Below are positions 1 to 64,000 of a stretch of DNA of 64,000 nt, piece by piece (within the stretch, counting starts at the first letter, position 1; each line of letters opens with the position of its first letter). Under the pieces are notes generated by a model. That model was given only the letters and a program-made list of their open reading frames with translations, had not been told where the DNA came from and did not search any database. The translations under genes were made by a program, and so were the position numbers. Source of the stretch: Agrobacterium vitis (lineage in GTDB: Bacteria > Pseudomonadota > Alphaproteobacteria > Rhizobiales > Rhizobiaceae); assembly GCF_037039395.1 (NCBI RefSeq), contig NZ_CP146242.1, forward strand, positions 1,656,001-1,720,000, in the 5' to 3' direction.

Positions 1-254
1 GCAGTTTGCCTGGCCTTTTTTATTGCCTGCCGCGCCGTCGCAGACCGCGCTCACACGATTTCCTGTTGCATAACGTCTTGCGCCCGGCTCGGGTCACACA
101 TGAAATATGCAGCAGATGCAATGCGAAGAGACCGTGAAGATGGCAATTCCTGCCTTTTTGCAAACATCTCAAGTCCTTGCTGTCTTTGAGATATCTGCAT
201 GTCTTCAGGGCGAGGATGTGAACCGCATCTTTGAGCCTTCGTAATAAAGTGTCA
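1..254. other. intergenic stretch without a recognisable gene
   Basis: No open frame with a ribosome binding site and no RNA gene is visible. It leads into a palindromic repeat at 255-291 and then the small gene at 359. The upstream neighbour is outside the window, so the stretch may contain its 3' region. Confidence 0.5.
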
Positions 255-291
255 CAGCGGCCTCACGTACATCTGGATGTACACGGCGCTG
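255..291. repeat. palindromic intergenic repeat, module B variant
   Basis: Outer arms CAGCG (255-259) and CGCTG (287-291) enclose an inner hairpin GTACATC-TG-GATGTAC (267-282). This is the layout of module B seen at 1064, 15144, 29781 and 36065, where cagcg...cgctg arms also flank an inner palindrome. The inner palindrome differs in sequence, as expected if compensatory changes keep the stem. Confidence 0.55.
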
Positions 292-358
292 AATGTCGTA
301 GCGTTTTTTGCGCGCCATGCCCGGCACGCGGCGCTGCCACCCAGAAAGGCGCGACCTC

Positions 359-583
359 ATGACAGAAAACTATAGTAAATCACGTCAGCAGGCGGAAATC
401 GCTTTCGATAAGGAGCAGTCGCAGTTCTTCGCGCGCGGTCGTGCCGTGGAAGAACAGGATTCGCTCGTGCTTGCCCGTGAAGAAAAAACCCTTAGGCTGC
501 GTGAAGCGCGGCTTGCCAAGGAATTGCAGGACCAGCAGATGGCTGACGCCGCGACTGCTGCCAAAACGACCCGAAAAGCCTGA
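359..583 (+). CDS. small charged coiled-coil protein, unknown function
   Basis: The product is 74 residues, starting MTENYSKSRQQ. It is almost entirely charged and helical (EEQDSLVLAREEKTLRLREARLAKE), with no signal peptide or membrane segment, so it is probably a soluble helical protein. I chose the ATG at 359 because AGAAAGG (343-349) lies nine bases upstream; an in-frame ATG at 308 has no such site. The composition resembles short proteins common in Rhizobiaceae, but I know no named domain. It is followed 33 bases later by another charged helical protein, which suggests co-transcription. Confidence 0.7.
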   Translation: MTENYSKSRQQAEIAFDKEQSQFFARGRAVEEQDSLVLAREEKTLRLREARLAKELQDQQMADAATAAKTTRKA

Positions 584-616
584 TTTGCAGGCCCTATCTA
601 CAACTGGAACATCTCT

Positions 617-997
617 TTGAAAAATAGCCGGAAAAATGAAGTCGTCGACCGCCGTACCACCGCTGCCGACGCAAAGGCCGCTCTCCTTCAGGCCTATAAG
701 GCCGCACAGGAAGCGTCGGAACCAACCCGTCTCGCCCGCCAGGCAGAGCGCCAGGCGATAGCCGAGGCCAGAGAAGCGCGGCGCGCCGAGCGCGAACAGA
801 CAAAATTGCAGGAACAGGAACGGCTTGCAGCCGAAACGGCTGCACGGGAAGCGGCGATTGCCGCTGAGGCAACGGCTGAAGCCGATGCCCGCGACGCCGC
901 TGAAAAAGCCAGAATTTCCCGTTTGCTTGAAGATGAAGCCACCCGCAAGGCGCAACGCGATCAGCGTTATGCCAACCGTAAGGCCAGACAGGGCTGA
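617..997 (+). CDS. Ala/Glu/Arg-rich helical protein, DUF6481-like
   Basis: This 126-residue protein is dominated by Ala, Glu and Arg heptads (EAREARRAEREQTKLQEQER), predicting one long coiled coil from about residue 15 to 115. The tail RDQRYANRKARQG resembles the conserved end of the alphaproteobacterial DUF6481 family, whose function I do not know. No ATG exists in frame after the upstream stop at 581, so the likely start is the TTG at 617, with GGAAC about seven bases upstream. Biased composition makes the family call tentative, but the frame is long and follows a similar gene. Confidence 0.6.
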   Translation: MKNSRKNEVVDRRTTAADAKAALLQAYKAAQEASEPTRLARQAERQAIAEAREARRAEREQTKLQEQERLAAETAAREAAIAAEATAEADARDAAEKARISRLLEDEATRKAQRDQRYANRKARQG

Positions 998-1004
998 TAC
1001 GCTT

Positions 1005-1106
1005 TGTTGTATAATTCTTTAAACCGGAATCGGTTTGAAGAATTTTGCAATAAATTCAAAATTTTACAGCGAATTTTGCGCACCATATATATGGTGCGCG
1101 TCGCTC
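1005..1106. repeat. mosaic intergenic palindromic repeat (modules A and B)
   Basis: Module A (1005-1052) is TTGTATAATTCTTTAAACC followed by its imperfect complement ending AATTTTGCAA. Module B (1064-1106) contains ACAGCGA and a hairpin GCGCACCAT-ATAT-ATGGTGCGC. Copies recur at 5782, 15144, 29718, 36065, 55571 and 56819. Two large palindromes in mosaic order is the architecture described for rhizobial RIME/ABC-type elements. It lies between convergent genes. A related stretch with gatccgaaaaccg and cggtccgatgc follows at 1123-1170. Confidence 0.75.
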
Positions 1107-1219
1107 ATAGATTCTTGTTTCCGCATCGAAGTGATCCGAAAACCGTTCTCACGTTTCGGTCCGATGCTCTATTTGGATGAAACCGGCCTGCGTTTATTAA
1201 ACGCAGGCCGAATGCATTT

Positions 1220-2470
1220 TCAGGCCCATTCGCCCTTGCGCATCACGGGCACCGTTGTGCCGTCCGCTTTCACCCCGTCAATATCGACCTTGTCGGAACC
1301 GATCATCCAGTCGATATGAATCAACGACGAATTGCCGCCCTGGGCTTTGATCTGCTCCGGCGTCAGCGATGCTCCGTCCAGGAAGCATTTGGAATAGCAC
1401 TGGCCAAGCGCGATATGGCACGAGGCGTTTTCGTCAAACAGCGTGTTGTAAAACAGGATGCCGGACGCCGAAATCGGCGATGAATGCGGCACCAACGCCA
1501 CTTCTCCGAGACGCCGCGCCCCTTCGTCGGTGTCCAAGACCTTATTGAGCACTTCCTCGCCGCGCGATGCCTTGGCCTCGACGATCCGGCCCGTTTCAAA
1601 CCGCACCTGGATATTGTCGATCAGCGTGCCCTGATGCGACAACGGCTTGGTAGAGGAGACCACACCCTCCACTTTCAGCGCGTGCGGGGTGGTGAACACC
1701 TCTTCTGTCGGAATATTCGGATTGCAGGTAATGCCATTCTTGGCCGTGGAGGCGCCTCCGTGCCATTCGTGACCATCTGCCAGGCCAACCCGCAGATCCG
1801 TGCCGGGGCCGGTGAAATGCAGACTGGAGAACCGCTCGCCATTCAACCAGGCCGACCGTTTGGCCAACTCACCATTATGGGCCATCCAGGCAGCGACCGG
1901 ATCGGGCTGATCGACCCGGGACGCGGCAAAAATCGCATCCGCCAGCTTTTTCACCGCCTCATCCAAGGGCAGATCCGGAAACACCTGTGCTGCCCAGGAC
2001 GGGTTGGGATAGGACGAGATATTCCAGTTGATGTCGAAATTGGAAATCGGCTCCAAGGCAGGCTTAAAGGCAATTGAATTGGCCTTGTTGGCCCGCGCCA
2101 CCTTGGCCGGGTCCTGGCTGGCGAGCAGCATGGGATTGTCGCCGGAAATCGCCAACCGCGCAGCACCCCCCGCATAGGCCTTGGCCATGCCCTCGTAAAG
2201 CCAACCGGAAGCTCGATCGAAACTGGCATCCGAGCCATGGGCATAGCGGGCCAGCGTCGTCTCTTCATCCGAATAGAAAGTCGTCACCAGACCGGCACCG
2301 GCCATATAGGCATGGTGGGTGATGTTGCGCACCAGCGGCAGCGCGTTCAGCGGCGCGGTGATCACCAGATCCTGGCCCGGCACCAGCCGCAGGCCGACCT
2401 TGACGGCCACTTCGGCCAGTTTGTCGAGCTTTACCGGATCGATGGAATTTGAGACATCAGGCAGGGTCAT
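1220..2470 (-). CDS. M29 family metallo-aminopeptidase
   Basis: Cytosolic aminopeptidase of the thermophilic/AmpS (M29) family, removing N-terminal residues from peptides with a two-metal active site. The 416-residue length fits the family. Family landmarks sit in the second half: NIPTEEVFTTP and GEVALV, which supply metal-binding glutamates, then FYNTLFDENASCHIALG and IHIDWMIGS, which carry the histidine and aspartate ligands. The ATG at 2470 (MTLPDVSNSI) was chosen because family members begin shortly before the LDKLAEVAVKVGL helix; the open frame runs 59 codons further upstream without a family-like sequence. It is transcribed away from the ybaK-like gene as a separate unit. Confidence 0.9.
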   Translation of the reverse strand: MTLPDVSNSIDPVKLDKLAEVAVKVGLRLVPGQDLVITAPLNALPLVRNITHHAYMAGAGLVTTFYSDEETTLARYAHGSDASFDRASGWLYEGMAKAYAGGAARLAISGDNPMLLASQDPAKVARANKANSIAFKPALEPISNFDINWNISSYPNPSWAAQVFPDLPLDEAVKKLADAIFAASRVDQPDPVAAWMAHNGELAKRSAWLNGERFSSLHFTGPGTDLRVGLADGHEWHGGASTAKNGITCNPNIPTEEVFTTPHALKVEGVVSSTKPLSHQGTLIDNIQVRFETGRIVEAKASRGEEVLNKVLDTDEGARRLGEVALVPHSSPISASGILFYNTLFDENASCHIALGQCYSKCFLDGASLTPEQIKAQGGNSSLIHIDWMIGSDKVDIDGVKADGTTVPVMRKGEWA

Positions 2471-2679
2471 AGATTTTTTCCTGGTTTTCGAAACGAAAGC
2501 GCCTGCGCTTTTCAATCGCGCAGAGGCCGCAGGTCTTCTGGCTGCGTCATCCAGCCCCACCGGCACTGGATCGGCAGTGAGCTGAAGACCCACATGATCA
2601 CGAGACAGAGATAGGCCATTTCCTACAGAATTGAAGGCGAAAAACACCGCTAGAAAAACTAACGTCAGCCAATCAACCT

Positions 2680-3153
2680 TCAGGCAATAACAGGCGCGGC
2701 AATGGCATTCAGCGCGGCCTGCGCCGCCTTCGGCTCCAACCGGACCTGCAAGCCACGCTGGCCACCGTTGAGATAGACATGCGGCTCAGTCAGCGCCGAC
2801 AGTTCGATCACGGTCGGCACCAGTTTTTTCTGACCGAAAGGGCTGATGCCGCCGACGACAAAGCCGGTGAGCTTTTCGGCAGCGGCAGGCTTCATCATCG
2901 CAGCATGTTTACCGCCGATGGCGGCGGCCAGTTTCTTCATGCTGACCTCCTGGTCGGAGGGCAGGACGACGCAGACCGGCTTGCCATCCACCTCCGCCAT
3001 CAGCGTTTTCAACACCCGGCGTGGCTCCTCGCCAATCGCTTCCGCTGCTTGCAGGCCGATACGCTCAGCGTTCGGATCGTAATCGTAGTGATGCACGGTA
3101 AAGGCAAGACCAGCCTTTTCCATTGCCAGCGTGGCGCGGGTGGATTTCGACAT
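2680..3153 (-). CDS. ybaK: Cys-tRNA(Pro) deacylase, YbaK/EbsC family
   Basis: Trans-editing enzyme that hydrolyses Cys-tRNA(Pro) formed when prolyl-tRNA synthetase mischarges cysteine. The 157-residue protein has the YbaK signatures: HHYDYDP near the N terminus, RVLKTLM with the conserved lysine near residue 50, VVLPSDQEVSMKKLA, and the glycine-rich GFVVGGISPFGQKK near residue 100, which lines the substrate pocket. The ATG at 3153 has AGAGG nine bases upstream and gives the usual length. The gene ends 209 bases before the aminopeptidase start, so the two may or may not be co-transcribed. Confidence 0.92.
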   Translation of the reverse strand: MSKSTRATLAMEKAGLAFTVHHYDYDPNAERIGLQAAEAIGEEPRRVLKTLMAEVDGKPVCVVLPSDQEVSMKKLAAAIGGKHAAMMKPAAAEKLTGFVVGGISPFGQKKLVPTVIELSALTEPHVYLNGGQRGLQVRLEPKAAQAALNAIAAPVIA

Positions 3154-3201
3154 TGTTTGCCTCTTTACAGCGATGTGCACCCTGGACCATAGGATCGAAA
3201 G

Positions 3202-3561
3202 TTAAGCACCGGCCTTCGCGAAAACAGCCTGATATTGCTCCGGCTTGAAGCCCACCGTCAGCGCCCCGTCCTTGTCCAGCACCGGGCGCTTGATCATTGA
3301 AGGTTGGGCCAGCATCAGCTCCAGCGCCTTTTCCTCGCTCATGTCGGCCTTGGCTTCATCGGGAATTTTCTTGAACGTCGTACCCGCCCGGTTCAGCAAC
3401 ACCTCCCAGCCAAGCTTGGCACTCCAGGCCTGGAGGCTGGCGCGGTCGATGCCCTTGGCCTTGTAGTCGTGAAAAGCATAATCGATACCCGCCGTCTCCA
3501 GCCAGGTCCGCGCCTTTTTCATCGTGTCGCAATTCTTGATGCCATAAAGCGTGATCGTCAT
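3202..3561 (-). CDS. ArsC/Spx-family thioredoxin-fold reductase
   Basis: A 119-residue thioredoxin-fold protein of the ArsC family (YffB-like). It begins TITLYGIKNCDTMKKARTWL, with a single cysteine at the position of the family's active-site Cys, and ends with the family region IKRPVLDKDGALTVGF. Known relatives include glutathione-dependent arsenate reductases and thiol-modifying proteins. The lack of ars neighbours argues against a dedicated arsenic role. I chose the ATG at 3561 because the thioredoxin fold begins directly after it; the frame is open further upstream. It lies 48 bases upstream of ybaK on the same strand, suggesting an operon. Confidence 0.85.
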   Translation of the reverse strand: MTITLYGIKNCDTMKKARTWLETAGIDYAFHDYKAKGIDRASLQAWSAKLGWEVLLNRAGTTFKKIPDEAKADMSEEKALELMLAQPSMIKRPVLDKDGALTVGFKPEQYQAVFAKAGA

Positions 3562-3906
3562 GGGAACCACCTCTTCCTTGTTGGCTCCATGCCTATCAAA
3601 AACGGGCGCTGTTGCAAGCGTGGCCGCCCCTGGTTTTTCGCAGCCCATGGGGGGAGATTTCGACGAGGCATTGAGACCATCAAGGTAAAATATATCTTTC
3701 CGGCAATGTCGGTTTCATCAGTATTTCCTTAAAGATTTCGGCCTAGCTTTTGCCCTGGCAGCAAAACGGACGAAAGCTCGAGCCGGTTGCCAAAGATCGA
3801 TGGGACAGGCCGGGCGCAACGATGTGTGCGCATCCAAGCCATTGCCCGTTCAAGCTGAAGCCGTAGCGACCATGGATGAAGCCATGTGCGCCTGACCTGT
3901 GTGACC

Positions 3907-4278
3907 ATGATGGATACTGCATCAATTGCGAGAGACGGTGTTTTGCTTTCCTCCGCGCCTTCCGCCCAGGCCTATCCTGTGGAACGGACTGTGCGGCTCG
4001 GAGCGGCACATGACGACAGCCAGCAGATCGGGTTTCTGTTCTCCACCCCTCAACGCCAGCTGCCGAGGGAGGAAATTCCGCCACTTTCTGAGGAAATGAT
4101 CGAGGAAATTGCCGAGATCAAGGCAGACGACGTCAAGGAAGAAGAGCGACTGCCGGCCAATTGGCTCGATGCCATGTCCTCAAGCGAGGAGGACGGGACA
4201 CCGGCCATCGAGCGTCCTTCGGGTTTCCTTGCCGACGACAATGGTCTCTATCGTATGTTCCTGCCCGACACCGTTTGA
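3907..4278 (+). CDS. hypothetical acidic protein
   Basis: A 123-residue acidic protein with no family I recognise. The middle is rich in Glu (EEIPPLSEEMIEEIAEIKADDVKEEERL) and the C terminus ends GLYRMFLPDTV. No signal peptide or membrane segment is visible. The start is uncertain: a GTG at 3886 and ATGs at 3907 and 3910 are possible, none with a good ribosome binding site. Codon use has the GC-rich third positions of its neighbours, and the frame is the best coding candidate between the ArsC-like gene and nadV. Confidence 0.5.
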   Translation: MMDTASIARDGVLLSSAPSAQAYPVERTVRLGAAHDDSQQIGFLFSTPQRQLPREEIPPLSEEMIEEIAEIKADDVKEEERLPANWLDAMSSSEEDGTPAIERPSGFLADDNGLYRMFLPDTV

Positions 4279-4330
4279 AGCAGAAACGCCAAAGACACTT
4301 CAGAATTGATCACCGATTCACACCAGCGCA

Positions 4331-5749
4331 TCACATATCCATGCGATGCGGCATCCGGGCTTTTGCTTTGATTTCGTCAAAGCTCCACTCTTTCAGCAAA
4401 CGGCCATTTTCCCAAACCGGCTGCAAATGATTGGTGCGACGGCCTAGATCCTCCAAAGCAATGGAAGCAAACTCGTCTCCCTCCACGATGACGGCGCGAC
4501 GCCCAGGTTCCGGCAGGCGTTCCTGCATCGTGACCGGACGGCGGGAAATGGGACGCCAGCGCTCCTGCCCGTCCATGATGGCACTGCATTTCATCGTGAA
4601 GGAATAGGTGGAGCGGCTGACCTTCTGCAATTGCGATGCGCCGATGCCGAAGGAGATATTTTCCGCCGAAAAGCCCATGGCTTCCAGCCGACCGAGGATC
4701 ATGGTGATATCGCGCAGCGACACGCCATCCGCCTGCAAGACCCGCACCTTGTCATCCAGAACCTTGTAGCCCTTGGCATTCAACCGCGTGCCGAACTGGT
4801 AGGCGAGCTGGGCCACCGTCTGGACCGGAACATCGATCGGGTCACCGCTATCGGGCCGCACGATCAGCCTGCCAGGCTTGGAGCGCACTTTCTGTTGCAG
4901 GGTCTTGCCCCAGATTTCGGACACTGCATTGTGAATGTCATAGCTGTCCGAAACCACCGAATAGGCCGGATAATCGCCGAACCGGTCGATCATATTGGCG
5001 AAGGACTGCACTTCCTGGTCCTGGCCCCAGGCAATCATGGTCGTATGTTCCGAAGCCGGAATCGAAAGGCCAGCCATGGCAGCACCATAATAGCGGCGGG
5101 CGTAGAGCACGGCTTCCAGCGTATCGGTGTGGTCGAAATGCAGCAGGTTGGCCACACCGCCCAGTCCGGCCTGTTCGAGGCTGGCTGCACCGCGCGCGCC
5201 ATATTCGAACAGCCGCGAGCCGATAACGTCCGCCGGGTCATCACAGCTTTTATCGAGGAAGGGCTTCAAAGTCTGCTTCACATGGCGAAGCGAGCTGGCG
5301 ACCGTGGACGGATACCACACCGCTCGCAACAGCGCCGTTTCAATATAGGAGGGCAACCAGAAGCAGGCCGGATCGGTATTGACCACCTGCACCATCGGCA
5401 CGCCGCGATGCAGGAAGCTTCCCTCTGGCAACGCCTCTATGCGCAAAGGCAGAAATCCGCCATGGACGGAAAGAATATAGTGCCAGCCCGCCTGGTCGAA
5501 AGGCTGGCCATGCAGGGCGGCCAGCTCCTGCGCTTCATCAATATCGGCCTGGGTAATGGGCTGAGACAGATATTCCTTCAAGAACATCTGCAAGCCGAAA
5601 AACACCACTTCCGGTCGCAGGGACGCACCACGCGTGGTGATATAGCCGCTCACCGCCCGGGTTCCGGGAGGATATTGCAGGAAATGCCCCAGCTTGTAGC
5701 TATCGGTGTTCAGGATCAGATTGATACGGCTCATCAGGCTCACCGGCAT
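4331..5749 (-). CDS. nadV: nicotinamide phosphoribosyltransferase (NAMPT/NadV)
   Basis: Converts nicotinamide and PRPP to nicotinamide mononucleotide, a salvage step to NAD. At 472 residues it matches bacterial NadV and vertebrate NAMPT. Visible landmarks are LNTDSYKLGHFLQYPP at the N terminus, the FEYGARGAASLEQAGLGG block, IPASEHTTMIAWG (matching NAMPT VPAAEHSTITAWG), VVSDSYDIHNAVSEIWG, IVRPDSGDPIDV with the catalytic Asp region, and LQADGV. The ATG at 5749 is used; the ATG at 5734 (MSRINLILN) is equally plausible, as neither has a strong ribosome binding site. A degenerate palindromic repeat lies just upstream, in the probable promoter region. Confidence 0.93.
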   Translation of the reverse strand: MPVSLMSRINLILNTDSYKLGHFLQYPPGTRAVSGYITTRGASLRPEVVFFGLQMFLKEYLSQPITQADIDEAQELAALHGQPFDQAGWHYILSVHGGFLPLRIEALPEGSFLHRGVPMVQVVNTDPACFWLPSYIETALLRAVWYPSTVASSLRHVKQTLKPFLDKSCDDPADVIGSRLFEYGARGAASLEQAGLGGVANLLHFDHTDTLEAVLYARRYYGAAMAGLSIPASEHTTMIAWGQDQEVQSFANMIDRFGDYPAYSVVSDSYDIHNAVSEIWGKTLQQKVRSKPGRLIVRPDSGDPIDVPVQTVAQLAYQFGTRLNAKGYKVLDDKVRVLQADGVSLRDITMILGRLEAMGFSAENISFGIGASQLQKVSRSTYSFTMKCSAIMDGQERWRPISRRPVTMQERLPEPGRRAVIVEGDEFASIALEDLGRRTNHLQPVWENGRLLKEWSFDEIKAKARMPHRMDM

Positions 5750-5781
5750 GTTGCAATCGGGCAGGGTTATGGTGTGGTGTA

Positions 5782-5840
5782 TGCTACTTCATAATTCCCG
5801 AAACCGGAATCGATTTACGGAGAAAATTAACCAGTAGATA
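5782..5840. repeat. degenerate palindromic repeat, module A
   Basis: CTACTTCATAATTC ... AAACCGGAATCGATTT ... GAGAAAATTAACCAGTAG is a decayed copy of module A (compare 29718-29773). It sits 30 bases upstream of nadV, so it lies in or near that gene's promoter region. Confidence 0.65.
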
Positions 5841-6135
5841 GAAAGGATTACGGCGAAACACTCTCTCCGAGACGAGCAAATCAGAGCTTTAACATATTGT
5901 TAACCATGTACAGCCATTCTATCCTGATAAGGTGATTCGCAACTGCCTTGCACGGCGTCCGATGCAATCCCGCGTAGCTGGGGTGCAACGGGTTTCAGGT
6001 CCGATGCATCAGGCTCTGGCCGGGGCAGCCGATATCAAAGCCGCATGAGCGGCTTTCCAGCACACTCTGCCCTTAAACTCCGGATTGCACGGCCCGGCCC
6101 TGGTGGCCAGGATCTTTTGCAAAAAGGGATATGCT
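5841..6135. other. intergenic region upstream of the large Ala/Pro-rich gene
   Basis: No gene seen. It includes an AT-rich segment (TTAACATATTGTTAACCATG, 5889-5908) within otherwise GC-rich sequence, a plausible promoter area for either flanking gene. I cannot identify hexamers with confidence. Confidence 0.4.
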
Positions 6136-8259
6136 ATGTTGCCTCCCGTTCAAGCATTATCGCGCACTGCGCCAAATTTTCACGACAGCGCCACCGAGGC
6201 CGCCCTGTCCGAAACGGCCATGGGCGGCTTGACGAGCGATAGCATGATCCGGGTGGACCGGGAGGGCGGTTCGGCGATTGCCGGACGCATCAACAACCTC
6301 TTGCTCAACAGCCGGGAAAGCGTGCAGACGGATCTGGCGGAAATCGCCGATCTGGTCGGCCAGTCAATCGGGCTGAAGCGTGATCCCGGCGAAACCGACG
6401 CAGCCTTTGCCCAGCGCTTCGCGACAGCCCTTGCCAATCTGGACGACGGCCAAAGAGCACGGCTGCAAACACAGCTGACCCAAGCCCTGAAAGGATTGCA
6501 GATCGAGGTCCTGTTGCGGGTTCTACAAAATACCGATGGCCCGGAAGCAGCCTTGCTATCCGCCTATATGGAAATCAAACGCAACAACAGCGGTGACCTG
6601 AAGGCTTTGAACGTGGTGTCGTCCTATAGCCAAAATGGCGCCAGCCCATCCAGCCCTCTACCGCCTCAATCCGCCGGGGCGCCGCCAGCATCGGGCCAGA
6701 CAGCGGCACCGCAAACGGTAAATCCGGCAACAGCGCAACCCGTGCCATCTGCCGGGTCAAGCGAGCGACCTTCAGGCCCGGCTGCGGGACAACCCGTAAC
6801 CACGGCACTCGCAGCGCAAGGCGCGGCGGCCTCTACCGCGCAACCGCAAGCCGAGCAGGCGGCAGTCGTTGCTCAAACCGCACCAATTGCGCCGCAACCG
6901 GAAGACGTCGCCACGAACCGCACGTCATCCACACCCGTGCTTGATGTTTCGCAGGTGGAGGAAACTCCGGCCCCTCGCAGCCTTTCGGCGCAAGCGCCCG
7001 CAAACCCTGAAGTGGCAGGGCGCCAGACGCCTTTGCAAGCTATCCGCCCTGAAGCGCTTTCTGCCGCAATGGCGCTGGTGACAAACGAAACGGCAACGAC
7101 AGGCGCAGCACCAGCTACGGACAACAGGTCAATTGCCGGCAATATGGTAGAATCCGAAACGGTTATGACCCGCATGGATGACCTGCCGGAGGAAACAAGC
7201 ACGGGACTTGCGGCCAAAGCTGCCACGGAGGCAGGCTTGAAAGCGTCAGCTTTCGACCGCAATGGCCAGACTGGAACCTCTGGAATGACCGGAACGCCCG
7301 TAGCCGTAGCGATGGGAAATAACGCAGCACCGCCCCTTGCCACAAGCCTTGCTCAGACCGGGCGGGAGGCCCAGATGGACGGCCTGGCGACACAAGCCAC
7401 CAACCGAGCCTATGGAGCTTTCACCACGCCGGCTCCCTTGCAGGATAATCACCGGGACCCCATCCCGCGCCGCAGCACCGACGGTGATGGCATTGATACA
7501 ATGGTCGCCACCGTGCTGTCTTTGAAGGGCTGGATGGATGTAACCGGAGCATCACTCCAAGCCCCGGCGATGCCGGAAGAGGATGCCGACACGGATTTGC
7601 GCCAAATGTTTTTCCAGACGGAAGATATGCAGGAGAATGAACAGAACGATCTGCACCCTGCGATCAATGCCGATGCCCGCGCCAACCAGGCTGCATTGCT
7701 GGAGACAAACCACAGGCGTTTAAGCCAGATGCAGGCAAATGCATCGGCAAACCAGACACCAGCCGGCGAAGCGCAGGCGGAGTTGGTTTCCGTACGGCAA
7801 GAAGAAATTACCCGTGAACAGGCGGTTCTATCGCTCGCCGGGGCACAGGCCATAGTGCATGCAACGGTTTTGCAGGTGCCGCCCTTCGTGCCGTTTCCGG
7901 TGGTAAGCTATCTGGCGGTTCAGGATGAACCCGGTCGCGGCAAGACTGAGAGTGTGGATGCCGTCGAGGCTCTGGACGATGACGACGCGCATCAGGACAA
8001 CAACGGCCAGCATCGGCGTGACGGCTCTTCCGAGGATGAGGAATCAGCGGAAGAAGACGGCGGCAGCGCAGCAGAAACCTTATCCGAAAGCCAGCCTTAT
8101 GCCCTGAGCGACGATGTCACGCTTGAAACAGCCGGGTACACCGACGTTCTGGAGCTTGAACCGGAGGATTATACTGCCCCGACTTTGGCGCTAGCAGCGC
8201 CGCAGGAAGACGCCCTACCCGCAGAAGCGCTTTACTGGCGGATCGCCGATCTGGCCTGA
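6136..8259 (+). CDS. large Ala/Pro/Gln-rich low-complexity protein, unknown function
   Basis: A 707-residue protein that I cannot assign to a family. Residues 1-165 look folded (NLLLNSRESVQTDLAEIADLVG, DDGQRARLQTQLTQALKGLQ). A long disordered stretch rich in Ala, Pro, Gln, Thr and Ser follows to about residue 480, then an acidic C-terminal part (EALDDDDAHQDNNG, SSEDEESAEEDGG). There is no signal peptide, transmembrane segment or sorting motif. The ATG at 6136 has AAGGGA (6125-6130) six bases upstream. The layout superficially recalls flagellar hook-length or scaffold proteins, but no flagellar gene is nearby, so I do not propose that role. Confidence 0.75.
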   Translation: MLPPVQALSRTAPNFHDSATEAALSETAMGGLTSDSMIRVDREGGSAIAGRINNLLLNSRESVQTDLAEIADLVGQSIGLKRDPGETDAAFAQRFATALANLDDGQRARLQTQLTQALKGLQIEVLLRVLQNTDGPEAALLSAYMEIKRNNSGDLKALNVVSSYSQNGASPSSPLPPQSAGAPPASGQTAAPQTVNPATAQPVPSAGSSERPSGPAAGQPVTTALAAQGAAASTAQPQAEQAAVVAQTAPIAPQPEDVATNRTSSTPVLDVSQVEETPAPRSLSAQAPANPEVAGRQTPLQAIRPEALSAAMALVTNETATTGAAPATDNRSIAGNMVESETVMTRMDDLPEETSTGLAAKAATEAGLKASAFDRNGQTGTSGMTGTPVAVAMGNNAAPPLATSLAQTGREAQMDGLATQATNRAYGAFTTPAPLQDNHRDPIPRRSTDGDGIDTMVATVLSLKGWMDVTGASLQAPAMPEEDADTDLRQMFFQTEDMQENEQNDLHPAINADARANQAALLETNHRRLSQMQANASANQTPAGEAQAELVSVRQEEITREQAVLSLAGAQAIVHATVLQVPPFVPFPVVSYLAVQDEPGRGKTESVDAVEALDDDDAHQDNNGQHRRDGSSEDEESAEEDGGSAAETLSESQPYALSDDVTLETAGYTDVLELEPEDYTAPTLALAAPQEDALPAEALYWRIADLA

Positions 8260-8306
8260 GCTTTTTATAGCGCTCCAATTCTGGCTTTATACGCAAAGCC
8301 TTCGTA

Positions 8307-9254
8307 TCATGCGCCGAGCAGCCACGCCCAGAACGTGACGGAAAACACGCCAAGCGCAGTCGTAATGGTGATGGTGGAGGCGGCCAGGGCATGGCCGACC
8401 CCAAAACGATTGGCGATCAGCCAGGCATTGACGCCCGTCGGCACGGAAGACGTCAGCACCAACGCCATAGTCCATTCATGCGGCAAATGCAGAACGTGGC
8501 AGGCCATCCACACGGATGCGGGCATCAGGACCAATTTCAGGGCCGAGGTAACGCTGGCAATACCAACATTGCCGGTGACACGATATTTGGTAAGCGCCAT
8601 GCCCAGCGAAATCAGCGCCGCCGGACCGGCCATGGCGGAGATCTGACTGAGCACGGTCTCAATCGTCGCGGGGATCGGCAGGCCGATCACATGCACCATA
8701 AGTCCGATGGCAAGGCCAATCACCAGTGGATTGGTGACAAGATTGCGCCCGACCTGGCGCAGGACGGCGAGCATTCCCCGCAATTGCATCCCGCTTTCCC
8801 GGCGCTCGGCATGTTCCATCAAGACTGTGCCGATCACCATCATCAAAGGCAGATGCACGGCCAGCAGAATGGAGAGGGCAACGATACCGTCATTGCCAAG
8901 CATGCGACTAACCAGAGGCAGGCCGATGAAAACATTATTGGCAAAGGCTGAGGATACCCCGGCCAGCACGCCGATTCGCTGGTCGCGGCCGAAAACCCGC
9001 GTCGCCACGAGATGGCCGATGGTCCAGGTGACACCCACTCCGGCAAAATAGGCAATCCACAACCGAAAAGGCGATGCGCCCTGAAAGTCAGCCTGGGTAA
9101 TCGTATGCAGCAGCAGAACCGGCACCGCGACCTTGAAAACAAATTCGCTTAAGGCGTCGCCGATATCCACGTTCAGGAACCGGCTGCGCACCAGCGCCCA
9201 GCCGGAAAAGATCAGCAGGAAAATCGGCAGAACATTCAAGGTGATTTCGGTCAT
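8307..9254 (-). CDS. AEC family transporter (auxin efflux carrier-like)
   Basis: An integral inner-membrane protein of 315 residues with about ten hydrophobic segments in two five-helix halves, as in the AEC family. Characteristic features are the N-terminal LPIFLLIFSGWALVRSRF, the central ANNVFIGLPLV segment with the conserved Asn-Pro-like bend, and the C-terminal SVPTGVNAWLIANRFG, where the family has conserved Pro and Asn. Members export small organic acids such as malate or malonate; the substrate here is unknown. It is a single gene, convergent with the Ala/Pro-rich gene. Confidence 0.88.
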   Translation of the reverse strand: MTEITLNVLPIFLLIFSGWALVRSRFLNVDIGDALSEFVFKVAVPVLLLHTITQADFQGASPFRLWIAYFAGVGVTWTIGHLVATRVFGRDQRIGVLAGVSSAFANNVFIGLPLVSRMLGNDGIVALSILLAVHLPLMMVIGTVLMEHAERRESGMQLRGMLAVLRQVGRNLVTNPLVIGLAIGLMVHVIGLPIPATIETVLSQISAMAGPAALISLGMALTKYRVTGNVGIASVTSALKLVLMPASVWMACHVLHLPHEWTMALVLTSSVPTGVNAWLIANRFGVGHALAASTITITTALGVFSVTFWAWLLGA

Positions 9255-9365
9255 GTCATCGATCTGTTCCGGCGGGGAGCCTCTATGGGGCCGCAGAGAG
9301 CCGCAGGTCGTGACGCAAAAAGGCGCCGGTGAGGGTTAAACGATCAAATCCCAAAGCATGATGTT

Positions 9366-9860
9366 TTAGTCCTGACCGGACAACTTGACCTGCTTGAAAC
9401 GATGCTCGAATTCCTGACGCAGGGCGCGACGCTCACGGGCCGCCTTTTCCCGCCGGATTTTCGCCGGCGTTTCGGGACAGAAGGACGGAACGGCGGTCGG
9501 CTTGCCCTCGGCATCCACGGCAACCATGGTGAAATAACAGGAATTGGTATGGCGGCGTTCACCGGTGCGGATTTCCTCCGCCTCGACCCGAATGCCGATT
9601 TCCATTGATGTGCGCCCGGCATAATTGACCGAGGCGCGGAACGTCACGAGTTCACCGACATGGATCGGCTGACGGAACACTACCTGATCCACCGACAGCG
9701 TCACCGCATATTGCTGGGAAAAGCGTGAGGCGCAGGAATAGGCGACCCGGTCGAGAATGTTCAGCAGCGCGCCGCCATGCACCTTGCCGGAAAAATTCGC
9801 CATATCCGGCGTCATCAATACCACCATTTCAAGTTCGCTGGGGTCGTGGCCACGGTCCAT
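9366..9860 (-). CDS. hotdog-fold acyl-CoA thioesterase (YciA/BACH type)
   Basis: Predicted cytosolic acyl-CoA hydrolase. The 164-residue protein is one hotdog domain: VHGGALLNILDRVAY contains the helix with the catalytic Asp of the YciA/BACH group, followed by VDQVVFRQPIHVGELV and VNYAGRTSMEIGIRVEAE. The C-terminal 40 residues are charged and helical (KIRREKAARERRALRQEFEHRFK), a common extension in this family. The start at 9860 is the only sensible ATG before the fold. It is a monocistronic gene between the AEC carrier and the phosphomannomutase. Confidence 0.88.
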   Translation of the reverse strand: MDRGHDPSELEMVVLMTPDMANFSGKVHGGALLNILDRVAYSCASRFSQQYAVTLSVDQVVFRQPIHVGELVTFRASVNYAGRTSMEIGIRVEAEEIRTGERRHTNSCYFTMVAVDAEGKPTAVPSFCPETPAKIRREKAARERRALRQEFEHRFKQVKLSGQD

Positions 9861-10023
9861 CGGTCATCCTTTTGCAATAAAATTATCCTGAAAATGATGT
9901 ACCCGCAGCAGGCACGCGGCGGAAGCGAAAAGCGCATGACAATCCCTTGCGTTCCAAGGACAGCAAGCCGCCGGGAAGCGTATCACCTTGTTTATCCGCT
10001 TGATTGACAGGCCTCTGGGTTTG

Positions 10024-11448
10024 TCAATCTGGCCATTTTGCCAGCAAGGCAAGACCTTGGGCCAGCAGGCTGGCCGCCGATGCCTGATCGCTTGCCTCGA
10101 CATAGCAGCGCATTTCCGGGGCGTTGCCGGAAGGGCGGAAATGGATGACCCTGTTATCATCGAGCGTCACACGCAAACCATCGATATCGCTGGTTTCACG
10201 CACACCCCCTATAGGCGCCAGGAAACTACGCAGGTTTTCGTCCGAGCCGCGCAGAAATGCCATTAGCGCACTGCTTTTGTCCAAGGCGTAGTGTTCCAGA
10301 CGGTCGGAAAGGGCAATCGGCAGGCGATAATCTGACACCACGGCGGAGAGTGTCTGTCCGGTGCTCGCCGCTGCATAGAGCGCTGCCAGGATAGGCATAA
10401 CACAATCGCGGGTCGGCAGAGCGGCAAGCCTGCCATCATGAACGGTGAAATCGGAGGCAAGCATCACGCCGCCATTCGCCTCAAAGCCGATCACGCCAGT
10501 CTCACCCGCCGAGAGCGCCGCATTCATCGCTGCAATCACGTAAGGAGAGCCGACGCGGGTGCGTAAGACCGAAAACCCGCTTGCCGCCTCAATGCCCGAA
10601 TTGGAGGTAACAGGTGTGGCAATCACCTTGGCGCCGAGCAGAGTTGCAGTGATCAGGCCCAGCAGATCGCCGCGCAAGGGCGCGCCCTTTTCATCGGCCA
10701 CCAATGGACGGTCGGCATCGCCATCGGTGGAGACGATGGCATCCAGGCCATGTTCGCTTGACCAGGCGGAAAGTTTGCCGATTGTTTCAGGCGATACCGC
10801 CTCGGTATCAACAGGGACGAAGATCTCCGAGCGCCCCAGCGGCAGGACGGATGCGCCATAGCCCTCAAGAAGGGTCACCAGCATGTCACGCGCCACGCTG
10901 CTATGCTGATAGACGCCGATTTTCATGCCCTCAAAGGCGGCAGGGGGCAGGACAGCCATATTGCGTTTTAGAAACAGGTCTACGGCAATCGCGTATCGGT
11001 CTTCGCCTACGGCATGTTCAACGCGGTTAGCGGCCTCATCAGCCGCCAACTCAGCGGCAAGCGCTGTGATCGCCTCTTCGTCAGCCTTGTCGATTTCCCC
11101 ATCCGGCCGATAGAATTTGATGCCGTTGCGGTCGGCTGGAATGTGAGAGCCAGTAACCATCAGCGAGGCCGCACCGATCTTGCTGCCATAAAAGGCCAGC
11201 GCTGGGGTGGGAATGGCTCCACAATCGACCGGCACCAGCCCTTCCCGTTGCAGTGCGCCCATACAGGTGGCAGCGATTTCCGGGCTGGACGGGCGAAAAT
11301 CCTGGCCAATCAGCACGGTCGCGCCCGGTTTGGCATAGCCCTTGGCAAGCAGCATTCTGGCAAATGCCGTCGCATGCAGAGCCGAAACGCCGCCGACCAG
11401 CTCCAAAGAGAGACCACGCAGTCCGCTGGTGCCGAATTTTACCGCCAT
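10024..11448 (-). CDS. phosphomannomutase/phosphoglucomutase family enzyme
   Basis: Alpha-D-phosphohexomutase that interconverts hexose 1- and 6-phosphates, probably feeding GDP-mannose for surface polysaccharide. All four functional loops are present: TGSHIPADRNGIKFY with the phosphoserine near residue 100, DGDADRPL metal loop near residue 230, GFEANGG sugar loop near residue 310, and RPSGNAPEMRCYVEA phosphate-binding loop near the C terminus. Length (474) is normal. The ATG at 11448 has GAGG ten bases upstream; an in-frame TTG three codons earlier is less likely. Mannose against glucose specificity cannot be read from this. Confidence 0.9.
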   Translation of the reverse strand: MAVKFGTSGLRGLSLELVGGVSALHATAFARMLLAKGYAKPGATVLIGQDFRPSSPEIAATCMGALQREGLVPVDCGAIPTPALAFYGSKIGAASLMVTGSHIPADRNGIKFYRPDGEIDKADEEAITALAAELAADEAANRVEHAVGEDRYAIAVDLFLKRNMAVLPPAAFEGMKIGVYQHSSVARDMLVTLLEGYGASVLPLGRSEIFVPVDTEAVSPETIGKLSAWSSEHGLDAIVSTDGDADRPLVADEKGAPLRGDLLGLITATLLGAKVIATPVTSNSGIEAASGFSVLRTRVGSPYVIAAMNAALSAGETGVIGFEANGGVMLASDFTVHDGRLAALPTRDCVMPILAALYAAASTGQTLSAVVSDYRLPIALSDRLEHYALDKSSALMAFLRGSDENLRSFLAPIGGVRETSDIDGLRVTLDDNRVIHFRPSGNAPEMRCYVEASDQASAASLLAQGLALLAKWPD

Positions 11449-11633
11449 AGGGGTCAAGCCTCGCTGTCATCAGGTGATCGCCCACATCCTGCGCGGTCAT
11501 CGCGCGAGGTGCTTCGATCAACACTGTGTAAACCAATTCAAAGCAGACGAAAGCATCGTTTATGCATCGAACCGGATAAAACGGGGAACCGGATAAGACG
11601 GGATTGAAGAGCGAAGAGGCAGGAGCCAGAACG

Positions 11634-11753
11634 CAAAAGAGCCCGACGCGGGAGGAGGATGCGTCGGGCTCTTGAACTTGATCGGCAATTGGGAGGAGGA
11701 GTATCGCCGATCCCTTCAAAGCGACACTGGGAGGAGGAGTGCGTCGCTTCGAT
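11634..11753 (-). ncRNA. alpha-r14 (NfeR1/Smr14C-like) small RNA with three anti-SD hairpins
   Basis: Read on the minus strand, three consecutive hairpins each present the same loop, (T)CCTCCTCCC. Stem pairs in plus-strand positions are 11719-11725 with 11743-11749, 11680-11686 with 11706-11712, and 11638-11649 with 11661-11672. The last is a strong GC stem followed by four U, a Rho-independent terminator that also carries the loop motif. The loop is complementary to Shine-Dalgarno sequences. Repeated CCUCCUCCC loops and about 120 nt length are the hallmark of the rhizobial alpha-r14 family (S. meliloti NfeR1), post-transcriptional repressors of mRNAs, often transporter mRNAs. Ends are estimated. 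Confidence 0.85.
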
Positions 11754-11760
11754 GGTTTAA

Positions 11761-11766
11761 ATATAG
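11761..11766 (-). promoter_or_regulatory. -10 box of the small RNA promoter
   Basis: Minus-strand CTATAT (plus ATATAG) equals the alphaproteobacterial -10 consensus and lies about eight bases before the inferred 5' end of the small RNA. No clear -35 is visible at 17-18 bp (best is GATATT), so an activator may be needed. Confidence 0.55.
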
Positions 11767-11999
11767 AGGATTTCCCGAGAATGAATATCGTTAATACCGC
11801 ATTGCAGCAATGTATTCAGCGCATAGCGAAAGCGTGAAAACCCCGGCATTTTACGAAATCTATCAAGAAAAGGAGGCCTTTCACCCTCCATCGCCGATCA
11901 TCCGCTGGCGAATGAGTAGAATTTGCGCACTTCCAATCGAGACGATTGCATAGCCACCGGATCAAGCGCGGGCAGAGCTGGAGGATTGTCCACGAGGCC
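11767..11999. other. intergenic region between the small RNA and the IS
   Basis: No gene or repeat recognised. The stretch may contain upstream activating sites of the small RNA and forms the left flank of the insertion sequence. Confidence 0.4.
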
Positions 12000-13392
12000 T
12001 AGCACTACTTTGGCAGAATTGAATTTTTGCTTTGAAAGTGCTGTTGACAGTGCGGACATCGGATCTGTGCTGTCGGTATAGCAAGCGCATTGATCACGGC
12101 TCGACGGACGGCTGGCAAGGTCGGTTCAGGCGGCCCACGGCGAACTCGTCGCTTCTTTTTTTTCCCGCTTTGCAGTTTGCAATCTCTGGTGCTGGAGAAA
12201 AGCATAAGCGATCATCGTCATCAGAGCGTGCCGATGTAGGCCTTGCCACGATCGGCCCTCGAAGTGATCGAGACCGAGCTCCTCTTTCATCTGCTGATGC
12301 GCCTGTTCGCAGACCCATCTCGCCTTGATCGCGGCCGCCAGCACTTTCAATGTCGCATCGACCGGCAAGTTGGACAGGTAGTATTTGCGCTCGTCGTTTG
12401 ATCGCCATTCGCCAACTAGCCAGGCCGCTTCGCCCGGCATGTGCTGCTGTCCCTTGTCATAGATGCGCAATGCTGCAAACCGTGCGGTCAGGCGACCTTT
12501 TGTGCCGCGGCGCCAACTGACCTTCTTCCAGCTTGCAGATGCCAACATCGTTTCGGCGGCAACCGAAAGGGTGTCGGGGATCGAATGCTTGCGAGGACGG
12601 CCATGACCGGAGACGGGAAAGATCAATCCGACATCATCGGGATAAACCTTCTGATGCTTGGGGATACCGACCGCCCAGGTGAGGCCACGTTCACTTAAGC
12701 CCTTTCGGAACGCAGCCGACAGGCCGTAACCTGCGTCAGCCAGCACTGTGCCAAACCGGACACCGGTCACGATCAACCGATCGATCTCGGCAAGAGCAAT
12801 CTCCGGCTTCGTGCGAGAGGTCCGCATGTCGTCTGGGACCCCAGCCTTCGCCATGCGCTCCTGATCACCGATCCAGCTATCCGGCAGGAACAGACGCAGG
12901 CCAACCGGGACCGGCACCTCGTCTCGCGCAAGCGTCACCGACACCAGCGTCTGGCAATTTGCTCTCTTGCCCAGCATCGAGGCGTATTGCGGCGCGACTC
13001 CGACCGAATGATCACCCTTCTTCGGCAGGCCGATGTCATCAATCACCAGAAACGCATCGGATGCGCCAACGATCCTGTCCGCCTGCAGCGCGAGCTCGGC
13101 CTCAAGAGGAACAGCATCCCAAAGGCCATCGGAAATGAAATGGTGGAGGCGGTCATATTGGCCTGGAGCGAACCGTTCCGCCATCGGCTCAATACTTTTG
13201 CGGTCTCCGGGGCCGATAAGCCCCGACACATAAAGTGGACACATCTGTCGCCGTTTCTTGTGTCCAAGCTTCTCCAGAAACGGCTGCAAAAATCCTGAAA
13301 GCTCCGTATCCCAATCCACCATATCGCCCCCCAAAAGTGAGAGCGCAAATCATCTCAAACCAAGCTTGCCCGAATCTACCAAAGTAGTGCTA
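12000..13392. mobile_element. IS701-family insertion sequence, complete
   Basis: The element is bounded by near-perfect inverted repeats: TAGCACTACTTTGGCAGA at the left end (12000-12017) and the complement of TAGCACTACTTTGGTAGA at the right end (13375-13392), one mismatch in 18. It carries a single full-length transposase gene. IS701 elements typically duplicate four bases YTAR. Here the left junction reads CTAG (11999-12002) and the right CTAA (13390-13393), so the duplication is imperfect or the exact ends differ by a few bases. Confidence 0.88.
12126..13322 (-). CDS. IS701 family DDE transposase
   Basis: A 398-residue transposase, apparently intact. The RNase H-like core shows VIDDIGLPKKG (first Asp), VLADAGYG (second Asp) and, near the C terminus, WVCEQAHQQMKEELGLDHFEGRSW containing the catalytic Glu and the family's EELGLDHFEGR block. 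The N terminus (DWDTELSGFLQPFLEKLGHK, CPLYVSGLIGPGDRKS) is typical of IS701 proteins. I use the ATG at 13322; a TTG at 13334 is possible. No frameshift or internal stop is present, so the element may be active. Confidence 0.92.
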   Translation of the reverse strand: MVDWDTELSGFLQPFLEKLGHKKRRQMCPLYVSGLIGPGDRKSIEPMAERFAPGQYDRLHHFISDGLWDAVPLEAELALQADRIVGASDAFLVIDDIGLPKKGDHSVGVAPQYASMLGKRANCQTLVSVTLARDEVPVPVGLRLFLPDSWIGDQERMAKAGVPDDMRTSRTKPEIALAEIDRLIVTGVRFGTVLADAGYGLSAAFRKGLSERGLTWAVGIPKHQKVYPDDVGLIFPVSGHGRPRKHSIPDTLSVAAETMLASASWKKVSWRRGTKGRLTARFAALRIYDKGQQHMPGEAAWLVGEWRSNDERKYYLSNLPVDATLKVLAAAIKARWVCEQAHQQMKEELGLDHFEGRSWQGLHRHALMTMIAYAFLQHQRLQTAKREKKEATSSPWAA

Positions 13393-13557
13393 ACGGCGCA
13401 ATGGCCTGAGAGACAAAGCCCCCTGCTGGAAGCCAGGCTGCAAACCAAACCTGCATGGACCTTAGAAAGACCCAAAAACCGTCCTAGGAAAACCAGATCC
13501 TCGCCGATATAAATTTTGCACATCGCGTCCGTGGCAAAACAAGCAAAGATTTCATCC

Positions 13558-15084
13558 ATGCAGACAAAGCCGAATATCCTGCTGATCACCGCGGACCAAT
13601 GGCGGGGCGATTGCCTGTCTGCGGTCGGCCATCCCGTGGTGCAGACGCCCAATGTTGATCGGTTGGCGGCAGAAGGCCTGTTGTTTCACCGGCATTTCGC
13701 CGCAGCCGCCCCTTGCTCGCCAGCGCGGGCGGCGATCTATACCGGGCTTTACCAGATGAACAACCGGGTCTGCCGCAATGGTTCACCGCTCGATGCCCGT
13801 TTCGACACGGTGGCATTGGCGGCGCGTCGGGCCGGTTACGATCCGACGCTGTTTGGCTATACCGATGTTTCGCCCGATCCACGGCGTCTGGCCCCCGCCG
13901 ACCCGCATCTGACCAGTTATGAGGGGGTGTTACCGGGCTTTACGGTTGGGCAATTGCTGCTGGAAGATGACCGCCAATGGCTGAGCTGGCTAAAGACCCG
14001 GCGCGGCGGGGCGCGGCCCGGATGCGAACTCCACCAGACCGGACAGGACCGGCCAGTCCAGCCCAATCAGGAGCCCCCGGCCTATAGCGCAGAGGAAACC
14101 CCGACCGCATTTCTGACCGAGGCTTTCCTGAACTGGCGCGAGGAGCAGACGCGCCCCTGGTTTGCACATATTTCCTTCCTGCGCCCGCATCCACCCTTCT
14201 GCGTTCCCGAACCTTATAACCGGATGTTTACGCCGGGCAGCGGCCCCAAACCTGTGCGTCATCCGACGCTGGAAGCGGAAATGGCCGTGCATCCGCTGGC
14301 AGAGCTGATGCTGCCGCACCTGCAGCAATCCTCTTTCATTGCCGGCGCTAAAGGCCGCGTCTGCGACTGGAGTTCAGAACAGATCGACGTGATCCGCGCC
14401 ACCTATTACGGCATGATCGCCGAGGTCGATGCCCAGTTTGGCCGGATCGTCGATGATCTGAAGGACAGCGGCGCCTGGAACGATACGATCATCGTCTTCA
14501 CCTCCGACCACGCCGAAATGCTGGGCGACCACTGGATGCTGGGCAAGGGCGGGACCTATGACGGTAGCTATCATATTCCACTGGTGATCCGCGATCCGGC
14601 TAACACCGGCACCCACGGGCAGGTGGTGGAGGCCTTCACCAGCGCCGCCGACCTGATGCCGACGCTGCTAGACCGGATGGGCGTCAGCCCGCTCAATCAT
14701 CAGGACGGCGGCTCTCTGCTGCCATTTCTTGCTGGCACCCAGCCCGATGAATGGCGAGACCACGCATTCTGGGAATTCGATTTCCGGGATGTGGTGACAA
14801 ATTCCACGGAGAATGCTCTCGGTCTGAAATCCAGCCAGTGCAATCTGGCTGTGATCCGTGATGAAAAGTTCAAATATGTGCATTTTGCCGGAATGCCAGC
14901 GCTGCTGTTCGACCTTCAGGCCGATCCCGGCGAACTGACCAATCTGGCCGGGGACCCGGAATATGTTGCGATAAGGCTGCATTATGCCGAAAAGCTGTTG
15001 TCGCTTCGCGCCGAGCATCTGGACCAGACCCTGGCCTATACCGAGCTTTGCGAACAAGGACCGATGAGCAATCCGAAACGGTGA
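13558..15084 (+). CDS. sulfatase-superfamily hydrolase (sulfatase or phosphonate monoester hydrolase type)
   Basis: A 508-residue alkaline phosphatase-superfamily enzyme. PNILLITADQWRGD gives the first metal Asp pair. CSPARAAIYTGLY is the C-x-P-x-R signature whose Cys becomes formylglycine. VFTSDHAEMLGDHWMLGKGG supplies further metal ligands and the conserved Lys. Rhizobial phosphonate monoester hydrolases and choline sulfatases have the same core, and the substrate cannot be told. There is no signal peptide, so it is cytosolic. The ATG at 13558 begins directly before the fold. The gene starts 166 bases after the IS right end, so its promoter may be affected by the insertion. Confidence 0.88.
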   Translation: MQTKPNILLITADQWRGDCLSAVGHPVVQTPNVDRLAAEGLLFHRHFAAAAPCSPARAAIYTGLYQMNNRVCRNGSPLDARFDTVALAARRAGYDPTLFGYTDVSPDPRRLAPADPHLTSYEGVLPGFTVGQLLLEDDRQWLSWLKTRRGGARPGCELHQTGQDRPVQPNQEPPAYSAEETPTAFLTEAFLNWREEQTRPWFAHISFLRPHPPFCVPEPYNRMFTPGSGPKPVRHPTLEAEMAVHPLAELMLPHLQQSSFIAGAKGRVCDWSSEQIDVIRATYYGMIAEVDAQFGRIVDDLKDSGAWNDTIIVFTSDHAEMLGDHWMLGKGGTYDGSYHIPLVIRDPANTGTHGQVVEAFTSAADLMPTLLDRMGVSPLNHQDGGSLLPFLAGTQPDEWRDHAFWEFDFRDVVTNSTENALGLKSSQCNLAVIRDEKFKYVHFAGMPALLFDLQADPGELTNLAGDPEYVAIRLHYAEKLLSLRAEHLDQTLAYTELCEQGPMSNPKR

Positions 15085-15143
15085 AGGCGTGATTTCAGGC
15101 GCGGTCCTTGATATTCGGTATCGCTGCACGACTGTTTCCGCTA

Positions 15144-15186
15144 TACAGCGCCGTGCGCCCTATATGGCGCACAAAGGTTCGCTGTA
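15144..15186. repeat. palindromic repeat, module B
   Basis: TACAGCGCCGTGCGCC-TATAT-GGCGCACAAAGGTTCGCTGTA, nearly identical to the copy at 36065-36109. The outer arms TACAGCG/CGCTGTA and inner arms GTGCGCC/GGCGCAC are both paired. It lies 50 bases upstream of nrnC and is followed by the same 'TTTATATCTGCTGCA' sequence that links B to A at 36110. Confidence 0.85.
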
Positions 15187-15235
15187 GCGCTTTATATCTG
15201 CTGCACAAAGACCGAAGAGACAGCAGGAGACAGGC

Positions 15236-15862
15236 ATGGCTTCAACCATTCGCTACCATGAAGGCGATATCAGCAGCGAAGATGCGGCGCGCTATACCCG
15301 CGCCATCGCCATCGACACCGAAACGCTGGGGCTTATCCCTCGCCGCGACCGGCTCTGTGTGGTGCAGCTTTCACCGGGCGACGGCACAGCCGACGTCATT
15401 CGCATTGCACCTGGCCAGCGCCAGGCACCCAACCTGACCGCCCTGCTGGAAGACCCGACCCGGGAGAAAATCTTCCATTACGGCCGGTTCGATATTGCCG
15501 TGCTGTTTCATACCTTCGGCGTGACCACCACGCCGGTGTTCTGCACCAAGATCGCCTCGCGTCTGTCGCGCACCTATACCGACCGGCATGGATTGAAGGA
15601 CAATCTCAAGGAAATGCTTGATGTGGATGTGTCCAAGGCCCAGCAATCCTCTGACTGGGCGGCGGAAATGCTGTCTCCGGCGCAGCTCGAATATGCAGCC
15701 TCCGACGTGCTCTATCTGCACGCGCTGCGCGACAAGCTGACCGCCCGGCTGGTGCGCGATGGCCGTATGGATCACGCCACCGCCTGTTTCGAGTTCCTGC
15801 CCACCCGCGCCAAGCTTGACCTGCTCGGTTGGGAAGAGACCGATATTTTCGCCCATAGCTGA
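15236..15862 (+). CDS. nrnC: NrnC-type 3'-5' exoribonuclease (nanoRNase C)
   Basis: A DEDD-family exonuclease of 208 residues, the size of alphaproteobacterial NrnC rather than full RNase D, because the HRDC domains are missing. Catalytic motifs are AIDTETLGL (first Asp-Glu, near residue 24), HYGRFDIAVL (Asp, near 86) and YAASDVLYLHAL (Tyr and Asp, near 154-158), making it DEDDy. NrnC finishes RNA decay by degrading dinucleotides and is the functional counterpart of Orn in this class. The ATG at 15236 has CAGGAGA in front. A strong bidirectional terminator follows. Confidence 0.9.
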   Translation: MASTIRYHEGDISSEDAARYTRAIAIDTETLGLIPRRDRLCVVQLSPGDGTADVIRIAPGQRQAPNLTALLEDPTREKIFHYGRFDIAVLFHTFGVTTTPVFCTKIASRLSRTYTDRHGLKDNLKEMLDVDVSKAQQSSDWAAEMLSPAQLEYAASDVLYLHALRDKLTARLVRDGRMDHATACFEFLPTRAKLDLLGWEETDIFAHS

Positions 15863-15879
15863 GCGCAGACTTTTCTCAC

Positions 15880-15919
15880 AAAAAAGGCGGAGAACCTCCC
15901 GGTTCTCCGCCTTTTTTTA
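15880..15919. terminator. bidirectional Rho-independent terminator, nrnC/lepA
   Basis: A perfect 16-base stem, AAAAAGGCGGAGAACC-TCCC-GGTTCTCCGCCTTTTT, with A and T tracts on both sides. It serves the convergent genes nrnC (plus) and lepA (minus). Confidence 0.93.
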
Positions 15920-15943
15920 TTGAACTCTGTCTATTTTAACCCG

Positions 15944-17767
15944 TTACTCGTCGCTCATTTTCAGAGCGGCAATAAAGGCTTCCTGCGGTATTTCGACCTT
16001 GCCGAACTGGCGCATCCGCTTCTTACCGGCCTTCTGCTTGTCCAGCAGCTTGCGCTTACGGCTGGCATCACCGCCGTAGCACTTGGCGGTCACGTCCTTG
16101 CGCATTGCTGAAATGGTCTCGCGCGCGATCACATTGCCGCCGATGGCAGCCTGGATCGGGATCTTGAACATATGCCGCGGGATAAGATCCTTCAGCTTTT
16201 CGCACATGTCTCGACCGCGCTTTTCCGCTGCCGAGCGATGCACCAGCATCGACAGAGCATCGACGGGCTCGCCATTGACCATGATCGACATCTTGACCAA
16301 ATTGCCTTCGCGATAAGCGTCCAGGTGATAGTCGAAAGAGGCATAGCCCTTCGAGATCGACTTCAATCGATCGTAGAAATCAAACACCACTTCATTGAGC
16401 GGCAGTTCATAGGTCAGCATGGCTCGTTTGCCGACATAGGTCAGCTCGGTTTGCACACCACGACGGTCCTGGCAGAGCTTGAGGATGCCGCCGAGATAGT
16501 CATCCGGCGTCAGGATCGTCGCCTTGATCCACGGTTCGTGTATTTCAGAGATCCGCACCACATCCGGCATGTCTGCCGGGTTGTGCAACTCGCGCTCGCT
16601 GCCATCGGTCATGAACAGCTTGTAGACAACCGAAGGCGCCGTGGCGATCAGGTCAAGGTCGAACTCACGCTCCAGCCGCTCCTGGATGATTTCCAGATGC
16701 AGCAAGCCCAGGAAGCCGCAACGGAAACCGAAGCCCAGCGCTGCCGAACTTTCCATTTCAAACGAAAAGCTCGCGTCATTGAGGCGAAGTTTGCCCATCG
16801 CTGAGCGCAGATCTTCAAAATCAGCTGCATCGACTGGAAACAGCCCACAGAACACCACAGGCTGGGCAGGCTTGAAACCGGGCAGCATGGTGGCTGTCGG
16901 GCGCTTATCTTCCGTGATGGTATCGCCAACGCGGGTATCGGCCACTTCCTTGATCGAACCGGTAAAAAACCCGATTTCGCCCGGACCAAGACTGTCGACA
17001 GCCAGCATTTTCGGCGTCAAAACGCCGACACGCTCCACCTGATATTTCGCGTCCGTGCCCATCATCCTGATAGTCTGACCCTTGGTCAAAACACCGTCTA
17101 TGACGCGCACCAGAACCATAACGCCCAGATATGTATCATACCAGCTATCGACCAACAGTGCTTTCAGCGGACCTTTGTCGCCCAGTTCACTTTTCGGCGC
17201 TGGCAAATGTTTGACAATGGCTTCCAGCACATCGGGAATGCCAAGCCCGGTCTTGGCGGAAATCAGCACTGCTTCAGAGGCATCGATGCCGATGACTTCC
17301 TCGATCTGTTCCTTGATCCGGTCCGGTTCGGCGGCAGGCAGGTCGATCTTGTTGAGAACGGTGACGATCTCGTGGTTGTTATCGATGGCCTGATAGACAT
17401 TGGCCAGCGTCTGGGCTTCGACGCCCTGGGACGCATCCACCACCAGAAGCGAACCTTCGCAGGCCGACAGCGACCGCGAAACTTCATAGGCGAAGTCGAC
17501 ATGGCCGGGTGTGTCGATCAGGTTCAGCACATAGGTTTCACCATCATTGGCCTTATAGTGCAGGCGCACGGTCTGCGCCTTGATGGTGATGCCGCGTTCA
17601 CGCTCGATATCCATGCTATCGAGCACCTGCTCCGACATATCACGCTCTGCCAGGCCACCGGTGGTCTGGATCAGGCGGTCGGCCAGCGTCGATTTGCCAT
17701 GGTCGATATGGGCGACGATGGAAAAATTGCGGATATGGTCGAGAGGCGTGCGGTTTTGTGTGCTCAT
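15944..17767 (-). CDS. lepA: elongation factor 4 (LepA)
   Basis: Ribosome-associated GTPase of 607 residues, back-translocase/initiation-related factor. GTPase motifs are [13 protein letters not shown] (G1), RGITIKAQ (G2), DTPGHVDF (G3), NKIDLP (G4) and SAKTG (G5) in the first 170 residues. The LepA-specific C-terminal domain ends [37 protein letters not shown] and [18 protein letters not shown]. The ATG at 17767 ([17 protein letters not shown]) matches LepA N termini; 18 further upstream codons in the open frame do not. Core housekeeping gene. Confidence 0.97.
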
Positions 17768-17854
17768 GGCCTGCGCATATAGCAGCGCGCCCGCATGCCG
17801 CAAAGCGGAAATGCGGGGCATTTGAAGGATAATTTAACCTGTGACCGGGTGAAA

Positions 17855-18841
17855 TCAGCGTACCTGCTGATGGTCACCCTCTTCCCCAAGCCCGGTTGCG
17901 ACCACCGACACTCTGAACGTGCCGTCCAGTTCCTTGTCGAAGATCGCGCCGACGACGATATCGGCCTCGTCATAGACCTCGTCGCGGATGCGAGTGGCGG
18001 CTTCGTCGACTTCGAACAGCGTCATGTCCATGCCGCCGGAAATCGAGATCAGCACGCCGCGTGCGCCGCGCATCGACACTTCGTCCAGAAGCGGATTGGC
18101 AATCGCCGCTTCTGCCGCCTTCATGGCGCGGCTGTCGCCGGTCGCCTCTCCGGTGCCCATCATTGCACGGCCCATGCCCTTCATGACGGATTTCACGTCG
18201 GCGAAGTCCAGATTGATCAAGCCTTCCTTGACGATCAGATCGGTAATGCAGGACACGCCCGAGAACAGCACCTTGTCGGCGATCACGAAGGCGTCGGCAA
18301 AGGTGGTCTTGGCATCGGCAATGCGAAACAGGTTCTGGTTGGGGATGACGATCACCGTGTCGGCAGCTTCGCGCAACCGCTCAATGCCTTCTTCGGCAGC
18401 CTGCATGCGGCGGCGGCCTTCAAAGCTGAAGGGCTTGGTGACAACGCCGACTGTCAGAATACCGGCCTCGCGAGCCGCACGCGCAATCACTGGCGCTGCA
18501 CCCGTGCCCGTGCCGCCGCCCATGCCAGCGGTGACAAAGCACATATGCGTGCCGGCCAGGTGATCCATCACTTCATGCAGGGATTCTTCGGCGGCCATCC
18601 GTCCAGTTTCGGGAATCGAGCCGGCACCGAGACCCTCGGTCATTTCGGCGCCAAGCTGAATGAGGCGCGGGGCTCTCGACATGGTCAGCGCCTGGGCATC
18701 GGTATTGGCGGCAATGAAATCGACGCCTTGCAGGCCTTCGTTGATCATGTTGTTGACGGCATTGCCGCCACCACCACCAACCCCGATGACGGTAATCTTC
18801 GGCCGCATTTCCTCGATTTGCGGTTTTCTGATCTCAATCAC
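17855..18841 (-). CDS. ftsZ2: FtsZ2, tail-less FtsZ homologue
   Basis: Tubulin-like GTPase with [17 protein letters not shown] and the GTP signature [12 protein letters not shown] near residue 105. The T7 synergy loop [11 protein letters not shown] is intact, so it could polymerise. At 328 residues it stops after the globular domain ([17 protein letters not shown]) and lacks the linker and the C-terminal FtsA/SepF-type binding peptide of the main FtsZ. Rhizobia commonly carry such a second, short FtsZ (S. meliloti FtsZ2). The start is GTG at 18841, with AAGGAG seven bases upstream; ATGs further upstream extend the protein with non-homologous residues. It lies away from a dcw cluster. Confidence 0.9.
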
Positions 18842-18990
18842 GTCTGTCTCCTTGGGGTTGTGCTCGACTCGTCCTGTCGTGCGAATCATACGCTCTCTTG
18901 GCACGCGAAAAAGGCCGGGAGTTGGGCGACATGCAAGAGGCTTGTTGATAAAAGGTGATTTTGCTGACGTGAGCGGCGCGAGAAAGGCCA

Positions 18991-19023
18991 TTGACTCCAC
19001 TATAAGATACTATATTTCTTATA
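18991..19023 (+). promoter_or_regulatory. putative promoter and operator of the XRE-cupin gene
   Basis: TTGACT (18991-18996) is a -35-like hexamer. Downstream lies a perfect inverted repeat TATAAGA (19001-19007) - nine bases - TCTTATA (19017-19023) over the expected -10 area, ending two bases before the start codon. The position suggests autorepression. No ribosome binding site separates the operator from the ATG, so a very short or absent leader is possible. Confidence 0.6.
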
Positions 19024-19025
19024 TC

Positions 19026-19610
19026 ATGGAAAATACGCCCAATACCCTCACGCTCGCCATTGCCGCAAGGCTGAAAGCGATCCGCACCGAACGCGGCCTG
19101 ACACTCGACCAGTTGGCGGATCTCTCCGGCGTCAGCCGGGCCATGATTTCCCGTATCGAGCGCGCTGAAGCCAGTCCGACCGCAACCCTGTTGGCACGGC
19201 TATGCTCGGCGCTGGGTCAATCGCTTTCGATGTTTTTTGCCGAACCCAATCAGGGCTCACCCTTAATGCGCCGCGCCGACCAGCCGGCGTGGAGAGACCC
19301 CGAAACCGGCTATATCCGCCGCGCCGTTTCAGCACCCGGCACCGGTGCGCGGGTCGATGTGGTGGAAGTAGAGCTGCCGCCGGGCGCACTTGTCCGATTT
19401 TCTGCGCAACCTGCCAGCCCCCATCCCAGCGGCAAGCAATGGCAACATGTCTGGCTGTTCGAAGGCACTATCGAGCTGACCGTGAGCGATACCGTGCATC
19501 GTCTGGAGCCGGGCGACTGTCTTTATATGGCTATCGGCGAGGTCCACGCCTTCCATAACCCCACGGACCGCCCTGCCCGCTACGGCGTGATCATCGATCT
19601 TGGCCGCTGA
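19026..19610 (+). CDS. XRE-family regulator with C-terminal cupin domain
   Basis: A 194-residue transcription factor. The N-terminal helix-turn-helix (residues 8-62: ARLKAIRTERGLTLDQLADL, SGVSRAMISRIERAEASPT) is followed by a small beta-barrel cupin (residues 95-190: WQHVWLFEGTIELTVSDTVH, LEPGDCLYMAIGEVHAFHNP). The same architecture is found in PuuR/SutR-type regulators of amino-acid or polyamine genes. The ligand is unknown. It is divergent from ftsZ2 and followed 16 bases later by an acetyltransferase gene, the probable regulated partner. The start codon directly abuts an inverted repeat. Confidence 0.88.
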   Translation: MENTPNTLTLAIAARLKAIRTERGLTLDQLADLSGVSRAMISRIERAEASPTATLLARLCSALGQSLSMFFAEPNQGSPLMRRADQPAWRDPETGYIRRAVSAPGTGARVDVVEVELPPGALVRFSAQPASPHPSGKQWQHVWLFEGTIELTVSDTVHRLEPGDCLYMAIGEVHAFHNPTDRPARYGVIIDLGR

Positions 19611-19626
19611 TTCGAAGGAAATGACC

Positions 19627-20151
19627 ATGACTGCAATTCGGCTGCTGAACGCCTTTGACGTCCGCGAAGCGATTCCCGACCTCTGTGAAATTCTCTGCGA
19701 TTGCGTCAATGGCGGCGCCTCGGTGGGCTTCATGTTGCCCTTCGACCTTGAGAGCGCCCGGCCTTTCTGGGAAGGCGTTGCCAATGCGGTCGAGGCAGGG
19801 GAGATCTTGCTGCTGGTGGCAGAGCATCAGGGCCGCCTGGTGGGCACGGTACAGATCGGCCTGAAACAGCCACCCAACCAGCCACATCGCGCCGATCTCA
19901 AGAAATTGCTGGTGCATCGCTCAGCCCGTGGACTTGGTCTAGCGCGCCAACTGATGGAGGCGGCACAGCTTCAGGCCACCCGTGCCGGTAAGACATTGAT
20001 CGTACTGGATACAGCGACCGGCGAACCGGCTGAAGCAATTTACGAGAAGCTCGGCTGGACGCGGGCCGGTGTGGTGCCGGATTATGCGCTGTTTCCCGAT
20101 GGCCGCTTCTGCGATACGACGATTTTCTACAAGCGTGTAGGCTCTCTATAA
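19627..20151 (+). CDS. GNAT family N-acetyltransferase
   Basis: A 174-residue acetyl-CoA-dependent acetyltransferase. The GNAT core is seen as ILLLVAEHQGRLVGTVQIGL (strands 2-4), then ADLKKLLVHRSARGLGLARQLM, containing the acetyl-CoA pyrophosphate loop R-x-x-G-x-G/A (RSARGLGLA), and IYEKLGWTRAGVVPDYAL near the end. The ATG at 19627 is favoured because AAGGAA (19615-19620) lies six bases upstream; the ATG at 19621 touches that site. It lies 16 bases after the XRE-cupin gene, so one operon is likely. The acceptor substrate is unknown. Confidence 0.88.
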   Translation: MTAIRLLNAFDVREAIPDLCEILCDCVNGGASVGFMLPFDLESARPFWEGVANAVEAGEILLLVAEHQGRLVGTVQIGLKQPPNQPHRADLKKLLVHRSARGLGLARQLMEAAQLQATRAGKTLIVLDTATGEPAEAIYEKLGWTRAGVVPDYALFPDGRFCDTTIFYKRVGSL

Positions 20152-20199
20152 AAGCCTGGGCAAATCGGCAAGGCACTTTGGCCACGCCGATTTGCCTTA

Positions 20200-20388
20200 T
20201 CAGACAGTTGCCGTGGTCTGGTCTTCGATCTTTGCCTCAGGCGCATTTTTCTGAATGGAGGCAATCGCGCTCATCACCGAGGCTTTGGCCTTGTAGCCTT
20301 CAGAGCTGAACATTGTTTCGCCATTCGACGCCTTGAACCGAAACCGGAATTCGCCTGCCTTGTCTTTATAAACTTCAAATTTGTACAT
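20200..20388 (-). CDS. YegP family (DUF1508) small protein
   Basis: A 62-residue protein with one DUF1508 repeat: MYKFEVYKDKAGEFRFRFKA, then SNGETMFSSEGYKAKASVMSAIASIQKNAPEA. E. coli YegP has two such repeats; single-repeat versions are common in rhizobia. Function is unknown. The start at 20388 is fixed by GGGAGGG immediately upstream. It is monocistronic, convergent with the acetyltransferase gene. Confidence 0.88.
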   Translation of the reverse strand: MYKFEVYKDKAGEFRFRFKASNGETMFSSEGYKAKASVMSAIASIQKNAPEAKIEDQTTATV

Positions 20389-20557
20389 TCTGCCCTCCCA
20401 AGCCGGTGCTATACATTCCCCTAGGGTTTCCACTCTTGTTAATACAAACTCTAGGACTGTCACAGTCCTAGCCTACACCGATAAACGTCCAAATTCAATT
20501 TCGCTTATATTGAGCTTATACACTCCCGACCTGTGTCGAAAACTGAGACTTTGCCCC

Positions 20558-20881
20558 ATGACCACTAAATCTGAGACCGATAAGCCGAAAATCACCATTC
20601 TCTACTGCACGCAATGCAATTGGCTGCTGCGTGCTGCCTGGATGGCGCAGGAACTCTTGCAAACCTTTGGCGACAGCTTGGGCGAAGTGGGTCTGATTCC
20701 CGGCACCGGCGGCAATTTCGAGATCCGCGTCAATGGCGACCTGATCTGGGAGCGCAAGCGCGATGGCGGTTTTCCAGGGCCGAAGGAATTGAAACAGCGG
20801 GTCCGCGATATAATCGAACCCGGCAAGGATCTCGGCCATACAGACCGCGTTCATGGCAAAACGGAAAAAGGCGAGGAATGA
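20558..20881 (+). CDS. SelT/SelW/SelH (Rdx) family protein, Cys form
   Basis: A 107-residue thioredoxin-like protein. The N-terminal ITILYCTQCNWLLRAAWMAQELL carries the CxxC redox pair, in which selenoprotein relatives have selenocysteine at the second position, followed by GEVGLIPGTGGNFEIRVNGDLIWERK and GGFPGPKELKQRVRD, the family's signature end. A thiol redox role is presumed. The start at 20558 is the ATG right before the fold; no strong ribosome binding site is seen. Confidence 0.9.
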   Translation: MTTKSETDKPKITILYCTQCNWLLRAAWMAQELLQTFGDSLGEVGLIPGTGGNFEIRVNGDLIWERKRDGGFPGPKELKQRVRDIIEPGKDLGHTDRVHGKTEKGEE

Positions 20882-20917
20882 GCCCGCCCCTTTTCTCTAA
20901 ACAGCGTCTATACCGGC

Positions 20918-21241
20918 TTAAAACGGCAGCTTGAAACCGGGCGGGATCGGCAGACCGGCGGTCATGTCCTTGGTCTTTTCGGCGGCAATCGCCTCGGCCT
21001 TGTCCTTGGCATCCTTGTGGGCGGCAACGATCAGGTCTTCGAGGATTTCCACGTCGTCTTCCTTGAAAAGCGACGGATCGATTTTCAGGCCCTTCAACTC
21101 GCCCTTGCCGGTCATCGTCACAGTCACCAATCCGCCGCCGGACTTGCCTTCGACCTGAAGCGATGCAATCTCTTCCTGCATCTTCTCCATCTTGGCCTGC
21201 ATTTCCTTGACCTTGCCCATCATGCCCATGATGTCGCGCAT
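20918..21241 (-). CDS. YbaB/EbfC nucleoid-associated protein
   Basis: A 107-residue DNA-binding protein: [20 protein letters not shown] (coiled coil), [20 protein letters not shown] (beta region) and [19 protein letters not shown] (helix), the standard YbaB layout. The ATG at 21241 is preceded by AGGAGG. It lies 98 bases downstream of dnaX on the same strand; dnaX-ybaB is a widely conserved operon, usually with recR next. recR is not found here; the next gene downstream is the convergent SelT-like gene. Confidence 0.95.
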
Positions 21242-21339
21242 ATGACCTGCCTCCTTTATATAGTCCGTTGGTCTTGGCTTCGTCTGGCAGACGCGCGGCG
21301 ATTTCACGCCTCCGCGACAGATGATAAGCCGGCTAAAAT

Positions 21340-23235
21340 TTAAAACTCGATATCGTCTCCGGGAAGGATATCGCCCTCTGCGGATTCAGCCGCGGCTGGT
21401 GGCGGCAGGGTCTCGTCTTCTTCCTCGGCGACGGTGCGGATGCGCACATCGGTGATTTTCGCGCCGGGAAAGCGCGACAAGATCGCCATGACGTCCGGAT
21501 CGGCGGCGGCATCGGTCATCCGCGCTTCGTGATCACTCTTTTCCTGCTCGGCCAGGGTCTTTGCCCCCGGCTCGCGGCTGAGGATCACCATCCAGCGGAT
21601 ATCGGTCCATTCCTCCAGCCGCTTTTGCAGATCGCCAACCAGCGATTTCGGCGCCTCCGGCGGCATGTTGATCTCCAGCCGGCCATTTTCCAACTTGACC
21701 AGCCGCACATAGGCGCGGGTCAAGGCTTTAAGCTTCGGATCGCGGTTTGCAGTACAGAGATTGACGATGTCATCCAGCGACCGCACGGGAACCTTGGGCT
21801 CGGGTACATCCGGCTGGATCTCAGCCTTTATCTCCGGGCGAGCGGCAATGTCCGGCGACGGTGATGCCTTGGGAACCACCTGCAAATGCGCGGTCGGCTG
21901 TGGTTGGCCTAATGCACGCGGTGCCGGATCGCTTGATGCCCGCGCCACCGCCTGCCCGCCATAGCTGGCAGATGCGCCGCCACCATTGCCCCCTCTGGGG
22001 CTGGCGCCTTGCGGCGCGCCACCGCCATCCTGCGCCATGTCCAGCAGGCGGCGCGCCGCTTCTTCCGGCGAAGGCAGATGGGCGGCATGGGCCAGCCGGA
22101 TCAGCACCATTTCGGCGGCACCGGCCTGACGGGAGGCGTTTTCCACCTCGGGAATGCCCTTGAGCAACATTTGCCAGATGCGCGACAGCGTGGTGACGGC
22201 AACGCTCTCGGCGTAGTCCGCCCCCCGCACCCGCTCGACTTCACTCAGCGATGGGTCATTCGCACCATTGGGCACATATTTCAGCCGCGTCACCAGATGG
22301 GTAAAATCAGCAAGATCGGTCAGCACCACGCTCGGGCTGGCACCGGCTTCATACTGGCTGTTGAATTCCGAAAGCGCTGCGGCAACATCGCCAAGCACGA
22401 TATGGCCAAACAGATCGACCACCCGAGCCCGGTCGGCCAGACCCAGCATCCCACGCACCGCCTCTGCTTCAACCCGCCCTGCGCCGTGGGCAATGGCCTG
22501 ATCGAGCAGGGAAAGTCCGTCACGGGCCGAGCCTTCGGCGGCGCGGGCGATCATCGCCAGCGCCTCGTCTTCCGCCTCGATATTTTCCTTGGAGAGAATG
22601 GTAGAAAACAGCCCGACCAGATCCCCGGCGCTGATGCGGCGCAGATCGAAGCGCTGGCAGCGTGACAGCACCGTGATCGGCACCTTGCGGATTTCGGTGG
22701 TGGCGAAGATAAATTTCACATGTTCCGGCGGCTCTTCCAGCGTCTTCAACAAACCGTTGAAGGCAGCGGTGGAGAGCATATGCACTTCGTCGATAATATA
22801 GACCTTGTAGCGGGCCGATACCGGGCGGTAGCGCACCTGCTCGATGATTTCCCTGATATCGTCGATGCCAGTATGGGAGGCAGCATCCATCTCGATAACA
22901 TCGACATGGCGGCCTTCCATGATCGCCTGACAATGCTCGCCGGGGATTTTCAGGTCGATGGTCGGGCGGTCGATCTCAGAGGTCTTGTAATTGAGCGCGC
23001 GGGCAAGAATGCGGGCGGTCGTGGTCTTGCCGACCCCGCGCACGCCGGTCAGCATATAGGCCTGGGCAATCCGGCCTGTCTCAAAGGCATTGGTGAGGGT
23101 GCGGACCATCGGCTCCTGGCCGACCATCAGGTCCGTAAAATCCTTGGGGCGATATTTGCGCGCCAGAACGCGGTAAGCACCGGTGGCTTGGCCGGACGCG
23201 GGAGCAGCTTGTGCTGTGGGTTCCAGATCGGACAT
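21340..23235 (-). CDS. dnaX: DNA polymerase III subunit gamma/tau
   Basis: Clamp-loader ATPase of 631 residues. [21 protein letters not shown] opens the family domain. Walker A is [15 protein letters not shown], Walker [10 protein letters not shown], and SRC is [11 protein letters not shown]. The zinc module between Walker A and B keeps only one of the usual four cysteines ([15 protein letters not shown]), which I believe is normal in rhizobia. The middle is low-complexity (residues 385-470) and the C-terminal tau part ends [10 protein letters not shown]. The ATG at 23235 (MSDLEPTAQ) precedes the domain by a short disordered leader; 72 upstream in-frame codons cross the SRP RNA region and are unlikely to be coding. 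Confidence 0.96.
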
Positions 23236-23324
23236 CGCGCTGCCAGTCTCCCCGTTTCGGGCGGGATACGGCCACGCTTGAAACGGACTGGCCATAAACA
23301 TGAAGGGTGGGAGGCTGGCACGAT

Positions 23325-23415
23325 GACCCGTGCCGCGCTCGTTAGGGCTGCTTCCTTCCGGACCTGACCCGGTTGGCGAGTGGCTCGTCCACCACCAACC
23401 TCCCGAGCGACATAT
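23325..23415 (-). ncRNA. ffs: signal recognition particle RNA (4.5S, small type)
   Basis: The minus strand contains GGGTCAGGTCCGGAAGGAAG followed by CAGCC, the universally conserved SRP domain IV with the GGAA tetraloop. Terminal stems pair CGCTCG (minus strand from 23409) with CGAGCG (to 23336). Ends are approximate. It lies directly upstream of dnaX in the same direction, a common placement. Confidence 0.92.
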
Positions 23416-23549
23416 CGGCAATTCCTGCGGCAATTGCAAGCCGATGGCCAAAAAAACTATTCGCCTTTCCGGTAAAAGTGGATATCGGCTTTACGGTCAG
23501 GCATGCGTAAAAACAAAATGACCTTGAGGAAACAATCAGGAGAGCGATC

Positions 23550-23957
23550 TTGGAGCCTTTTCGTCTCGATGAACGGCTGGCGCGCGACAGCCAGTCGATC
23601 TTGCAGCTGCCGTTAAGCGATCTGCGCCTGTCCAGGGATAGCCGCTGGCCCTGGCTGATCCTGGTGCCGCGCCGCAATGATGTCGCTGAGATTTTCGAGC
23701 TTTCAAAGGACGACCAGATCCAGCTGCTGCACGAACAGGTGCACGTCGGTGCCGCCTTAAAAACCGCAACCGGCGCCACCAAGATCAACATTGCCGCCAT
23801 TGGCAATGTGGTTCGACAGCTCCATGTTCATGTCGTCGCCCGCTTTGAAAACGACCCGAACTGGCCGGGGCCGATCTGGGGTCATGGGGTGGCGGAGCCT
23901 TATTCGGACACAGCCCTTGCGACGATGACAACGACACTTCTGGACGCGCTGACATGA
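23550..23957 (+). CDS. HIT family protein
   Basis: A 135-residue histidine-triad nucleotide hydrolase/transferase. The motif QLHVHVVAR near residue 92 gives the H-x-H-x-x triad in the HVHVV form of this subgroup, and WPWLILVPRRNDVAEIFEL forms the nucleotide-binding strand. The start is TTG at 23550 with AGGAGA eight bases upstream; no in-frame ATG exists before the fold. Its stop overlaps the start of nudC (ATGA), so translation is probably coupled, linking two nucleotide-hydrolysing enzymes. Confidence 0.88.
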   Translation: MEPFRLDERLARDSQSILQLPLSDLRLSRDSRWPWLILVPRRNDVAEIFELSKDDQIQLLHEQVHVGAALKTATGATKINIAAIGNVVRQLHVHVVARFENDPNWPGPIWGHGVAEPYSDTALATMTTTLLDALT

Positions 23958-24919
23958 CCCCAATTTCCCTGTTTGATACCGATACACCCCATCCCGAGGC
24001 AAGCGCCCTCACCGCCTTTGCCGGCAACGGACTGGAGCGCTACGCCGAGCATCGCTCGGAAGAAAGCCTTTCCGAGGCTTTCAAGGCCGAGGGCATGCAT
24101 GTGCTGGCTTTTGCGGGCAATCGGCTGGTGTTCAAGCATGAAGGACTGGTGCTGGACCCGCTATTTGCACCTTACGAGCTGACCGCCCTGCAACCGGACC
24201 TCGACAATGCCGTGCTTTTGGGCCGCCGCCCCAGCGGCGAGCCGCGCATCGCCGTACCCGTGACAATCAGCGAGGAGCAGCTTGCAAGCGGCTACAAAGC
24301 CTTAACGGCGCGCGAATTGTATCGTGATCCCAATCTTGATGCAGAGCTGGTCGGCGAAGCCGCACAGGGCTTCAGCCTGTTGCACTGGAACAATGAGAAC
24401 CGTTTCTGCGGCACATGCGGCAAACCGATGGAGCCGCGGCTCGGCGGCTACAAGCGCGAATGTCCGGCCTGCGGGCGCATGGCCTTTCCGCGTACCGATC
24501 CGGTGGTGATCATGATGACGGTGGACGAGGAAAACGACCGCTGCCTGCTGGGGCGTGGAGCGCATTTTCCCGAGGGCATGTATTCCTGCCTCGCAGGCTT
24601 TGTCGAACCGGCGGAAACCATTGAAAACGCTGTGCGGCGCGAGACCCATGAAGAGGCCGCCATCACCATCGGGCGTGTGCGCTACCATGCCTCCCAGCCC
24701 TGGCCGATGCCGCATCAGTTGATGATCGGCTGCTATGCGCAGGCGCTGAGCTTCGAGATTTCCCGCGATGAGAACGAGCTGGCCGATTGCCGCTGGTTCA
24801 GCCGGGCCGAAGTACAGGCGATGATCGATCTTGAGACTGAAACGGTAAAAGCCCCCGCGCCCGGCACCATTGCCCATCGGTTGATGAGCGACTGGCTGGA
24901 CTGGGGCAAGGTTGGTTAA
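23954..24919 (+). CDS. nudC: NADH pyrophosphatase / NAD-cap hydrolase (NudC)
   Basis: Nudix hydrolase of 321 residues that cleaves NAD(H) and can remove NAD caps from RNA. The zinc ribbon is intact: FCGTCGKPM and CPACGRMAF near residues 152-177. The Nudix box runs GFVEPAETIENAVRRETHEEA near residue 216, and the NudC-specific SQPWPMPHQLMIG (SQPWPxPxS type) follows. Four-base overlap with the HIT gene indicates an operon. Confidence 0.95.
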   Translation: MTPISLFDTDTPHPEASALTAFAGNGLERYAEHRSEESLSEAFKAEGMHVLAFAGNRLVFKHEGLVLDPLFAPYELTALQPDLDNAVLLGRRPSGEPRIAVPVTISEEQLASGYKALTARELYRDPNLDAELVGEAAQGFSLLHWNNENRFCGTCGKPMEPRLGGYKRECPACGRMAFPRTDPVVIMMTVDEENDRCLLGRGAHFPEGMYSCLAGFVEPAETIENAVRRETHEEAAITIGRVRYHASQPWPMPHQLMIGCYAQALSFEISRDENELADCRWFSRAEVQAMIDLETETVKAPAPGTIAHRLMSDWLDWGKVG

Positions 24920-25237
24920 GGTGGTGAATGCTGCGTCTGGAATGGCCTTCAACACCATTTACGCGGAAAACGTGTGAGGCTATGGTAAGCGAATGTGGTG
25001 TCATCGTCCGATGGGAGGGGTCAACGGACGATGAAGCAAAACATCGCGCGCGACAGAATTAGTCTATTTCGAGGGAGGATATATCTTTGCTTTCAAAACC
25101 CGGCGCCACGGTGAAACGGCGGGCTGTGTCTCGGTAGATCGACCCCGCTCAGCCTTTCAGAAATCTGTTTTCGGCCAGTTTTTGGCCGGTTTTTGGCCGG
25201 TTTTTCGGCGAAAATTCATCAATTCAGGAAATCATCG
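24920..25237. other. intergenic region with a short tandem repeat
   Basis: No gene recognised. The only structure is an 11-bp tandem array, TTTTTGGCCGG-type units, three and a half copies at about 25169-25208, ending 30 bases before the GH3 start codon. It could be a slippage-prone leader segment. Confidence 0.55.
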
Positions 25238-27208
25238 ATGAAAATGTTTAGCTTGGCGTCCTGCGCCATTCTGATGGCGTCTGTTGCCATCGCGCAAAAT
25301 CAGCCTGTCGTCACCGCCCGTTCCGCCGCGATCCTCACGGTCGATGGGCTGACCTTCAAGGATCTTAACCGCAACGGCCGCCTCGACCCTTATGAGGATT
25401 GGCGCCGCTCTCCGGCAGAACGGGCAAGCGACCTCGTCAGCCAGATGAGTTTGATCGAAAAGGCCGGGTTGATGATGCATGGGACGGCACCGGCTTTATC
25501 ATCAGGATCGGAGAGCGGCCAGGGACGCGGCAGCGGGTATGATCTGGAGCGGATCAAACCGCTGATCAACGATGCAAAGGTTGCTACCTATATTACCCGG
25601 CTATCTTTGCCGCCCGAACAGCTGGCCGCAGAAAACAACAAGCTCCAGGAAATTGCCGAGGCAAGCCGGCTTGGCATTCCGCTGACGATCAGCACCGACC
25701 CGCGCAACCATTTCCAATATGTGCTGGGCGCTTCGGCCCAGAATGGCGGTTTCTCCAAATGGCCGGAAAGCCTGGGGTTTGGGGCGCTCGACGACGCGAA
25801 ACTGACGCGCCGTTTCGGCGATGTCGCGCGGCAGGAATATCTCGCCGTCGGCATCCAGCAGGCCCTTTCACCGCAAATCGATCTTGCCACGGAACCACGC
25901 TGGCCACGCTCGACCGGCACGTTCGGAGAAGATCCGCAGATTTCCAGGCGCATGGCTGAAGCCTATGTCGCAGGTTTCCAGAACGGCACCACGGGCCTGA
26001 AGCCCGGCAGTGTCAGCGCCGTCGCCAAGCATTGGGTGGGATATGGCGCAGCACCTCAGGGCTTTGACGGCCATAACTCCTATGGTCGCCATGTGGTTTT
26101 TAAGGCCAAGGACTTCGAAAAGCATGTCACCCCCTTCAAGGGTGCCTTTGCCGCCAAGGTGGCGGGCATCATGCCGACCTACTCGATTATCGATGGCGTC
26201 AAGCTTGATGGCAAACCCCTGGAGCCCGTGGCCGCAGGCTATAGCAAGCAATTGCTGACGGATCTGCTGCGCAAGCGCTACAAATTCGACGGCGTCGTGG
26301 TCAGCGACTGGCTGATTACCAATGACTGCAAGGATGAATGCCTGAATGGCGAAAAGCCCGGCGACACGCCGATCATCCGGCCTGACACATTCGGCATGCC
26401 CTGGGGCGTTGAGGATCTCAGCCGGGAGGATCGTTTTGCCAAGGCGGTTAACGCCGGTATCGACCAATTCGGCGGCGTCGCCAATTCCGATATTCTGGTG
26501 AAAGCCGTCGAAGACAAGAAAGTCAGCGAGATCAGGATTGATCAGTCGGCCAAGCGGTTGCTGATCCAGAAGTTTGAACAAGGCCTGTTCGAAAACCCCT
26601 ATGCTGATCCGCAAAAGGCAAAAACCATCGTTGGCAATGCGGATTTTGTCGCCGAGGGCGAGAAGGCTCAGGCCCGCGCCATGGTTGTTCTACAAAACAA
26701 GGGGAAGATTCTTCCAGTCAAACCTGGAAAGAAGGTCTATCTTCTCAATGTCGATGCCGCCATCGCCCAAAAACGCGGCTATCAGGTGGTGACAAAGCCG
26801 GAAGACGCCGATTTTGCCCTGGTCCGCCTGATGGCGCCTTTTGAGCGCCTGCATCCCAATTATTTCTTTGGGGCGCGGCATGAGGAAGGCGATCTGTCCT
26901 TCAAGCCCGGCAACCCGAATTACGACGCCGTGACAGCCATTACCGGAAAGACACCGATCATTGCCACGGTGTTTCTGTCACGCCCAAGTATTCTCACCAA
27001 TCTGAAGGACCAGACAAAAGCGTTGATCGGCAATTTCGGCGCAAGTGACGAAGCGCTGTTCAATGTCATCGAGGGCAAGCAGAAGGCACAGGGCAAGCTG
27101 CCGTTTGAACTGCCGTCTTCCATGCAGGCTGTCGAGGCACAGGCGCCAAGCACACCGCATGATTCGAAAAAGCCGCTCTACAAGATCGGCTATTCCATGA
27201 AATATTGA
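25238..27208 (+). CDS. secreted glycoside hydrolase family 3 protein (beta-glucosidase-like)
   Basis: A 656-residue exported GH3 enzyme. Residues 1-20 (MKMFSLASCAILMASVAIAQ) form a Sec signal peptide. DLNRNGRLDPYEDW near residue 43 matches an EF-hand calcium loop and precedes the GH3 barrel. The barrel shows AKHWVGYGAAPQGFDGHNSY (substrate-binding Lys-His) and FDGVVVSDWLI with the nucleophile Asp. The C-terminal domain contains ARAMVVLQNKGKILPVKPGKK, typical of GH3. AGGAA lies seven bases before the ATG at 25238. It probably trims plant-derived beta-glucosides in the periplasm. The gene stands alone. Confidence 0.92.
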   Translation: MKMFSLASCAILMASVAIAQNQPVVTARSAAILTVDGLTFKDLNRNGRLDPYEDWRRSPAERASDLVSQMSLIEKAGLMMHGTAPALSSGSESGQGRGSGYDLERIKPLINDAKVATYITRLSLPPEQLAAENNKLQEIAEASRLGIPLTISTDPRNHFQYVLGASAQNGGFSKWPESLGFGALDDAKLTRRFGDVARQEYLAVGIQQALSPQIDLATEPRWPRSTGTFGEDPQISRRMAEAYVAGFQNGTTGLKPGSVSAVAKHWVGYGAAPQGFDGHNSYGRHVVFKAKDFEKHVTPFKGAFAAKVAGIMPTYSIIDGVKLDGKPLEPVAAGYSKQLLTDLLRKRYKFDGVVVSDWLITNDCKDECLNGEKPGDTPIIRPDTFGMPWGVEDLSREDRFAKAVNAGIDQFGGVANSDILVKAVEDKKVSEIRIDQSAKRLLIQKFEQGLFENPYADPQKAKTIVGNADFVAEGEKAQARAMVVLQNKGKILPVKPGKKVYLLNVDAAIAQKRGYQVVTKPEDADFALVRLMAPFERLHPNYFFGARHEEGDLSFKPGNPNYDAVTAITGKTPIIATVFLSRPSILTNLKDQTKALIGNFGASDEALFNVIEGKQKAQGKLPFELPSSMQAVEAQAPSTPHDSKKPLYKIGYSMKY

Positions 27209-27255
27209 GTGCCAGAGCAATGGCGGCACTCCGCCGCCATTGCTCCAATCTTCGA

Positions 27256-28110
27256 TTAAAATTTTCCGCGCATGGCGTGGGCCTTGTAGACGCCGAGAAT
27301 ATCAACCTTCTCGGAAAAGAAGCGTAATTCCTCCAGCGCCCGCTTGACCGGTGCATCCTCCAGATGGCCTTCGATATCGGCATAAAACTGGGTGGCGATG
27401 AATTTGCCGCCAATCTGGTAGCTTTCCAGCTTGGTCATATTGACGCCATTGGTGGCAAAGCCGCCCATGGCCTTGTAAAGCGCTGCCGGAATATTGCGGA
27501 CATTGAAAACGAAGGTGGTGATGAAGCTTTCATCCGCAGCCGTCCGCTTCAACGCCACCTCATCGCGCGACAGCACGACGAAACGGGTGATGTTGTTTTC
27601 TGAATCCTCGACATTTTCGGCGAGAATATCCAGACCGTAGAGCGAGGCGGCGAGGCGCGGCGCCAAGGCCGCCATGGAGCGGTCGCCCAGTTCCGCAACC
27701 TGCTTGGCGGCCCCTGCCGTATCGCCCGCCACCACGGCCTTCCAGCCATGGCTGCGGATGATCTTGCGGCATTGGCCGAGCGCATGGATGTGACTGTGGA
27801 CCGTGCGGATCTCCTCGGCCTTGACGCCTGGCAGCACCATGAGCTGAAAACGGATCGGCATGAAATATTCACCGATGATTTTCAGGCGTGACAACGGCAG
27901 CAGATAGTGAATATCGGCGACCCGCCCAGCCAGCGTGTTTTCAATCGGGATCATCGCCAGATCCGCCTCGCCGTTTTCCAGGGCCATGAAGGCGTCCTCG
28001 AAGGTCGGGCATGGCAGAGGCTCCATATCCGGGAACATGTCACGGCAGGCCATGTCGGAATTGGCGCCGTAATCGCCCTGAAAAGAGATCTTGTTGGTGA
28101 GCGTGACCAC
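27256..28110 (-). CDS. pheA: prephenate dehydratase
   Basis: Converts prephenate to phenylpyruvate in phenylalanine synthesis. The 284-residue monofunctional enzyme has the catalytic domain (ISFQGDYGANSDMA, ALENGEADLAMIPIENTLAG, HALGQCRKII, GDTAGAAKQVAE, NITRFVVL with the catalytic Thr-Arg-Phe) and an ACT domain from about residue 195 (TTFVFNVRNIPAALYKAMGG, NMTKLESYQIGG), for feedback by Phe. There is no chorismate mutase domain. The start is GTG at 28110 with AAGGA upstream. Ten bases separate it from kdsB, so they form one operon. Confidence 0.95.
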   Translation of the reverse strand: MVTLTNKISFQGDYGANSDMACRDMFPDMEPLPCPTFEDAFMALENGEADLAMIPIENTLAGRVADIHYLLPLSRLKIIGEYFMPIRFQLMVLPGVKAEEIRTVHSHIHALGQCRKIIRSHGWKAVVAGDTAGAAKQVAELGDRSMAALAPRLAASLYGLDILAENVEDSENNITRFVVLSRDEVALKRTAADESFITTFVFNVRNIPAALYKAMGGFATNGVNMTKLESYQIGGKFIATQFYADIEGHLEDAPVKRALEELRFFSEKVDILGVYKAHAMRGKF

Positions 28111-28120
28111 GAGCTTATCC

Positions 28121-28870
28121 TTATTTTGCAGCCAGAATGGCGCGGGCTTTTTCGAGATCCGCCTGCGTATCGACGCCAAGCGGCACGGTATCGACAATCT
28201 CGACATCAATGCGCATGCCCGCCTCCAGCGCCCGCAGCTGTTCCAGCGATTCGCGCTTTTCCAGCACCGAAGGAGGCAGCGCCACGAACCGTTCCAACGC
28301 GGCGCGGCGATAGGCGTAGAGGCCGATATGATGATAAAGTGGTCCATTGCCATGTGGGGCGGTGGCGCGGGTAAAATAGAGCGCCCGCAGGCGGTTGTCC
28401 GACAGCGGTGAGCCGACGACCTTCACCACGTTGGGATTGGTCTTTTCCGCCTCATCCTCGATCTCCACCGTCAGCGTGGCGATATCGACCTGCGGGTCCC
28501 CCAGGGGGCGCAGGGCGGCACGAATCGTCTCCGGGTCAATGGTGGGCAGGTCGCCCTGCACGTTGATGATGATCTCGGCCTCACCCTTCGGATCGACCGT
28601 CATCAGCGCTTCATGGATACGGTCCGAACCGGATTGATGCTGCTCGCCGGTCATCACTGCTTCAAAACCGGCTGCCGTCACCGTGGCGAACACGTCAGGA
28701 TGATCCACCGCCACGACGATACGTCCGACATTGGCCTCCGCTGCACGCTTTGCCACCTGTACGATCATCGGCAGGCCGGCAATGTCAGCCAGGGGCTTGC
28801 CGGGAAGCCTCGTGGAGGCCATGCGGGCGGGGATGAGAACCAGTGTTTTGAAGCGTGTATGGTCAGACAT
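28121..28870 (-). CDS. kdsB: 3-deoxy-manno-octulosonate cytidylyltransferase
   Basis: Activates Kdo as CMP-Kdo for lipopolysaccharide core. The 249-residue protein has [20 protein letters not shown] (nucleotide loop), [29 protein letters not shown] (metal Asp) and [17 protein letters not shown], all diagnostic for KdsB. The ATG at 28870 gives the usual length. Operon with pheA, divergent from cycM; this kdsB-pheA/cycM arrangement is, as I recall, conserved in Rhizobiales. Confidence 0.96.
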
Positions 28871-29027
28871 CGGTATTCGCCTTTGAAAGCAATGGGGGTA
28901 AGTGGCAAAACGTCTCAGGGCGGCGGAGCATAATCGGGTTGCAACTGTCAAGCAAAAGTCTTAGCCTTTTCATAGATGGAGGCTTGTCCGATTTCTACTG
29001 CGCGGACTGCATGGGGAGCGATAACCA

Positions 29028-29585
29028 ATGAATTCCTACATGAATATGGGAGCAGGCGCATTGCTTGGTACGATCTTCGTACTGATGTCAGTGTCCATTG
29101 CGTCGGAGGGGATTTTCCACGCGCCGACCCCCGAAAAGGAAGGCTATGCCATCGTGGCGGCCGAAGCGCCTGCCGCTGGCGGCGCGGAAGGTGCGGCACC
29201 AGCCGCAGCCGACAAGCCGATTGCGGAACTGCTGGCATCGGCAGACGTCAAGGCGGGCGAAGCGATTTTCAAGAAATGCACAGCCTGTCATAGCGTCGAC
29301 AAGGGCGGAGCCAACAAGGTTGGTCCCAACCTTTGGGGCGTTGTCGACCGACCCGTCGCCAGTCATGAGGGCTTTGCCTATTCTGCTGCCATGAAGGATT
29401 TCTCCAAGGGCAGTTCGGAGCACTGGACCTTTGAAAACCTGAACCATTTCCTGACCGCGCCGAAGAAATTCGTACCCGGCACGGCGATGGGCTTTGCAGG
29501 TCTTCCCAAGGAACAGGATCGCGCCAATCTGCTGGTGTACCTGCATAACCAGTCTGACGCTCCGGTGGCACTGCCGACCAATTGA
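29028..29585 (+). CDS. cycM: membrane-anchored cytochrome c (CycM, c552 type)
   Basis: Electron carrier between the bc1 complex and an aa3 oxidase. Residues 1-26 ([20 protein letters not shown]) form an uncleaved N-terminal anchor, then an Ala/Pro linker. The class I c domain has haem motif CTACH near residue 85, [13 protein letters not shown], and [12 protein letters not shown] with the Met ligand. Length 185 matches rhizobial CycM. The start at 29028 follows GGGGAG. Confidence 0.93.
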
Positions 29586-29621
29586 TCGACCTCTCGTCGC
29601 ATGGCGACAGAGGCACCAAAC

Positions 29622-29657
29622 ACAAAGACGCCCGGAGCACATGCCCGGGCGTCTTTG
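29622..29657 (+). terminator. terminator after cycM
   Basis: Stem CAAAGACGCCCGG - AGCACATG - CCCGGGCGTCTTTG, 37 bases after the cycM stop. The downstream T tract is part of the stem, so it could act on both strands. Confidence 0.8.
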
Positions 29658-29704
29658 CGTTTCGAAGGCTGGGCGTTTCGAAGGCTGGGCGTTTGGAAGG
29701 CTGG
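29657..29704. repeat. 16-bp tandem repeat, three copies
   Basis: GCGTTTCGAAGGCTGG repeated three times head to tail; the third has one change (GCGTTTGGAAGGCTGG). It begins inside the 3' side of the cycM terminator. Confidence 0.85.
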
Positions 29705-29717
29705 TTAAATCAAGAAT

Positions 29718-29826
29718 GCTACTGCATAATTCTTTAAACCGGAATCGGTTTAAAGAGAAAATTATGCAGCAGATTTAAAGTGCTACAGCGTCCTTTGTGC
29801 GTTTTATAAAACGCACGGCGCTGTAG
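29718..29826. repeat. complete mosaic palindromic repeat, modules A and B
   Basis: Module A (29718-29773): TGCTACTGCATAATTC and its complement ending GAATT-like ATTATGCAGCAG, with ACCGGAATCGGT at the centre. Module B (29781-29826): TGCTACAGCG ... TGCGTTTTATAAAACGCA ... CGCTGTAG. This is the best-preserved copy in the window. Confidence 0.88.
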
Positions 29827-29830
29827 AGTT

Positions 29831-29927
29831 TGTCAGGGAAAAGTGGAATCCGGTTTTCCCGAAAAGACAACCGAAAACAAGAGAATCTGGAGTCTGTCTG
29901 GTTCAATCTGAACCTGACAGACTCCAG
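29831..29927. repeat. intergenic repeat, module C
   Basis: The sequence GTCAGGGAAAAGTGGAATCC ... GAAAACAAGAGAA ... ends in a perfect hairpin AGTCTGTC-GGTTCA...TGAACC-GACAGACT. A close copy lies at 39083-39177. It is directly joined to modules A and B here and lies downstream of glpV on the minus strand. Confidence 0.8.
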
Positions 29928-29953
29928 AGCCGGGCGATCGCACCCGGCTCCAG
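29928..29953 (-). terminator. GC-rich hairpin after glpV, possible terminator
   Basis: GAGCCGGG - CGATCGCA - CCCGGCTC, 12 bases past the glpV stop on the minus strand. It has no U tract of its own; on the minus strand it is followed by the module C hairpin and T-rich sequence, so termination may involve both. Confidence 0.55.
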
Positions 29954-29964
29954 CTTGTTTGATG

Positions 29965-31689
<1,725 letters not shown>

Positions 31690-31730
31690 GTCCTCCCAGA
31701 GTTTGCGATTGCAGGCGTAGTCTTAAAGCT

Positions 31731-32012
31731 TCAAACCGTCCGGAACACGCCAATGGCGTAGATGACCGAAAGACCGAGAGCCCACCACAGGCTGAGACTG
31801 GATAGCCCCAACCATGCGAGATGAATGAAGGCGGAGCCGAGCAGCGACACAAACAGCCTGTCGCCGCGTGTCGTCTCGAACCGCAGAATGCCGACGCGGG
31901 GATTGCCGCCGGGCGAAAAATATTCCCAGACCGACAGGGCGATCAGCAACGCCAGAATGGTGATGAAGAACAGCGCCGTGGGCGTGGTCCAGGCCATCCA
32001 TGACAGGTTCAT
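31731..32012 (-). CDS. glpU: small membrane protein of the glycerol transporter (DUF2160, GlpU)
   Basis: A 93-residue inner-membrane protein with about three hydrophobic segments (TALFFITILALLIALSVWEY, LLGSAFIHLAWLGLSSLSLW, ALGLSVIYAIGVF). It matches the DUF2160 proteins always found in glpSTPQUV operons. Role unproven, perhaps an accessory subunit. AGGAGG fixes the ATG at 32012. It lies 13 bases after glpQ. Confidence 0.88.
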   Translation of the reverse strand: MNLSWMAWTTPTALFFITILALLIALSVWEYFSPGGNPRVGILRFETTRGDRLFVSLLGSAFIHLAWLGLSSLSLWWALGLSVIYAIGVFRTV

Positions 32013-32025
32013 CGTGTCCTCCTCC

Positions 32026-32838
32026 TCAGACGCGGCCGAGGGCAAAGCCCTTGGCGATATAATTGCGAACGAAATAGATCACCACGGCGCCCGGGATCAG
32101 TGTCAGCACACCGGCAGCGGCCAGCAGACCCCAATCAACACCGGAGGCTGACACCGTGCGGGTCATGACAGCCGCAATCGGCTTGGCATCAACCGTGGTC
32201 AGCGTACGGGCGATCAGCAGTTCCACCCACGAGAACATGAAGCAGAAGAAAGCCGCGACCCCGATGCCGGAGGCAATCAGCGGTATGAAGATCTTCACGA
32301 AGAAGCGCGGAAATGAATAGCCGTCGATATAAGCCGTTTCATCGATTTCCTTGGGTATACCGGACATGAAACCTTCCAGAATCCACACCGCCAATGGCAC
32401 GTTGAACAGGCAATGGGCCAGCGCCACCGCAATATGCGTGTCGATCATGTCGAAGGCGGAATAGAGCTGGAAGAACGGCAGTGCAAACACCGCGGGCGGT
32501 GCCATGCGATTGGTCAGCAGCCAGAAAAACAGGTGCTTGTCGCCCAAAAACCGGTAGCGCGAGAAGGCATAGGCAGCAGGAAGCGCGCAGGCGACCGAAA
32601 TCACCATGTTCTGCACCACATAGATGATCGAGTTGATATAGCCCGAATACCAGGAACGGTCGGTGAAGATGGTGATGTAATTCTTCAGCGTCGGCTCATG
32701 CGGATAGAGCGTCAGGGAGCTAAGGATTTCCTGGTTGGTCTTGAAGCTCATGTTGACGAGCCAGTAGATCGGCAACAACAAAAACAAAATGTAGAGACTG
32801 ACAATCAGTACCGGGCGAAGGGAACGGCTGTTGTTCAT
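32026..32838 (-). CDS. glpQ: ABC transporter permease (GlpQ)
   Basis: Inner-membrane permease of 270 residues with six hydrophobic segments and the MalG-type EAA loop ETAYIDGYSFPRFFVKIFIPLI near residue 170. N-terminal SLYILFLLLPIYWLVNMSFK is typical of carbohydrate permease 2. It starts three bases after glpP stops and is the second permease of the glycerol importer. The gene name follows the rhizobial glp system and is unrelated to E. coli GlpQ phosphodiesterase. Confidence 0.92.
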   Translation of the reverse strand: MNNSRSLRPVLIVSLYILFLLLPIYWLVNMSFKTNQEILSSLTLYPHEPTLKNYITIFTDRSWYSGYINSIIYVVQNMVISVACALPAAYAFSRYRFLGDKHLFFWLLTNRMAPPAVFALPFFQLYSAFDMIDTHIAVALAHCLFNVPLAVWILEGFMSGIPKEIDETAYIDGYSFPRFFVKIFIPLIASGIGVAAFFCFMFSWVELLIARTLTTVDAKPIAAVMTRTVSASGVDWGLLAAAGVLTLIPGAVVIYFVRNYIAKGFALGRV

Positions 32839-32841
32839 GGC

Positions 32842-33729
32842 TTAGTCTCCCTTCGGTGCTGACGCACTCTGGGCGTCGCTATGGGTCATGACAGTGTAGA
32901 AAACCCAGGACAGCAGCAGAATGATCAGGAAGTAGATGATCGACATCGCCGCCGCAGGCCCGAGGTCGAACTGGCCGAGCGCCATTTTCACCAGATCGAT
33001 CGACAGGAAGGTGGTGGAATTGCCCGGACCGCCGCCGGTGACGACGAAAGGCTCGGTATAGATCATGAAACTGTCCATGAAGCGCAGCAGCACGGCAATC
33101 AGCAGGACCTGTTTCATTTTCGGCAGTTGGATGTAGCGAAATACCGACCAGCGCGAGGCGCCATCGATCCGCGCCGCTTGGTAATAGGCGTCGGGGATCG
33201 ACACCAGACCGGCATAGCACAGCAGCACGACAAGGCTGGTCCAGTGCCAGACGTCCATGACGACGATTGTCGCCCAGGCATCGAATGGATTGGCCACGTA
33301 ATTATAATCGAGGCCGATGGCGTTGAGGGTATAGCCGAGCAGGCCGATATCGCTGCGCCCGAACACCTGCCAGATGGTGCCGACCACATTCCACGGGATC
33401 AGCAGCGGCAGGGCCATCAGCACCAGGCAGACAGGCACGCCAAGCCCGGTCTTCGGCATGTTCAGCGCGATCAGGATACCAAGCGGCACTTCGATGGCGA
33501 GAATGATCATCGAGAAGATCAGGTTGCGCCACAGTGCATCCCAGAACCGTTCCGATTGCAGCGTCTGGGTAAACCAATCGGAACCAGCCCAGAAGAAGTC
33601 GTTATTGCCGAACGTGTCCTGCACCGAATAATTCACTACGGTCATCAGCGGAATGACGGCGGAAAAGGCCACCAGCAGCAGCACCGGCAGCACCAGAAAC
33701 CAGGCCTTATTGTTCCAGGTCTTGTTCAT
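32842..33729 (-). CDS. glpP: ABC transporter permease (GlpP)
   Basis: MalF-type permease of 295 residues with about six membrane segments (AWFLVLPVLLLVAFSAVIPL at the N terminus). The EAA loop is YYQAARIDGASRWSVFRYIQLP near residue 190, which contacts the ATPases. The start overlaps the glpT stop by four bases (ATGA), giving translational coupling with the ATPase. Confidence 0.92.
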   Translation of the reverse strand: MNKTWNNKAWFLVLPVLLLVAFSAVIPLMTVVNYSVQDTFGNNDFFWAGSDWFTQTLQSERFWDALWRNLIFSMIILAIEVPLGILIALNMPKTGLGVPVCLVLMALPLLIPWNVVGTIWQVFGRSDIGLLGYTLNAIGLDYNYVANPFDAWATIVVMDVWHWTSLVVLLCYAGLVSIPDAYYQAARIDGASRWSVFRYIQLPKMKQVLLIAVLLRFMDSFMIYTEPFVVTGGGPGNSTTFLSIDLVKMALGQFDLGPAAAMSIIYFLIILLLSWVFYTVMTHSDAQSASAPKGD

Positions 33730-34820
33730 GGCCGTACCCCTCCCAATCCGGCACCGGCGAAATCGACCCGCCAGGAATTCGCGTAGATATTGATGGCGGT
33801 CGGATCGAAGCTCACTTTCGGCTCGGCTGGAATATCGGCATCCTCCCGCAGCACGATAGAAATCGGCTGGTCGGCAAAACGGGCGCGAACGATTTTCTGG
33901 CGACCGATATCCTCGACTTTGGAAATCTGCACCGGCATGCCTTCGCGACCAAGGCGAATGAATTCCGGGCGAATGCCAAGCTCGGTGAGGGCTTCGCCCG
34001 GGATGACCGGACGGCCCGGCAGGGCGACCCGCTCTCCACCGATCATGGCGGTATCGCCATCGATGCCGGCGGCCAGCACGTTCATGCCCGGTGAGCCGAT
34101 GAAATAACCGACGAATGTGTGTTTAGGCCGGTCGAACAGCTCAGCAGGGGTACCGATCTGGACGATCTGTCCGTCATACATCACCACCACTTTGTCGGCG
34201 AAAGTCAGCGCCTCGGTCTGGTCATGGGTGACATAAACCATGGTATAGGCGAATTCCCGGTGCAATTGCTTGAGCTGGGCGCGCAGCATCCATTTCATAT
34301 GCGGATCGATCACCGTCAGCGGCTCGTCGAACAGAATGGCATTGACATCGGAGCGCACCAATCCGCGTCCAAGCGAGATCTTCTGCTTCTGGTCGGCGGT
34401 CAGGCCCTGCGCCTTGCGCTTGGCCCAGGCTTCGAGGTCGATCATTTTCAGAATGGTGCGCACCCGCACATCCACCTCGGCCTCCGGCACGCGCCGATTT
34501 CTGAGCGGAAAGGCCAGATTGTCGTAGACGGTCATGGTGTCGTAGACGACGGGAAACTGGAACACCTGGGCAATGTTGCGCGCCTCGGTGGACAATTGCG
34601 TCACATCCTTATCGCCGAACAGGATGCGGCCATCCGAAGGCTGCAACAGGCCGGACATGATGTTGAGCAGCGTAGTCTTACCGCAGCCGGAGGGTCCGAG
34701 CAGGGCATAGGCGCCGCCATCATCAAACTCGTGATGCACTTCCTTCAGCGCATAGAGCGGATTGGTCAGCCCCTTGGGACCATAGGCGTGACGGATATGA
34801 TCGAGGGAAATTCGGGCCAT
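33726..34820 (-). CDS. glpT: ABC transporter ATP-binding protein (GlpT)
   Basis: MalK-type ATPase of 364 residues. Walker A GPSGCGKTTLL, Q-loop QVFQFPVVYDTMTVYDNLAF, a diverged signature (LTADQKQKISLGRGLV, replacing the usual LSGGQ), Walker B ILFDEPLTVID, and switch His in YVTHDQTEALTFA. A regulatory OB-like domain follows from about residue 235. The weak LSGGQ suggests asymmetry with the partner GlpS, which has a normal one. The name is that of the rhizobial system, not the E. coli G3P antiporter. Confidence 0.92.
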   Translation of the reverse strand: MARISLDHIRHAYGPKGLTNPLYALKEVHHEFDDGGAYALLGPSGCGKTTLLNIMSGLLQPSDGRILFGDKDVTQLSTEARNIAQVFQFPVVYDTMTVYDNLAFPLRNRRVPEAEVDVRVRTILKMIDLEAWAKRKAQGLTADQKQKISLGRGLVRSDVNAILFDEPLTVIDPHMKWMLRAQLKQLHREFAYTMVYVTHDQTEALTFADKVVVMYDGQIVQIGTPAELFDRPKHTFVGYFIGSPGMNVLAAGIDGDTAMIGGERVALPGRPVIPGEALTELGIRPEFIRLGREGMPVQISKVEDIGRQKIVRARFADQPISIVLREDADIPAEPKVSFDPTAINIYANSWRVDFAGAGLGGVRP

Positions 34821-34823
34821 ATC

Positions 34824-35915
34824 TTACTCCCCCTGTCCGGCCAGATGTCCGGCAAGCGCCCGGCCATGGGCATCGAAGGCCATCAGGTGACGGGTATCGA
34901 GACGAACCTGCACGTCGCGGCCCGGCTCGATATCGTGAATGCCATGCTCCAGCATCACCCAGCGTTCCCCGGCATAATCGAGATGAATATAGCTTTCCGA
35001 GCCGGAAATTTCCGAGATCATCGAGCGGGCCACCAAAGGAGCGACGCCTTCGCTCGACAAGGCTCCCGCCAGCGACAGGTGATGCGGGTGAAAGCCCAGC
35101 GTCAACGACTCCTCCGGCACATGCGAAAGGTGCCTCGGCACTGTCAGAACCGGAATGCCGCCGATCATGAAATGGCCCTCGCGCCGGATGGCCTGAACAG
35201 TGTTCAACGGCGGATCGGCGAAGGTTCGGGCGGTTTTCAGGTCTACCGGGCGGCGATAGACGTCGATGGTCGGGCCGTATTGCGTGACGCGGCCTTCCGA
35301 GAGTGTGGCGGTATGGCCACCCAGAAGCAGGGCTTCCGACGGCTCTGTCGTCGCATAGACGAAAATCGCCCCCAGTTCGGCAAAGATCTTCGGCAGTTCC
35401 TCGCGCAATTCCTCGCGCAATTTATAGTCCAGATTGGCCAGCGGCTCATCCAGCAGCACCAGGCTTGCCTGCTTGACGATGGCGCGGGCCAGCGCCGTGC
35501 GCTGCTGCTGGCCGCCGGAAAGATTGAGCGGCGTGCGCTCCAGATAGGGTGTCAGCTTCAAAAGCTCGGCAGCCTTCTTGACCTCCCGATCGATGGTGGC
35601 CCTATCGACCTTGCGCACCCTGAGCGGCGAAGCGATGTTTTCATAGACGCTCAGGGCCGGATAATTGATGAATTGCTGGTAGACCATGGCAACCGACCGG
35701 TCCTGCACCCGCAAACCGGTGACGTCCTTGCCATCGAACAGCAGGGAACCGGATGTCGGCTTGTCCAGCCCGGCCATCAGCCGCATCAGCGATGTCTTGC
35801 CCGACAGGGTCGGCCCAAGCAGAACGTTCAGCGACCCGCGTTGCAGGGTCAGGTTGACGGGATGGATGTGAACATCCCCCGCCACCACCTTGGACAGGTT
35901 TCGCAATTCCAGCAT
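34824..35915 (-). CDS. glpS: ABC transporter ATP-binding protein (GlpS)
   Basis: MalK-type ATPase of 363 residues. The P-loop reads GPTLSGKTSLMRLMAG, missing the usual second Gly. Signature LNLSGGQQQRTALARAIV is canonical and Walker B is LVLLDEPLANLD. The switch position reads YATTEPSEALLLG, with Thr-Glu in place of the usual His-Asp, so this subunit probably has an impaired catalytic site. With GlpT it would form a heterodimer in which each partner lacks part of a consensus site. First gene of the transporter block; 262 bases of palindromic repeats separate it from glpD. Confidence 0.92.
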   Translation of the reverse strand: MLELRNLSKVVAGDVHIHPVNLTLQRGSLNVLLGPTLSGKTSLMRLMAGLDKPTSGSLLFDGKDVTGLRVQDRSVAMVYQQFINYPALSVYENIASPLRVRKVDRATIDREVKKAAELLKLTPYLERTPLNLSGGQQQRTALARAIVKQASLVLLDEPLANLDYKLREELREELPKIFAELGAIFVYATTEPSEALLLGGHTATLSEGRVTQYGPTIDVYRRPVDLKTARTFADPPLNTVQAIRREGHFMIGGIPVLTVPRHLSHVPEESLTLGFHPHHLSLAGALSSEGVAPLVARSMISEISGSESYIHLDYAGERWVMLEHGIHDIEPGRDVQVRLDTRHLMAFDAHGRALAGHLAGQGE

Positions 35916-36064
35916 TGTGCGTCAGGCCTCCTCCGCCCGCCGGCAATGACAGCGGTCTGCGTCGGAACCGACACATCCATCCGCTATCATTCTTGTATTT
36001 GCCGCCCTCAAACCCTTTGACCGACACGGTCCGGGTTCTTATGAGACATCTCCCTCTTGCGTGC

Positions 36065-36172
36065 CTACAGCGCCGTGCGCCATATATGGCGCACAAAGGT
36101 TCGCTGTAGCTCTTTATATCTGCTGCATAATTTTCTCTTTAAACCGAATCCGGTTTAAAGAATTATGCAGTA
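36065..36172. repeat. mosaic palindromic repeat, modules B then A
   Basis: Module B (36065-36109) CTACAGCGCCGTGCGCC-ATATAT-GGCGCACAAAGGTTCGCTGTAG and module A (36121-36172) TGCTGCATAATTTTCTC ... TTTAAAGAATTATGCAGTAG, in the opposite order to 29718. It sits inside the glp operon between glpD and glpS. Confidence 0.88.
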
Positions 36173-36177
36173 GCCTG

Positions 36178-37689
36178 TCAGGCCGCCCGCGCCTCCTCGA
36201 TATAGTCTTCCAGCACTTTTGCCTGTTCGGCAGTCAGGAACAGGCCCTGTTTGGTGCGGCGCCAGAGAATATCCTCCGCCGTTGCCGCCCATTCACGGGC
36301 AATCAGCCAGTCAACCTCCACCTGATACAGGGTTCCCCCGAAATAGCGCCCCAGCCCCTCCAGGCTTTTGGCGCCATTGATGATCGTCGTGGCAAACGTG
36401 CCATAACATCTCACAAGCCGGCGCGCGCAACGATCCTCCAGGAACGGAAAGGCTTTTTGCAGCCTCTCCACTTCCGCAAGATAGCCGGTTGCCGGAAAAT
36501 CACCGCCCGGCAAATGGCTTGTCGCCGTCCAGGGCTTGCCCTTGACACCGATAGCCTCGCCAATCTTTTCCAATGCATGTTCACCCAGACGCCGATAGGT
36601 GGTGAGCTTGCCGCCGAACACATTGAGCAGCGGCGCGGCCTTTTCCGGCGTTTCAAGTTTCAGCACGTAATCGCGGGTGGCCTCCTGCGCTTTGGAGGCG
36701 CCGTCGTCATAAAGTGGTCGCACGGCGGAATAGGACCAAACAATGTCCTCAGGCCGGACCGGCTCGGCAAAATATTCGCTGGCGGCATCGCAGAGATATG
36801 AGATCTCAGCGCTGGAAATTTTCACATCCTTCGGATCGCCCTGGTAATCCTGATCAGTCGTGCCGATCAGGGTGAAATCCGTCTCATAGGGAATGGCGAA
36901 GATGATGCGATTGTCCGGATTCTGGAAGAAATAGGCACGGGGATCATCGAACTTCTTCCGTACCACGATATGGCTGCCCTGCACCAGCCGCACATTATGA
37001 ACATTGTTTCTGCCGACCGTATTGGATAGCACGCTATCGACCCACGGCCCTCCAGCATTGACCAGCATCCGTGCCTTGTAGGTGCTGCGGGCACGACTGG
37101 CGCGATCCTCGACCTCAATGATCCAGAGATCGCCATCCCGGTGCGCGCCGATAACGCGGTTGCGGCTGAGGATCGTGGCGCCACGATCCGCCGCGTCGCG
37201 GGCATTCAGCACGACGAAACGGGCATCGTCGACCCAGCCATCCGAATATTCAAAGGCGCGGGTAAACAGCGGCTTCAGCGGCTTGCCCGCCTTGTCCTTG
37301 CGCATATTCAATGTCTTGGTGGCGGGCAGCAATTTACGGCCACCCAGATGATCGTAGAGAAACAGGCCAAGCCGGATCAGCCAGGCGGGACGGATGCCGC
37401 CCTTGTGGAACGGCAGCACGAAACGCATCGGCCAAATGATATGCGGCGCCATGGCCCAGAGCACTTCGCGCTCCATCAGCGCTTCGCGCACCAGCCGAAA
37501 TTCATAATGCTCAAGGTAGCGCAACCCACCGTGAATGAGCTTGGTGGCACCCGAAGAGGTGCCAGAGGCGAAATCGTTCATTTCCGCCAGCGCAACACTA
37601 TAGCCGCGCCCGACAGCGTCACGGGCGATGCCGCAGCCGTTAATACCACCACCAATAACAAATATGTCGAAGACAGGATCGCCAGACAC
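36178..37689 (-). CDS. glpD: glycerol-3-phosphate dehydrogenase, FAD-dependent
   Basis: Membrane-associated respiratory enzyme oxidising sn-glycerol 3-phosphate to dihydroxyacetone phosphate. The 503-residue length equals E. coli GlpD. VFDIFVIGGGINGCGIARDA is the FAD Rossmann motif, followed by FASGTSSGATKLIHGGLRYL and, near residue 255, VQGSHIVV; the C-terminal GlpD domain includes RRLVRCYG. The start is taken as GTG at 37689 with GGGAG upstream; the ATG at 37716 is an alternative. Three AAACGAA repeats lie upstream in the glpR-glpD gap. Confidence 0.95.
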   Translation of the reverse strand: MSGDPVFDIFVIGGGINGCGIARDAVGRGYSVALAEMNDFASGTSSGATKLIHGGLRYLEHYEFRLVREALMEREVLWAMAPHIIWPMRFVLPFHKGGIRPAWLIRLGLFLYDHLGGRKLLPATKTLNMRKDKAGKPLKPLFTRAFEYSDGWVDDARFVVLNARDAADRGATILSRNRVIGAHRDGDLWIIEVEDRASRARSTYKARMLVNAGGPWVDSVLSNTVGRNNVHNVRLVQGSHIVVRKKFDDPRAYFFQNPDNRIIFAIPYETDFTLIGTTDQDYQGDPKDVKISSAEISYLCDAASEYFAEPVRPEDIVWSYSAVRPLYDDGASKAQEATRDYVLKLETPEKAAPLLNVFGGKLTTYRRLGEHALEKIGEAIGVKGKPWTATSHLPGGDFPATGYLAEVERLQKAFPFLEDRCARRLVRCYGTFATTIINGAKSLEGLGRYFGGTLYQVEVDWLIAREWAATAEDILWRRTKQGLFLTAEQAKVLEDYIEEARAA

Positions 37690-37747
37690 GTTTCTCTCCC
37701 TTTCGCAATGCAGCATTATAGTGCGCATGCGAAACTGGATATAGCTA

Positions 37748-37776
37748 AAACGAACTTAAAACGAATGTCAAACGAA
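37748..37776 (-). promoter_or_regulatory. putative GlpR operator array upstream of glpD
   Basis: Three direct AAACGAA repeats at 37748-37754, 37759-37765 and 37770-37776, spaced exactly 11 bp, one helical turn. They lie 60-90 bases before the glpD start. TTTCG-type direct repeats are the usual targets of DeoR-family repressors. Confidence 0.7.
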
Positions 37777-37804
37777 AGTTTAGCAGTCCCTATTGATCAG
37801 GCGG

Positions 37805-38575
37805 CTATGGGCCCCGGAATGCTTCGATCAACCGCACGTCATGCTCACGGCAAATAGCGGCAAGACCCTCGGTATCGCAGACGTCAGTGATGAATGTGTG
37901 AACCTGGCTGAGATGGCCAATGCGCACCGGGGCGGCGCGCTCGAATTTGGAGGAATCGGCCACAAGAATCACGTGCCGGGCATTGGCGATAATCGCCTGC
38001 GCCACCTTCACCTCCCGATAGTCATAGTCCAGCAGCGCACCATCAGGATCGATGGCCGAGGCGCCGATCACCGCATAATCCACCTTGAACTGGCGAATGA
38101 AATCCACCGCCGCTTCCCCGACAATGCCGCCATCGGAGCCACGCACAACGCCGCCGGCGATCACCACCTCAATGCCTGGAAAGACCCGCAGGCGATTGGC
38201 AACATTGATATTATTGGTAATGACCATCAGGTCCTTGTGATCAAGCAATGCTTCGCCCACCGCCTCGGTCGTCGTGCCGATATTGATGAACAGTGATGCA
38301 TTGCTGGGGATCAATTCGGCGGCAGCCCGGCCAATCGCCTGCTTCTCCGGCGCGGCCATCGAGCGGCGCGCTTCATAGCGAACGTTTTCGGCACCGCTTG
38401 GAAAGATTGCTCCTCCATGGACCCGCGTCAACCGGCGCGTCTCGCAGAGATCGTTGAGATCCTTGCGGATGGTTTGCGGCGTGACCGAAAAGCGAAGCGC
38501 CAGGTCGTCCACCTGCACCCGGCCTTCCGCCTTGGCGATGTCGAGAATGTCGGATTGCCGGGCAGACAGAAACAT
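37805..38575 (-). CDS. glpR: DeoR-family repressor of the glycerol operon
   Basis: A 256-residue regulator. The N-terminal DeoR helix-turn-helix spans residues 1-55 (MFLSARQSDILDIAKAEGRV, FSVTPQTIRKDLNDLCETRR), followed by LTRVHGGAIFPSG and the sugar-phosphate isomerase-like sensor domain (NIGTTTEAVGEAL, VVIAGGVVRGSDGGIVGEAA), which binds a phosphorylated ligand, probably glycerol 3-phosphate. It leads the operon and has its own operator candidates at 38591-38622. Confidence 0.93.
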   Translation of the reverse strand: MFLSARQSDILDIAKAEGRVQVDDLALRFSVTPQTIRKDLNDLCETRRLTRVHGGAIFPSGAENVRYEARRSMAAPEKQAIGRAAAELIPSNASLFINIGTTTEAVGEALLDHKDLMVITNNINVANRLRVFPGIEVVIAGGVVRGSDGGIVGEAAVDFIRQFKVDYAVIGASAIDPDGALLDYDYREVKVAQAIIANARHVILVADSSKFERAAPVRIGHLSQVHTFITDVCDTEGLAAICREHDVRLIEAFRGP

Positions 38576-38590
38576 GCACCCCTCCCCGTT

Positions 38591-38622
38591 TTCGTTTTTC
38601 TTTCATCATAATCCAAAACGAA
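38591..38622 (-). promoter_or_regulatory. putative GlpR operator upstream of glpR
   Basis: TTCGTTT (38591-38597) and AAACGAA (38616-38622) form an inverted pair of the same heptamer that is repeated before glpD, 16-47 bases upstream of the glpR start. This indicates autoregulation of the operon. Confidence 0.65.
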
Positions 38623-38658
38623 AGCGGTGCAATGCGCCTGACGTCTCACGTGAAACGT

Positions 38659-39060
38659 TTATACAAACCGGCTGGTAATCAGATAGCCAATCCCGGCTGC
38701 GGTGGCCGTCAGCACCGTGCCCCAGGCCATGTCGACCAGACTGAGCGTCAGTGACCAGGATTTCAAGGTCGCCAGATTGGTCATGTCATAGGTGCCGTAG
38801 GCAATCAGACCCAGAAGCGCGCCGCTAACCACAGCCGTTAACAGGCTGCCGTTCTGTAGGGCCGGACTGACCGCAAAATAAACAATGCCGACGATATAAA
38901 CCAGATAGAACAGACCCGCAGCGGTAAAATTGGGCTGATCCCGCATCATATCGCCGATGCGGGACTTGTAAAAACCCAGCGCAATCTTGCTGAGCCATAG
39001 GAAATCCAGGGTGAAAAACACCGCAGCCGTGGCACAATAGGCAATCGCATAGCTGCGCAT
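38659..39060 (-). CDS. DUF2177 family membrane protein
   Basis: A 133-residue inner-membrane protein with four hydrophobic segments. The family motif YGTYDMTNLATLKSWS near residue 88 and the N-terminal FFTLDFLWLSKIALGFY identify DUF2177. Function is unknown, but these genes recur beside RpoE-ChrR type ECF systems. It follows chrR on the same strand, separated by a module C repeat. GGAAATG lies near the start. Confidence 0.9.
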   Translation of the reverse strand: MRSYAIAYCATAAVFFTLDFLWLSKIALGFYKSRIGDMMRDQPNFTAAGLFYLVYIVGIVYFAVSPALQNGSLLTAVVSGALLGLIAYGTYDMTNLATLKSWSLTLSLVDMAWGTVLTATAAGIGYLITSRFV

Positions 39061-39082
39061 ATGATTTCATTTCCTTTAGAGG

Positions 39083-39177
39083 TTGTCAGGGACAAGTGGA
39101 AACCGGTTTTCCGAAAAGACAAACGAAAACAAGAGAAGCAAGAGTCTGTCCGGTTCAATCTGAACCAGACAGACTCT
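39083..39177. repeat. intergenic repeat, module C
   Basis: GTCAGGGACAAGTGGAAACC ... GAAAACAAGAGAAGC ... with terminal hairpin AGAGTCTGTCCGGTTCA-ATC-TGAACCAGACAGACTCT. Closely similar to 29831-29927. It separates chrR from the DUF2177 gene and may attenuate read-through. Confidence 0.82.
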
Positions 39178-39187
39178 AAAGTGTCGG

Positions 39188-39880
39188 CTATATACCGAGG
39201 ATCGGCTGAAACAGCCGGACAAGACGGCTCTTGAACCGCAGAGGAGCGTCCGTGACGGCCAGGCAGATGCAGTCTTCGCCTTCTTCGGCAATGGGCTGAT
39301 GTTCCAGCTGCTCGTCGGCTTCCTCCAGGTCGCCGCGTGCAAACCGGCCCTGTCCATCATGGAAGCTGCCTTTCAGCACCAGCGTCAGCTCGCGCCCGCC
39401 ATGGCTATGTTCCGGCACCGGCTTTCCGGCCGGAATGCGCAGCAGCCTCACGCTGGTTTCGCCATCGCTGGTCTTGATCGGAATGTGATAGGCGCCGCGC
39501 CCAAGCGACTTCCATTTCAAACCATCGATATCCTGCCCCAGATAGGAGCGCAGCGGTTCCGGCAGGATCGCATCGTGTTGCCGGGAGGTGGCGTCCAGCG
39601 CCGGTTCAATCCGGCTGACGGTGCTTTCCCTGGTCCGTTCGCCGGAGGCAGCAAGCCTTGCTCGCATGTCCTGCCAGGCGCGGTCGACACCGAGATCGGC
39701 ATCGACAGGTTTTTCCGCCTCCAACAATGCCCCGGCAGTAACTTCCATGGTCGCGAGGCGCCGGCGACAATCGGGACACAAGGCGAGATGGGTGGCAATG
39801 GCGATGCCCCAGCCTTCGGCAAGGCTGCCATTGGCGTAATCGAGCAGCAATTCATCGCTGACATGATGGTGAACAGTCAT
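39188..39880 (-). CDS. chrR: ChrR-type zinc anti-sigma factor
   Basis: A 230-residue anti-sigma factor. The N-terminal zinc anti-sigma domain has HLALCPDC, the H-x3-C-x2-C motif, near residues 31-38. The C-terminal cupin (residues 120-215) carries PEHSHGGRELTLVLKGSF, a metal-binding His-His-Glu cluster. In R. sphaeroides ChrR holds its sigma factor inactive and releases it on singlet oxygen. The ATG overlaps the rpoE stop (TGATG), so the pair is translationally coupled. Confidence 0.93.
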   Translation of the reverse strand: MTVHHHVSDELLLDYANGSLAEGWGIAIATHLALCPDCRRRLATMEVTAGALLEAEKPVDADLGVDRAWQDMRARLAASGERTRESTVSRIEPALDATSRQHDAILPEPLRSYLGQDIDGLKWKSLGRGAYHIPIKTSDGETSVRLLRIPAGKPVPEHSHGGRELTLVLKGSFHDGQGRFARGDLEEADEQLEHQPIAEEGEDCICLAVTDAPLRFKSRLVRLFQPILGI

Positions 39881-40446
39881 CAGCGATCCTCCTCTGAGCG
39901 GTCTTCAAGGGCGGCACGAAGCTTGGCAAAGGCCATGCGGATTCTCGACTTCACCGTGCCGAGCGGCAGATTGAATTCCTTGGCAAGCGCGCTGTGAGGA
40001 ATTTCGTGAAAGAAGGACCGTTGCAACAGTTCCAACTGCTCCTGCGGCAATTGTCCCATGGCCTTGTGCAGCCTTTCCGCATCCTGGCGGTTTTCCAGAT
40101 CCTGATCGGCTGGCATCACCTCGTCAGGCACGAAGGCCGGGTCGTTCGGATCGAATTCCGGTCGGTTCTGCTTGCGATAGGCCGAAACCCGCAGATTTCT
40201 GGCGATGGTAAAAATCCAGGCGGAGACATTGCCCCGGGCCGGATCGAATAACGCGGCCTTGTTCCAGACCACCATCATGGTTTCCTGCATCAATTCCTCT
40301 GCCGCCTGCTGGTCACGCGCCTGACGAGCCATATAGGCCTTTACCCGCGGACCGTAATGGCGGAACAATGTTTCGAATGCTTCCACATCCCGTTCGCGAG
40401 CAACTGCTGCGAGCATGGAAGACATGTCTTCGGTTTCAGCCTTCAT
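39880..40446 (-). CDS. rpoE: ECF sigma factor, RpoE of the ChrR group (ECF11)
   Basis: A 188-residue extracytoplasmic function sigma factor. Region 2 is FETLFRHYGPRVKAYMARQA, ELMQETMMVVWNKA and ARGNVSAWIFTIARNLRVSAYRK. Region 4 is LPQEQLELLQRSFFHEIPHS, then ALAKEFNLPLGTVKSRIRMA. ATG at 40446 is used, with GGGA upstream; an ATG two codons earlier is possible. A TGATCC-N18-TAGAAA promoter lies 129 bases upstream on the minus strand, suggesting autoactivation. Confidence 0.94.
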   Translation of the reverse strand: MKAETEDMSSMLAAVARERDVEAFETLFRHYGPRVKAYMARQARDQQAAEELMQETMMVVWNKAALFDPARGNVSAWIFTIARNLRVSAYRKQNRPEFDPNDPAFVPDEVMPADQDLENRQDAERLHKAMGQLPQEQLELLQRSFFHEIPHSALAKEFNLPLGTVKSRIRMAFAKLRAALEDRSEEDR

Positions 40447-40574
40447 AATCATCCCGTTTGCGCCAGAAGGCACGGATCTCCCACCCAACCGGCTGCGCCT
40501 GAAAAGGCGCGGGGCCGTCACTCTACTATTGTGGCATTCCAGAGCCGCTTGGGAAATGATTATTGTCATGGCGC

Positions 40575-40604
40575 TTTCTACGCCTTCTCGCCAAAGCTGG
40601 ATCA
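40575..40604 (-). promoter_or_regulatory. putative RpoE-dependent promoter of rpoE-chrR
   Basis: Minus strand: TGATCC (plus 40599-40604), 18-base spacer, TAGAAA (plus 40575-40580). TGATCC is the -35 reported for R. sphaeroides sigma-E promoters. The spacing equals that of the divergent promoter at 40631-40660. Confidence 0.7.
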
Positions 40605-40630
40605 CTGCCCGAAAAAAAATCCGCTCCTGG

Positions 40631-40660
40631 CAATCCAGCCTCCGCTAGCGTTCGTAAATA
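40631..40660 (+). promoter_or_regulatory. putative RpoE-dependent promoter of the oxidoreductase-DUF1365-cfa operon
   Basis: CAATCC (40631-40636), 18-base spacer, TAAATA (40655-40660), placing a transcription start near 40667 and a leader of about 27 bases. It shares the ATCC core and spacer with the promoter on the other strand. Confidence 0.62.
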
Positions 40661-40693
40661 CTGTAAACGAACAACCGGGAGGCGACCGCTCTT

Positions 40694-42052
40694 ATGAAGA
40701 TCGGATTAGACAGCGGATTGACCACAGGCACAAAGCGCATTGCGGTTGTGGGATCGGGAATTTCCGGTCTGTCCTGCGCATGGCTTTTGTCCAAGGGTTT
40801 CGATGTCACGGTGTTCGAAGCTGAAAACCGCTTCGGTGGCCATGCCAATACCGTTAATGTTGCCGGACCAAACGGTCCGGTGGCCGTCGATACCGGGTTC
40901 ATCGTCTATAACGACCGCAATTATCCAAATCTCGTTGCGCTGTTCGATCATCTTGGCGTGCCCAACCAGGCCTCCGACATGTCCTTTGCAGCCTCGCTGG
41001 ATGCGGGCCGTTTCGAATATTCCGGTTGCGGGCTGGCGGGACTGCTTGGCCAGCGCAGCAATGCGATACGCCCCCGCTTCTGGCGCATGGTGGCCGATAT
41101 AATGCGCTTTTACCGGGAGGCCCCTTTGCTGCTCGAGCGCCAAGACCTGACAGCGGCAACGCTCGGCGATTATCTCGATCTGGAAGCCTATAGCGATGCT
41201 TTTATCGAGGATCATCTCCTGCCGATGGGGGCTGCGATCTGGTCAACGACGGCTGCCGACATGCGGGCCTATCCGCTGAATGCCTTTGTCCGGTTCTTCA
41301 TTAATCACGGTCTCGTCACGTTGAAGAACCGGCCGCAATGGCGCACGGTGACGGGGGGCAGTCGTGAATATGTCCTGCGCCTCAAACAGGCGACCAAAGC
41401 CGATTTCCGTGCCAATGATCCGGTCAAGGCCATTATCCGCAGCGCACTGGGCGTAAAGATCGTCACGCAAAGCGGCTGTCAGGATCGTTTCGATCAGGTT
41501 GTTGTCGCAACCCATGCGGATGAAGCACTGGCGCTGCTGGACGATGCGCAAGGGCTGGAACGGGCGCTGCTTGGCTGTTTCGATTACACCAAGAATGTTG
41601 CCGTGCTGCATTCCGACACCAGATTGATGCCTAAACGCAAACAGGTCTGGGCAAGCTGGAATTATATCGGCGAAGAGCGCAAGTCTGGCGAAGGGCCGCT
41701 CTGCGTAACCTATTGGATGAACCGGTTGCAGGGCCTCGACGCCTCGCTTCCGCTGTTCGTAACGCTCAATCCTTCACGCGACATCGATGAGTCCAAGGTG
41801 CATCAGATATTCAACTACGCCCATCCGCTTTTCGATGCCAAGGCAATCGCCGCCCAGCGCCAGCTCTGGCAATTGCAGGGGCGCAACAGGACCTGGTTCT
41901 GCGGTGCGCATTTCGGCAGCGGCTTCCATGAGGACGGCCTTCAGTCCGGCCTGGCTGTTGCCGAACAATTGTCTGGAATTGCCCGTCCGTGGTCGGTGGA
42001 AAACCAATCAGGCCGGATTTTTGTCGAATCGGTGCTGGCGGCTGCACAATGA
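40694..42052 (+). CDS. FAD/NAD(P)-dependent amine oxidase-like protein
   Basis: A 452-residue flavoprotein. RIAVVGSGISGLSCAWLLSK is the FAD dinucleotide motif, with acidic FEAENRFGGHANT next; GAHFGSGFHEDGLQSGLAVAE is the C-terminal FAD contact. This oxidoreductase-DUF1365-cfa triple is conserved next to RpoE-ChrR systems. In Rhodobacter the operon is induced by singlet oxygen and linked to modification of fatty acids (furan fatty acids). The exact reaction here is unproven. Stop overlaps the next start by four bases. Confidence 0.9.
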   Translation: MKIGLDSGLTTGTKRIAVVGSGISGLSCAWLLSKGFDVTVFEAENRFGGHANTVNVAGPNGPVAVDTGFIVYNDRNYPNLVALFDHLGVPNQASDMSFAASLDAGRFEYSGCGLAGLLGQRSNAIRPRFWRMVADIMRFYREAPLLLERQDLTAATLGDYLDLEAYSDAFIEDHLLPMGAAIWSTTAADMRAYPLNAFVRFFINHGLVTLKNRPQWRTVTGGSREYVLRLKQATKADFRANDPVKAIIRSALGVKIVTQSGCQDRFDQVVVATHADEALALLDDAQGLERALLGCFDYTKNVAVLHSDTRLMPKRKQVWASWNYIGEERKSGEGPLCVTYWMNRLQGLDASLPLFVTLNPSRDIDESKVHQIFNYAHPLFDAKAIAAQRQLWQLQGRNRTWFCGAHFGSGFHEDGLQSGLAVAEQLSGIARPWSVENQSGRIFVESVLAAAQ

Positions 42053-42852
42053 GCTGGTCATCGGCAATTTTCACCGGTGCGGTTGTGCATCAACGCCACC
42101 GGCCTAAAAAGCATAGTCTGCGATATCAGGTCTTCTGCCTGCTGGTCGATCTCGATGAACTGCCTGATATAGACAAGTCGCTTTGGCTTCTCGGATATAA
42201 CCGCCGCGCCATCTTGAGAATTGACGACCGCGATCATGGCCTGGGTATTCCGGGAGGTTTGAAGGCCTGGGTTGCCAACCATGTCGAGCGGGCCGGTCTT
42301 AACACCAAGGGCATGAAAGTGAGCATGCTCTGCTATCCGCGCATGTTCGGCTATGTCTTCAATCCCTTGACGCTTTATTATTGCTATGGGCCGTCCGGCG
42401 ACCTGCTGGCCCTGCTTTACGAGGTTGAAAATACCTTTCACGAGCGGCACACCTATGTCATTCCGGCCAGCGTGGAAGAGGATGGATCGATCCGCCACGC
42501 CTGCGCCAAGCAGATGTATGTCTCCCCCTTCATGCCGATGGAATGCCTCTACCGGTTCAAAATCGTGCCACCGGGCGACACGGTGACCGTCGCCATCAAC
42601 GAAGCCGACGAGCAGGGGCCATTGCTCTATGCGTCGTTTTGCGGAAAACGCCGCACCCTTGATGATCGGGGCTTGGCAAAGGTCCTGGTCCGCTATCCGC
42701 TGATGACGTTGAAAGTCATGGGCGCGATCCATTGGGAAGCCCTTAAGCTCTGGGTGAAAGGCGTGCCATTGCATCGGCACCGCAAGGCGCAGAACCCGGT
42801 CGCCAGTTCCATCATTCCGCCTGAGGCTGCAAACGCAAGGAGCCCGTCATGA
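42049..42852 (+). CDS. DUF1365 domain protein
   Basis: A 267-residue cytosolic protein. Typical DUF1365 blocks are GAVVHQRHRPKKHSLRYQVF, LCYPRMFGYVFNPLTLYYCY and VENTFHERHTYV, then KQMYVSPFMPM. It is nearly always encoded between the flavoprotein and cfa; a role in modifying membrane fatty acids is inferred from that context. ATGA overlaps join it to both neighbours, so the three proteins are made together. Confidence 0.93.
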   Translation: MSWSSAIFTGAVVHQRHRPKKHSLRYQVFCLLVDLDELPDIDKSLWLLGYNRRAILRIDDRDHGLGIPGGLKAWVANHVERAGLNTKGMKVSMLCYPRMFGYVFNPLTLYYCYGPSGDLLALLYEVENTFHERHTYVIPASVEEDGSIRHACAKQMYVSPFMPMECLYRFKIVPPGDTVTVAINEADEQGPLLYASFCGKRRTLDDRGLAKVLVRYPLMTLKVMGAIHWEALKLWVKGVPLHRHRKAQNPVASSIIPPEAANARSPS

Positions 42853-44063
42853 CCCATGCCGACCAGCAAACCGCGACACTATCCCTCACCTCCGCGCCGC
42901 TGTGGCAAAGGGTGCTGTGCGGCTGGGCGGGCCGCTTGACCCATGGCCATCTGACGCTGCTGTTTCCTGACGGCAAGGAACATCACGTCACCGGTCGCGA
43001 AGCCGGCCCCTCCGCCGTCCTGAAGCTGAACAACGCCCGTCCAGTGTGGCGGGTGATATCGGCGGGAACGCTCGGCTTTTCGAGGTCCTATATGGACGGC
43101 GACTGGGACAGCCCCGATATTGCCGGATTTCTGGAACTTGCCATTGTCAATGAGGGCAATTGGCACGGGCTGATGTCACCTTCCGCGCTGCTGGGCAAGC
43201 TGGCCCTGCTGCGCCATAAGCTCAGGCGCAATTCCAAGGCCGGGAGCCGGCGCAACATCGCCTTCCATTACGATCTCGGCAACGCCTTTTATCGCCATTG
43301 GCTGGATGAGACGATGACCTATTCATCGGCGCTCTACACCCATCCTAGCCAATCGCTTGGCGAGGCACAGGCCGCCAAATACCAGCGTATTGTTGACCAA
43401 TTAGCGCTGGGACCGGACGATCACGTGTTGGAAATCGGCTGCGGCTGGGGCGGCTTTGCCGAACATGCCATCCGCGCCAGCGGGTGCCGGGTAACGGGCC
43501 TGACACTTTCCACCGAACAGGCCGCCTATGCGCGCCAGCGGATGCAGGCAGCGGGATATGCCGAGCGCTGCGATATCCGGCTGGAAGATTACCGGGATGT
43601 GCAGGGCCAGTTCACCAAGATCGTTTCCATCGAAATGTTCGAGGCAGTCGGTGAGGAAAACTGGCCGGTCTATTTCAACCGGGTGCGCGATCTCCTCGTG
43701 GATGGCGGCAAGGCCGTTGTTCAGGTCATCACCCTGGATGAGAGCCGTTTCGAGCAATATCAGCGCGAAGCGGATTTCATCCAGACCTATATTTTTCCAG
43801 GCGGCATGTTGCCCTCGGTCGAGCGGTTCGAAGCGTCGGCGCAAAAATCGGGATTGAAAACCTGCGATACTTTCCGCTTTGGTCTGGATTATGAACGCAC
43901 GCTGCTCACTTGGGACAAGAGCTTCACCGCCCATTGGTCGAAAATCGCGCCGCTGGGGTTTGACGAGCGCTTCTTCCGCATGTGGCGCTATTACCTGCAT
44001 TATTGCGCGGCAGGCTTTAGAACCGGACGGCTCGATGTGGTGCAGTTCGAGCTTGAAAAGTAA
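42849..44063 (+). CDS. cfa: cyclopropane-fatty-acyl-phospholipid synthase family methyltransferase
   Basis: SAM-dependent methyltransferase of 404 residues acting on unsaturated acyl chains of phospholipids. N-terminal lipid-binding region about residues 1-120; NIAFHYDLGNAFYRHWLDETMTYSSALY is the CFA substrate block, VLEIGCGWGGFAEHA the SAM motif I, and EMFEAVGEENW with ESRFEQYQREADFIQTYIFP follow. Last gene of its operon, followed by a strong terminator. In this context it may methylate lipids rather than cyclopropanate them. Confidence 0.94.
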   Translation: MTHADQQTATLSLTSAPLWQRVLCGWAGRLTHGHLTLLFPDGKEHHVTGREAGPSAVLKLNNARPVWRVISAGTLGFSRSYMDGDWDSPDIAGFLELAIVNEGNWHGLMSPSALLGKLALLRHKLRRNSKAGSRRNIAFHYDLGNAFYRHWLDETMTYSSALYTHPSQSLGEAQAAKYQRIVDQLALGPDDHVLEIGCGWGGFAEHAIRASGCRVTGLTLSTEQAAYARQRMQAAGYAERCDIRLEDYRDVQGQFTKIVSIEMFEAVGEENWPVYFNRVRDLLVDGGKAVVQVITLDESRFEQYQREADFIQTYIFPGGMLPSVERFEASAQKSGLKTCDTFRFGLDYERTLLTWDKSFTAHWSKIAPLGFDERFFRMWRYYLHYCAAGFRTGRLDVVQFELEK

Positions 44064-44081
44064 ACGGTCCGATCATCAATC

Positions 44082-44108
44082 AAAAAAGGGGGCGAAGGCC
44101 CCCTTTTC
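44082..44108. terminator. bidirectional terminator after cfa
   Basis: AAAAAAGGGGGC-GAAG-GCCCCCTTTT, a GC stem with A and T tracts, between the convergent cfa (plus) and the SDR gene at 44132 (minus). Confidence 0.9.
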
Positions 44109-44131
44109 ACGTTACAACACCCTCAAATATT

Positions 44132-44902
44132 TCAGCTTTTCCGCAGCATCTTGCGTGTCAATGCGAAATAGAGCGGATAGGGCAAAAGCCTCAACAGCTT
44201 GAGCGACAACACCATTTGCCAGGGAAAGGCGATTTCAAATTTTCCGGCCTCCATTCCCATTTCAATGTGATCGGCAGCCTGTTCGGCCGTCACCAGGAAA
44301 GGCATGGGAAAGTCGTTCTTGTCGGTCAGCGGGGTTTTGACAAAGCCCGGATTGATAATGCTGATCGCCACGCCCTTTTCGGCAAGAGCCGGACGCAAGG
44401 CCTCGGCCAAGGTGATCATCGCTGATTTGGTTGCCCCGTAAATGCCGCCGCCCGGCAGGCCGCTATAGCCGGAGACCGAGCCGACAAGGCCGATCCGGCC
44501 TTTGCCGCGAGCGACCATCACGGCAATCACCGCTTCCAGGCAATGGCCGGTGCCGACAAGATTGAGATCGACCATCCGGCGTAACTGCTCGGCTTCGAAA
44601 CGCACTGCATTTTCGCGGATATAGGAGCCTGCGGAAAACACCGCCATGTCGATCGGGCCAAGCCTGGCTTCAATGTCGGCCACCACCTGTTTCACGGCTT
44701 TTCCGTCGGTAATATCCAGCGGAAAAGCATGGATGCGGTCCGGATTTTCAGCCGCCAGCGCCAGCAGATCCTCGGTGCGCCGGGCGCTGACGCCGACAAT
44801 ATAGCCTTGACGCGCCAATTTCAGCGCAAGCGCGCGACCGATGCCGGAACTGGCGCCGGTGATCCAGGCGACCCTGGCGCGAGACGAGGATGACATGACC
44901 AT
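44132..44902 (-). CDS. short-chain dehydrogenase/reductase
   Basis: A classical SDR of 256 residues: AWITGASSGIGRALAL (NADP-binding TGxxxGxG), FSAGSY in place of NNAG, GSVSGYSGLPGGGIYGATKS with the catalytic Ser, Tyr and Lys (YxxxK), and NPGFVKTPLT. The C-terminal hydrophobic stretch LSLKLLRLLPYPLYFALTRK suggests membrane association. Its start overlaps the DUF3833 stop by one base (TGATG), so it belongs to the putative RpoE operon starting at 45456. Substrate unknown. Confidence 0.9.
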   Translation of the reverse strand: MVMSSSSRARVAWITGASSGIGRALALKLARQGYIVGVSARRTEDLLALAAENPDRIHAFPLDITDGKAVKQVVADIEARLGPIDMAVFSAGSYIRENAVRFEAEQLRRMVDLNLVGTGHCLEAVIAVMVARGKGRIGLVGSVSGYSGLPGGGIYGATKSAMITLAEALRPALAEKGVAISIINPGFVKTPLTDKNDFPMPFLVTAEQAADHIEMGMEAGKFEIAFPWQMVLSLKLLRLLPYPLYFALTRKMLRKS

Positions 44903-45456
44903 CACGGTGCAGTCCTTTCGCGCTTTTGCGCCTTTATCTTGGTGGCCTGTGCGACCTTTTGGAAAGACACGGTGGTCTTGGCGACCGGAAAGCCGAATTT
45001 CGTGACCCAGGCGGTGTTGAGCACCGTACCATCCGGCTTCAACACCATCTTGTCGTAGAACCGGACCTTGTTGGACTGGGTCTCGGGCGAGAGATAGACG
45101 AGATAGTTGAAGCGGGCGGTATCGCCGCTCAGCCGCACCAACGCATTGCCGACCACATCCTCGCGGGTGCCGGTATAGGTCGTCGGCCCGGTCTTGACGA
45201 ACCGCCAGGTTTTGCGGTCGCGCGTGCCATCCTCGAAGCGAAAATCCTCCCGCAGCGTCAAAATATGCCCATCCCATTTGCCAGTGAGATCGACGGTGAA
45301 CTTGCGGCTGACACCATTGATGGCGGCGAAATGTCCCTCGGCCACGGTCTTGCCGACGAAATAGTCCTCGAAGGTAAAATCAGCCGCCACTGCTGGGCTT
45401 ATAGATGCAAATAGTCCGACGCCCAGACCTGCAAGTGCAGATTTCAGTCCCGACAT
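44902..45456 (-). CDS. DUF3833 family secreted protein
   Basis: A 184-residue protein with a signal peptide (MSGLKSALAGLGVGLFASISPAVAA). Family features are FEDYFVGKTVAEGHFAAING, LREDFRFEDGTRDRKTWRFV and VRFYDKMVLKPDGTVLNTAW. Many DUF3833 proteins are lipoproteins with a lipobox Cys; none is seen here. The gene is a standard member of RpoE-ChrR clusters. ATG at 45456 has GGAG upstream. A CAATCC-N18-TAGTTC promoter candidate lies 34 bases before it. Confidence 0.9.
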   Translation of the reverse strand: MSGLKSALAGLGVGLFASISPAVAADFTFEDYFVGKTVAEGHFAAINGVSRKFTVDLTGKWDGHILTLREDFRFEDGTRDRKTWRFVKTGPTTYTGTREDVVGNALVRLSGDTARFNYLVYLSPETQSNKVRFYDKMVLKPDGTVLNTAWVTKFGFPVAKTTVSFQKVAQATKIKAQKRERTAP

Positions 45457-45489
45457 GATCAAATCTCCGGTTCATTGCTATCAATACTT

Positions 45490-45519
45490 GAACTACGCGC
45501 CAAACGGGCTGCCGGATTG
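45490..45519 (-). promoter_or_regulatory. putative RpoE-dependent promoter of the DUF3833-SDR operon
   Basis: Minus strand: CAATCC (plus 45514-45519), 18 bases, TAGTTC (plus 45490-45495). The predicted leader is about 26 bases. The -35 hexamer and spacing equal the promoter at 40631-40660. Confidence 0.6.
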
Positions 45520-45523
45520 GTTG

Positions 45524-46240
45524 CTACCACTCGATCACGGAACCGTCATAGGCGAAAAAGCCGCCGGTTTGGGCGGGCGAGAGCGTGTCAAGCACGGATA
45601 GCAACAGGCCCGCGCTATGATTCGGGGCAAACCGCTCATGACCCACGGCGAAATTACCGGACAAATCCGTGGCGACACTGCCAGGATGCAGGCTGACCAC
45701 CACCGCCTGCGGGCGCGACCGGGCGATCTCGATAGCCGCGGTATGAACGATCTGGTTGAGAGCCGCCTTGGATGCCCGATAGGAAATCCAGCCACCAAGG
45801 CGATTATCGCCAATCGAACCGACCCGTGCCGACAGAAAACCCATCAGCGACCGGCTGTTTTTCGCCAGAAGCGGCGTGAAATATTTGAGCACCAGCGCTG
45901 GGCCAATGGCATTCAGGGCAAATTGAGCTGCCATCGCTTCAGAAGTTACGGCTTTAATGGCCTTTTCCGGGCCAATGCCGTTAATGGTCAAAGCGCCCGT
46001 TGCGCATAGGATCAGATCGAAGCTTTGGTGCTGTCCAGCCAGGCGGTCCGCACAGGCAGCGATGCTGGTTTCATCCGTCAGGTCGAAGCCATCCTGACGG
46101 CGCGACAGCGTCACCACATCCCGACAGGCGCTGTCCGAGCGCAACACCGCGCAAAGAGCCGAACCGATACCGCCGGATGCGCCGATAACGAGCGCGCTAT
46201 AGCCGGGCTGAAGCGATGTCATTGATATAAAACGACTCAT
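45524..46240 (-). CDS. CsgA-like short-chain dehydrogenase
   Basis: A 238-residue SDR of the cell-cell signalling C-factor (CsgA) type: ALVIGASGGIGSALCAVL for NAD(P) binding, a central ILCATGAL, and GWISYRASKAALNQIV with the YxxxK pair, then HPGSVATDLS. GAGG lies seven bases before the ATG at 46240. It is transcribed in line with the DUF3833-SDR operon but has its own promoter candidate. The link to oxidative stress is an inference from that promoter and position. Confidence 0.88.
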   Translation of the reverse strand: MSRFISMTSLQPGYSALVIGASGGIGSALCAVLRSDSACRDVVTLSRRQDGFDLTDETSIAACADRLAGQHQSFDLILCATGALTINGIGPEKAIKAVTSEAMAAQFALNAIGPALVLKYFTPLLAKNSRSLMGFLSARVGSIGDNRLGGWISYRASKAALNQIVHTAAIEIARSRPQAVVVSLHPGSVATDLSGNFAVGHERFAPNHSAGLLLSVLDTLSPAQTGGFFAYDGSVIEW

Positions 46241-46304
46241 TTTCCACCTCTTTGCGACATTTATTGTGCTGCCAGTCATCCGAACGCTGACGGTCTGCGT
46301 AACA

Positions 46305-46335
46305 CCTCTACGATTCTACTCAGAACGATGGATCA
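46305..46335 (-). promoter_or_regulatory. putative RpoE-dependent promoter of the CsgA-like SDR
   Basis: Minus strand: TGATCC (plus 46330-46335), 19 bases, TAGAGG (plus 46305-46310). The -35 is a perfect match to the rpoE promoter; the spacer is one base longer. It overlaps the 5' leader of the divergent gene at 46353. Confidence 0.55.
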
Positions 46336-46352
46336 CAGGAGGACTTGGAATC

Positions 46353-46754
46353 ATGTCGTTTCGACGTTTATTGATCAGTATCGCCCTGGTTGCGTGTGCT
46401 ACCGGCACCGCACAGGCCGCCAATGAAAGCCGCTATACCTCCACCGACATCAAAAGCGACATCATCGGCAAGCGCATCTATCTCGCCACGCCGATGGGCG
46501 GGGAGTTTCCGCTGAATTATCGCACAAGTGGGGTCGTTGATGGCTCGGGGGAAGCTCTGGGGCTCGGTCGCTTCGTGAAGCCCAATGATACCGGCAAATG
46601 GTGGATCAATGGCGACCGCCTCTGCCAGCGCTTTACCACCTGGTATAAAGGCACGCCGATGTGTTTCGAGCTCTATAAAACCGGCGACAAAAGCCTCAAC
46701 TGGATCCGCGACAATGGCCAGAAGGGGACAGCCCGAATCGGGCAATCCCTGTAA
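46353..46754 (+). CDS. small secreted protein, unknown function
   Basis: A 133-residue exported protein: signal peptide MSFRRLLISIALVACATGTAQA, then a compact domain with IIGKRIYLATPMGGEFPLNY and the aromatic/Cys segment GKWWINGDRLCQRFTTWYKG, then TPMCFELYK. Two cysteines could form a disulfide. Such WW-x-LC...W...CF patterns occur in rhizobial secreted proteins of unknown role. AGGAGG ten bases upstream fixes the start. Confidence 0.78.
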   Translation: MSFRRLLISIALVACATGTAQAANESRYTSTDIKSDIIGKRIYLATPMGGEFPLNYRTSGVVDGSGEALGLGRFVKPNDTGKWWINGDRLCQRFTTWYKGTPMCFELYKTGDKSLNWIRDNGQKGTARIGQSL

Positions 46755-46767
46755 TTCGAGGTGGCAA

Positions 46768-47247
46768 ATGGTGGAGCCTTTTGACCAATGGGACATTCAA
46801 CCGTTTGGAAAATTGAAGCCGATTCCCTATACCGCACGATTTTCACCGGCGGAATATGAAACGATAAAGAGAGGTTTCATTCCAAATTGCATGGAGGATA
46901 AGTGGGTTATTTTCTTCGCCGCTCACTCACTGTTTCTCCATCGGAGCTGGACGGGGGCGGCTGTATATCGCGTTGATTTTTCTGGAAGATCGAACACGTT
47001 TAATGTCAAAAATGCTTATGTTGACGAAGCTGTCTGTCAAAAAGACAATAACGCTTATGACGCAGCAATATTATCCTTTTTAATCGACAATATTCTTCTC
47101 TCCAGAAATTCACCGTTTCCTATGATCGAAGCAAACAAAGGTTTGCCGTCCGGTGCCTATCAGCATCATATTGCAGGCACCGGATACAGGGAAACATCTT
47201 TCAAACCTCCCCGTCCCTGGTGGAGGTTTTGGGGAAGGGACCATTAA
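46768..47247 (+). CDS. small cytosolic protein with HRSWTG motif, unknown function
   Basis: A 159-residue protein without signal peptide. KWVIFFAAHSLFLHRSWTGA near residue 50 resembles a recurring W...F/Y...HRSWTG...Y pattern in scattered bacterial proteins whose role I do not know. The middle of the gene is AT-richer than its surroundings (about 46960-47130), which may mark recent acquisition. Start ATG at 46768 has GAGG upstream. It begins 13 bases after the secreted-protein gene and its stop overlaps that of iolB, convergent. Confidence 0.7.
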   Translation: MVEPFDQWDIQPFGKLKPIPYTARFSPAEYETIKRGFIPNCMEDKWVIFFAAHSLFLHRSWTGAAVYRVDFSGRSNTFNVKNAYVDEAVCQKDNNAYDAAILSFLIDNILLSRNSPFPMIEANKGLPSGAYQHHIAGTGYRETSFKPPRPWWRFWGRDH

Positions 47248-48062
47248 GCGTTTGGCGGATTGTCGCGTTTGAAAATCCAGTCATGGTCCGGGTGGTTCTG
47301 AAAGCGCCATTTGCGCATTGGGCCTGCCATGACATTGAGATAATACATCTCATAGCCATAAGGGGCGCCACACGGATGGTGGCCCTTGGGCACCAGAACA
47401 ACATCTCCATCGGAGACGGCCATGGTTTCATCGAGCGAGCCATCTTCGGTAAAGACGCGCTGAAAGCCAAAGCCTTGAGCCGGATTCAAACGGTGATAAT
47501 AGGTCTCTTCCAGATAGGTCATATCCGGGAAATTATCTTCATCGTGCCGGTGCGGCGGATAGGATGACCAATTGCCCTGCGGGGTAAACACTTCTGTCAC
47601 CAGCAGGCTATCGGCCACATCACGCTCTTCCATGGCGATGGGGAAGATATAGCGGGTGTTGGCTCCCTTGCCGCGCTCGGTCAGCGCCACACCTGCCGGG
47701 CCAATCACCTGTGCCTCGCGGCCCGGCTTTGCGGGGGCGGTGCAGATGGCCAGTGTCACATCCGTGGTGGCTATGGCGCTCCACTCGCTGCCTGCCGGGA
47801 TATAAACGCAATGGGGCGGCTTTTTCTCAAACACATTCATGCGGTCGCCAAGCTCGCCAAAACTTTTGCCCGCACCCGAAATCTCGGCCTTGCCCTCGAC
47901 CAGCACCAGAATCACTTCCGTCTCGCCCGTCTGCTCGGCAGCCTTTTCGCCCGCCTTCAGCTTGTAAAGCCCAAAGCCGACATAGCCCCAATTGGCGCTT
48001 TCCGGGGTGATGTCATGTACTTTTCCGGCGGTGGCCGCAGGTTTGCGTAAAAGATTGGTCAT
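47244..48062 (-). CDS. iolB: 5-deoxy-glucuronate isomerase
   Basis: Isomerises 5-deoxy-glucuronate to 2-deoxy-5-keto-gluconate in myo-inositol catabolism. The 272-residue bicupin has YPPHRHDEDNFPDMTYLEETYYHR with the metal-binding histidines and glutamates near residue 170, and KGHHPCGAPYGYEMYYLNVMAG near residue 230. ATGA overlap with the small membrane gene upstream indicates co-transcription. Last gene of the iol block on this strand. Confidence 0.95.
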   Translation of the reverse strand: MTNLLRKPAATAGKVHDITPESANWGYVGFGLYKLKAGEKAAEQTGETEVILVLVEGKAEISGAGKSFGELGDRMNVFEKKPPHCVYIPAGSEWSAIATTDVTLAICTAPAKPGREAQVIGPAGVALTERGKGANTRYIFPIAMEERDVADSLLVTEVFTPQGNWSSYPPHRHDEDNFPDMTYLEETYYHRLNPAQGFGFQRVFTEDGSLDETMAVSDGDVVLVPKGHHPCGAPYGYEMYYLNVMAGPMRKWRFQNHPDHDWIFKRDNPPNA

Positions 48063-48265
48063 TTTTCATCTCCCTTTCCCGATGTTTTGTAAAACACCCA
48101 GAACAGTTGCAGACCGGCGTAAAAACCAAGCGCCAGCGAAATCATCGCCCAGGTTTGAGACCCATTATAAAGTTCGATCCCCGCCCAAACCAGCGGCACC
48201 AGCACCACCAGAATGCGCACCCAGAGCGGCTTGAAGAACGGGTGGTGGGGATCGAGAAATTGCAT
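48059..48265 (-). CDS. small membrane protein in the iol cluster
   Basis: A 68-residue protein with two hydrophobic segments (PLWVRILVVLVPLVWAGIEL and MISLALGFYAGLQLFWVFYK) and a charged tail. No assigned family. Its stop overlaps the iolB start (ATGA). Its presence between iolE and iolB suggests a role in inositol use or mere carriage in the operon; I cannot tell. The ATG at 48265 precedes the DPHHPFFKPLW segment. Confidence 0.75.
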   Translation of the reverse strand: MQFLDPHHPFFKPLWVRILVVLVPLVWAGIELYNGSQTWAMISLALGFYAGLQLFWVFYKTSGKGDEK

Positions 48266-48353
48266 TGGCTTACCTTGTGGTGAGCGGAGCGGAGTCAGCA
48301 CCGTTCCGGAGTCTGCGTGGTGGGAGTGACATAGCACAGGTCGGTGCTTGCTT

Positions 48354-48531
48354 AACCCCCCTCTGTCCTGCCGGACATCTCCCCCTCCAGGGGGAGATGG
48401 ATGTGGGGCCTACCCCTCGTTCCCTTTGTCTTTCCTGCGAAAATGCTGGGTTGACAAAATGGGTGGGCAACTCCATCCGATCTCCCCCCTTGAGGGGGAG
48501 ATGGTCGGCAGACCAGAGGGGGGTGGCCCCT
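48354..48531. repeat. large imperfect inverted repeat between iolE and the small membrane gene
   Basis: Left arm (about 48354-48399) CCCCCCTCTGTCCTGCCGG ... CATCTCCCCCTCCAGGGGGAGAT; right arm (about 48480-48531) complementary, ATCTCCCCCCTTGAGGGGGA ... GGTCGGCAGACCAGAGGGGGG. Each arm also contains an inner CTCCCCCT-AGGGGGAG hairpin. This is a common type of dispersed rhizobial palindromic element and would fold strongly in RNA inside the iol transcript. Confidence 0.85.
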
Positions 48532-48543
48532 TGCTCCGACCGA

Positions 48544-49446
48544 TTAAGCCGCCTTATCCAACCCCGCAGCCTTGGCCATGGCCTTCAACGAGGCAAGACC
48601 CAAGCTCTGGTAATCATAAGGATTACGCACATCCGGGTCCTGCTCGGCCTCAATCACCAGCCAACCTTCATAGCCATGTTCACCAGCAATTTTCAGCACG
48701 GGTGGGAAATTCACACCCCCCTCACTATCGCCCGGCACGGTGAACACGCCACGGCGCACACCCTCAAGGAAGGAGAGCTTTTCATCGCGCACCTGTTTGG
48801 CAATCACCGGGCGGATGTTTTTGGCATGGATATGACCCACGCGGCCCATATAGTTGGTTGCCACGCGCTCCGGGTTTCCGCCGCCAAACAGGCAATGGCC
48901 GGTATCCAGCAACAACTTGGCATGCGGGCCAGTGTTGGCCATCAGCTTGTCGATTTCTTCTTCGCTCTCAACAATCGTGCCCATGTGGTGGTGGTAAACC
49001 AGAGCAATGCCCTGAGACGCAGCAAATTCGGCTAGTGCTTCCACGCCTGCGCCGAAGCTTGCCCACTCAGCATCCGCCAGTTTCGGGCGATCATTCACCG
49101 GCTTGTCGTCATCGCCATGAATAGCATTCGATGTTTCGCAGACGATGATCACCTTGCTGCCCATGGCCTTCAACAGGTCCAGTGCAGGCTGCATTGCTGC
49201 CTTTTCATCCTCAATCGAATTGGTCAGCAGGTTCAGCGAATGCCAGCCGGAGACATAGCGAAGCCCGCGTGGCTCCAACACAGCCTTCAGAGCCGCTGGT
49301 TCCTGCGGGAATTTATGGCCCTTCTCAATGCCGTCGAAGCCGATTTTGGCGGTTTCATCCAGGCATTGGTCGAGGCTAATGTGGGCACCCAGCGTACGGT
49401 CATCGTCATTGGACCAGGCAATCGGGTTGGTTCCGTAGAAAATCAT
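48544..49446 (-). CDS. iolE: 2-keto-myo-inositol dehydratase
   Basis: Dehydrates scyllo-inosose (2-keto-myo-inositol) in the second step of inositol catabolism. The 300-residue TIM-barrel of the AP-endonuclease 2/xylose-isomerase superfamily has [13 protein letters not shown] at the N terminus, [39 protein letters not shown] and [25 protein letters not shown]. The ATG at 49446 is one base after the iolD stop. Confidence 0.95.
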
Positions 49447-49447
49447 C

Positions 49448-51271
49448 TTAATATCTTTCCTTGAGCGCTGCCTCGTAGCGGGCGCGAGCCTGTTGCACTT
49501 CATCTCTAGCTGATACTTCCGGCACCGCCACATCCCACCAGTACCCGCCAGCTTCAGGCGTTGGGTAAGGATCGGTGTCGATGACAATTACGGTGGGTCT
49601 TGTGGCCTCGCGAGCACTGGCCAAAGCGGTTTCCAGCTCGGCAATGGTGGTTACTTTGCTTGAATCGGCACCCATGGATGCGGCGTGGGCGGCAAAATCG
49701 ATCTGCGGAGCGTGGATATGCGAGGTATGGGCGTAGAGATTGTTAAACTCCGCCCCGCCCGTGCCCATTTGCAGCCGGTTGATGCAGCCGTAACCGCGGT
49801 TATCGGTAATGACAACGGTGATTTTCACGCCCAGAGCGCAGGCTGTGACCAGCTCGGAATTCATCATCATGTAAGAGCCGTCGCCGACCATGACGATCAC
49901 GTCACGCTCCGGCTCGGCCATCTTGATGCCCATGCCGCCGGCAATCTCATAGCCCATGCAGGAGAAGCCATATTCCATATGATAGGACAGCGGCAGTTTG
50001 GACTTCCAGAGCTGGTGCAGCTCGCCCGGCATGGTGCCAGCGGCGCACATAACCACCGTATTGTCGCGCGAGGCGCGCTGAACGGCCCCAATCACCTGCA
50101 TGTCGGTGGGCAGGCTGTTGCCATCCTTCGGTGGGGCTGTGACGGCATCGGCCTTTGCGAACCAATCGGCCTTCAGGCCTACATCCGGTGTGGCAAAACG
50201 ATGCTCACCCAGAGCTTTTGAGATCAGCTCCAGACCGATTTTCGCATCCGCCACTAAGGGCAAAGCATCATGCTTGGCGCTGTCATAAGGCTGCACATTC
50301 AGCGCCAGAATCTTGCGGTTGGGGTTCTTGAACAGCGCCCACGACCCGGTGGTAAAATCCTGAAACCGTGTGCCAACACCGATCACGAGATCCGCACCCT
50401 CGCAAATCGTGTTGGCACTGGCCGCACCCGTCACGCCGACGGGTCCGAAATTCAGCGCGTCATCCCAGGGCAGGGCCGATTTTCCGGCCTGGGTTTCCAC
50501 CACCGGAATCTGGTGTTTTTGCGCAAAATCCCCCAGGGTTTGGGTGGCACCGGAAAAATGCACGCCGCCGCCTGCAACAATTACCGGATTCTTTGCGGAT
50601 TTGATGGCGGCAATCGCCGTTTCCAGCTCAAACGAATCCGGCTGCGGACGGCGGATGTGCCAGATTTTTGGTGCAAAAAAGCTCTCAGGATAATCATAGG
50701 CTTCGGCCTGCGTATCCTGACAAAAGGCCAGTGTTACCGGGCCGCAATCGGCGGGGTCTGTCATGGTGCGAAAGGCGCGGGGAAGCGCGGTGAGCAAATG
50801 TTCGGGCCGGGAAATGCGGTCGAAATAGCGGCTGACGGGGCGAAAGCAATCATTGGCTGACATCACGCCATCATTGAAATCTTCCACCTGCTGCAACACC
50901 GGATCAGGTCCGCGATTGGCAAAGACATCACCGGGCAGAAGCAGAACCGGCAGGCGGTTAACATGCGCCAAGGCCGCCGCCGTGACCATGTTCAGCGCAC
51001 CGGGACCAATGGAGGAGGTGACAGCCATAGCGCGGCGGCGGCCAAGCTGTTTGGCATAGGCAATAGCCGCGTGCGCCATGGATTGCTCATTCTGGCCGCG
51101 CCATGTGGTGACGCTGTCTTTCGCGCCCTGCAAAGCCTCGCCCAGACCCGCAACATTGCCGTGACCAAAAATGGCCCAGACGCCAGCAATAAACGGCACG
51201 CCTTCCGGCGTCATCTGATTGGCAAGGTAGCGCACCAGAGCCTGAGCGGCTGTCAAACGCACCGTTTTCAT
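49448..51271 (-). CDS. iolD: 3D-(3,5/4)-trihydroxycyclohexane-1,2-dione hydrolase
   Basis: Thiamine diphosphate enzyme that opens the inositol-derived ring to 5-deoxy-glucuronate. At 607 residues it shows the TPP layout: N-terminal [16 protein letters not shown] and [13 protein letters not shown], central NAD/FAD-like [13 protein letters not shown], and C-terminal TPP motif [16 protein letters not shown] (GDG-x-NN type). First gene of the iolDE-orf-iolB block, with its own promoter region containing paired palindromes. Confidence 0.95.
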
Positions 51272-51292
51272 GTGTCTCTCTCCCTGAAATCC

Positions 51293-51352
51293 TAGTGCAC
51301 TGACGCATTCACTTCGTTCATGCTATAGTGCACTAGCCTTTTGTTTATGCAA
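51293..51352 (-). promoter_or_regulatory. iolD promoter with twin TAGTGCACTA operators
   Basis: TAGTGCACTG (51293-51302) and the perfect palindrome TAGTGCACTA (51326-51335) are 33 bp apart centre to centre, three helical turns. On the minus strand TTGCAT (plus 51347-51352) and ACTATA (plus 51324-51329), 17 bp apart, make a promoter with the upstream operator over its -10. This motif differs from the IolR-like site at idhA. Confidence 0.65.
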
Positions 51353-51402
51353 CGATTTTTCCAAACTCGGCTGTCGTCTCCGTTTGGATCGATGCAGTAG
51401 GA

Positions 51403-53307
51403 TCAGGCGCTTGCGCGCGCCTTATCCCAGACCTGACACAGCGATGTGTATTTACCCACCATGTCAGCAATCGCATCATCATCCGATAGTGTGCCAGCTA
51501 ACCACTTGCGAGCCGCATCGCCAAAAATAGTGCGCCCCACCGCAAAGCCCTTGACCAGATCAAAGCTGGCAGCCGTTTTAAAGCTCTCCTCCAGCTCTGC
51601 CGCTGGCGCATCCAGACCCAGCACAACAATGCCCCGCGTATAGGGATCGTTGCGGGAAATGGCGTCAACGGCGTTGGCCCAAGCGGCTTTCGTCTTCATC
51701 GGCTCCAGCTTCCACCAATCGGGGTAGACGCCAATGTCGTAGAAGCGCTGGATGATGGTCGCCGCTGTATCATCATCCGTTGACCCAACCTTGGACGGGA
51801 TAATCTCCAGCAGCATTTCAAGCCGGTTACGGCGCGCAGCCGTGAAAAGGCGTTTTACCGTATTTTCTTGGTTTTCCTTCAAGGCCGCATCATCATCGGG
51901 ATGGTAGAAGCACAAAACCTTGACCACATTTTCCACCGGCCATTCGGTGAGGCCACCAAAATCCTCGCCCAGTTCCGGCTCCAATGTCAGCGGGCGCGAG
52001 CCCGGCCATTCGACTGGGCGGCCAATCCAAAGGCCAGACCCGGATGCCTGATAGAGCGCATCACGGCCCAAACGGCTATCACACAAAATGCCATAACCGG
52101 GCTGACCATTGGCCACCTGCTGCGCGGCTTTCAGGCAGAGTTGCTTGAAGGCACCGATCCGCTCATGGGAAACACCGGCCTCATCACACATGGCTTCCAG
52201 TTGCATGCGGTGATCGAAGGCAAACACCCGCATCTGCGGCCATTCTCCATCACGATTGGTGGACCAATGCACCTGTTCCAGCGCCGCATCCTTGCGCAAA
52301 GCCTTGTTGCGAATGCCGGTTTTGAAGAAATAATCCAGCTCTTCAAGGCTGGGATAGGCGGGCGTACAGCCGTGGCGTGACACCGCAAAAGCACCGCAGG
52401 CGTTGGCATATTTCAAGGCCGTGGGCCAATCCTTACCCGTCAGCCAACCTTTCAGCAGGCCAGACATGAAGCCATCGCCAGCACCCAACACGTTGAACAC
52501 CTCAATGGGGAAGCCTTCGCCGGTCTGCCCATCATCAAGACTGTCTGGAATATTGCCATCAAACACCACGGCACCCAAAGCACCGCGCTTGCACACCAGC
52601 GTGGCCTTGGAAACATTCCGTACCGCCCGCAGCGCTTCCACCGTGTTGGTAGAGCCGCCGGCAATGTGGAATTCTTCTTCCGTGCCGACAATCAGATCAA
52701 ACCAATGCAGGGTGGATTGCAGCTTTGCCGTCACGGCCTGTGATTCGATAAAGCGGCTCTCACCATCGCCATGGCCTGCCAAACCCCAAAGGTTGGGACG
52801 GTAATCAATATCCAGCGCCGTCTTTGCACCATTCTCGCGCGCCAACCGCAGCGCTTTCAGCACCGCAGCTTCGGTATTGGGATGCGACAAATGCGTACCC
52901 GTGACGCAAACACAGCCGGATTCGGCCACAAAAGCCGGATCAATATCATCCTCGCACAAAGCCATATCGGCGCAATTTTCTCTGTAGAAAATCAAAGGAA
53001 ACTGGTGCTCATCGCGAATGCCGAGCAAAACCAGCGCCGTCAGGCGTTTGGGGTCGGTCTTGACGCCGCGCACATCCACGCCTTCGCGCACCAGCTGTTC
53101 GCGGATAAAGCGGCCCATATGCTCATCGCCCACGCGGGTGATCAGGGCAGACTTTAGACCCAACCGGGCGGTGCCTGCTGCAATATTGGTGGGGGAGCCG
53201 CCGATATATTTGTTGAAGGAGGCCATGTCTTCCAAACGGCCACCCACTTGCGCGCCGTAGAGATCAACGGACGAACGGCCGATGGTGATCAGGTCAAGTT
53301 TTGGCAC
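51403..53307 (-). CDS. iolC: 5-dehydro-2-deoxygluconokinase fused to a DUF2090 aldolase-like domain
   Basis: Two-domain protein of 634 residues. Residues 1-325 are a PfkB sugar kinase (IGRSSVDLYGAQVGG, FNKYIGGSPTNIAAGTARLG, and NVLGAGDGFMSGLLKGWL with the catalytic Asp). Residues 335-634 are DUF2090, a class I aldolase-like fold (FAFDHRMQLEAM, VLCFYHPDD, VVLGLDAPAAELEESF). It phosphorylates 2-deoxy-5-keto-gluconate; the second domain may perform the following aldol cleavage. The start is GTG at 53307 with AAGGAGG upstream. This fusion is usual in proteobacteria. Confidence 0.94.
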   Translation of the reverse strand: MPKLDLITIGRSSVDLYGAQVGGRLEDMASFNKYIGGSPTNIAAGTARLGLKSALITRVGDEHMGRFIREQLVREGVDVRGVKTDPKRLTALVLLGIRDEHQFPLIFYRENCADMALCEDDIDPAFVAESGCVCVTGTHLSHPNTEAAVLKALRLARENGAKTALDIDYRPNLWGLAGHGDGESRFIESQAVTAKLQSTLHWFDLIVGTEEEFHIAGGSTNTVEALRAVRNVSKATLVCKRGALGAVVFDGNIPDSLDDGQTGEGFPIEVFNVLGAGDGFMSGLLKGWLTGKDWPTALKYANACGAFAVSRHGCTPAYPSLEELDYFFKTGIRNKALRKDAALEQVHWSTNRDGEWPQMRVFAFDHRMQLEAMCDEAGVSHERIGAFKQLCLKAAQQVANGQPGYGILCDSRLGRDALYQASGSGLWIGRPVEWPGSRPLTLEPELGEDFGGLTEWPVENVVKVLCFYHPDDDAALKENQENTVKRLFTAARRNRLEMLLEIIPSKVGSTDDDTAATIIQRFYDIGVYPDWWKLEPMKTKAAWANAVDAISRNDPYTRGIVVLGLDAPAAELEESFKTAASFDLVKGFAVGRTIFGDAARKWLAGTLSDDDAIADMVGKYTSLCQVWDKARASA

Positions 53308-53394
53308 GCTTTCCTCCTTGGACGCGACAGGGCTTGCGTTGCCTGCCGTCAATGACCTCACTCCCGGAAGGTCATTCTATTATCGCTTAAAAAT

Positions 53395-53408
53395 GGACTA
53401 TATATTCT
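53395..53408 (-). promoter_or_regulatory. putative IolR site upstream of iolC
   Basis: GGAC-TATATA-TTCT, 88 bases before the iolC start. It matches the complement of the idhA site (GGAATATATGTTCT) in 12 of 14 positions. The reported rhizobial IolR motif is GGAA-N6-TTCC. Confidence 0.55.
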
Positions 53409-53434
53409 ATTTTTGAACCCATCAACACAAATGT

Positions 53435-54268
53435 TCAATCCTGCTGCCGGGCCGTTCCTACTGCGACAGAGAGCGCAATGGCCAGACAGAGCGTGGCAGA
53501 GAGTGAGCGGAATGCGCCAAAATCCACCTCGGCAACCGACAGGGTTATCGCCCCGAGTTTGCGAAGCGGATTGACCACCGTATCGGTAATCGCCACCACG
53601 GAAATACCTCGCGCTGAGACCTGCTCAACCAGATCCAGCGTCTCGGTCGAATACGGGGCAAAGGTAATGGCCAGCACCACATCGCCCTCGCGGATGGCAT
53701 GCTGGCTTTCCAGCTTGCCAACGCCACTGTGCAACATGGCCGGAACCGCCATTTTTTCAAAGGCATAGGCAATATAACTTGCGACTGGAAAGGAGCGGCG
53801 CAAGCCGACAATATGGATCATTCCAGCCGCGCTGAGGCAGGCCACAGCCTGTTCCAGCAGGTGCGGATCGACCGTTTGCAGCAATCCCTCCAACGACACG
53901 CGCCCCGCCTCGACAAATTCTGCCAAAAGCGCCGATGGGCTGCCAGATGCTGTTTCGCGCAAATGGTGCAGACGGGTGGAATAATCCGGCCAACCACCAA
54001 CAAAAGAATCCCGAAACAGCTTTTGCATTTCGGAAAATCCAGAAAAACCAAATATTTGGCAAAACCGCATAAAGGCAGAGGGCTGTACGCCCGCACCTTC
54101 AGCCATTTCGGCCACAGTCGAAACGGCAATACGATCTTTATTGGCGGCCACATAGTCCGCGCATTGCTTCAGCCGCTTGGGCAAGGTGTCAGACACCTGC
54201 ACCAACCGTTCTTCAAAGGCTTTAATGCTATCGGGCGCGGAGGTCTCTGCAACTGTGGTGTCAGACAT
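53435..54268 (-). CDS. iolR: RpiR-family regulator of inositol genes
   Basis: A 277-residue regulator. N-terminal RpiR helix-turn-helix (residues 20-95: RLKQCADYVAANKDRIAVST, VQPSAFMRFCQIFGFSGFSE) and C-terminal SIS sugar-phosphate-binding domain (residues 125-260: IHIVGLRRSFPVASYIAYAF, AITFAPYSTETLDLVE, VVAITDTVVNPL). In S. meliloti IolR represses idhA and iolC operons until an inositol catabolite appears. Located between iolC and divergent idhA. Confidence 0.93.
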   Translation of the reverse strand: MSDTTVAETSAPDSIKAFEERLVQVSDTLPKRLKQCADYVAANKDRIAVSTVAEMAEGAGVQPSAFMRFCQIFGFSGFSEMQKLFRDSFVGGWPDYSTRLHHLRETASGSPSALLAEFVEAGRVSLEGLLQTVDPHLLEQAVACLSAAGMIHIVGLRRSFPVASYIAYAFEKMAVPAMLHSGVGKLESQHAIREGDVVLAITFAPYSTETLDLVEQVSARGISVVAITDTVVNPLRKLGAITLSVAEVDFGAFRSLSATLCLAIALSVAVGTARQQD

Positions 54269-54360
54269 GGTTGGTTTATCGCCTCAAATTTTGCATCAAC
54301 GTCTTTGGCGGCAGTGCTCTAAACCGCCTTGACAGGAACACTATCCCAATCTAGCAAAAT

Positions 54361-54374
54361 AGAACATATATTCC
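54361..54374 (+). promoter_or_regulatory. putative IolR site in the iolR-idhA intergenic region
   Basis: AGAA-CATATA-TTCC, one mismatch from GGAA-N6-TTCC. A second partial site GGAA-CACTAT-CCCA lies at 54335-54348. They lie 93-126 bases before iolR and 113-152 before idhA, fitting shared control of both. Confidence 0.6.
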
Positions 54375-54486
54375 AAACGAGGATTGCCGCAACAGCTGAC
54401 ACCTGTCAAAAACTGCGGTGGGTTTGAGAGCGTTTAACGTGTCATGTGCTTGGCCCGAATGGTGCCAGGCCAGGGAGGAGAACATC

Positions 54487-55476
54487 ATGGTGAAGAAACT
54501 TGCCCTTCTGGGCGCGGGCCGCATTGGCAAAGTGCATGCCAAGGCCATTGGCGAGGACAAGCGCGCCCAATTGGTGGCCGTTGCAGACGCTTTCCCCGAC
54601 GCTGCCAAGGCGATTGCCGATGCTTATGGCGCAGCGGTCAAGACCATTGAAGAGATCGAAGCCGATGCCTCGATTGATGCGGTGCTGATCTGCACTCCCA
54701 CCAACACCCATTCCGACCTAATCGAGCGCTTCACTGCCGCTGGCAAGGCCGTGTTCTGCGAAAAGCCGATTGATCTGGATGTGAAGCGGGCCGAAGCCTG
54801 CGCCGAAGTCGTGCGCGCCAACGGCGGCAAGGTGATGCTGGGCTTTAACCGTCGCTTCGATCCGCATTTTCAGGCGGTTCGCAAGGCGATTGACGATGGC
54901 AAGATCGGCAAGGTTGAGATGGTCACCATCACCAGCCGCGACCCGGGTGCGCCCCCGCCAGAATATATTAAAGTGTCCGGCGGTATTTTCCGCGATATGA
55001 CCATCCATGATTTCGACATTGCCCGCTTCCTGCTGGGCGAGGAAATCACCTCCGTCATGGCATCGGCCTCGGTGCTGGTTGATCCCAAGATTGGCGAACT
55101 GGGCGACTTTGATAGCGCCAGCCTTGTGCTGACCACGGCCTCTGGCCGTCAGGCGATCATCTCCAACTCGCGGCGCGCCACCTATGGCTATGACCAGCGC
55201 ATTGAAGTGCATGGCTCGGAAGGCTCGGTGGCCGCTGAAAACCAGCGCCCGGTCTCGATTGAGATCGCCACCAAGGATGGCTACACCCGCCCGCCGCTGC
55301 ATGATTTCTTCATGACTCGTTACACTGCGGCTTATGCGGCTGAAATTTCGGCTTTCCTTGACTTTATCGAGAGCGGAAAGGCACCATCGCCATCCATCGA
55401 AGACGGCTTGATTGCGCTGAAACTGGCGGATGCAGCGGTCAAGGCTGCCAAGGAAAAGATCGTCGTTACGCTGTAA
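54487..55476 (+). CDS. idhA: inositol 2-dehydrogenase
   Basis: NAD-dependent oxidation of myo-inositol to 2-keto-myo-inositol, the first catabolic step. A GFO/IDH/MOCA protein of 329 residues: LALLGAGRIGKVHAKAI is the Rossmann motif, CEKPIDLD has the catalytic Lys, and GGIFRDMTIHDFDIARFLLG has the catalytic Asp and His. GGAGGAG precedes the ATG at 54487. Divergent from iolR. Confidence 0.95.
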   Translation: MVKKLALLGAGRIGKVHAKAIGEDKRAQLVAVADAFPDAAKAIADAYGAAVKTIEEIEADASIDAVLICTPTNTHSDLIERFTAAGKAVFCEKPIDLDVKRAEACAEVVRANGGKVMLGFNRRFDPHFQAVRKAIDDGKIGKVEMVTITSRDPGAPPPEYIKVSGGIFRDMTIHDFDIARFLLGEEITSVMASASVLVDPKIGELGDFDSASLVLTTASGRQAIISNSRRATYGYDQRIEVHGSEGSVAAENQRPVSIEIATKDGYTRPPLHDFFMTRYTAAYAAEISAFLDFIESGKAPSPSIEDGLIALKLADAAVKAAKEKIVVTL

Positions 55477-55497
55477 TCGAGAGTGTCCCCAAAGGTT

Positions 55498-55529
55498 AAT
55501 AGCCGGGTTTTTCCAAAACCCGGCTATTT
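55498..55529 (+). terminator. hairpin after idhA, probable terminator
   Basis: ATAGCCGGGTTTT-TCC-AAAACCCGGCTAT, 22 bases after the idhA stop, followed by TTTG. Strong stem, weak T tract. Confidence 0.75.
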
Positions 55530-55570
55530 GCAAGGCATGTTGCCAATCATCAATGCCTGAACATTCTTGA

Positions 55571-55646
55571 CTGCGTCATTCCTTAAATCTGACCCGATTT
55601 GAGGGGAGAATTATGCAGCAAATTTAAAGTGCTACCGCATCCTGCC
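55571..55646. repeat. degenerate palindromic repeat, module A plus start of B
   Basis: CTGCGTCATTCCTTAAATC ... GAGAATTATGCAGCAAATTT then AAAGTGCTACCGCATC, a decayed version of the A-B junction at 29718-29790. Confidence 0.65.
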
Positions 55647-55702
55647 AGTGGGTTTAGCCTGGGTAAGATTTGCAAAGCAACGGATGTTTCAGGAAGATGT
55701 GC

Positions 55703-56707
55703 ATGACATTCACTCCCAAATTTTTCAAATTCGTCAGGCTTTTCTCCGTCTTCGCTTTATCATCGGCATCCTCCCTGGCAACGGCTGCAGAAGGACCATC
55801 ACGCCTTCCGGACTGGCTGAAAGACCATGTGGGGGAAGGAACCAGCCAGATCGCCCCTGTCGTCCTGGAGAGGGCGCGTGCGCTCTATCTCGCTAGAGTG
55901 GCAGAAGGGAAGGTCAGGAACGCATGTTACTTCGCGATGGATGCCACACGGCCGAACGACCGTACCGACGGCGTCTCCGGAGGCCGCTTCTATGTCATCT
56001 GTGAAGCGGACCGATCCTTTCGGGTCATCTCAGCGGGACACGGTGGCGGGCGCAATCTCGGAGGCGCCGTCAATTTTTCGAATGGGCGGGAATGCGCCAA
56101 GAACTTTGGCAACGCCCTGGATTCAAATCTGACGGCGGGCGGTGCTTACATGACGAGCGAGATCAAGACGTCCTTCAAAGGCTACTATCGCACCTCCGCC
56201 AACCAGGAATCTTTCCTGACACGTTCTTTCGTCCAGTTCGATGGAACCGGTGAGACCGCCAATGCCCGCCAGCGGGCTATTGGCGGGCATGCGGCGGCAT
56301 TGGTCTCCGGAATTTGCATGCTGAAAAAGCCTGAGAGTACCTATGCCAATCGAGACGGCTATGTCCCGCGCGGTAATCTCGTCACCTACCCCGCTGGTCG
56401 CAGTGACGGCTGCACAAGTTGGTCGCCCGACGATGCGCCTCAAGTCCTGTCGCTGGTCAAGGATAACCCCACCACCCTCTATATCTATCCTGAGTCGCGA
56501 GACATCAACGCAGTTTCCCGGGACTTGGCGGCAGGCCGATCCTCGTCAGCGAATAAGACCTATTGGAATAATGCCTGCCTGAAGGAAATTGGCTCCCCGA
56601 CCTTTTGGCCCAAGGAAAAGCTCGAGCCGATTATCGCTCAATACAAGATGGATCATCCCGCACCTCCACCCCGTCCCGTTCCGATCTGCGACGTGCCATC
56701 TCATTGA
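55703..56707 (+). CDS. secreted protein resembling YkuD_2-type murein L,D-transpeptidases
   Basis: A 334-residue exported protein. Signal region FVRLFSVFALSSASSLATAA (residues 9-28). The later part matches the layout of the murein L,D-transpeptidase catalytic family (YkuD_2): RFYVICEADRSFRVISAGHG, then SNLTAGGAYMTSE, RAIGGHAAAL with the conserved His, and GRSDGCTSWSP containing the S-x-G-C active-site pattern with Cys. It would crosslink or modify peptidoglycan. The ATG at 55703 has AGGAAG six bases upstream; 55697 is the alternative. It stands alone between repeats. Confidence 0.65.
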   Translation: MTFTPKFFKFVRLFSVFALSSASSLATAAEGPSRLPDWLKDHVGEGTSQIAPVVLERARALYLARVAEGKVRNACYFAMDATRPNDRTDGVSGGRFYVICEADRSFRVISAGHGGGRNLGGAVNFSNGRECAKNFGNALDSNLTAGGAYMTSEIKTSFKGYYRTSANQESFLTRSFVQFDGTGETANARQRAIGGHAAALVSGICMLKKPESTYANRDGYVPRGNLVTYPAGRSDGCTSWSPDDAPQVLSLVKDNPTTLYIYPESRDINAVSRDLAAGRSSSANKTYWNNACLKEIGSPTFWPKEKLEPIIAQYKMDHPAPPPRPVPICDVPSH

Positions 56708-56818
56708 TTGTCGATTTTCATCAAGCACTGGTATTAGAAGCAGGTAATCCCATTCCGTGTCGGGACGGTTCTATCGCATCATGCAGAACAGAATCGGCAC
56801 GATGCACTCCGGGTCTCC

Positions 56819-56886
56819 CTACTGCATAATTTATTGAATCGGTTGAAAGAGAAAATTATGCGGCAGATATAAAGTGCTACAGCGCC
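56819..56886. repeat. palindromic repeat, module A with B end
   Basis: CTACTGCATAATTTATTG ... GAGAAAATTATGCGGCAG (56819-56867), then AAAGTGCTACAGCGCC. The TGCTACAGCG start of module B overlaps the stop codon (56877-56879) of the LacI-family gene. Confidence 0.78.
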
Positions 56887-57908
56887 GGCTTCGACGTCGA
56901 TTTGCGCGGGATAAGCGTTGGGGCCGAGATCCGTATCCTGTCTTCAGCCGAGACCGCCTCGCTCAGTAATAGATCCAAAGCATGCGATGCGATTTGGTCG
57001 AAGGGAACCCGGACCGTTGTCAGCGGAGTGGGGAGATGATTGACAATCGGAATGTCATTATATCCAACCACTGAAACCTCATGGGGTACGGAAATTCCAA
57101 GGCGCGAAAGGCCCGAGAGCGCACCGATAGCCGTGTTGTCGTTGACGGCAAAGATTGCTGTCGGACGGTTTTCCAACCGCATCAGACATTCTGCGGCTTC
57201 CGCGCCGGCGTCGATCCCGAAGGTCGATGGAACGATTGCCTCTGGAAAAACCGGAAGCCCTGCTTCTTGCATAGCCTGCCTGTAGCCTTCCACCCGCCCG
57301 ACGGCGCTGGAAGCATAAGATGGCCCTGCAATCACCCCAATATGCCGATGGCCCAGGTCTATCAGGTGGCGTGTTGCCAGGTACCCGCCCAACCTGTCAT
57401 CGCCAACGGAACAGAGGCTTGCCCCGGCCGTGCGAAGAGCGAAGACATGGGGTACTCCCCGCGCGATGAGGTCGTCAGCAAAATCATCATCCAGCCTTGC
57501 TGTCGACAGGATGAGCCCATCGACACCACGGTTCAAAAGTGATTCGGCAGCAAGCCTGTCTGCTCTTGGCTTGTCATCGGTTGTCGCGACAATTGCGAAG
57601 CGACCGCTTCTGCTACAGGCCTTCGCCAGCGACTCGTAAAGCATGGCCATGACTGTATCGGTCAAGCGGGGCACGATGATGCCGACAGTCATTGTGCTAC
57701 CGCGCCTCAAGCTCGCCGCCGAGATATCCCGCACATACCCCATCTCTTCTGCAATCTTGCGGACGCGGCGAGCCGTATCGTTATCGGAACGGGGAAGACG
57801 CTCATCCAGAATGCGCGATACCGTTGATTTTGAGACACCGGCAGCCGACGCGACATCGAGAATTGTCACACGTCCCAGACGCCCGGCATCTTCGGTCCTT
57901 ACATTCAT
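56877..57908 (-). CDS. LacI-family transcriptional regulator
   Basis: A 343-residue repressor. The helix-turn-helix and hinge are near the N terminus (VTILDVASAAGVSKSTVSRI, then SAASLRRG), followed by a periplasmic-binding-like sensor (TVGIIVPRLTDTVMAMLYES, GVDGLILSTARL, HIGVIAGPSYASSAVGRVEG, IFAVNDNTAIGALSGL, SVVGYNDIPI). ATG at 57908 has GGAGA upstream; an ATG at 57953 has none. Divergent from a DapA-like lyase whose promoter contains a perfect LacI-type operator. Its stop codon lies within a repeat module. Confidence 0.92.
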   Translation of the reverse strand: MNVRTEDAGRLGRVTILDVASAAGVSKSTVSRILDERLPRSDNDTARRVRKIAEEMGYVRDISAASLRRGSTMTVGIIVPRLTDTVMAMLYESLAKACSRSGRFAIVATTDDKPRADRLAAESLLNRGVDGLILSTARLDDDFADDLIARGVPHVFALRTAGASLCSVGDDRLGGYLATRHLIDLGHRHIGVIAGPSYASSAVGRVEGYRQAMQEAGLPVFPEAIVPSTFGIDAGAEAAECLMRLENRPTAIFAVNDNTAIGALSGLSRLGISVPHEVSVVGYNDIPIVNHLPTPLTTVRVPFDQIASHALDLLLSEAVSAEDRIRISAPTLIPRKSTSKPAL

Positions 57909-57968
57909 TCCACATTCTCCGCTGAAGCCCTGCGCAATTGCAGTTTCAACCATGCATTAAAAAAAATA

Positions 57969-58010
57969 TTGACTCCAGTAAAATCAGAACCGATATTGGG
58001 AACGTTCCCA
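57969..58010 (+). promoter_or_regulatory. promoter and LacI-type operator of the DapA-like/MFS cluster
   Basis: TTGACT (57969-57974), 17-base spacer, GATATT (57992-57997), then the perfect 14-bp palindrome TGGGAACGTTCCCA (57997-58010) with the central CG of LacI-family operators. The operator covers the transcription start, so repressor binding would block initiation. Confidence 0.82.
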
Positions 58011-58070
58011 TTAACGATCCTATCGCCGGTCGCTGAAGCGGGCGGCGGCTATCTGAGGAGGAGATACCCG

Positions 58071-59018
58071 ATGCAACCGATGGATATGAGAGGGCTCAGC
58101 CCGGCACCAGTCACTGCTTTCACCCGCGATGGTGAGGTCGATTATGCTGCCAATACCCGCATCGCCAAGTGGCTTGCAGGAATGGACGGCGTAAAAAGCC
58201 TTGTCATTCTTGGTCATGCCGGCGAAGGCACTTTCCTGACGGAAGAAGAGCGACTGAAGCTCATCCGCACCTATGTAGAGGCCGTCGATGGTCGGATTCC
58301 GATCATTGCTGGCATCACCGGCGAAGGCACCCGGGTCGCAGCGGAAGAAGCCAAGAAGTGCAAGGCAGCCGGGGCAACTGGCGCACTGGTTTATCCTAAC
58401 CATGGTTGGCTCCGTTTCGGCTTCCAGAAGGGCGCCCCGCAGGATCGCTACAAGGCGATCTGGCAGGAATCCGGTCTGCAATGCATTCTCTTCCAGTATC
58501 CGGATGCCACCAAAGCGTCCTATGACCTGGACACCCAGCTTGCAATCGCGACCCAGGATGGCGTCGTTGCCACCAAGAACGGTGTGCGCAATATGAAGCG
58601 CTGGTACGTTGAGATCCCGGAGCTCAAAAAGGCCAATCCCAACCTTCAAATCCTGAGTTGCCACGACGAATGGTTGCTGCCAACCATGTTCGATGTTGAC
58701 GGCCTGCTCGTCGGTTACGGAAATATCGCCCCGGAACTCCTGATCGACCTGATCAAGGCGGGCAAGGCGCAGAACTATCCCGAAGCACGCAAGCTTTTCG
58801 AGCAACTCCTTCCGGTTACCCGAGCCGTGTACCATCGGGGTTCTCACATGGAAGGCACCGTGGCTCTCAAGCTCGGTCTCGTCCATCGTGGCGTCCTGGA
58901 GCACGCCACAATCCGCGAACCCCTGAAGAATCTCGGTGAGAAGGCCGAGGCTGAAATCTTTGCGGCCTTCGATGCTGCCGGAATCGGCCGTGTTGAGCAA
59001 CTGATGGCGGCCGAATAG
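58071..59018 (+). CDS. dihydrodipicolinate synthase (DapA) family aldolase/lyase
   Basis: A 315-residue class I aldolase of the DapA/NAL superfamily. PAPVTAFTRDGEVDYAAN at the N terminus, LVILGHAGEGTFLTEEER, IPIIAGITGEGTRVA, FQYPDATKASYD with the conserved Tyr, and VVATKNGVRNMKRWY with the Schiff-base Lys. Because it is catabolically regulated and linked to an MFS carrier, it probably acts on a 2-keto sugar acid rather than in lysine synthesis. GGAGGAG fixes the ATG at 58071. Confidence 0.88.
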   Translation: MQPMDMRGLSPAPVTAFTRDGEVDYAANTRIAKWLAGMDGVKSLVILGHAGEGTFLTEEERLKLIRTYVEAVDGRIPIIAGITGEGTRVAAEEAKKCKAAGATGALVYPNHGWLRFGFQKGAPQDRYKAIWQESGLQCILFQYPDATKASYDLDTQLAIATQDGVVATKNGVRNMKRWYVEIPELKKANPNLQILSCHDEWLLPTMFDVDGLLVGYGNIAPELLIDLIKAGKAQNYPEARKLFEQLLPVTRAVYHRGSHMEGTVALKLGLVHRGVLEHATIREPLKNLGEKAEAEIFAAFDAAGIGRVEQLMAAE

Positions 59019-59335
59019 TCCGCAACTCCCCGCTTGTCATACCAAGGCGTGACGATGCTCCCGCATCTTCGCCTTGCTGGCAACAAAGGAATACGAACGG
59101 TCATTTCAATGATCGTTCGTATCAGGCGGGGGCATTCCAAGGGGAGGATATTGCGGCCGCATCTGGGAGTGATGCACCGCATCCGCACCGACTGCTATGC
59201 TTGGTGCGTACCTCACCGTGAAGAGCCGCGTCTTCCGGATTCTCGGTCATCCTGTGTCCAAATCCAGAAGTCGAGACGATCAACGCGTAGGTTCGACGCC
59301 GGCTGGGAGAATGAGCCAGGCAGAGGGAGGATATC
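59019..59335. other. intergenic region with a strong hairpin
   Basis: No gene recognised. A 14-bp stem with one mismatch, ATACGAACGGTCAT-TTCA-ATGATCGTTCGTAT (59091-59122), lies 72 bases after the lyase stop. It has no U tract, so it may be a processing or partial termination structure between the lyase and MFS genes, or an operator. Confidence 0.65.
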
Positions 59336-60718
59336 ATGAATATTGAACAACGGATCACCGCGGCGTCGCCGCTTGTTGACCCGCAAGCTGAAATCAGTGC
59401 GCGCCTTGAAAGGCTGCCCGTCACCCGCGAGGTTTTCTGGGCGCGGAACATTGTCGGCGCTGCAACCTTCTTTGACGGCTACACCGTCATCGCAATAGCC
59501 TATGCCATGCCGGTTCTGGTTCGTGAGTGGAACCTCACTCCGGGACAAACCGGCATGATCCTGTCCATGGGCTATCTCGGGCAGTTGATTGGCGCGGTCT
59601 GCTTTGGTTGGATGGCTGAAAAGATTGGTCGCTTGAAAGTCCTGCTGTTCACCATTCTGCTTTTTGTCAGCATGGATATTGCGTGCTTGTTTGCCGCAGG
59701 CGCTGGCATGATGATGGCATTCCGGTTCGTACAAGGCATTGGAACCGGCGGTGAAGTGCCGGTCGCCAGCGCTTATATCAACGAGCTGATCGGCTCAAAA
59801 GGGCGCGGTCGGTTCTTTCTATTGTACGAGGTCATGTTTCTGCTTGGCCTGGTGGGGGCAGGCTTGATCGGATACTTCATGGTCCCGCTCTATGGTTGGA
59901 AAGCCATGTTCGTCGTCGGCCTAGTTCCCGCAATTCTGATGATCCCGCTGCGCTGGTTCCTGCATGAATCTCCTCGCTGGTTGGTTGCCAATGGTCGGTA
60001 TGAAGAAGCTGACCGTATCGTCGCCAAGTTGGAGAACAGCGCCCGGGCCGCCGGCAATGAACTGCCTGAGCCAAAAATCGTCGCCGCGCCCATGCGTCGC
60101 AAATCCGACTGGCGCGAACTGTTTCAGGGGATTTATCTTAAGCGCACATTGTCGATATGGGCCATGTGGTTCTGCGCTTATATGGTGGCCAATGGCACGA
60201 TCACCTGGCTTCCGACCCTTTACCGCCAGACATTCAATCTCCCGCTTGAAACAAGTATCCTCTACGGCTTTATCACCTCGGTCGGCGGCGTCATCGCGGC
60301 TATTATCTGCGCGTTGCTCATCGACAAAGTTGGCCGTAAACGCTGGTATACCGGTGCTCTTCTGATCGCACCGATCCCACTGGTCATTCTCGCGTGGCTA
60401 GGAGCGACGTCAGCAATTCAGGTTCTGGTTCTTGCTGGCCTTGCATATGCGATTGTCCAGACTGTGACGTTTTCGCTGTACCTTTATTCCTCGGAAATCT
60501 ACCCGACACGCCTGCGTGCTATCGGCACGGGCACAGGTAGCGCCTGGCTACGGCTCGGATCTTCGGCTGGCCCAATCGCTGTCGGCTGGGTTATGTCCTC
60601 AATGGGCATCCAATATGTTTTCGGGGCTTTCGCAGTAATTTTGCTAATTGGCGCTCTCGTAACGGCTCTCTTCGCAGTGGAGACAAAAGACCGCGTTCTT
60701 GAGGAACTCTCCCCCTGA
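59336..60718 (+). CDS. MFS transporter, sugar/aromatic acid:H+ symporter type
   Basis: Inner-membrane carrier of 460 residues with about twelve hydrophobic segments. The motif GWMAEKIGRLKVL follows TM2 (G-x3-D-x2-GR type), RFVQGIGTGGEVPVASAYIN is the TM4 motif, and LRWFLHESPRWLVANGRYEEA is the sugar-porter-like loop before a cytoplasmic insert. It resembles AAHS/SV2-like acid transporters. GGGAGGATATC precedes the ATG. Together with the DapA-like lyase it suggests uptake and cleavage of an organic or sugar acid. Confidence 0.9.
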   Translation: MNIEQRITAASPLVDPQAEISARLERLPVTREVFWARNIVGAATFFDGYTVIAIAYAMPVLVREWNLTPGQTGMILSMGYLGQLIGAVCFGWMAEKIGRLKVLLFTILLFVSMDIACLFAAGAGMMMAFRFVQGIGTGGEVPVASAYINELIGSKGRGRFFLLYEVMFLLGLVGAGLIGYFMVPLYGWKAMFVVGLVPAILMIPLRWFLHESPRWLVANGRYEEADRIVAKLENSARAAGNELPEPKIVAAPMRRKSDWRELFQGIYLKRTLSIWAMWFCAYMVANGTITWLPTLYRQTFNLPLETSILYGFITSVGGVIAAIICALLIDKVGRKRWYTGALLIAPIPLVILAWLGATSAIQVLVLAGLAYAIVQTVTFSLYLYSSEIYPTRLRAIGTGTGSAWLRLGSSAGPIAVGWVMSSMGIQYVFGAFAVILLIGALVTALFAVETKDRVLEELSP

Positions 60719-60726
60719 CAAGACGA

Positions 60727-60767
60727 CGCCAGATGGCTTGGCCACTCACCACCAAAGCCATCTGGCG
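60727..60767 (+). terminator. hairpin after the MFS gene, possible terminator
   Basis: CGCCAGATGGCT ... AGCCATCTGGCG with a loop of about 17 bases, nine bases after the stop. No U tract, so function is uncertain. Confidence 0.55.
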
Positions 60768-60994
60768 ATAGTTCAGCTCGTGGCAACAGTTAAAGACGTC
60801 GCGCCTTGAACTCTCCCGGAGTTTGGATCGTTTGCAATTTGAGTTATAGGCATTGAATTTGTTCGTTTAGGTTTGCTCCAGTTGGCGGATGCGGATGAGT
60901 TTGCGCATCGTTCAGGATTGTGGAAAGTGACGTCTGGGGGATTGTGGAGCGCTATGGTGAGTGCCGTGTTGGCGCAAGTGAAGCCAAGAAACGC
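60768..60994. other. intergenic region between the MFS gene and the rRNA operon
   Basis: No gene, repeat or RNA recognised. It lies between convergent transcription units. Confidence 0.45.
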
Positions 60995-61018
60995 CAAAAA
61001 GCCCCGTTGGGGGCTTTG
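60995..61018 (-). terminator. rRNA operon terminator
   Basis: On the minus strand AAAGCCCCC-AAC-GGGGCTTTTT, a GC stem with five U, 32 bases after the tRNA 3' end. Confidence 0.88.
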
Positions 61019-61047
61019 ATGTTATAGCAGGGTTGGTATAGCGGGGG

Positions 61048-61126
<79 letters not shown>

Positions 61127-61354
61127 TTACCATTCTTGCATCCCGTTTGGGATATATTTCGACAGATCAAACGATTTTTGTTTGGGTTACCACCCGGGTT
61201 TTGTGGGCGGTAAGATGTCGAGTTTTGTTATTTTTGCCTCGTATTTCAGGGGCTTTAAAGCGAAAGAGCCGCTTGCGCGGCCCGAGGTTTTCGGCAGGGC
61301 CGAAGTGTGTGAGAGAAGAGTGTTTTGATGTATTTATCAACATTGCCATTAGCA

Positions 61355-61472
61355 GACCTGGCAGCGACCTACTCTCCCGCGTCTTAAGACGAAGTACCAT
61401 TGGCGCAGGGGCGTTTCACGGCCGTGTTCGGAATGGGAACGGGTGCGGCCGCCCCGCCATGACCACCAGGTC
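61355..61472 (-). rRNA. rrf: 5S ribosomal RNA
   Basis: 118 nt on the minus strand. Terminal helix GACCTGG ... CCAGGTC, and conserved segments CCCATTCCGAACACGGCCGT and GGGAGAGTAGGTCGCTGCC. Confidence 0.95.
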
Positions 61473-61807
61473 AGCTAAGGGCAATGTTGATGCTTCGCAT
61501 CAATAGTGTTCCCTTTTCTTTGGCAAACCCATCTTCTTCGCTTGCGCTCAGAAGGGTGCCAAAGCGTTAATACGGAACCGTATTGATGCTTTGCATATGT
61601 GAGAAGCTGGCGGGCGTTGCCCGTTTTTTTTGTGAACACGTCATTCGTCGACGTTTTGCTTGGCGCCTTCGGACGAAGTCCGCAAGCGCAAAGCGCGTCG
61701 CCGATCGTTCGGCGCCCTCGCGGAGCATAGGCTCGTATACGAGCCGCTCATGCGTGAGCGCTAAACAGATGGCTCATCGAGGAAGTCGATGAGCATTGTC
61801 AATGAGA
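61473..61807. other. 23S-5S spacer
   Basis: A long spacer of about 335 bases. It holds short hairpins such as CTCATCGA...TCGATGAG (about 61771-61793) and TGATGCTTCGCATCA (61489-61503), likely processing stems. No tRNA is seen. Confidence 0.7.

Positions 61808-64000
<2,193 letters not shown>

Follow-up and report, generated by a model that had tools for sequence, protein, structure and literature searches.

The minus strand of the window (the whole 64 kb stretch of Agrobacterium vitis DNA analysed here) carries a small RNA gene, at 11634..11757, that adds a member to the alpha-r14 or "cuckoo" RNAs, a family already described, and no new category is needed to accommodate it. The Rfam covariance model of this family (ar14, RF02344) matches the gene over the full model length (1-123/123) with 121.7 bits, against a cut-off of 58.8, in agreement with the membership that an earlier note on this DNA had proposed from the sequence alone. 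A covariance model of our own (R1), which was built partly from the same sequence, gives 136.8 bits at the window copy. Judging from sequence comparisons, the gene probably encodes a free-standing, trans-acting ar14 RNA of about 124 nt that is activated by LsrB/VtlR and that would block translation at purine-rich ribosome-binding sites. In kind the locus is ordinary: the gene is conserved and its family is known, and what the analysis adds is a corrected identity and a plausible regulator.

Structure and conservation of the hairpins

Read directly from the sequence, the gene consists of three minus-strand hairpins in tandem, with different stems and with CCTCCTCCC as the loop of each. Hairpin 1 (11717..11751, loop at 11729-11737) and hairpin 2 (11680..11712, loop at 11691-11699) are found in the predicted fold and in the Rfam structure, and hairpin 3 (11639..11671, loop at 11650-11658, then TTTT) in both of these and in the sequence itself. 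There are three exact matches to CCTCCTCCC in the 64 kb window, all of them inside this RNA gene, while shuffled windows contain 0.49 on average and three copies were reached by one shuffle in 100. The predicted fold of 11780-11620 consists of the same three hairpins, with a free energy of -66.6 kcal/mol and a z of -7.57, and none of 200 shuffles was equally or more stable. The boundary of the Rfam match is 11757, whereas the end given in the earlier note, 11766, takes in the -10 element. Additionally, a frame of 212 codons that overlaps the RNA (11719-11081) was treated as mechanical.

Hairpin 3 probably doubles as an intrinsic (Rho-independent) terminator, at which the RNA would end, as suggested by its stable GC-rich stem and the TTTT that follows, in a U tract that is short (TCTTTTG). 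It is not among the matches of the terminator scan, whose limit for the loop is 8 bases, its own loop having 11.

The stems are also conserved as structures. Across 31 distinct sequences, 95.5% of cells are paired and two-sided changes occur at 20 of the 31 pairs, compared with 7.2 in shuffles, in a set that was collected with a structure model and consequently favours paired sequences. When the partner columns are slid, pairing falls to 27.7-45.6%. Conservation is strongest in hairpins 3 (100% of cells paired, two-sided change at 7 of 11 pairs) and 2 (99.4%, 8 of 10), and weaker in hairpin 1 (86.6%, 5 of 10). For the loops, the comparison covers 112 of the 114 copies found in the genus (see below), excluding two truncated at contig ends; the mean pairwise identity is 0.974 for the loop 9-mers and 0.633 for the stems, and three exact loops are present in 94 of the 112 copies, two in 15, one in 2 and none in 1. 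Thus, the earlier description of three hairpins with a common loop is borne out by the sequence, the 9-mer count and the z of the fold, and its claim that stems vary while loops are fixed by the covariation and by the comparison of loop and stem identities.

Distribution and paralogue classes

The genome to which the window belongs has five ar14 copies, all above the cut-off, and no copy was found in any of 14 control genomes. In a search of 60 genomes (its own included), matches at E 0.001 or lower occurred in 45 and scores that reached the cut-off in 37, namely all 36 genomes of the genus and 1 of the 24 from elsewhere in the order. Two genomes from other families of the order contain clusters of ar14-like matches, which are above the cut-off in G050 (C16:81994-82117 and 82203-82326) and below it in G042 (three matches, C130:31746-32772). 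The 36 genomes of the genus hold 114 copies above the cut-off, all of which were retrieved.

According to their terminator stems, these 114 copies fall into class A (36 copies, including that of the window), class B (35) and class C (41), with 2 copies unassigned. Looser class patterns were used to place L124 (of genome G026) in A and L244 in C. Class A is present in 35 of the 36 genomes, the lone exception being a genome that is 66% complete, class B also in 35 and class C in 22. The neighbouring genes agree with this division: a DUF1127 gene is located downstream of all 35 class B copies, upstream of 19 of the 41 class C copies and beside none of the 36 class A copies, and a phosphohexomutase gene is located downstream of 30 of the 36 class A copies and beside no B or C copy, in a count for which the downstream flank covered is 1 kb or longer at just 29 A loci, 4 C loci and 1 B locus. 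When 109 sequences are placed in a tree, the clade that fits class A best has all 31 A sequences (local support 0.89), that for class B all 32 (0.83), and that for class C 38 of 39 along with SmelA099 of Sinorhizobium meliloti (0.81). As the class labels use terminator stems that are also present in the tree, the tree is not independent of them, whereas the neighbouring genes are.

A further difference among copies is the number of hairpins. Three of the five copies in the genome (L002, L004 and L005) carry one more hairpin at the 5′ end, a fourth, whose loop is the same; the window copy does not have it, and a motif count finds it in 35 of the 41 class C copies. Imperfect stems escape the module counter, and where it gives 2 or 3 these values are lower bounds. 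Three- and four-hairpin forms of ar14 have already been described in passages of PMC3927594.

The earlier note had also given NfeR1 as a name of the alpha-r14 RNAs, an identity that has to be corrected for the window copy. NfeR1 of S. meliloti (SmrC14) lies between SMc02051 and tig, according to part of PMC2780559, and an S. meliloti record has two tandem copies between tig and DUF1127/trmFO, of which we infer that the one closer to trmFO is NfeR1, on the basis of coordinates in part of PMC2573895 and of its own promoter. In the genome studied here, it is the class B copy C2:3541303 that lies near tig and has a DUF1127 gene beside it. As the NfeR1-type setting belongs to that copy, whose sequence is moreover a little nearer to those of the two tandem copies of S. 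meliloti (69.1/70.7% identity, against 65.6/68.3% for the window copy), the RNA of the window is to be seen as an NfeR1 paralogue and not as an orthologue. Membership of the same family, a similar length and the 65.6/68.3% identity are what might be adduced for an orthologue that acts in an NtrBC feedback loop, but the difference in setting, the higher identity of C2:3541303, the lack of an NtrC motif at the expected place and the middling pairing with ntrB (see below) make such a role very unlikely. The motif in question, TGC-N11-GCA, is missing near -101 to -116 of the window copy, the only match, with one mismatch, being at -172 to -156, and NtrC control was rejected because the motif is not at the expected distance. 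In part of PMC10746234 this motif is reported as not evident in promoters of Agrobacterium and Brucella.

Promoter and putative LsrB/VtlR box

The RNA gene is preceded by a -10 element, CTATAT (11761..11766, minus strand), and by no consensus -35, just as had been noted earlier from the sequence, and a scan of 11500-12000 yields no sigma-70 promoter. When the window is aligned with 33 named loci (excluding L065, whose contig starts at the RNA), a conserved block is observed upstream (11791..11827, minus strand). This block contains ACATTGCTGCAAT at about -57, including a putative VtlR/LsrB box (ACAT-TGC-TG-CAA-T, 11801..11813, minus strand) that matches 6 of the 7 fixed bases of the consensus GCAT-N3-TG-N3-T given in parts of PMC7486931 and PMC8844928; the one mismatch is the missing G of GCAT. 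Directly upstream of the block there is a terminator-like hairpin (11889-11872, minus strand), with 0.7 such hairpins expected by chance in the scan.

The box was also scored upstream of the other copies, in search stretches that were picked from alignments, so the shuffle controls that follow are not blind. In class A (34 of 36 copies scored), 9 boxes match the consensus perfectly and 25 with a single mismatch, whereas only 26 of 680 shuffles come within one mismatch; 30 of the 34 boxes lie at -56 or -57, the other 4 at -48 or -49. Class C has 36 perfect boxes among 41, with one mismatch in 3 and four in 2 (shuffles, 28/820). No perfect box is seen among the 35 class B copies, 33 of which differ from the consensus by one base and 2 by two, and the distances are scattered (one mismatch or better in 140 of 1750 shuffles). 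A 15-mer motif for VtlR of Brucella, taken from part of PMC12595884, was scored as well: the window matches it at 12 of 15 positions at -57, overlapping the box, a score reached by 19 of 5000 shuffles, and the same score is attained by 20 of 35 class A copies (22/3500 in shuffles), by 28 of 41 class C copies (18/4100) and by only 1 of 35 class B copies (25/3500). The S. meliloti motif, TGCA-N6-GCAT, has two mismatches in the window promoter.

Regarding the regulator itself, the genome has a LysR-type gene after trxB whose product matches the solved LysR regulator 9hh1 with 650 bits, and the position beside trxB is the setting published for vtlR/lsrB; we take this vtlR/lsrB-like gene to be LsrB/VtlR. 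In A. tumefaciens, gel shifts have placed VtlR on three promoters (abcR1, atu1667 and vrsA), and the passages available from that account name no ar14 RNA among the VtlR targets. In S. meliloti, LsrB activates NfeR1 (PMC10746234, in part), so LsrB control of the family is not new in kind. For the window copy, LsrB/VtlR would bind the block at about -57 and activate a promoter that is devoid of a good -35. Judging by its title, a later paper on A. tumefaciens reports numerous small RNAs that are regulated by a LysR-type protein.

The copies could also be redundant, with only one of them well expressed, in which case the window copy might be silent or barely expressed. In S. meliloti, a Northern blot reliably detected only one of six NfeR1 copies under the conditions tested, as described in part of PMC7143759. 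Against such silence at this locus, however, its three loops and its stems are intact, its promoter block is conserved and its class is present in 35 of 36 genomes, and we regard the idea as highly improbable.

Candidate targets

In the proposed mechanism, each exposed CCUCCUCCC loop would pair with ribosome-binding sites of the GGGAGGAG type and shut off translation, and the repressed genes would mainly be those of transport and catabolism. The three loops of S. meliloti NfeR1 are redundant in the silencing of its targets, according to part of PMC10746234. Candidates were ranked in a pairing screen of 148 long frames taken from the window, from six 20 kb stretches and from the ntrBC stretch, i.e., a part of the genome in which the window weighs heavily. 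Starts were chosen by 16S pairing, which can place them inside a gene, as for the phosphohexomutase, and loop pairing was corrected for mRNA accessibility.

The earlier note had proposed three genes with GGAGG sites as targets, which it named glpV, glpU and idhA. The first of the 148 in the corrected ranking is idhA, the glpV-like gene is seventh, and the adjacent permease that we take to be the glpU of that note is 97th, so the support for the three proposals is mixed. By NCBIfam, idhA is the inositol 2-dehydrogenase gene iolG (421.9 bits, cut-off 355), no family is found for the gene called glpV, and the one called glpU has only families below the cut-off, mostly permeases. Two other inositol genes also rank high, iolD being 4th and iolC 11th. 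The stretch 47244-55476 of the window is an inositol catabolism cluster in which iolD, iolC and iolG are confirmed by NCBIfam. As GGAGG is present in 21 of the 148 start sites, this sequence alone does not single out targets. The best candidates among the genes that had been named would be idhA/iolG and the glpV-like gene, as far as predicted pairing goes.

These two genes were also compared between genomes, in a scoring that took in one second copy but no others, and that left out incomplete matches and the remaining distant rows. A perfect complement of the loop, of 7-8 nt, is present in all 22 same-genus best matches of idhA (24 same-genus genomes searched), and outside the genus the complement is 5, 4 and 7 nt long in the three cases scored. 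The glpV-like gene has a complement of 7-8 nt in all 21 same-genus rows scored (20 genomes) and of 6 in one outside row. The conservation of the complement in idhA may be ordinary for ribosome-binding sites.

A proven target of NfeR1 in S. meliloti is ntrB. In our screen this gene ranks 40th of 148 with the accessibility correction and 21st without it, positions that are not outstanding, and it was consequently rejected as the main target. A search based on the full 9-mer complement, GGGAGGAGG, was dropped, since it is not enriched in the genome over the reversed pattern (49 sites, 16 of them ar14 loops, vs 45). Among the 33 sites outside ar14 genes, 10 are followed, 3-15 nt further on, by a start codon with an open frame of 60 codons or more, by a rule that is loose.

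Relation to known RNAs

The window copy resembles S. meliloti NfeR1 (SmrC14, SmelC397) in its three CCUCCUCCC-loop hairpins, in its length of about 123 nt, in its CTATAT -10 and in the putative LsrB-type box upstream, and differs from it in being located upstream of a phosphohexomutase gene, in having no DUF1127 neighbour and in having no NtrC site. Two other S. meliloti RNAs are also similar. SmelA075 has three hairpins as well, its nearest genus copies by tree distance are of class A and its promoter words look similar by eye, but it has 60.5% identity to the window copy at a tree distance of 0.65, and sm7′ of S. meliloti is nearer, at 0.55. SmelA099 has the same loops and the repeated hairpin module, but it has four hairpins and falls with class C, which includes three other copies of the genome, and not with the window copy. 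Further away, CcsR1-4 and CcaF1 (DUF1127) of Rhodobacter sphaeroides represent related alphaproteobacterial anti-Shine-Dalgarno hairpin RNAs; according to the available part of their description, the four CcsR RNAs are co-transcribed with the DUF1127 message and processed from it, whereas the window copy stands alone. In the literature covered, which took in few subscription papers, we recognised nothing that deals with this locus or with the arrangement in three classes. In PMC3596533, an early prediction of Agrobacterium small RNAs, the main text as far as available contains neither "Shine" nor "CCTCC".

A wider proposal, which we make tentatively and consider rather doubtful when all its parts are taken jointly, is that the ar14 RNAs of the genus are three old paralogue classes under one LsrB/VtlR switch: one associated with the phosphohexomutase gene, one with tig and a downstream DUF1127 gene, and one with four hairpins and often an upstream DUF1127 gene. 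The class of the window would then be a fixed, DUF1127-free branch tuned to GGGAGGAG sites, such as those of idhA/iolG and the glpV-like gene, and redox or host cues would shut down the use of inositol and glycerol-phosphate. Nearly every genome examined in the genus offers a natural comparison, with paralogues of near-identical loops behind similar LsrB/VtlR-type boxes and one class that has no DUF1127 gene of the kind that accompanies many of the others. Such a comparison makes it testable whether the RNAs have separate targets despite identical loops, and whether the DUF1127 proteins are of importance to them.

Neighbouring genes

The downstream neighbour of the RNA gene encodes a phosphohexomutase of the PGM_PMM family (10024..11457, minus strand; Pfam PGM_PMM I-IV), with a likely start at the ATG at 11448. 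Every NCBIfam match of this protein is below the cut-off, and it is 93-95% identical to its counterparts in three A. vitis strains. The gene is on the same strand as the RNA, which lies 177 nt upstream, and it is downstream of 30 of the 36 class A copies in the fetched flank, observations that would suit a cis-acting leader or attenuator of the phosphohexomutase gene in place of a trans-acting RNA. However, the spacing between the RNA and the gene match is not constant (92-862 nt), and four genomes have the copy just beyond the 4 kb flank (L038, L053, L074 and L077, judged by coordinates from the genus search). RNAs of the same type are also found at other loci where the fetched flank showed no phosphohexomutase, and at its likely start the phosphohexomutase gene lacks a GGAGG and shows only weak pairing to the loop (-5.9 kcal/mol). 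The rank of this gene in the screen (68th of 148) corresponds to an internal start picked by rule and thus says little. Among the best 80 of 356 phosphohexomutase relatives, the RNA is present in the covered flank at 34 loci and, leaving aside those four, absent from it at the other 42, which include Sinorhizobium, Neorhizobium, many Rhizobium and some Agrobacterium. All things considered, cis action is extremely unlikely, and a trans-acting RNA is the reading that we prefer.

On the other side of the RNA, between it and a sulfatase-family gene, there is an insertion of the IS701 family (12000..13392, minus strand), with 18-nt inverted repeats and a transposase that matches NF033540 with 423 bits. 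Damage of the RNA locus by this element was rejected, as the insertion is about 240 nt upstream of the RNA and outside the conserved block. Of 7 loci compared, from 5 distinct genomes, 6 do not have the element at this position, and the remaining one is uninformative.
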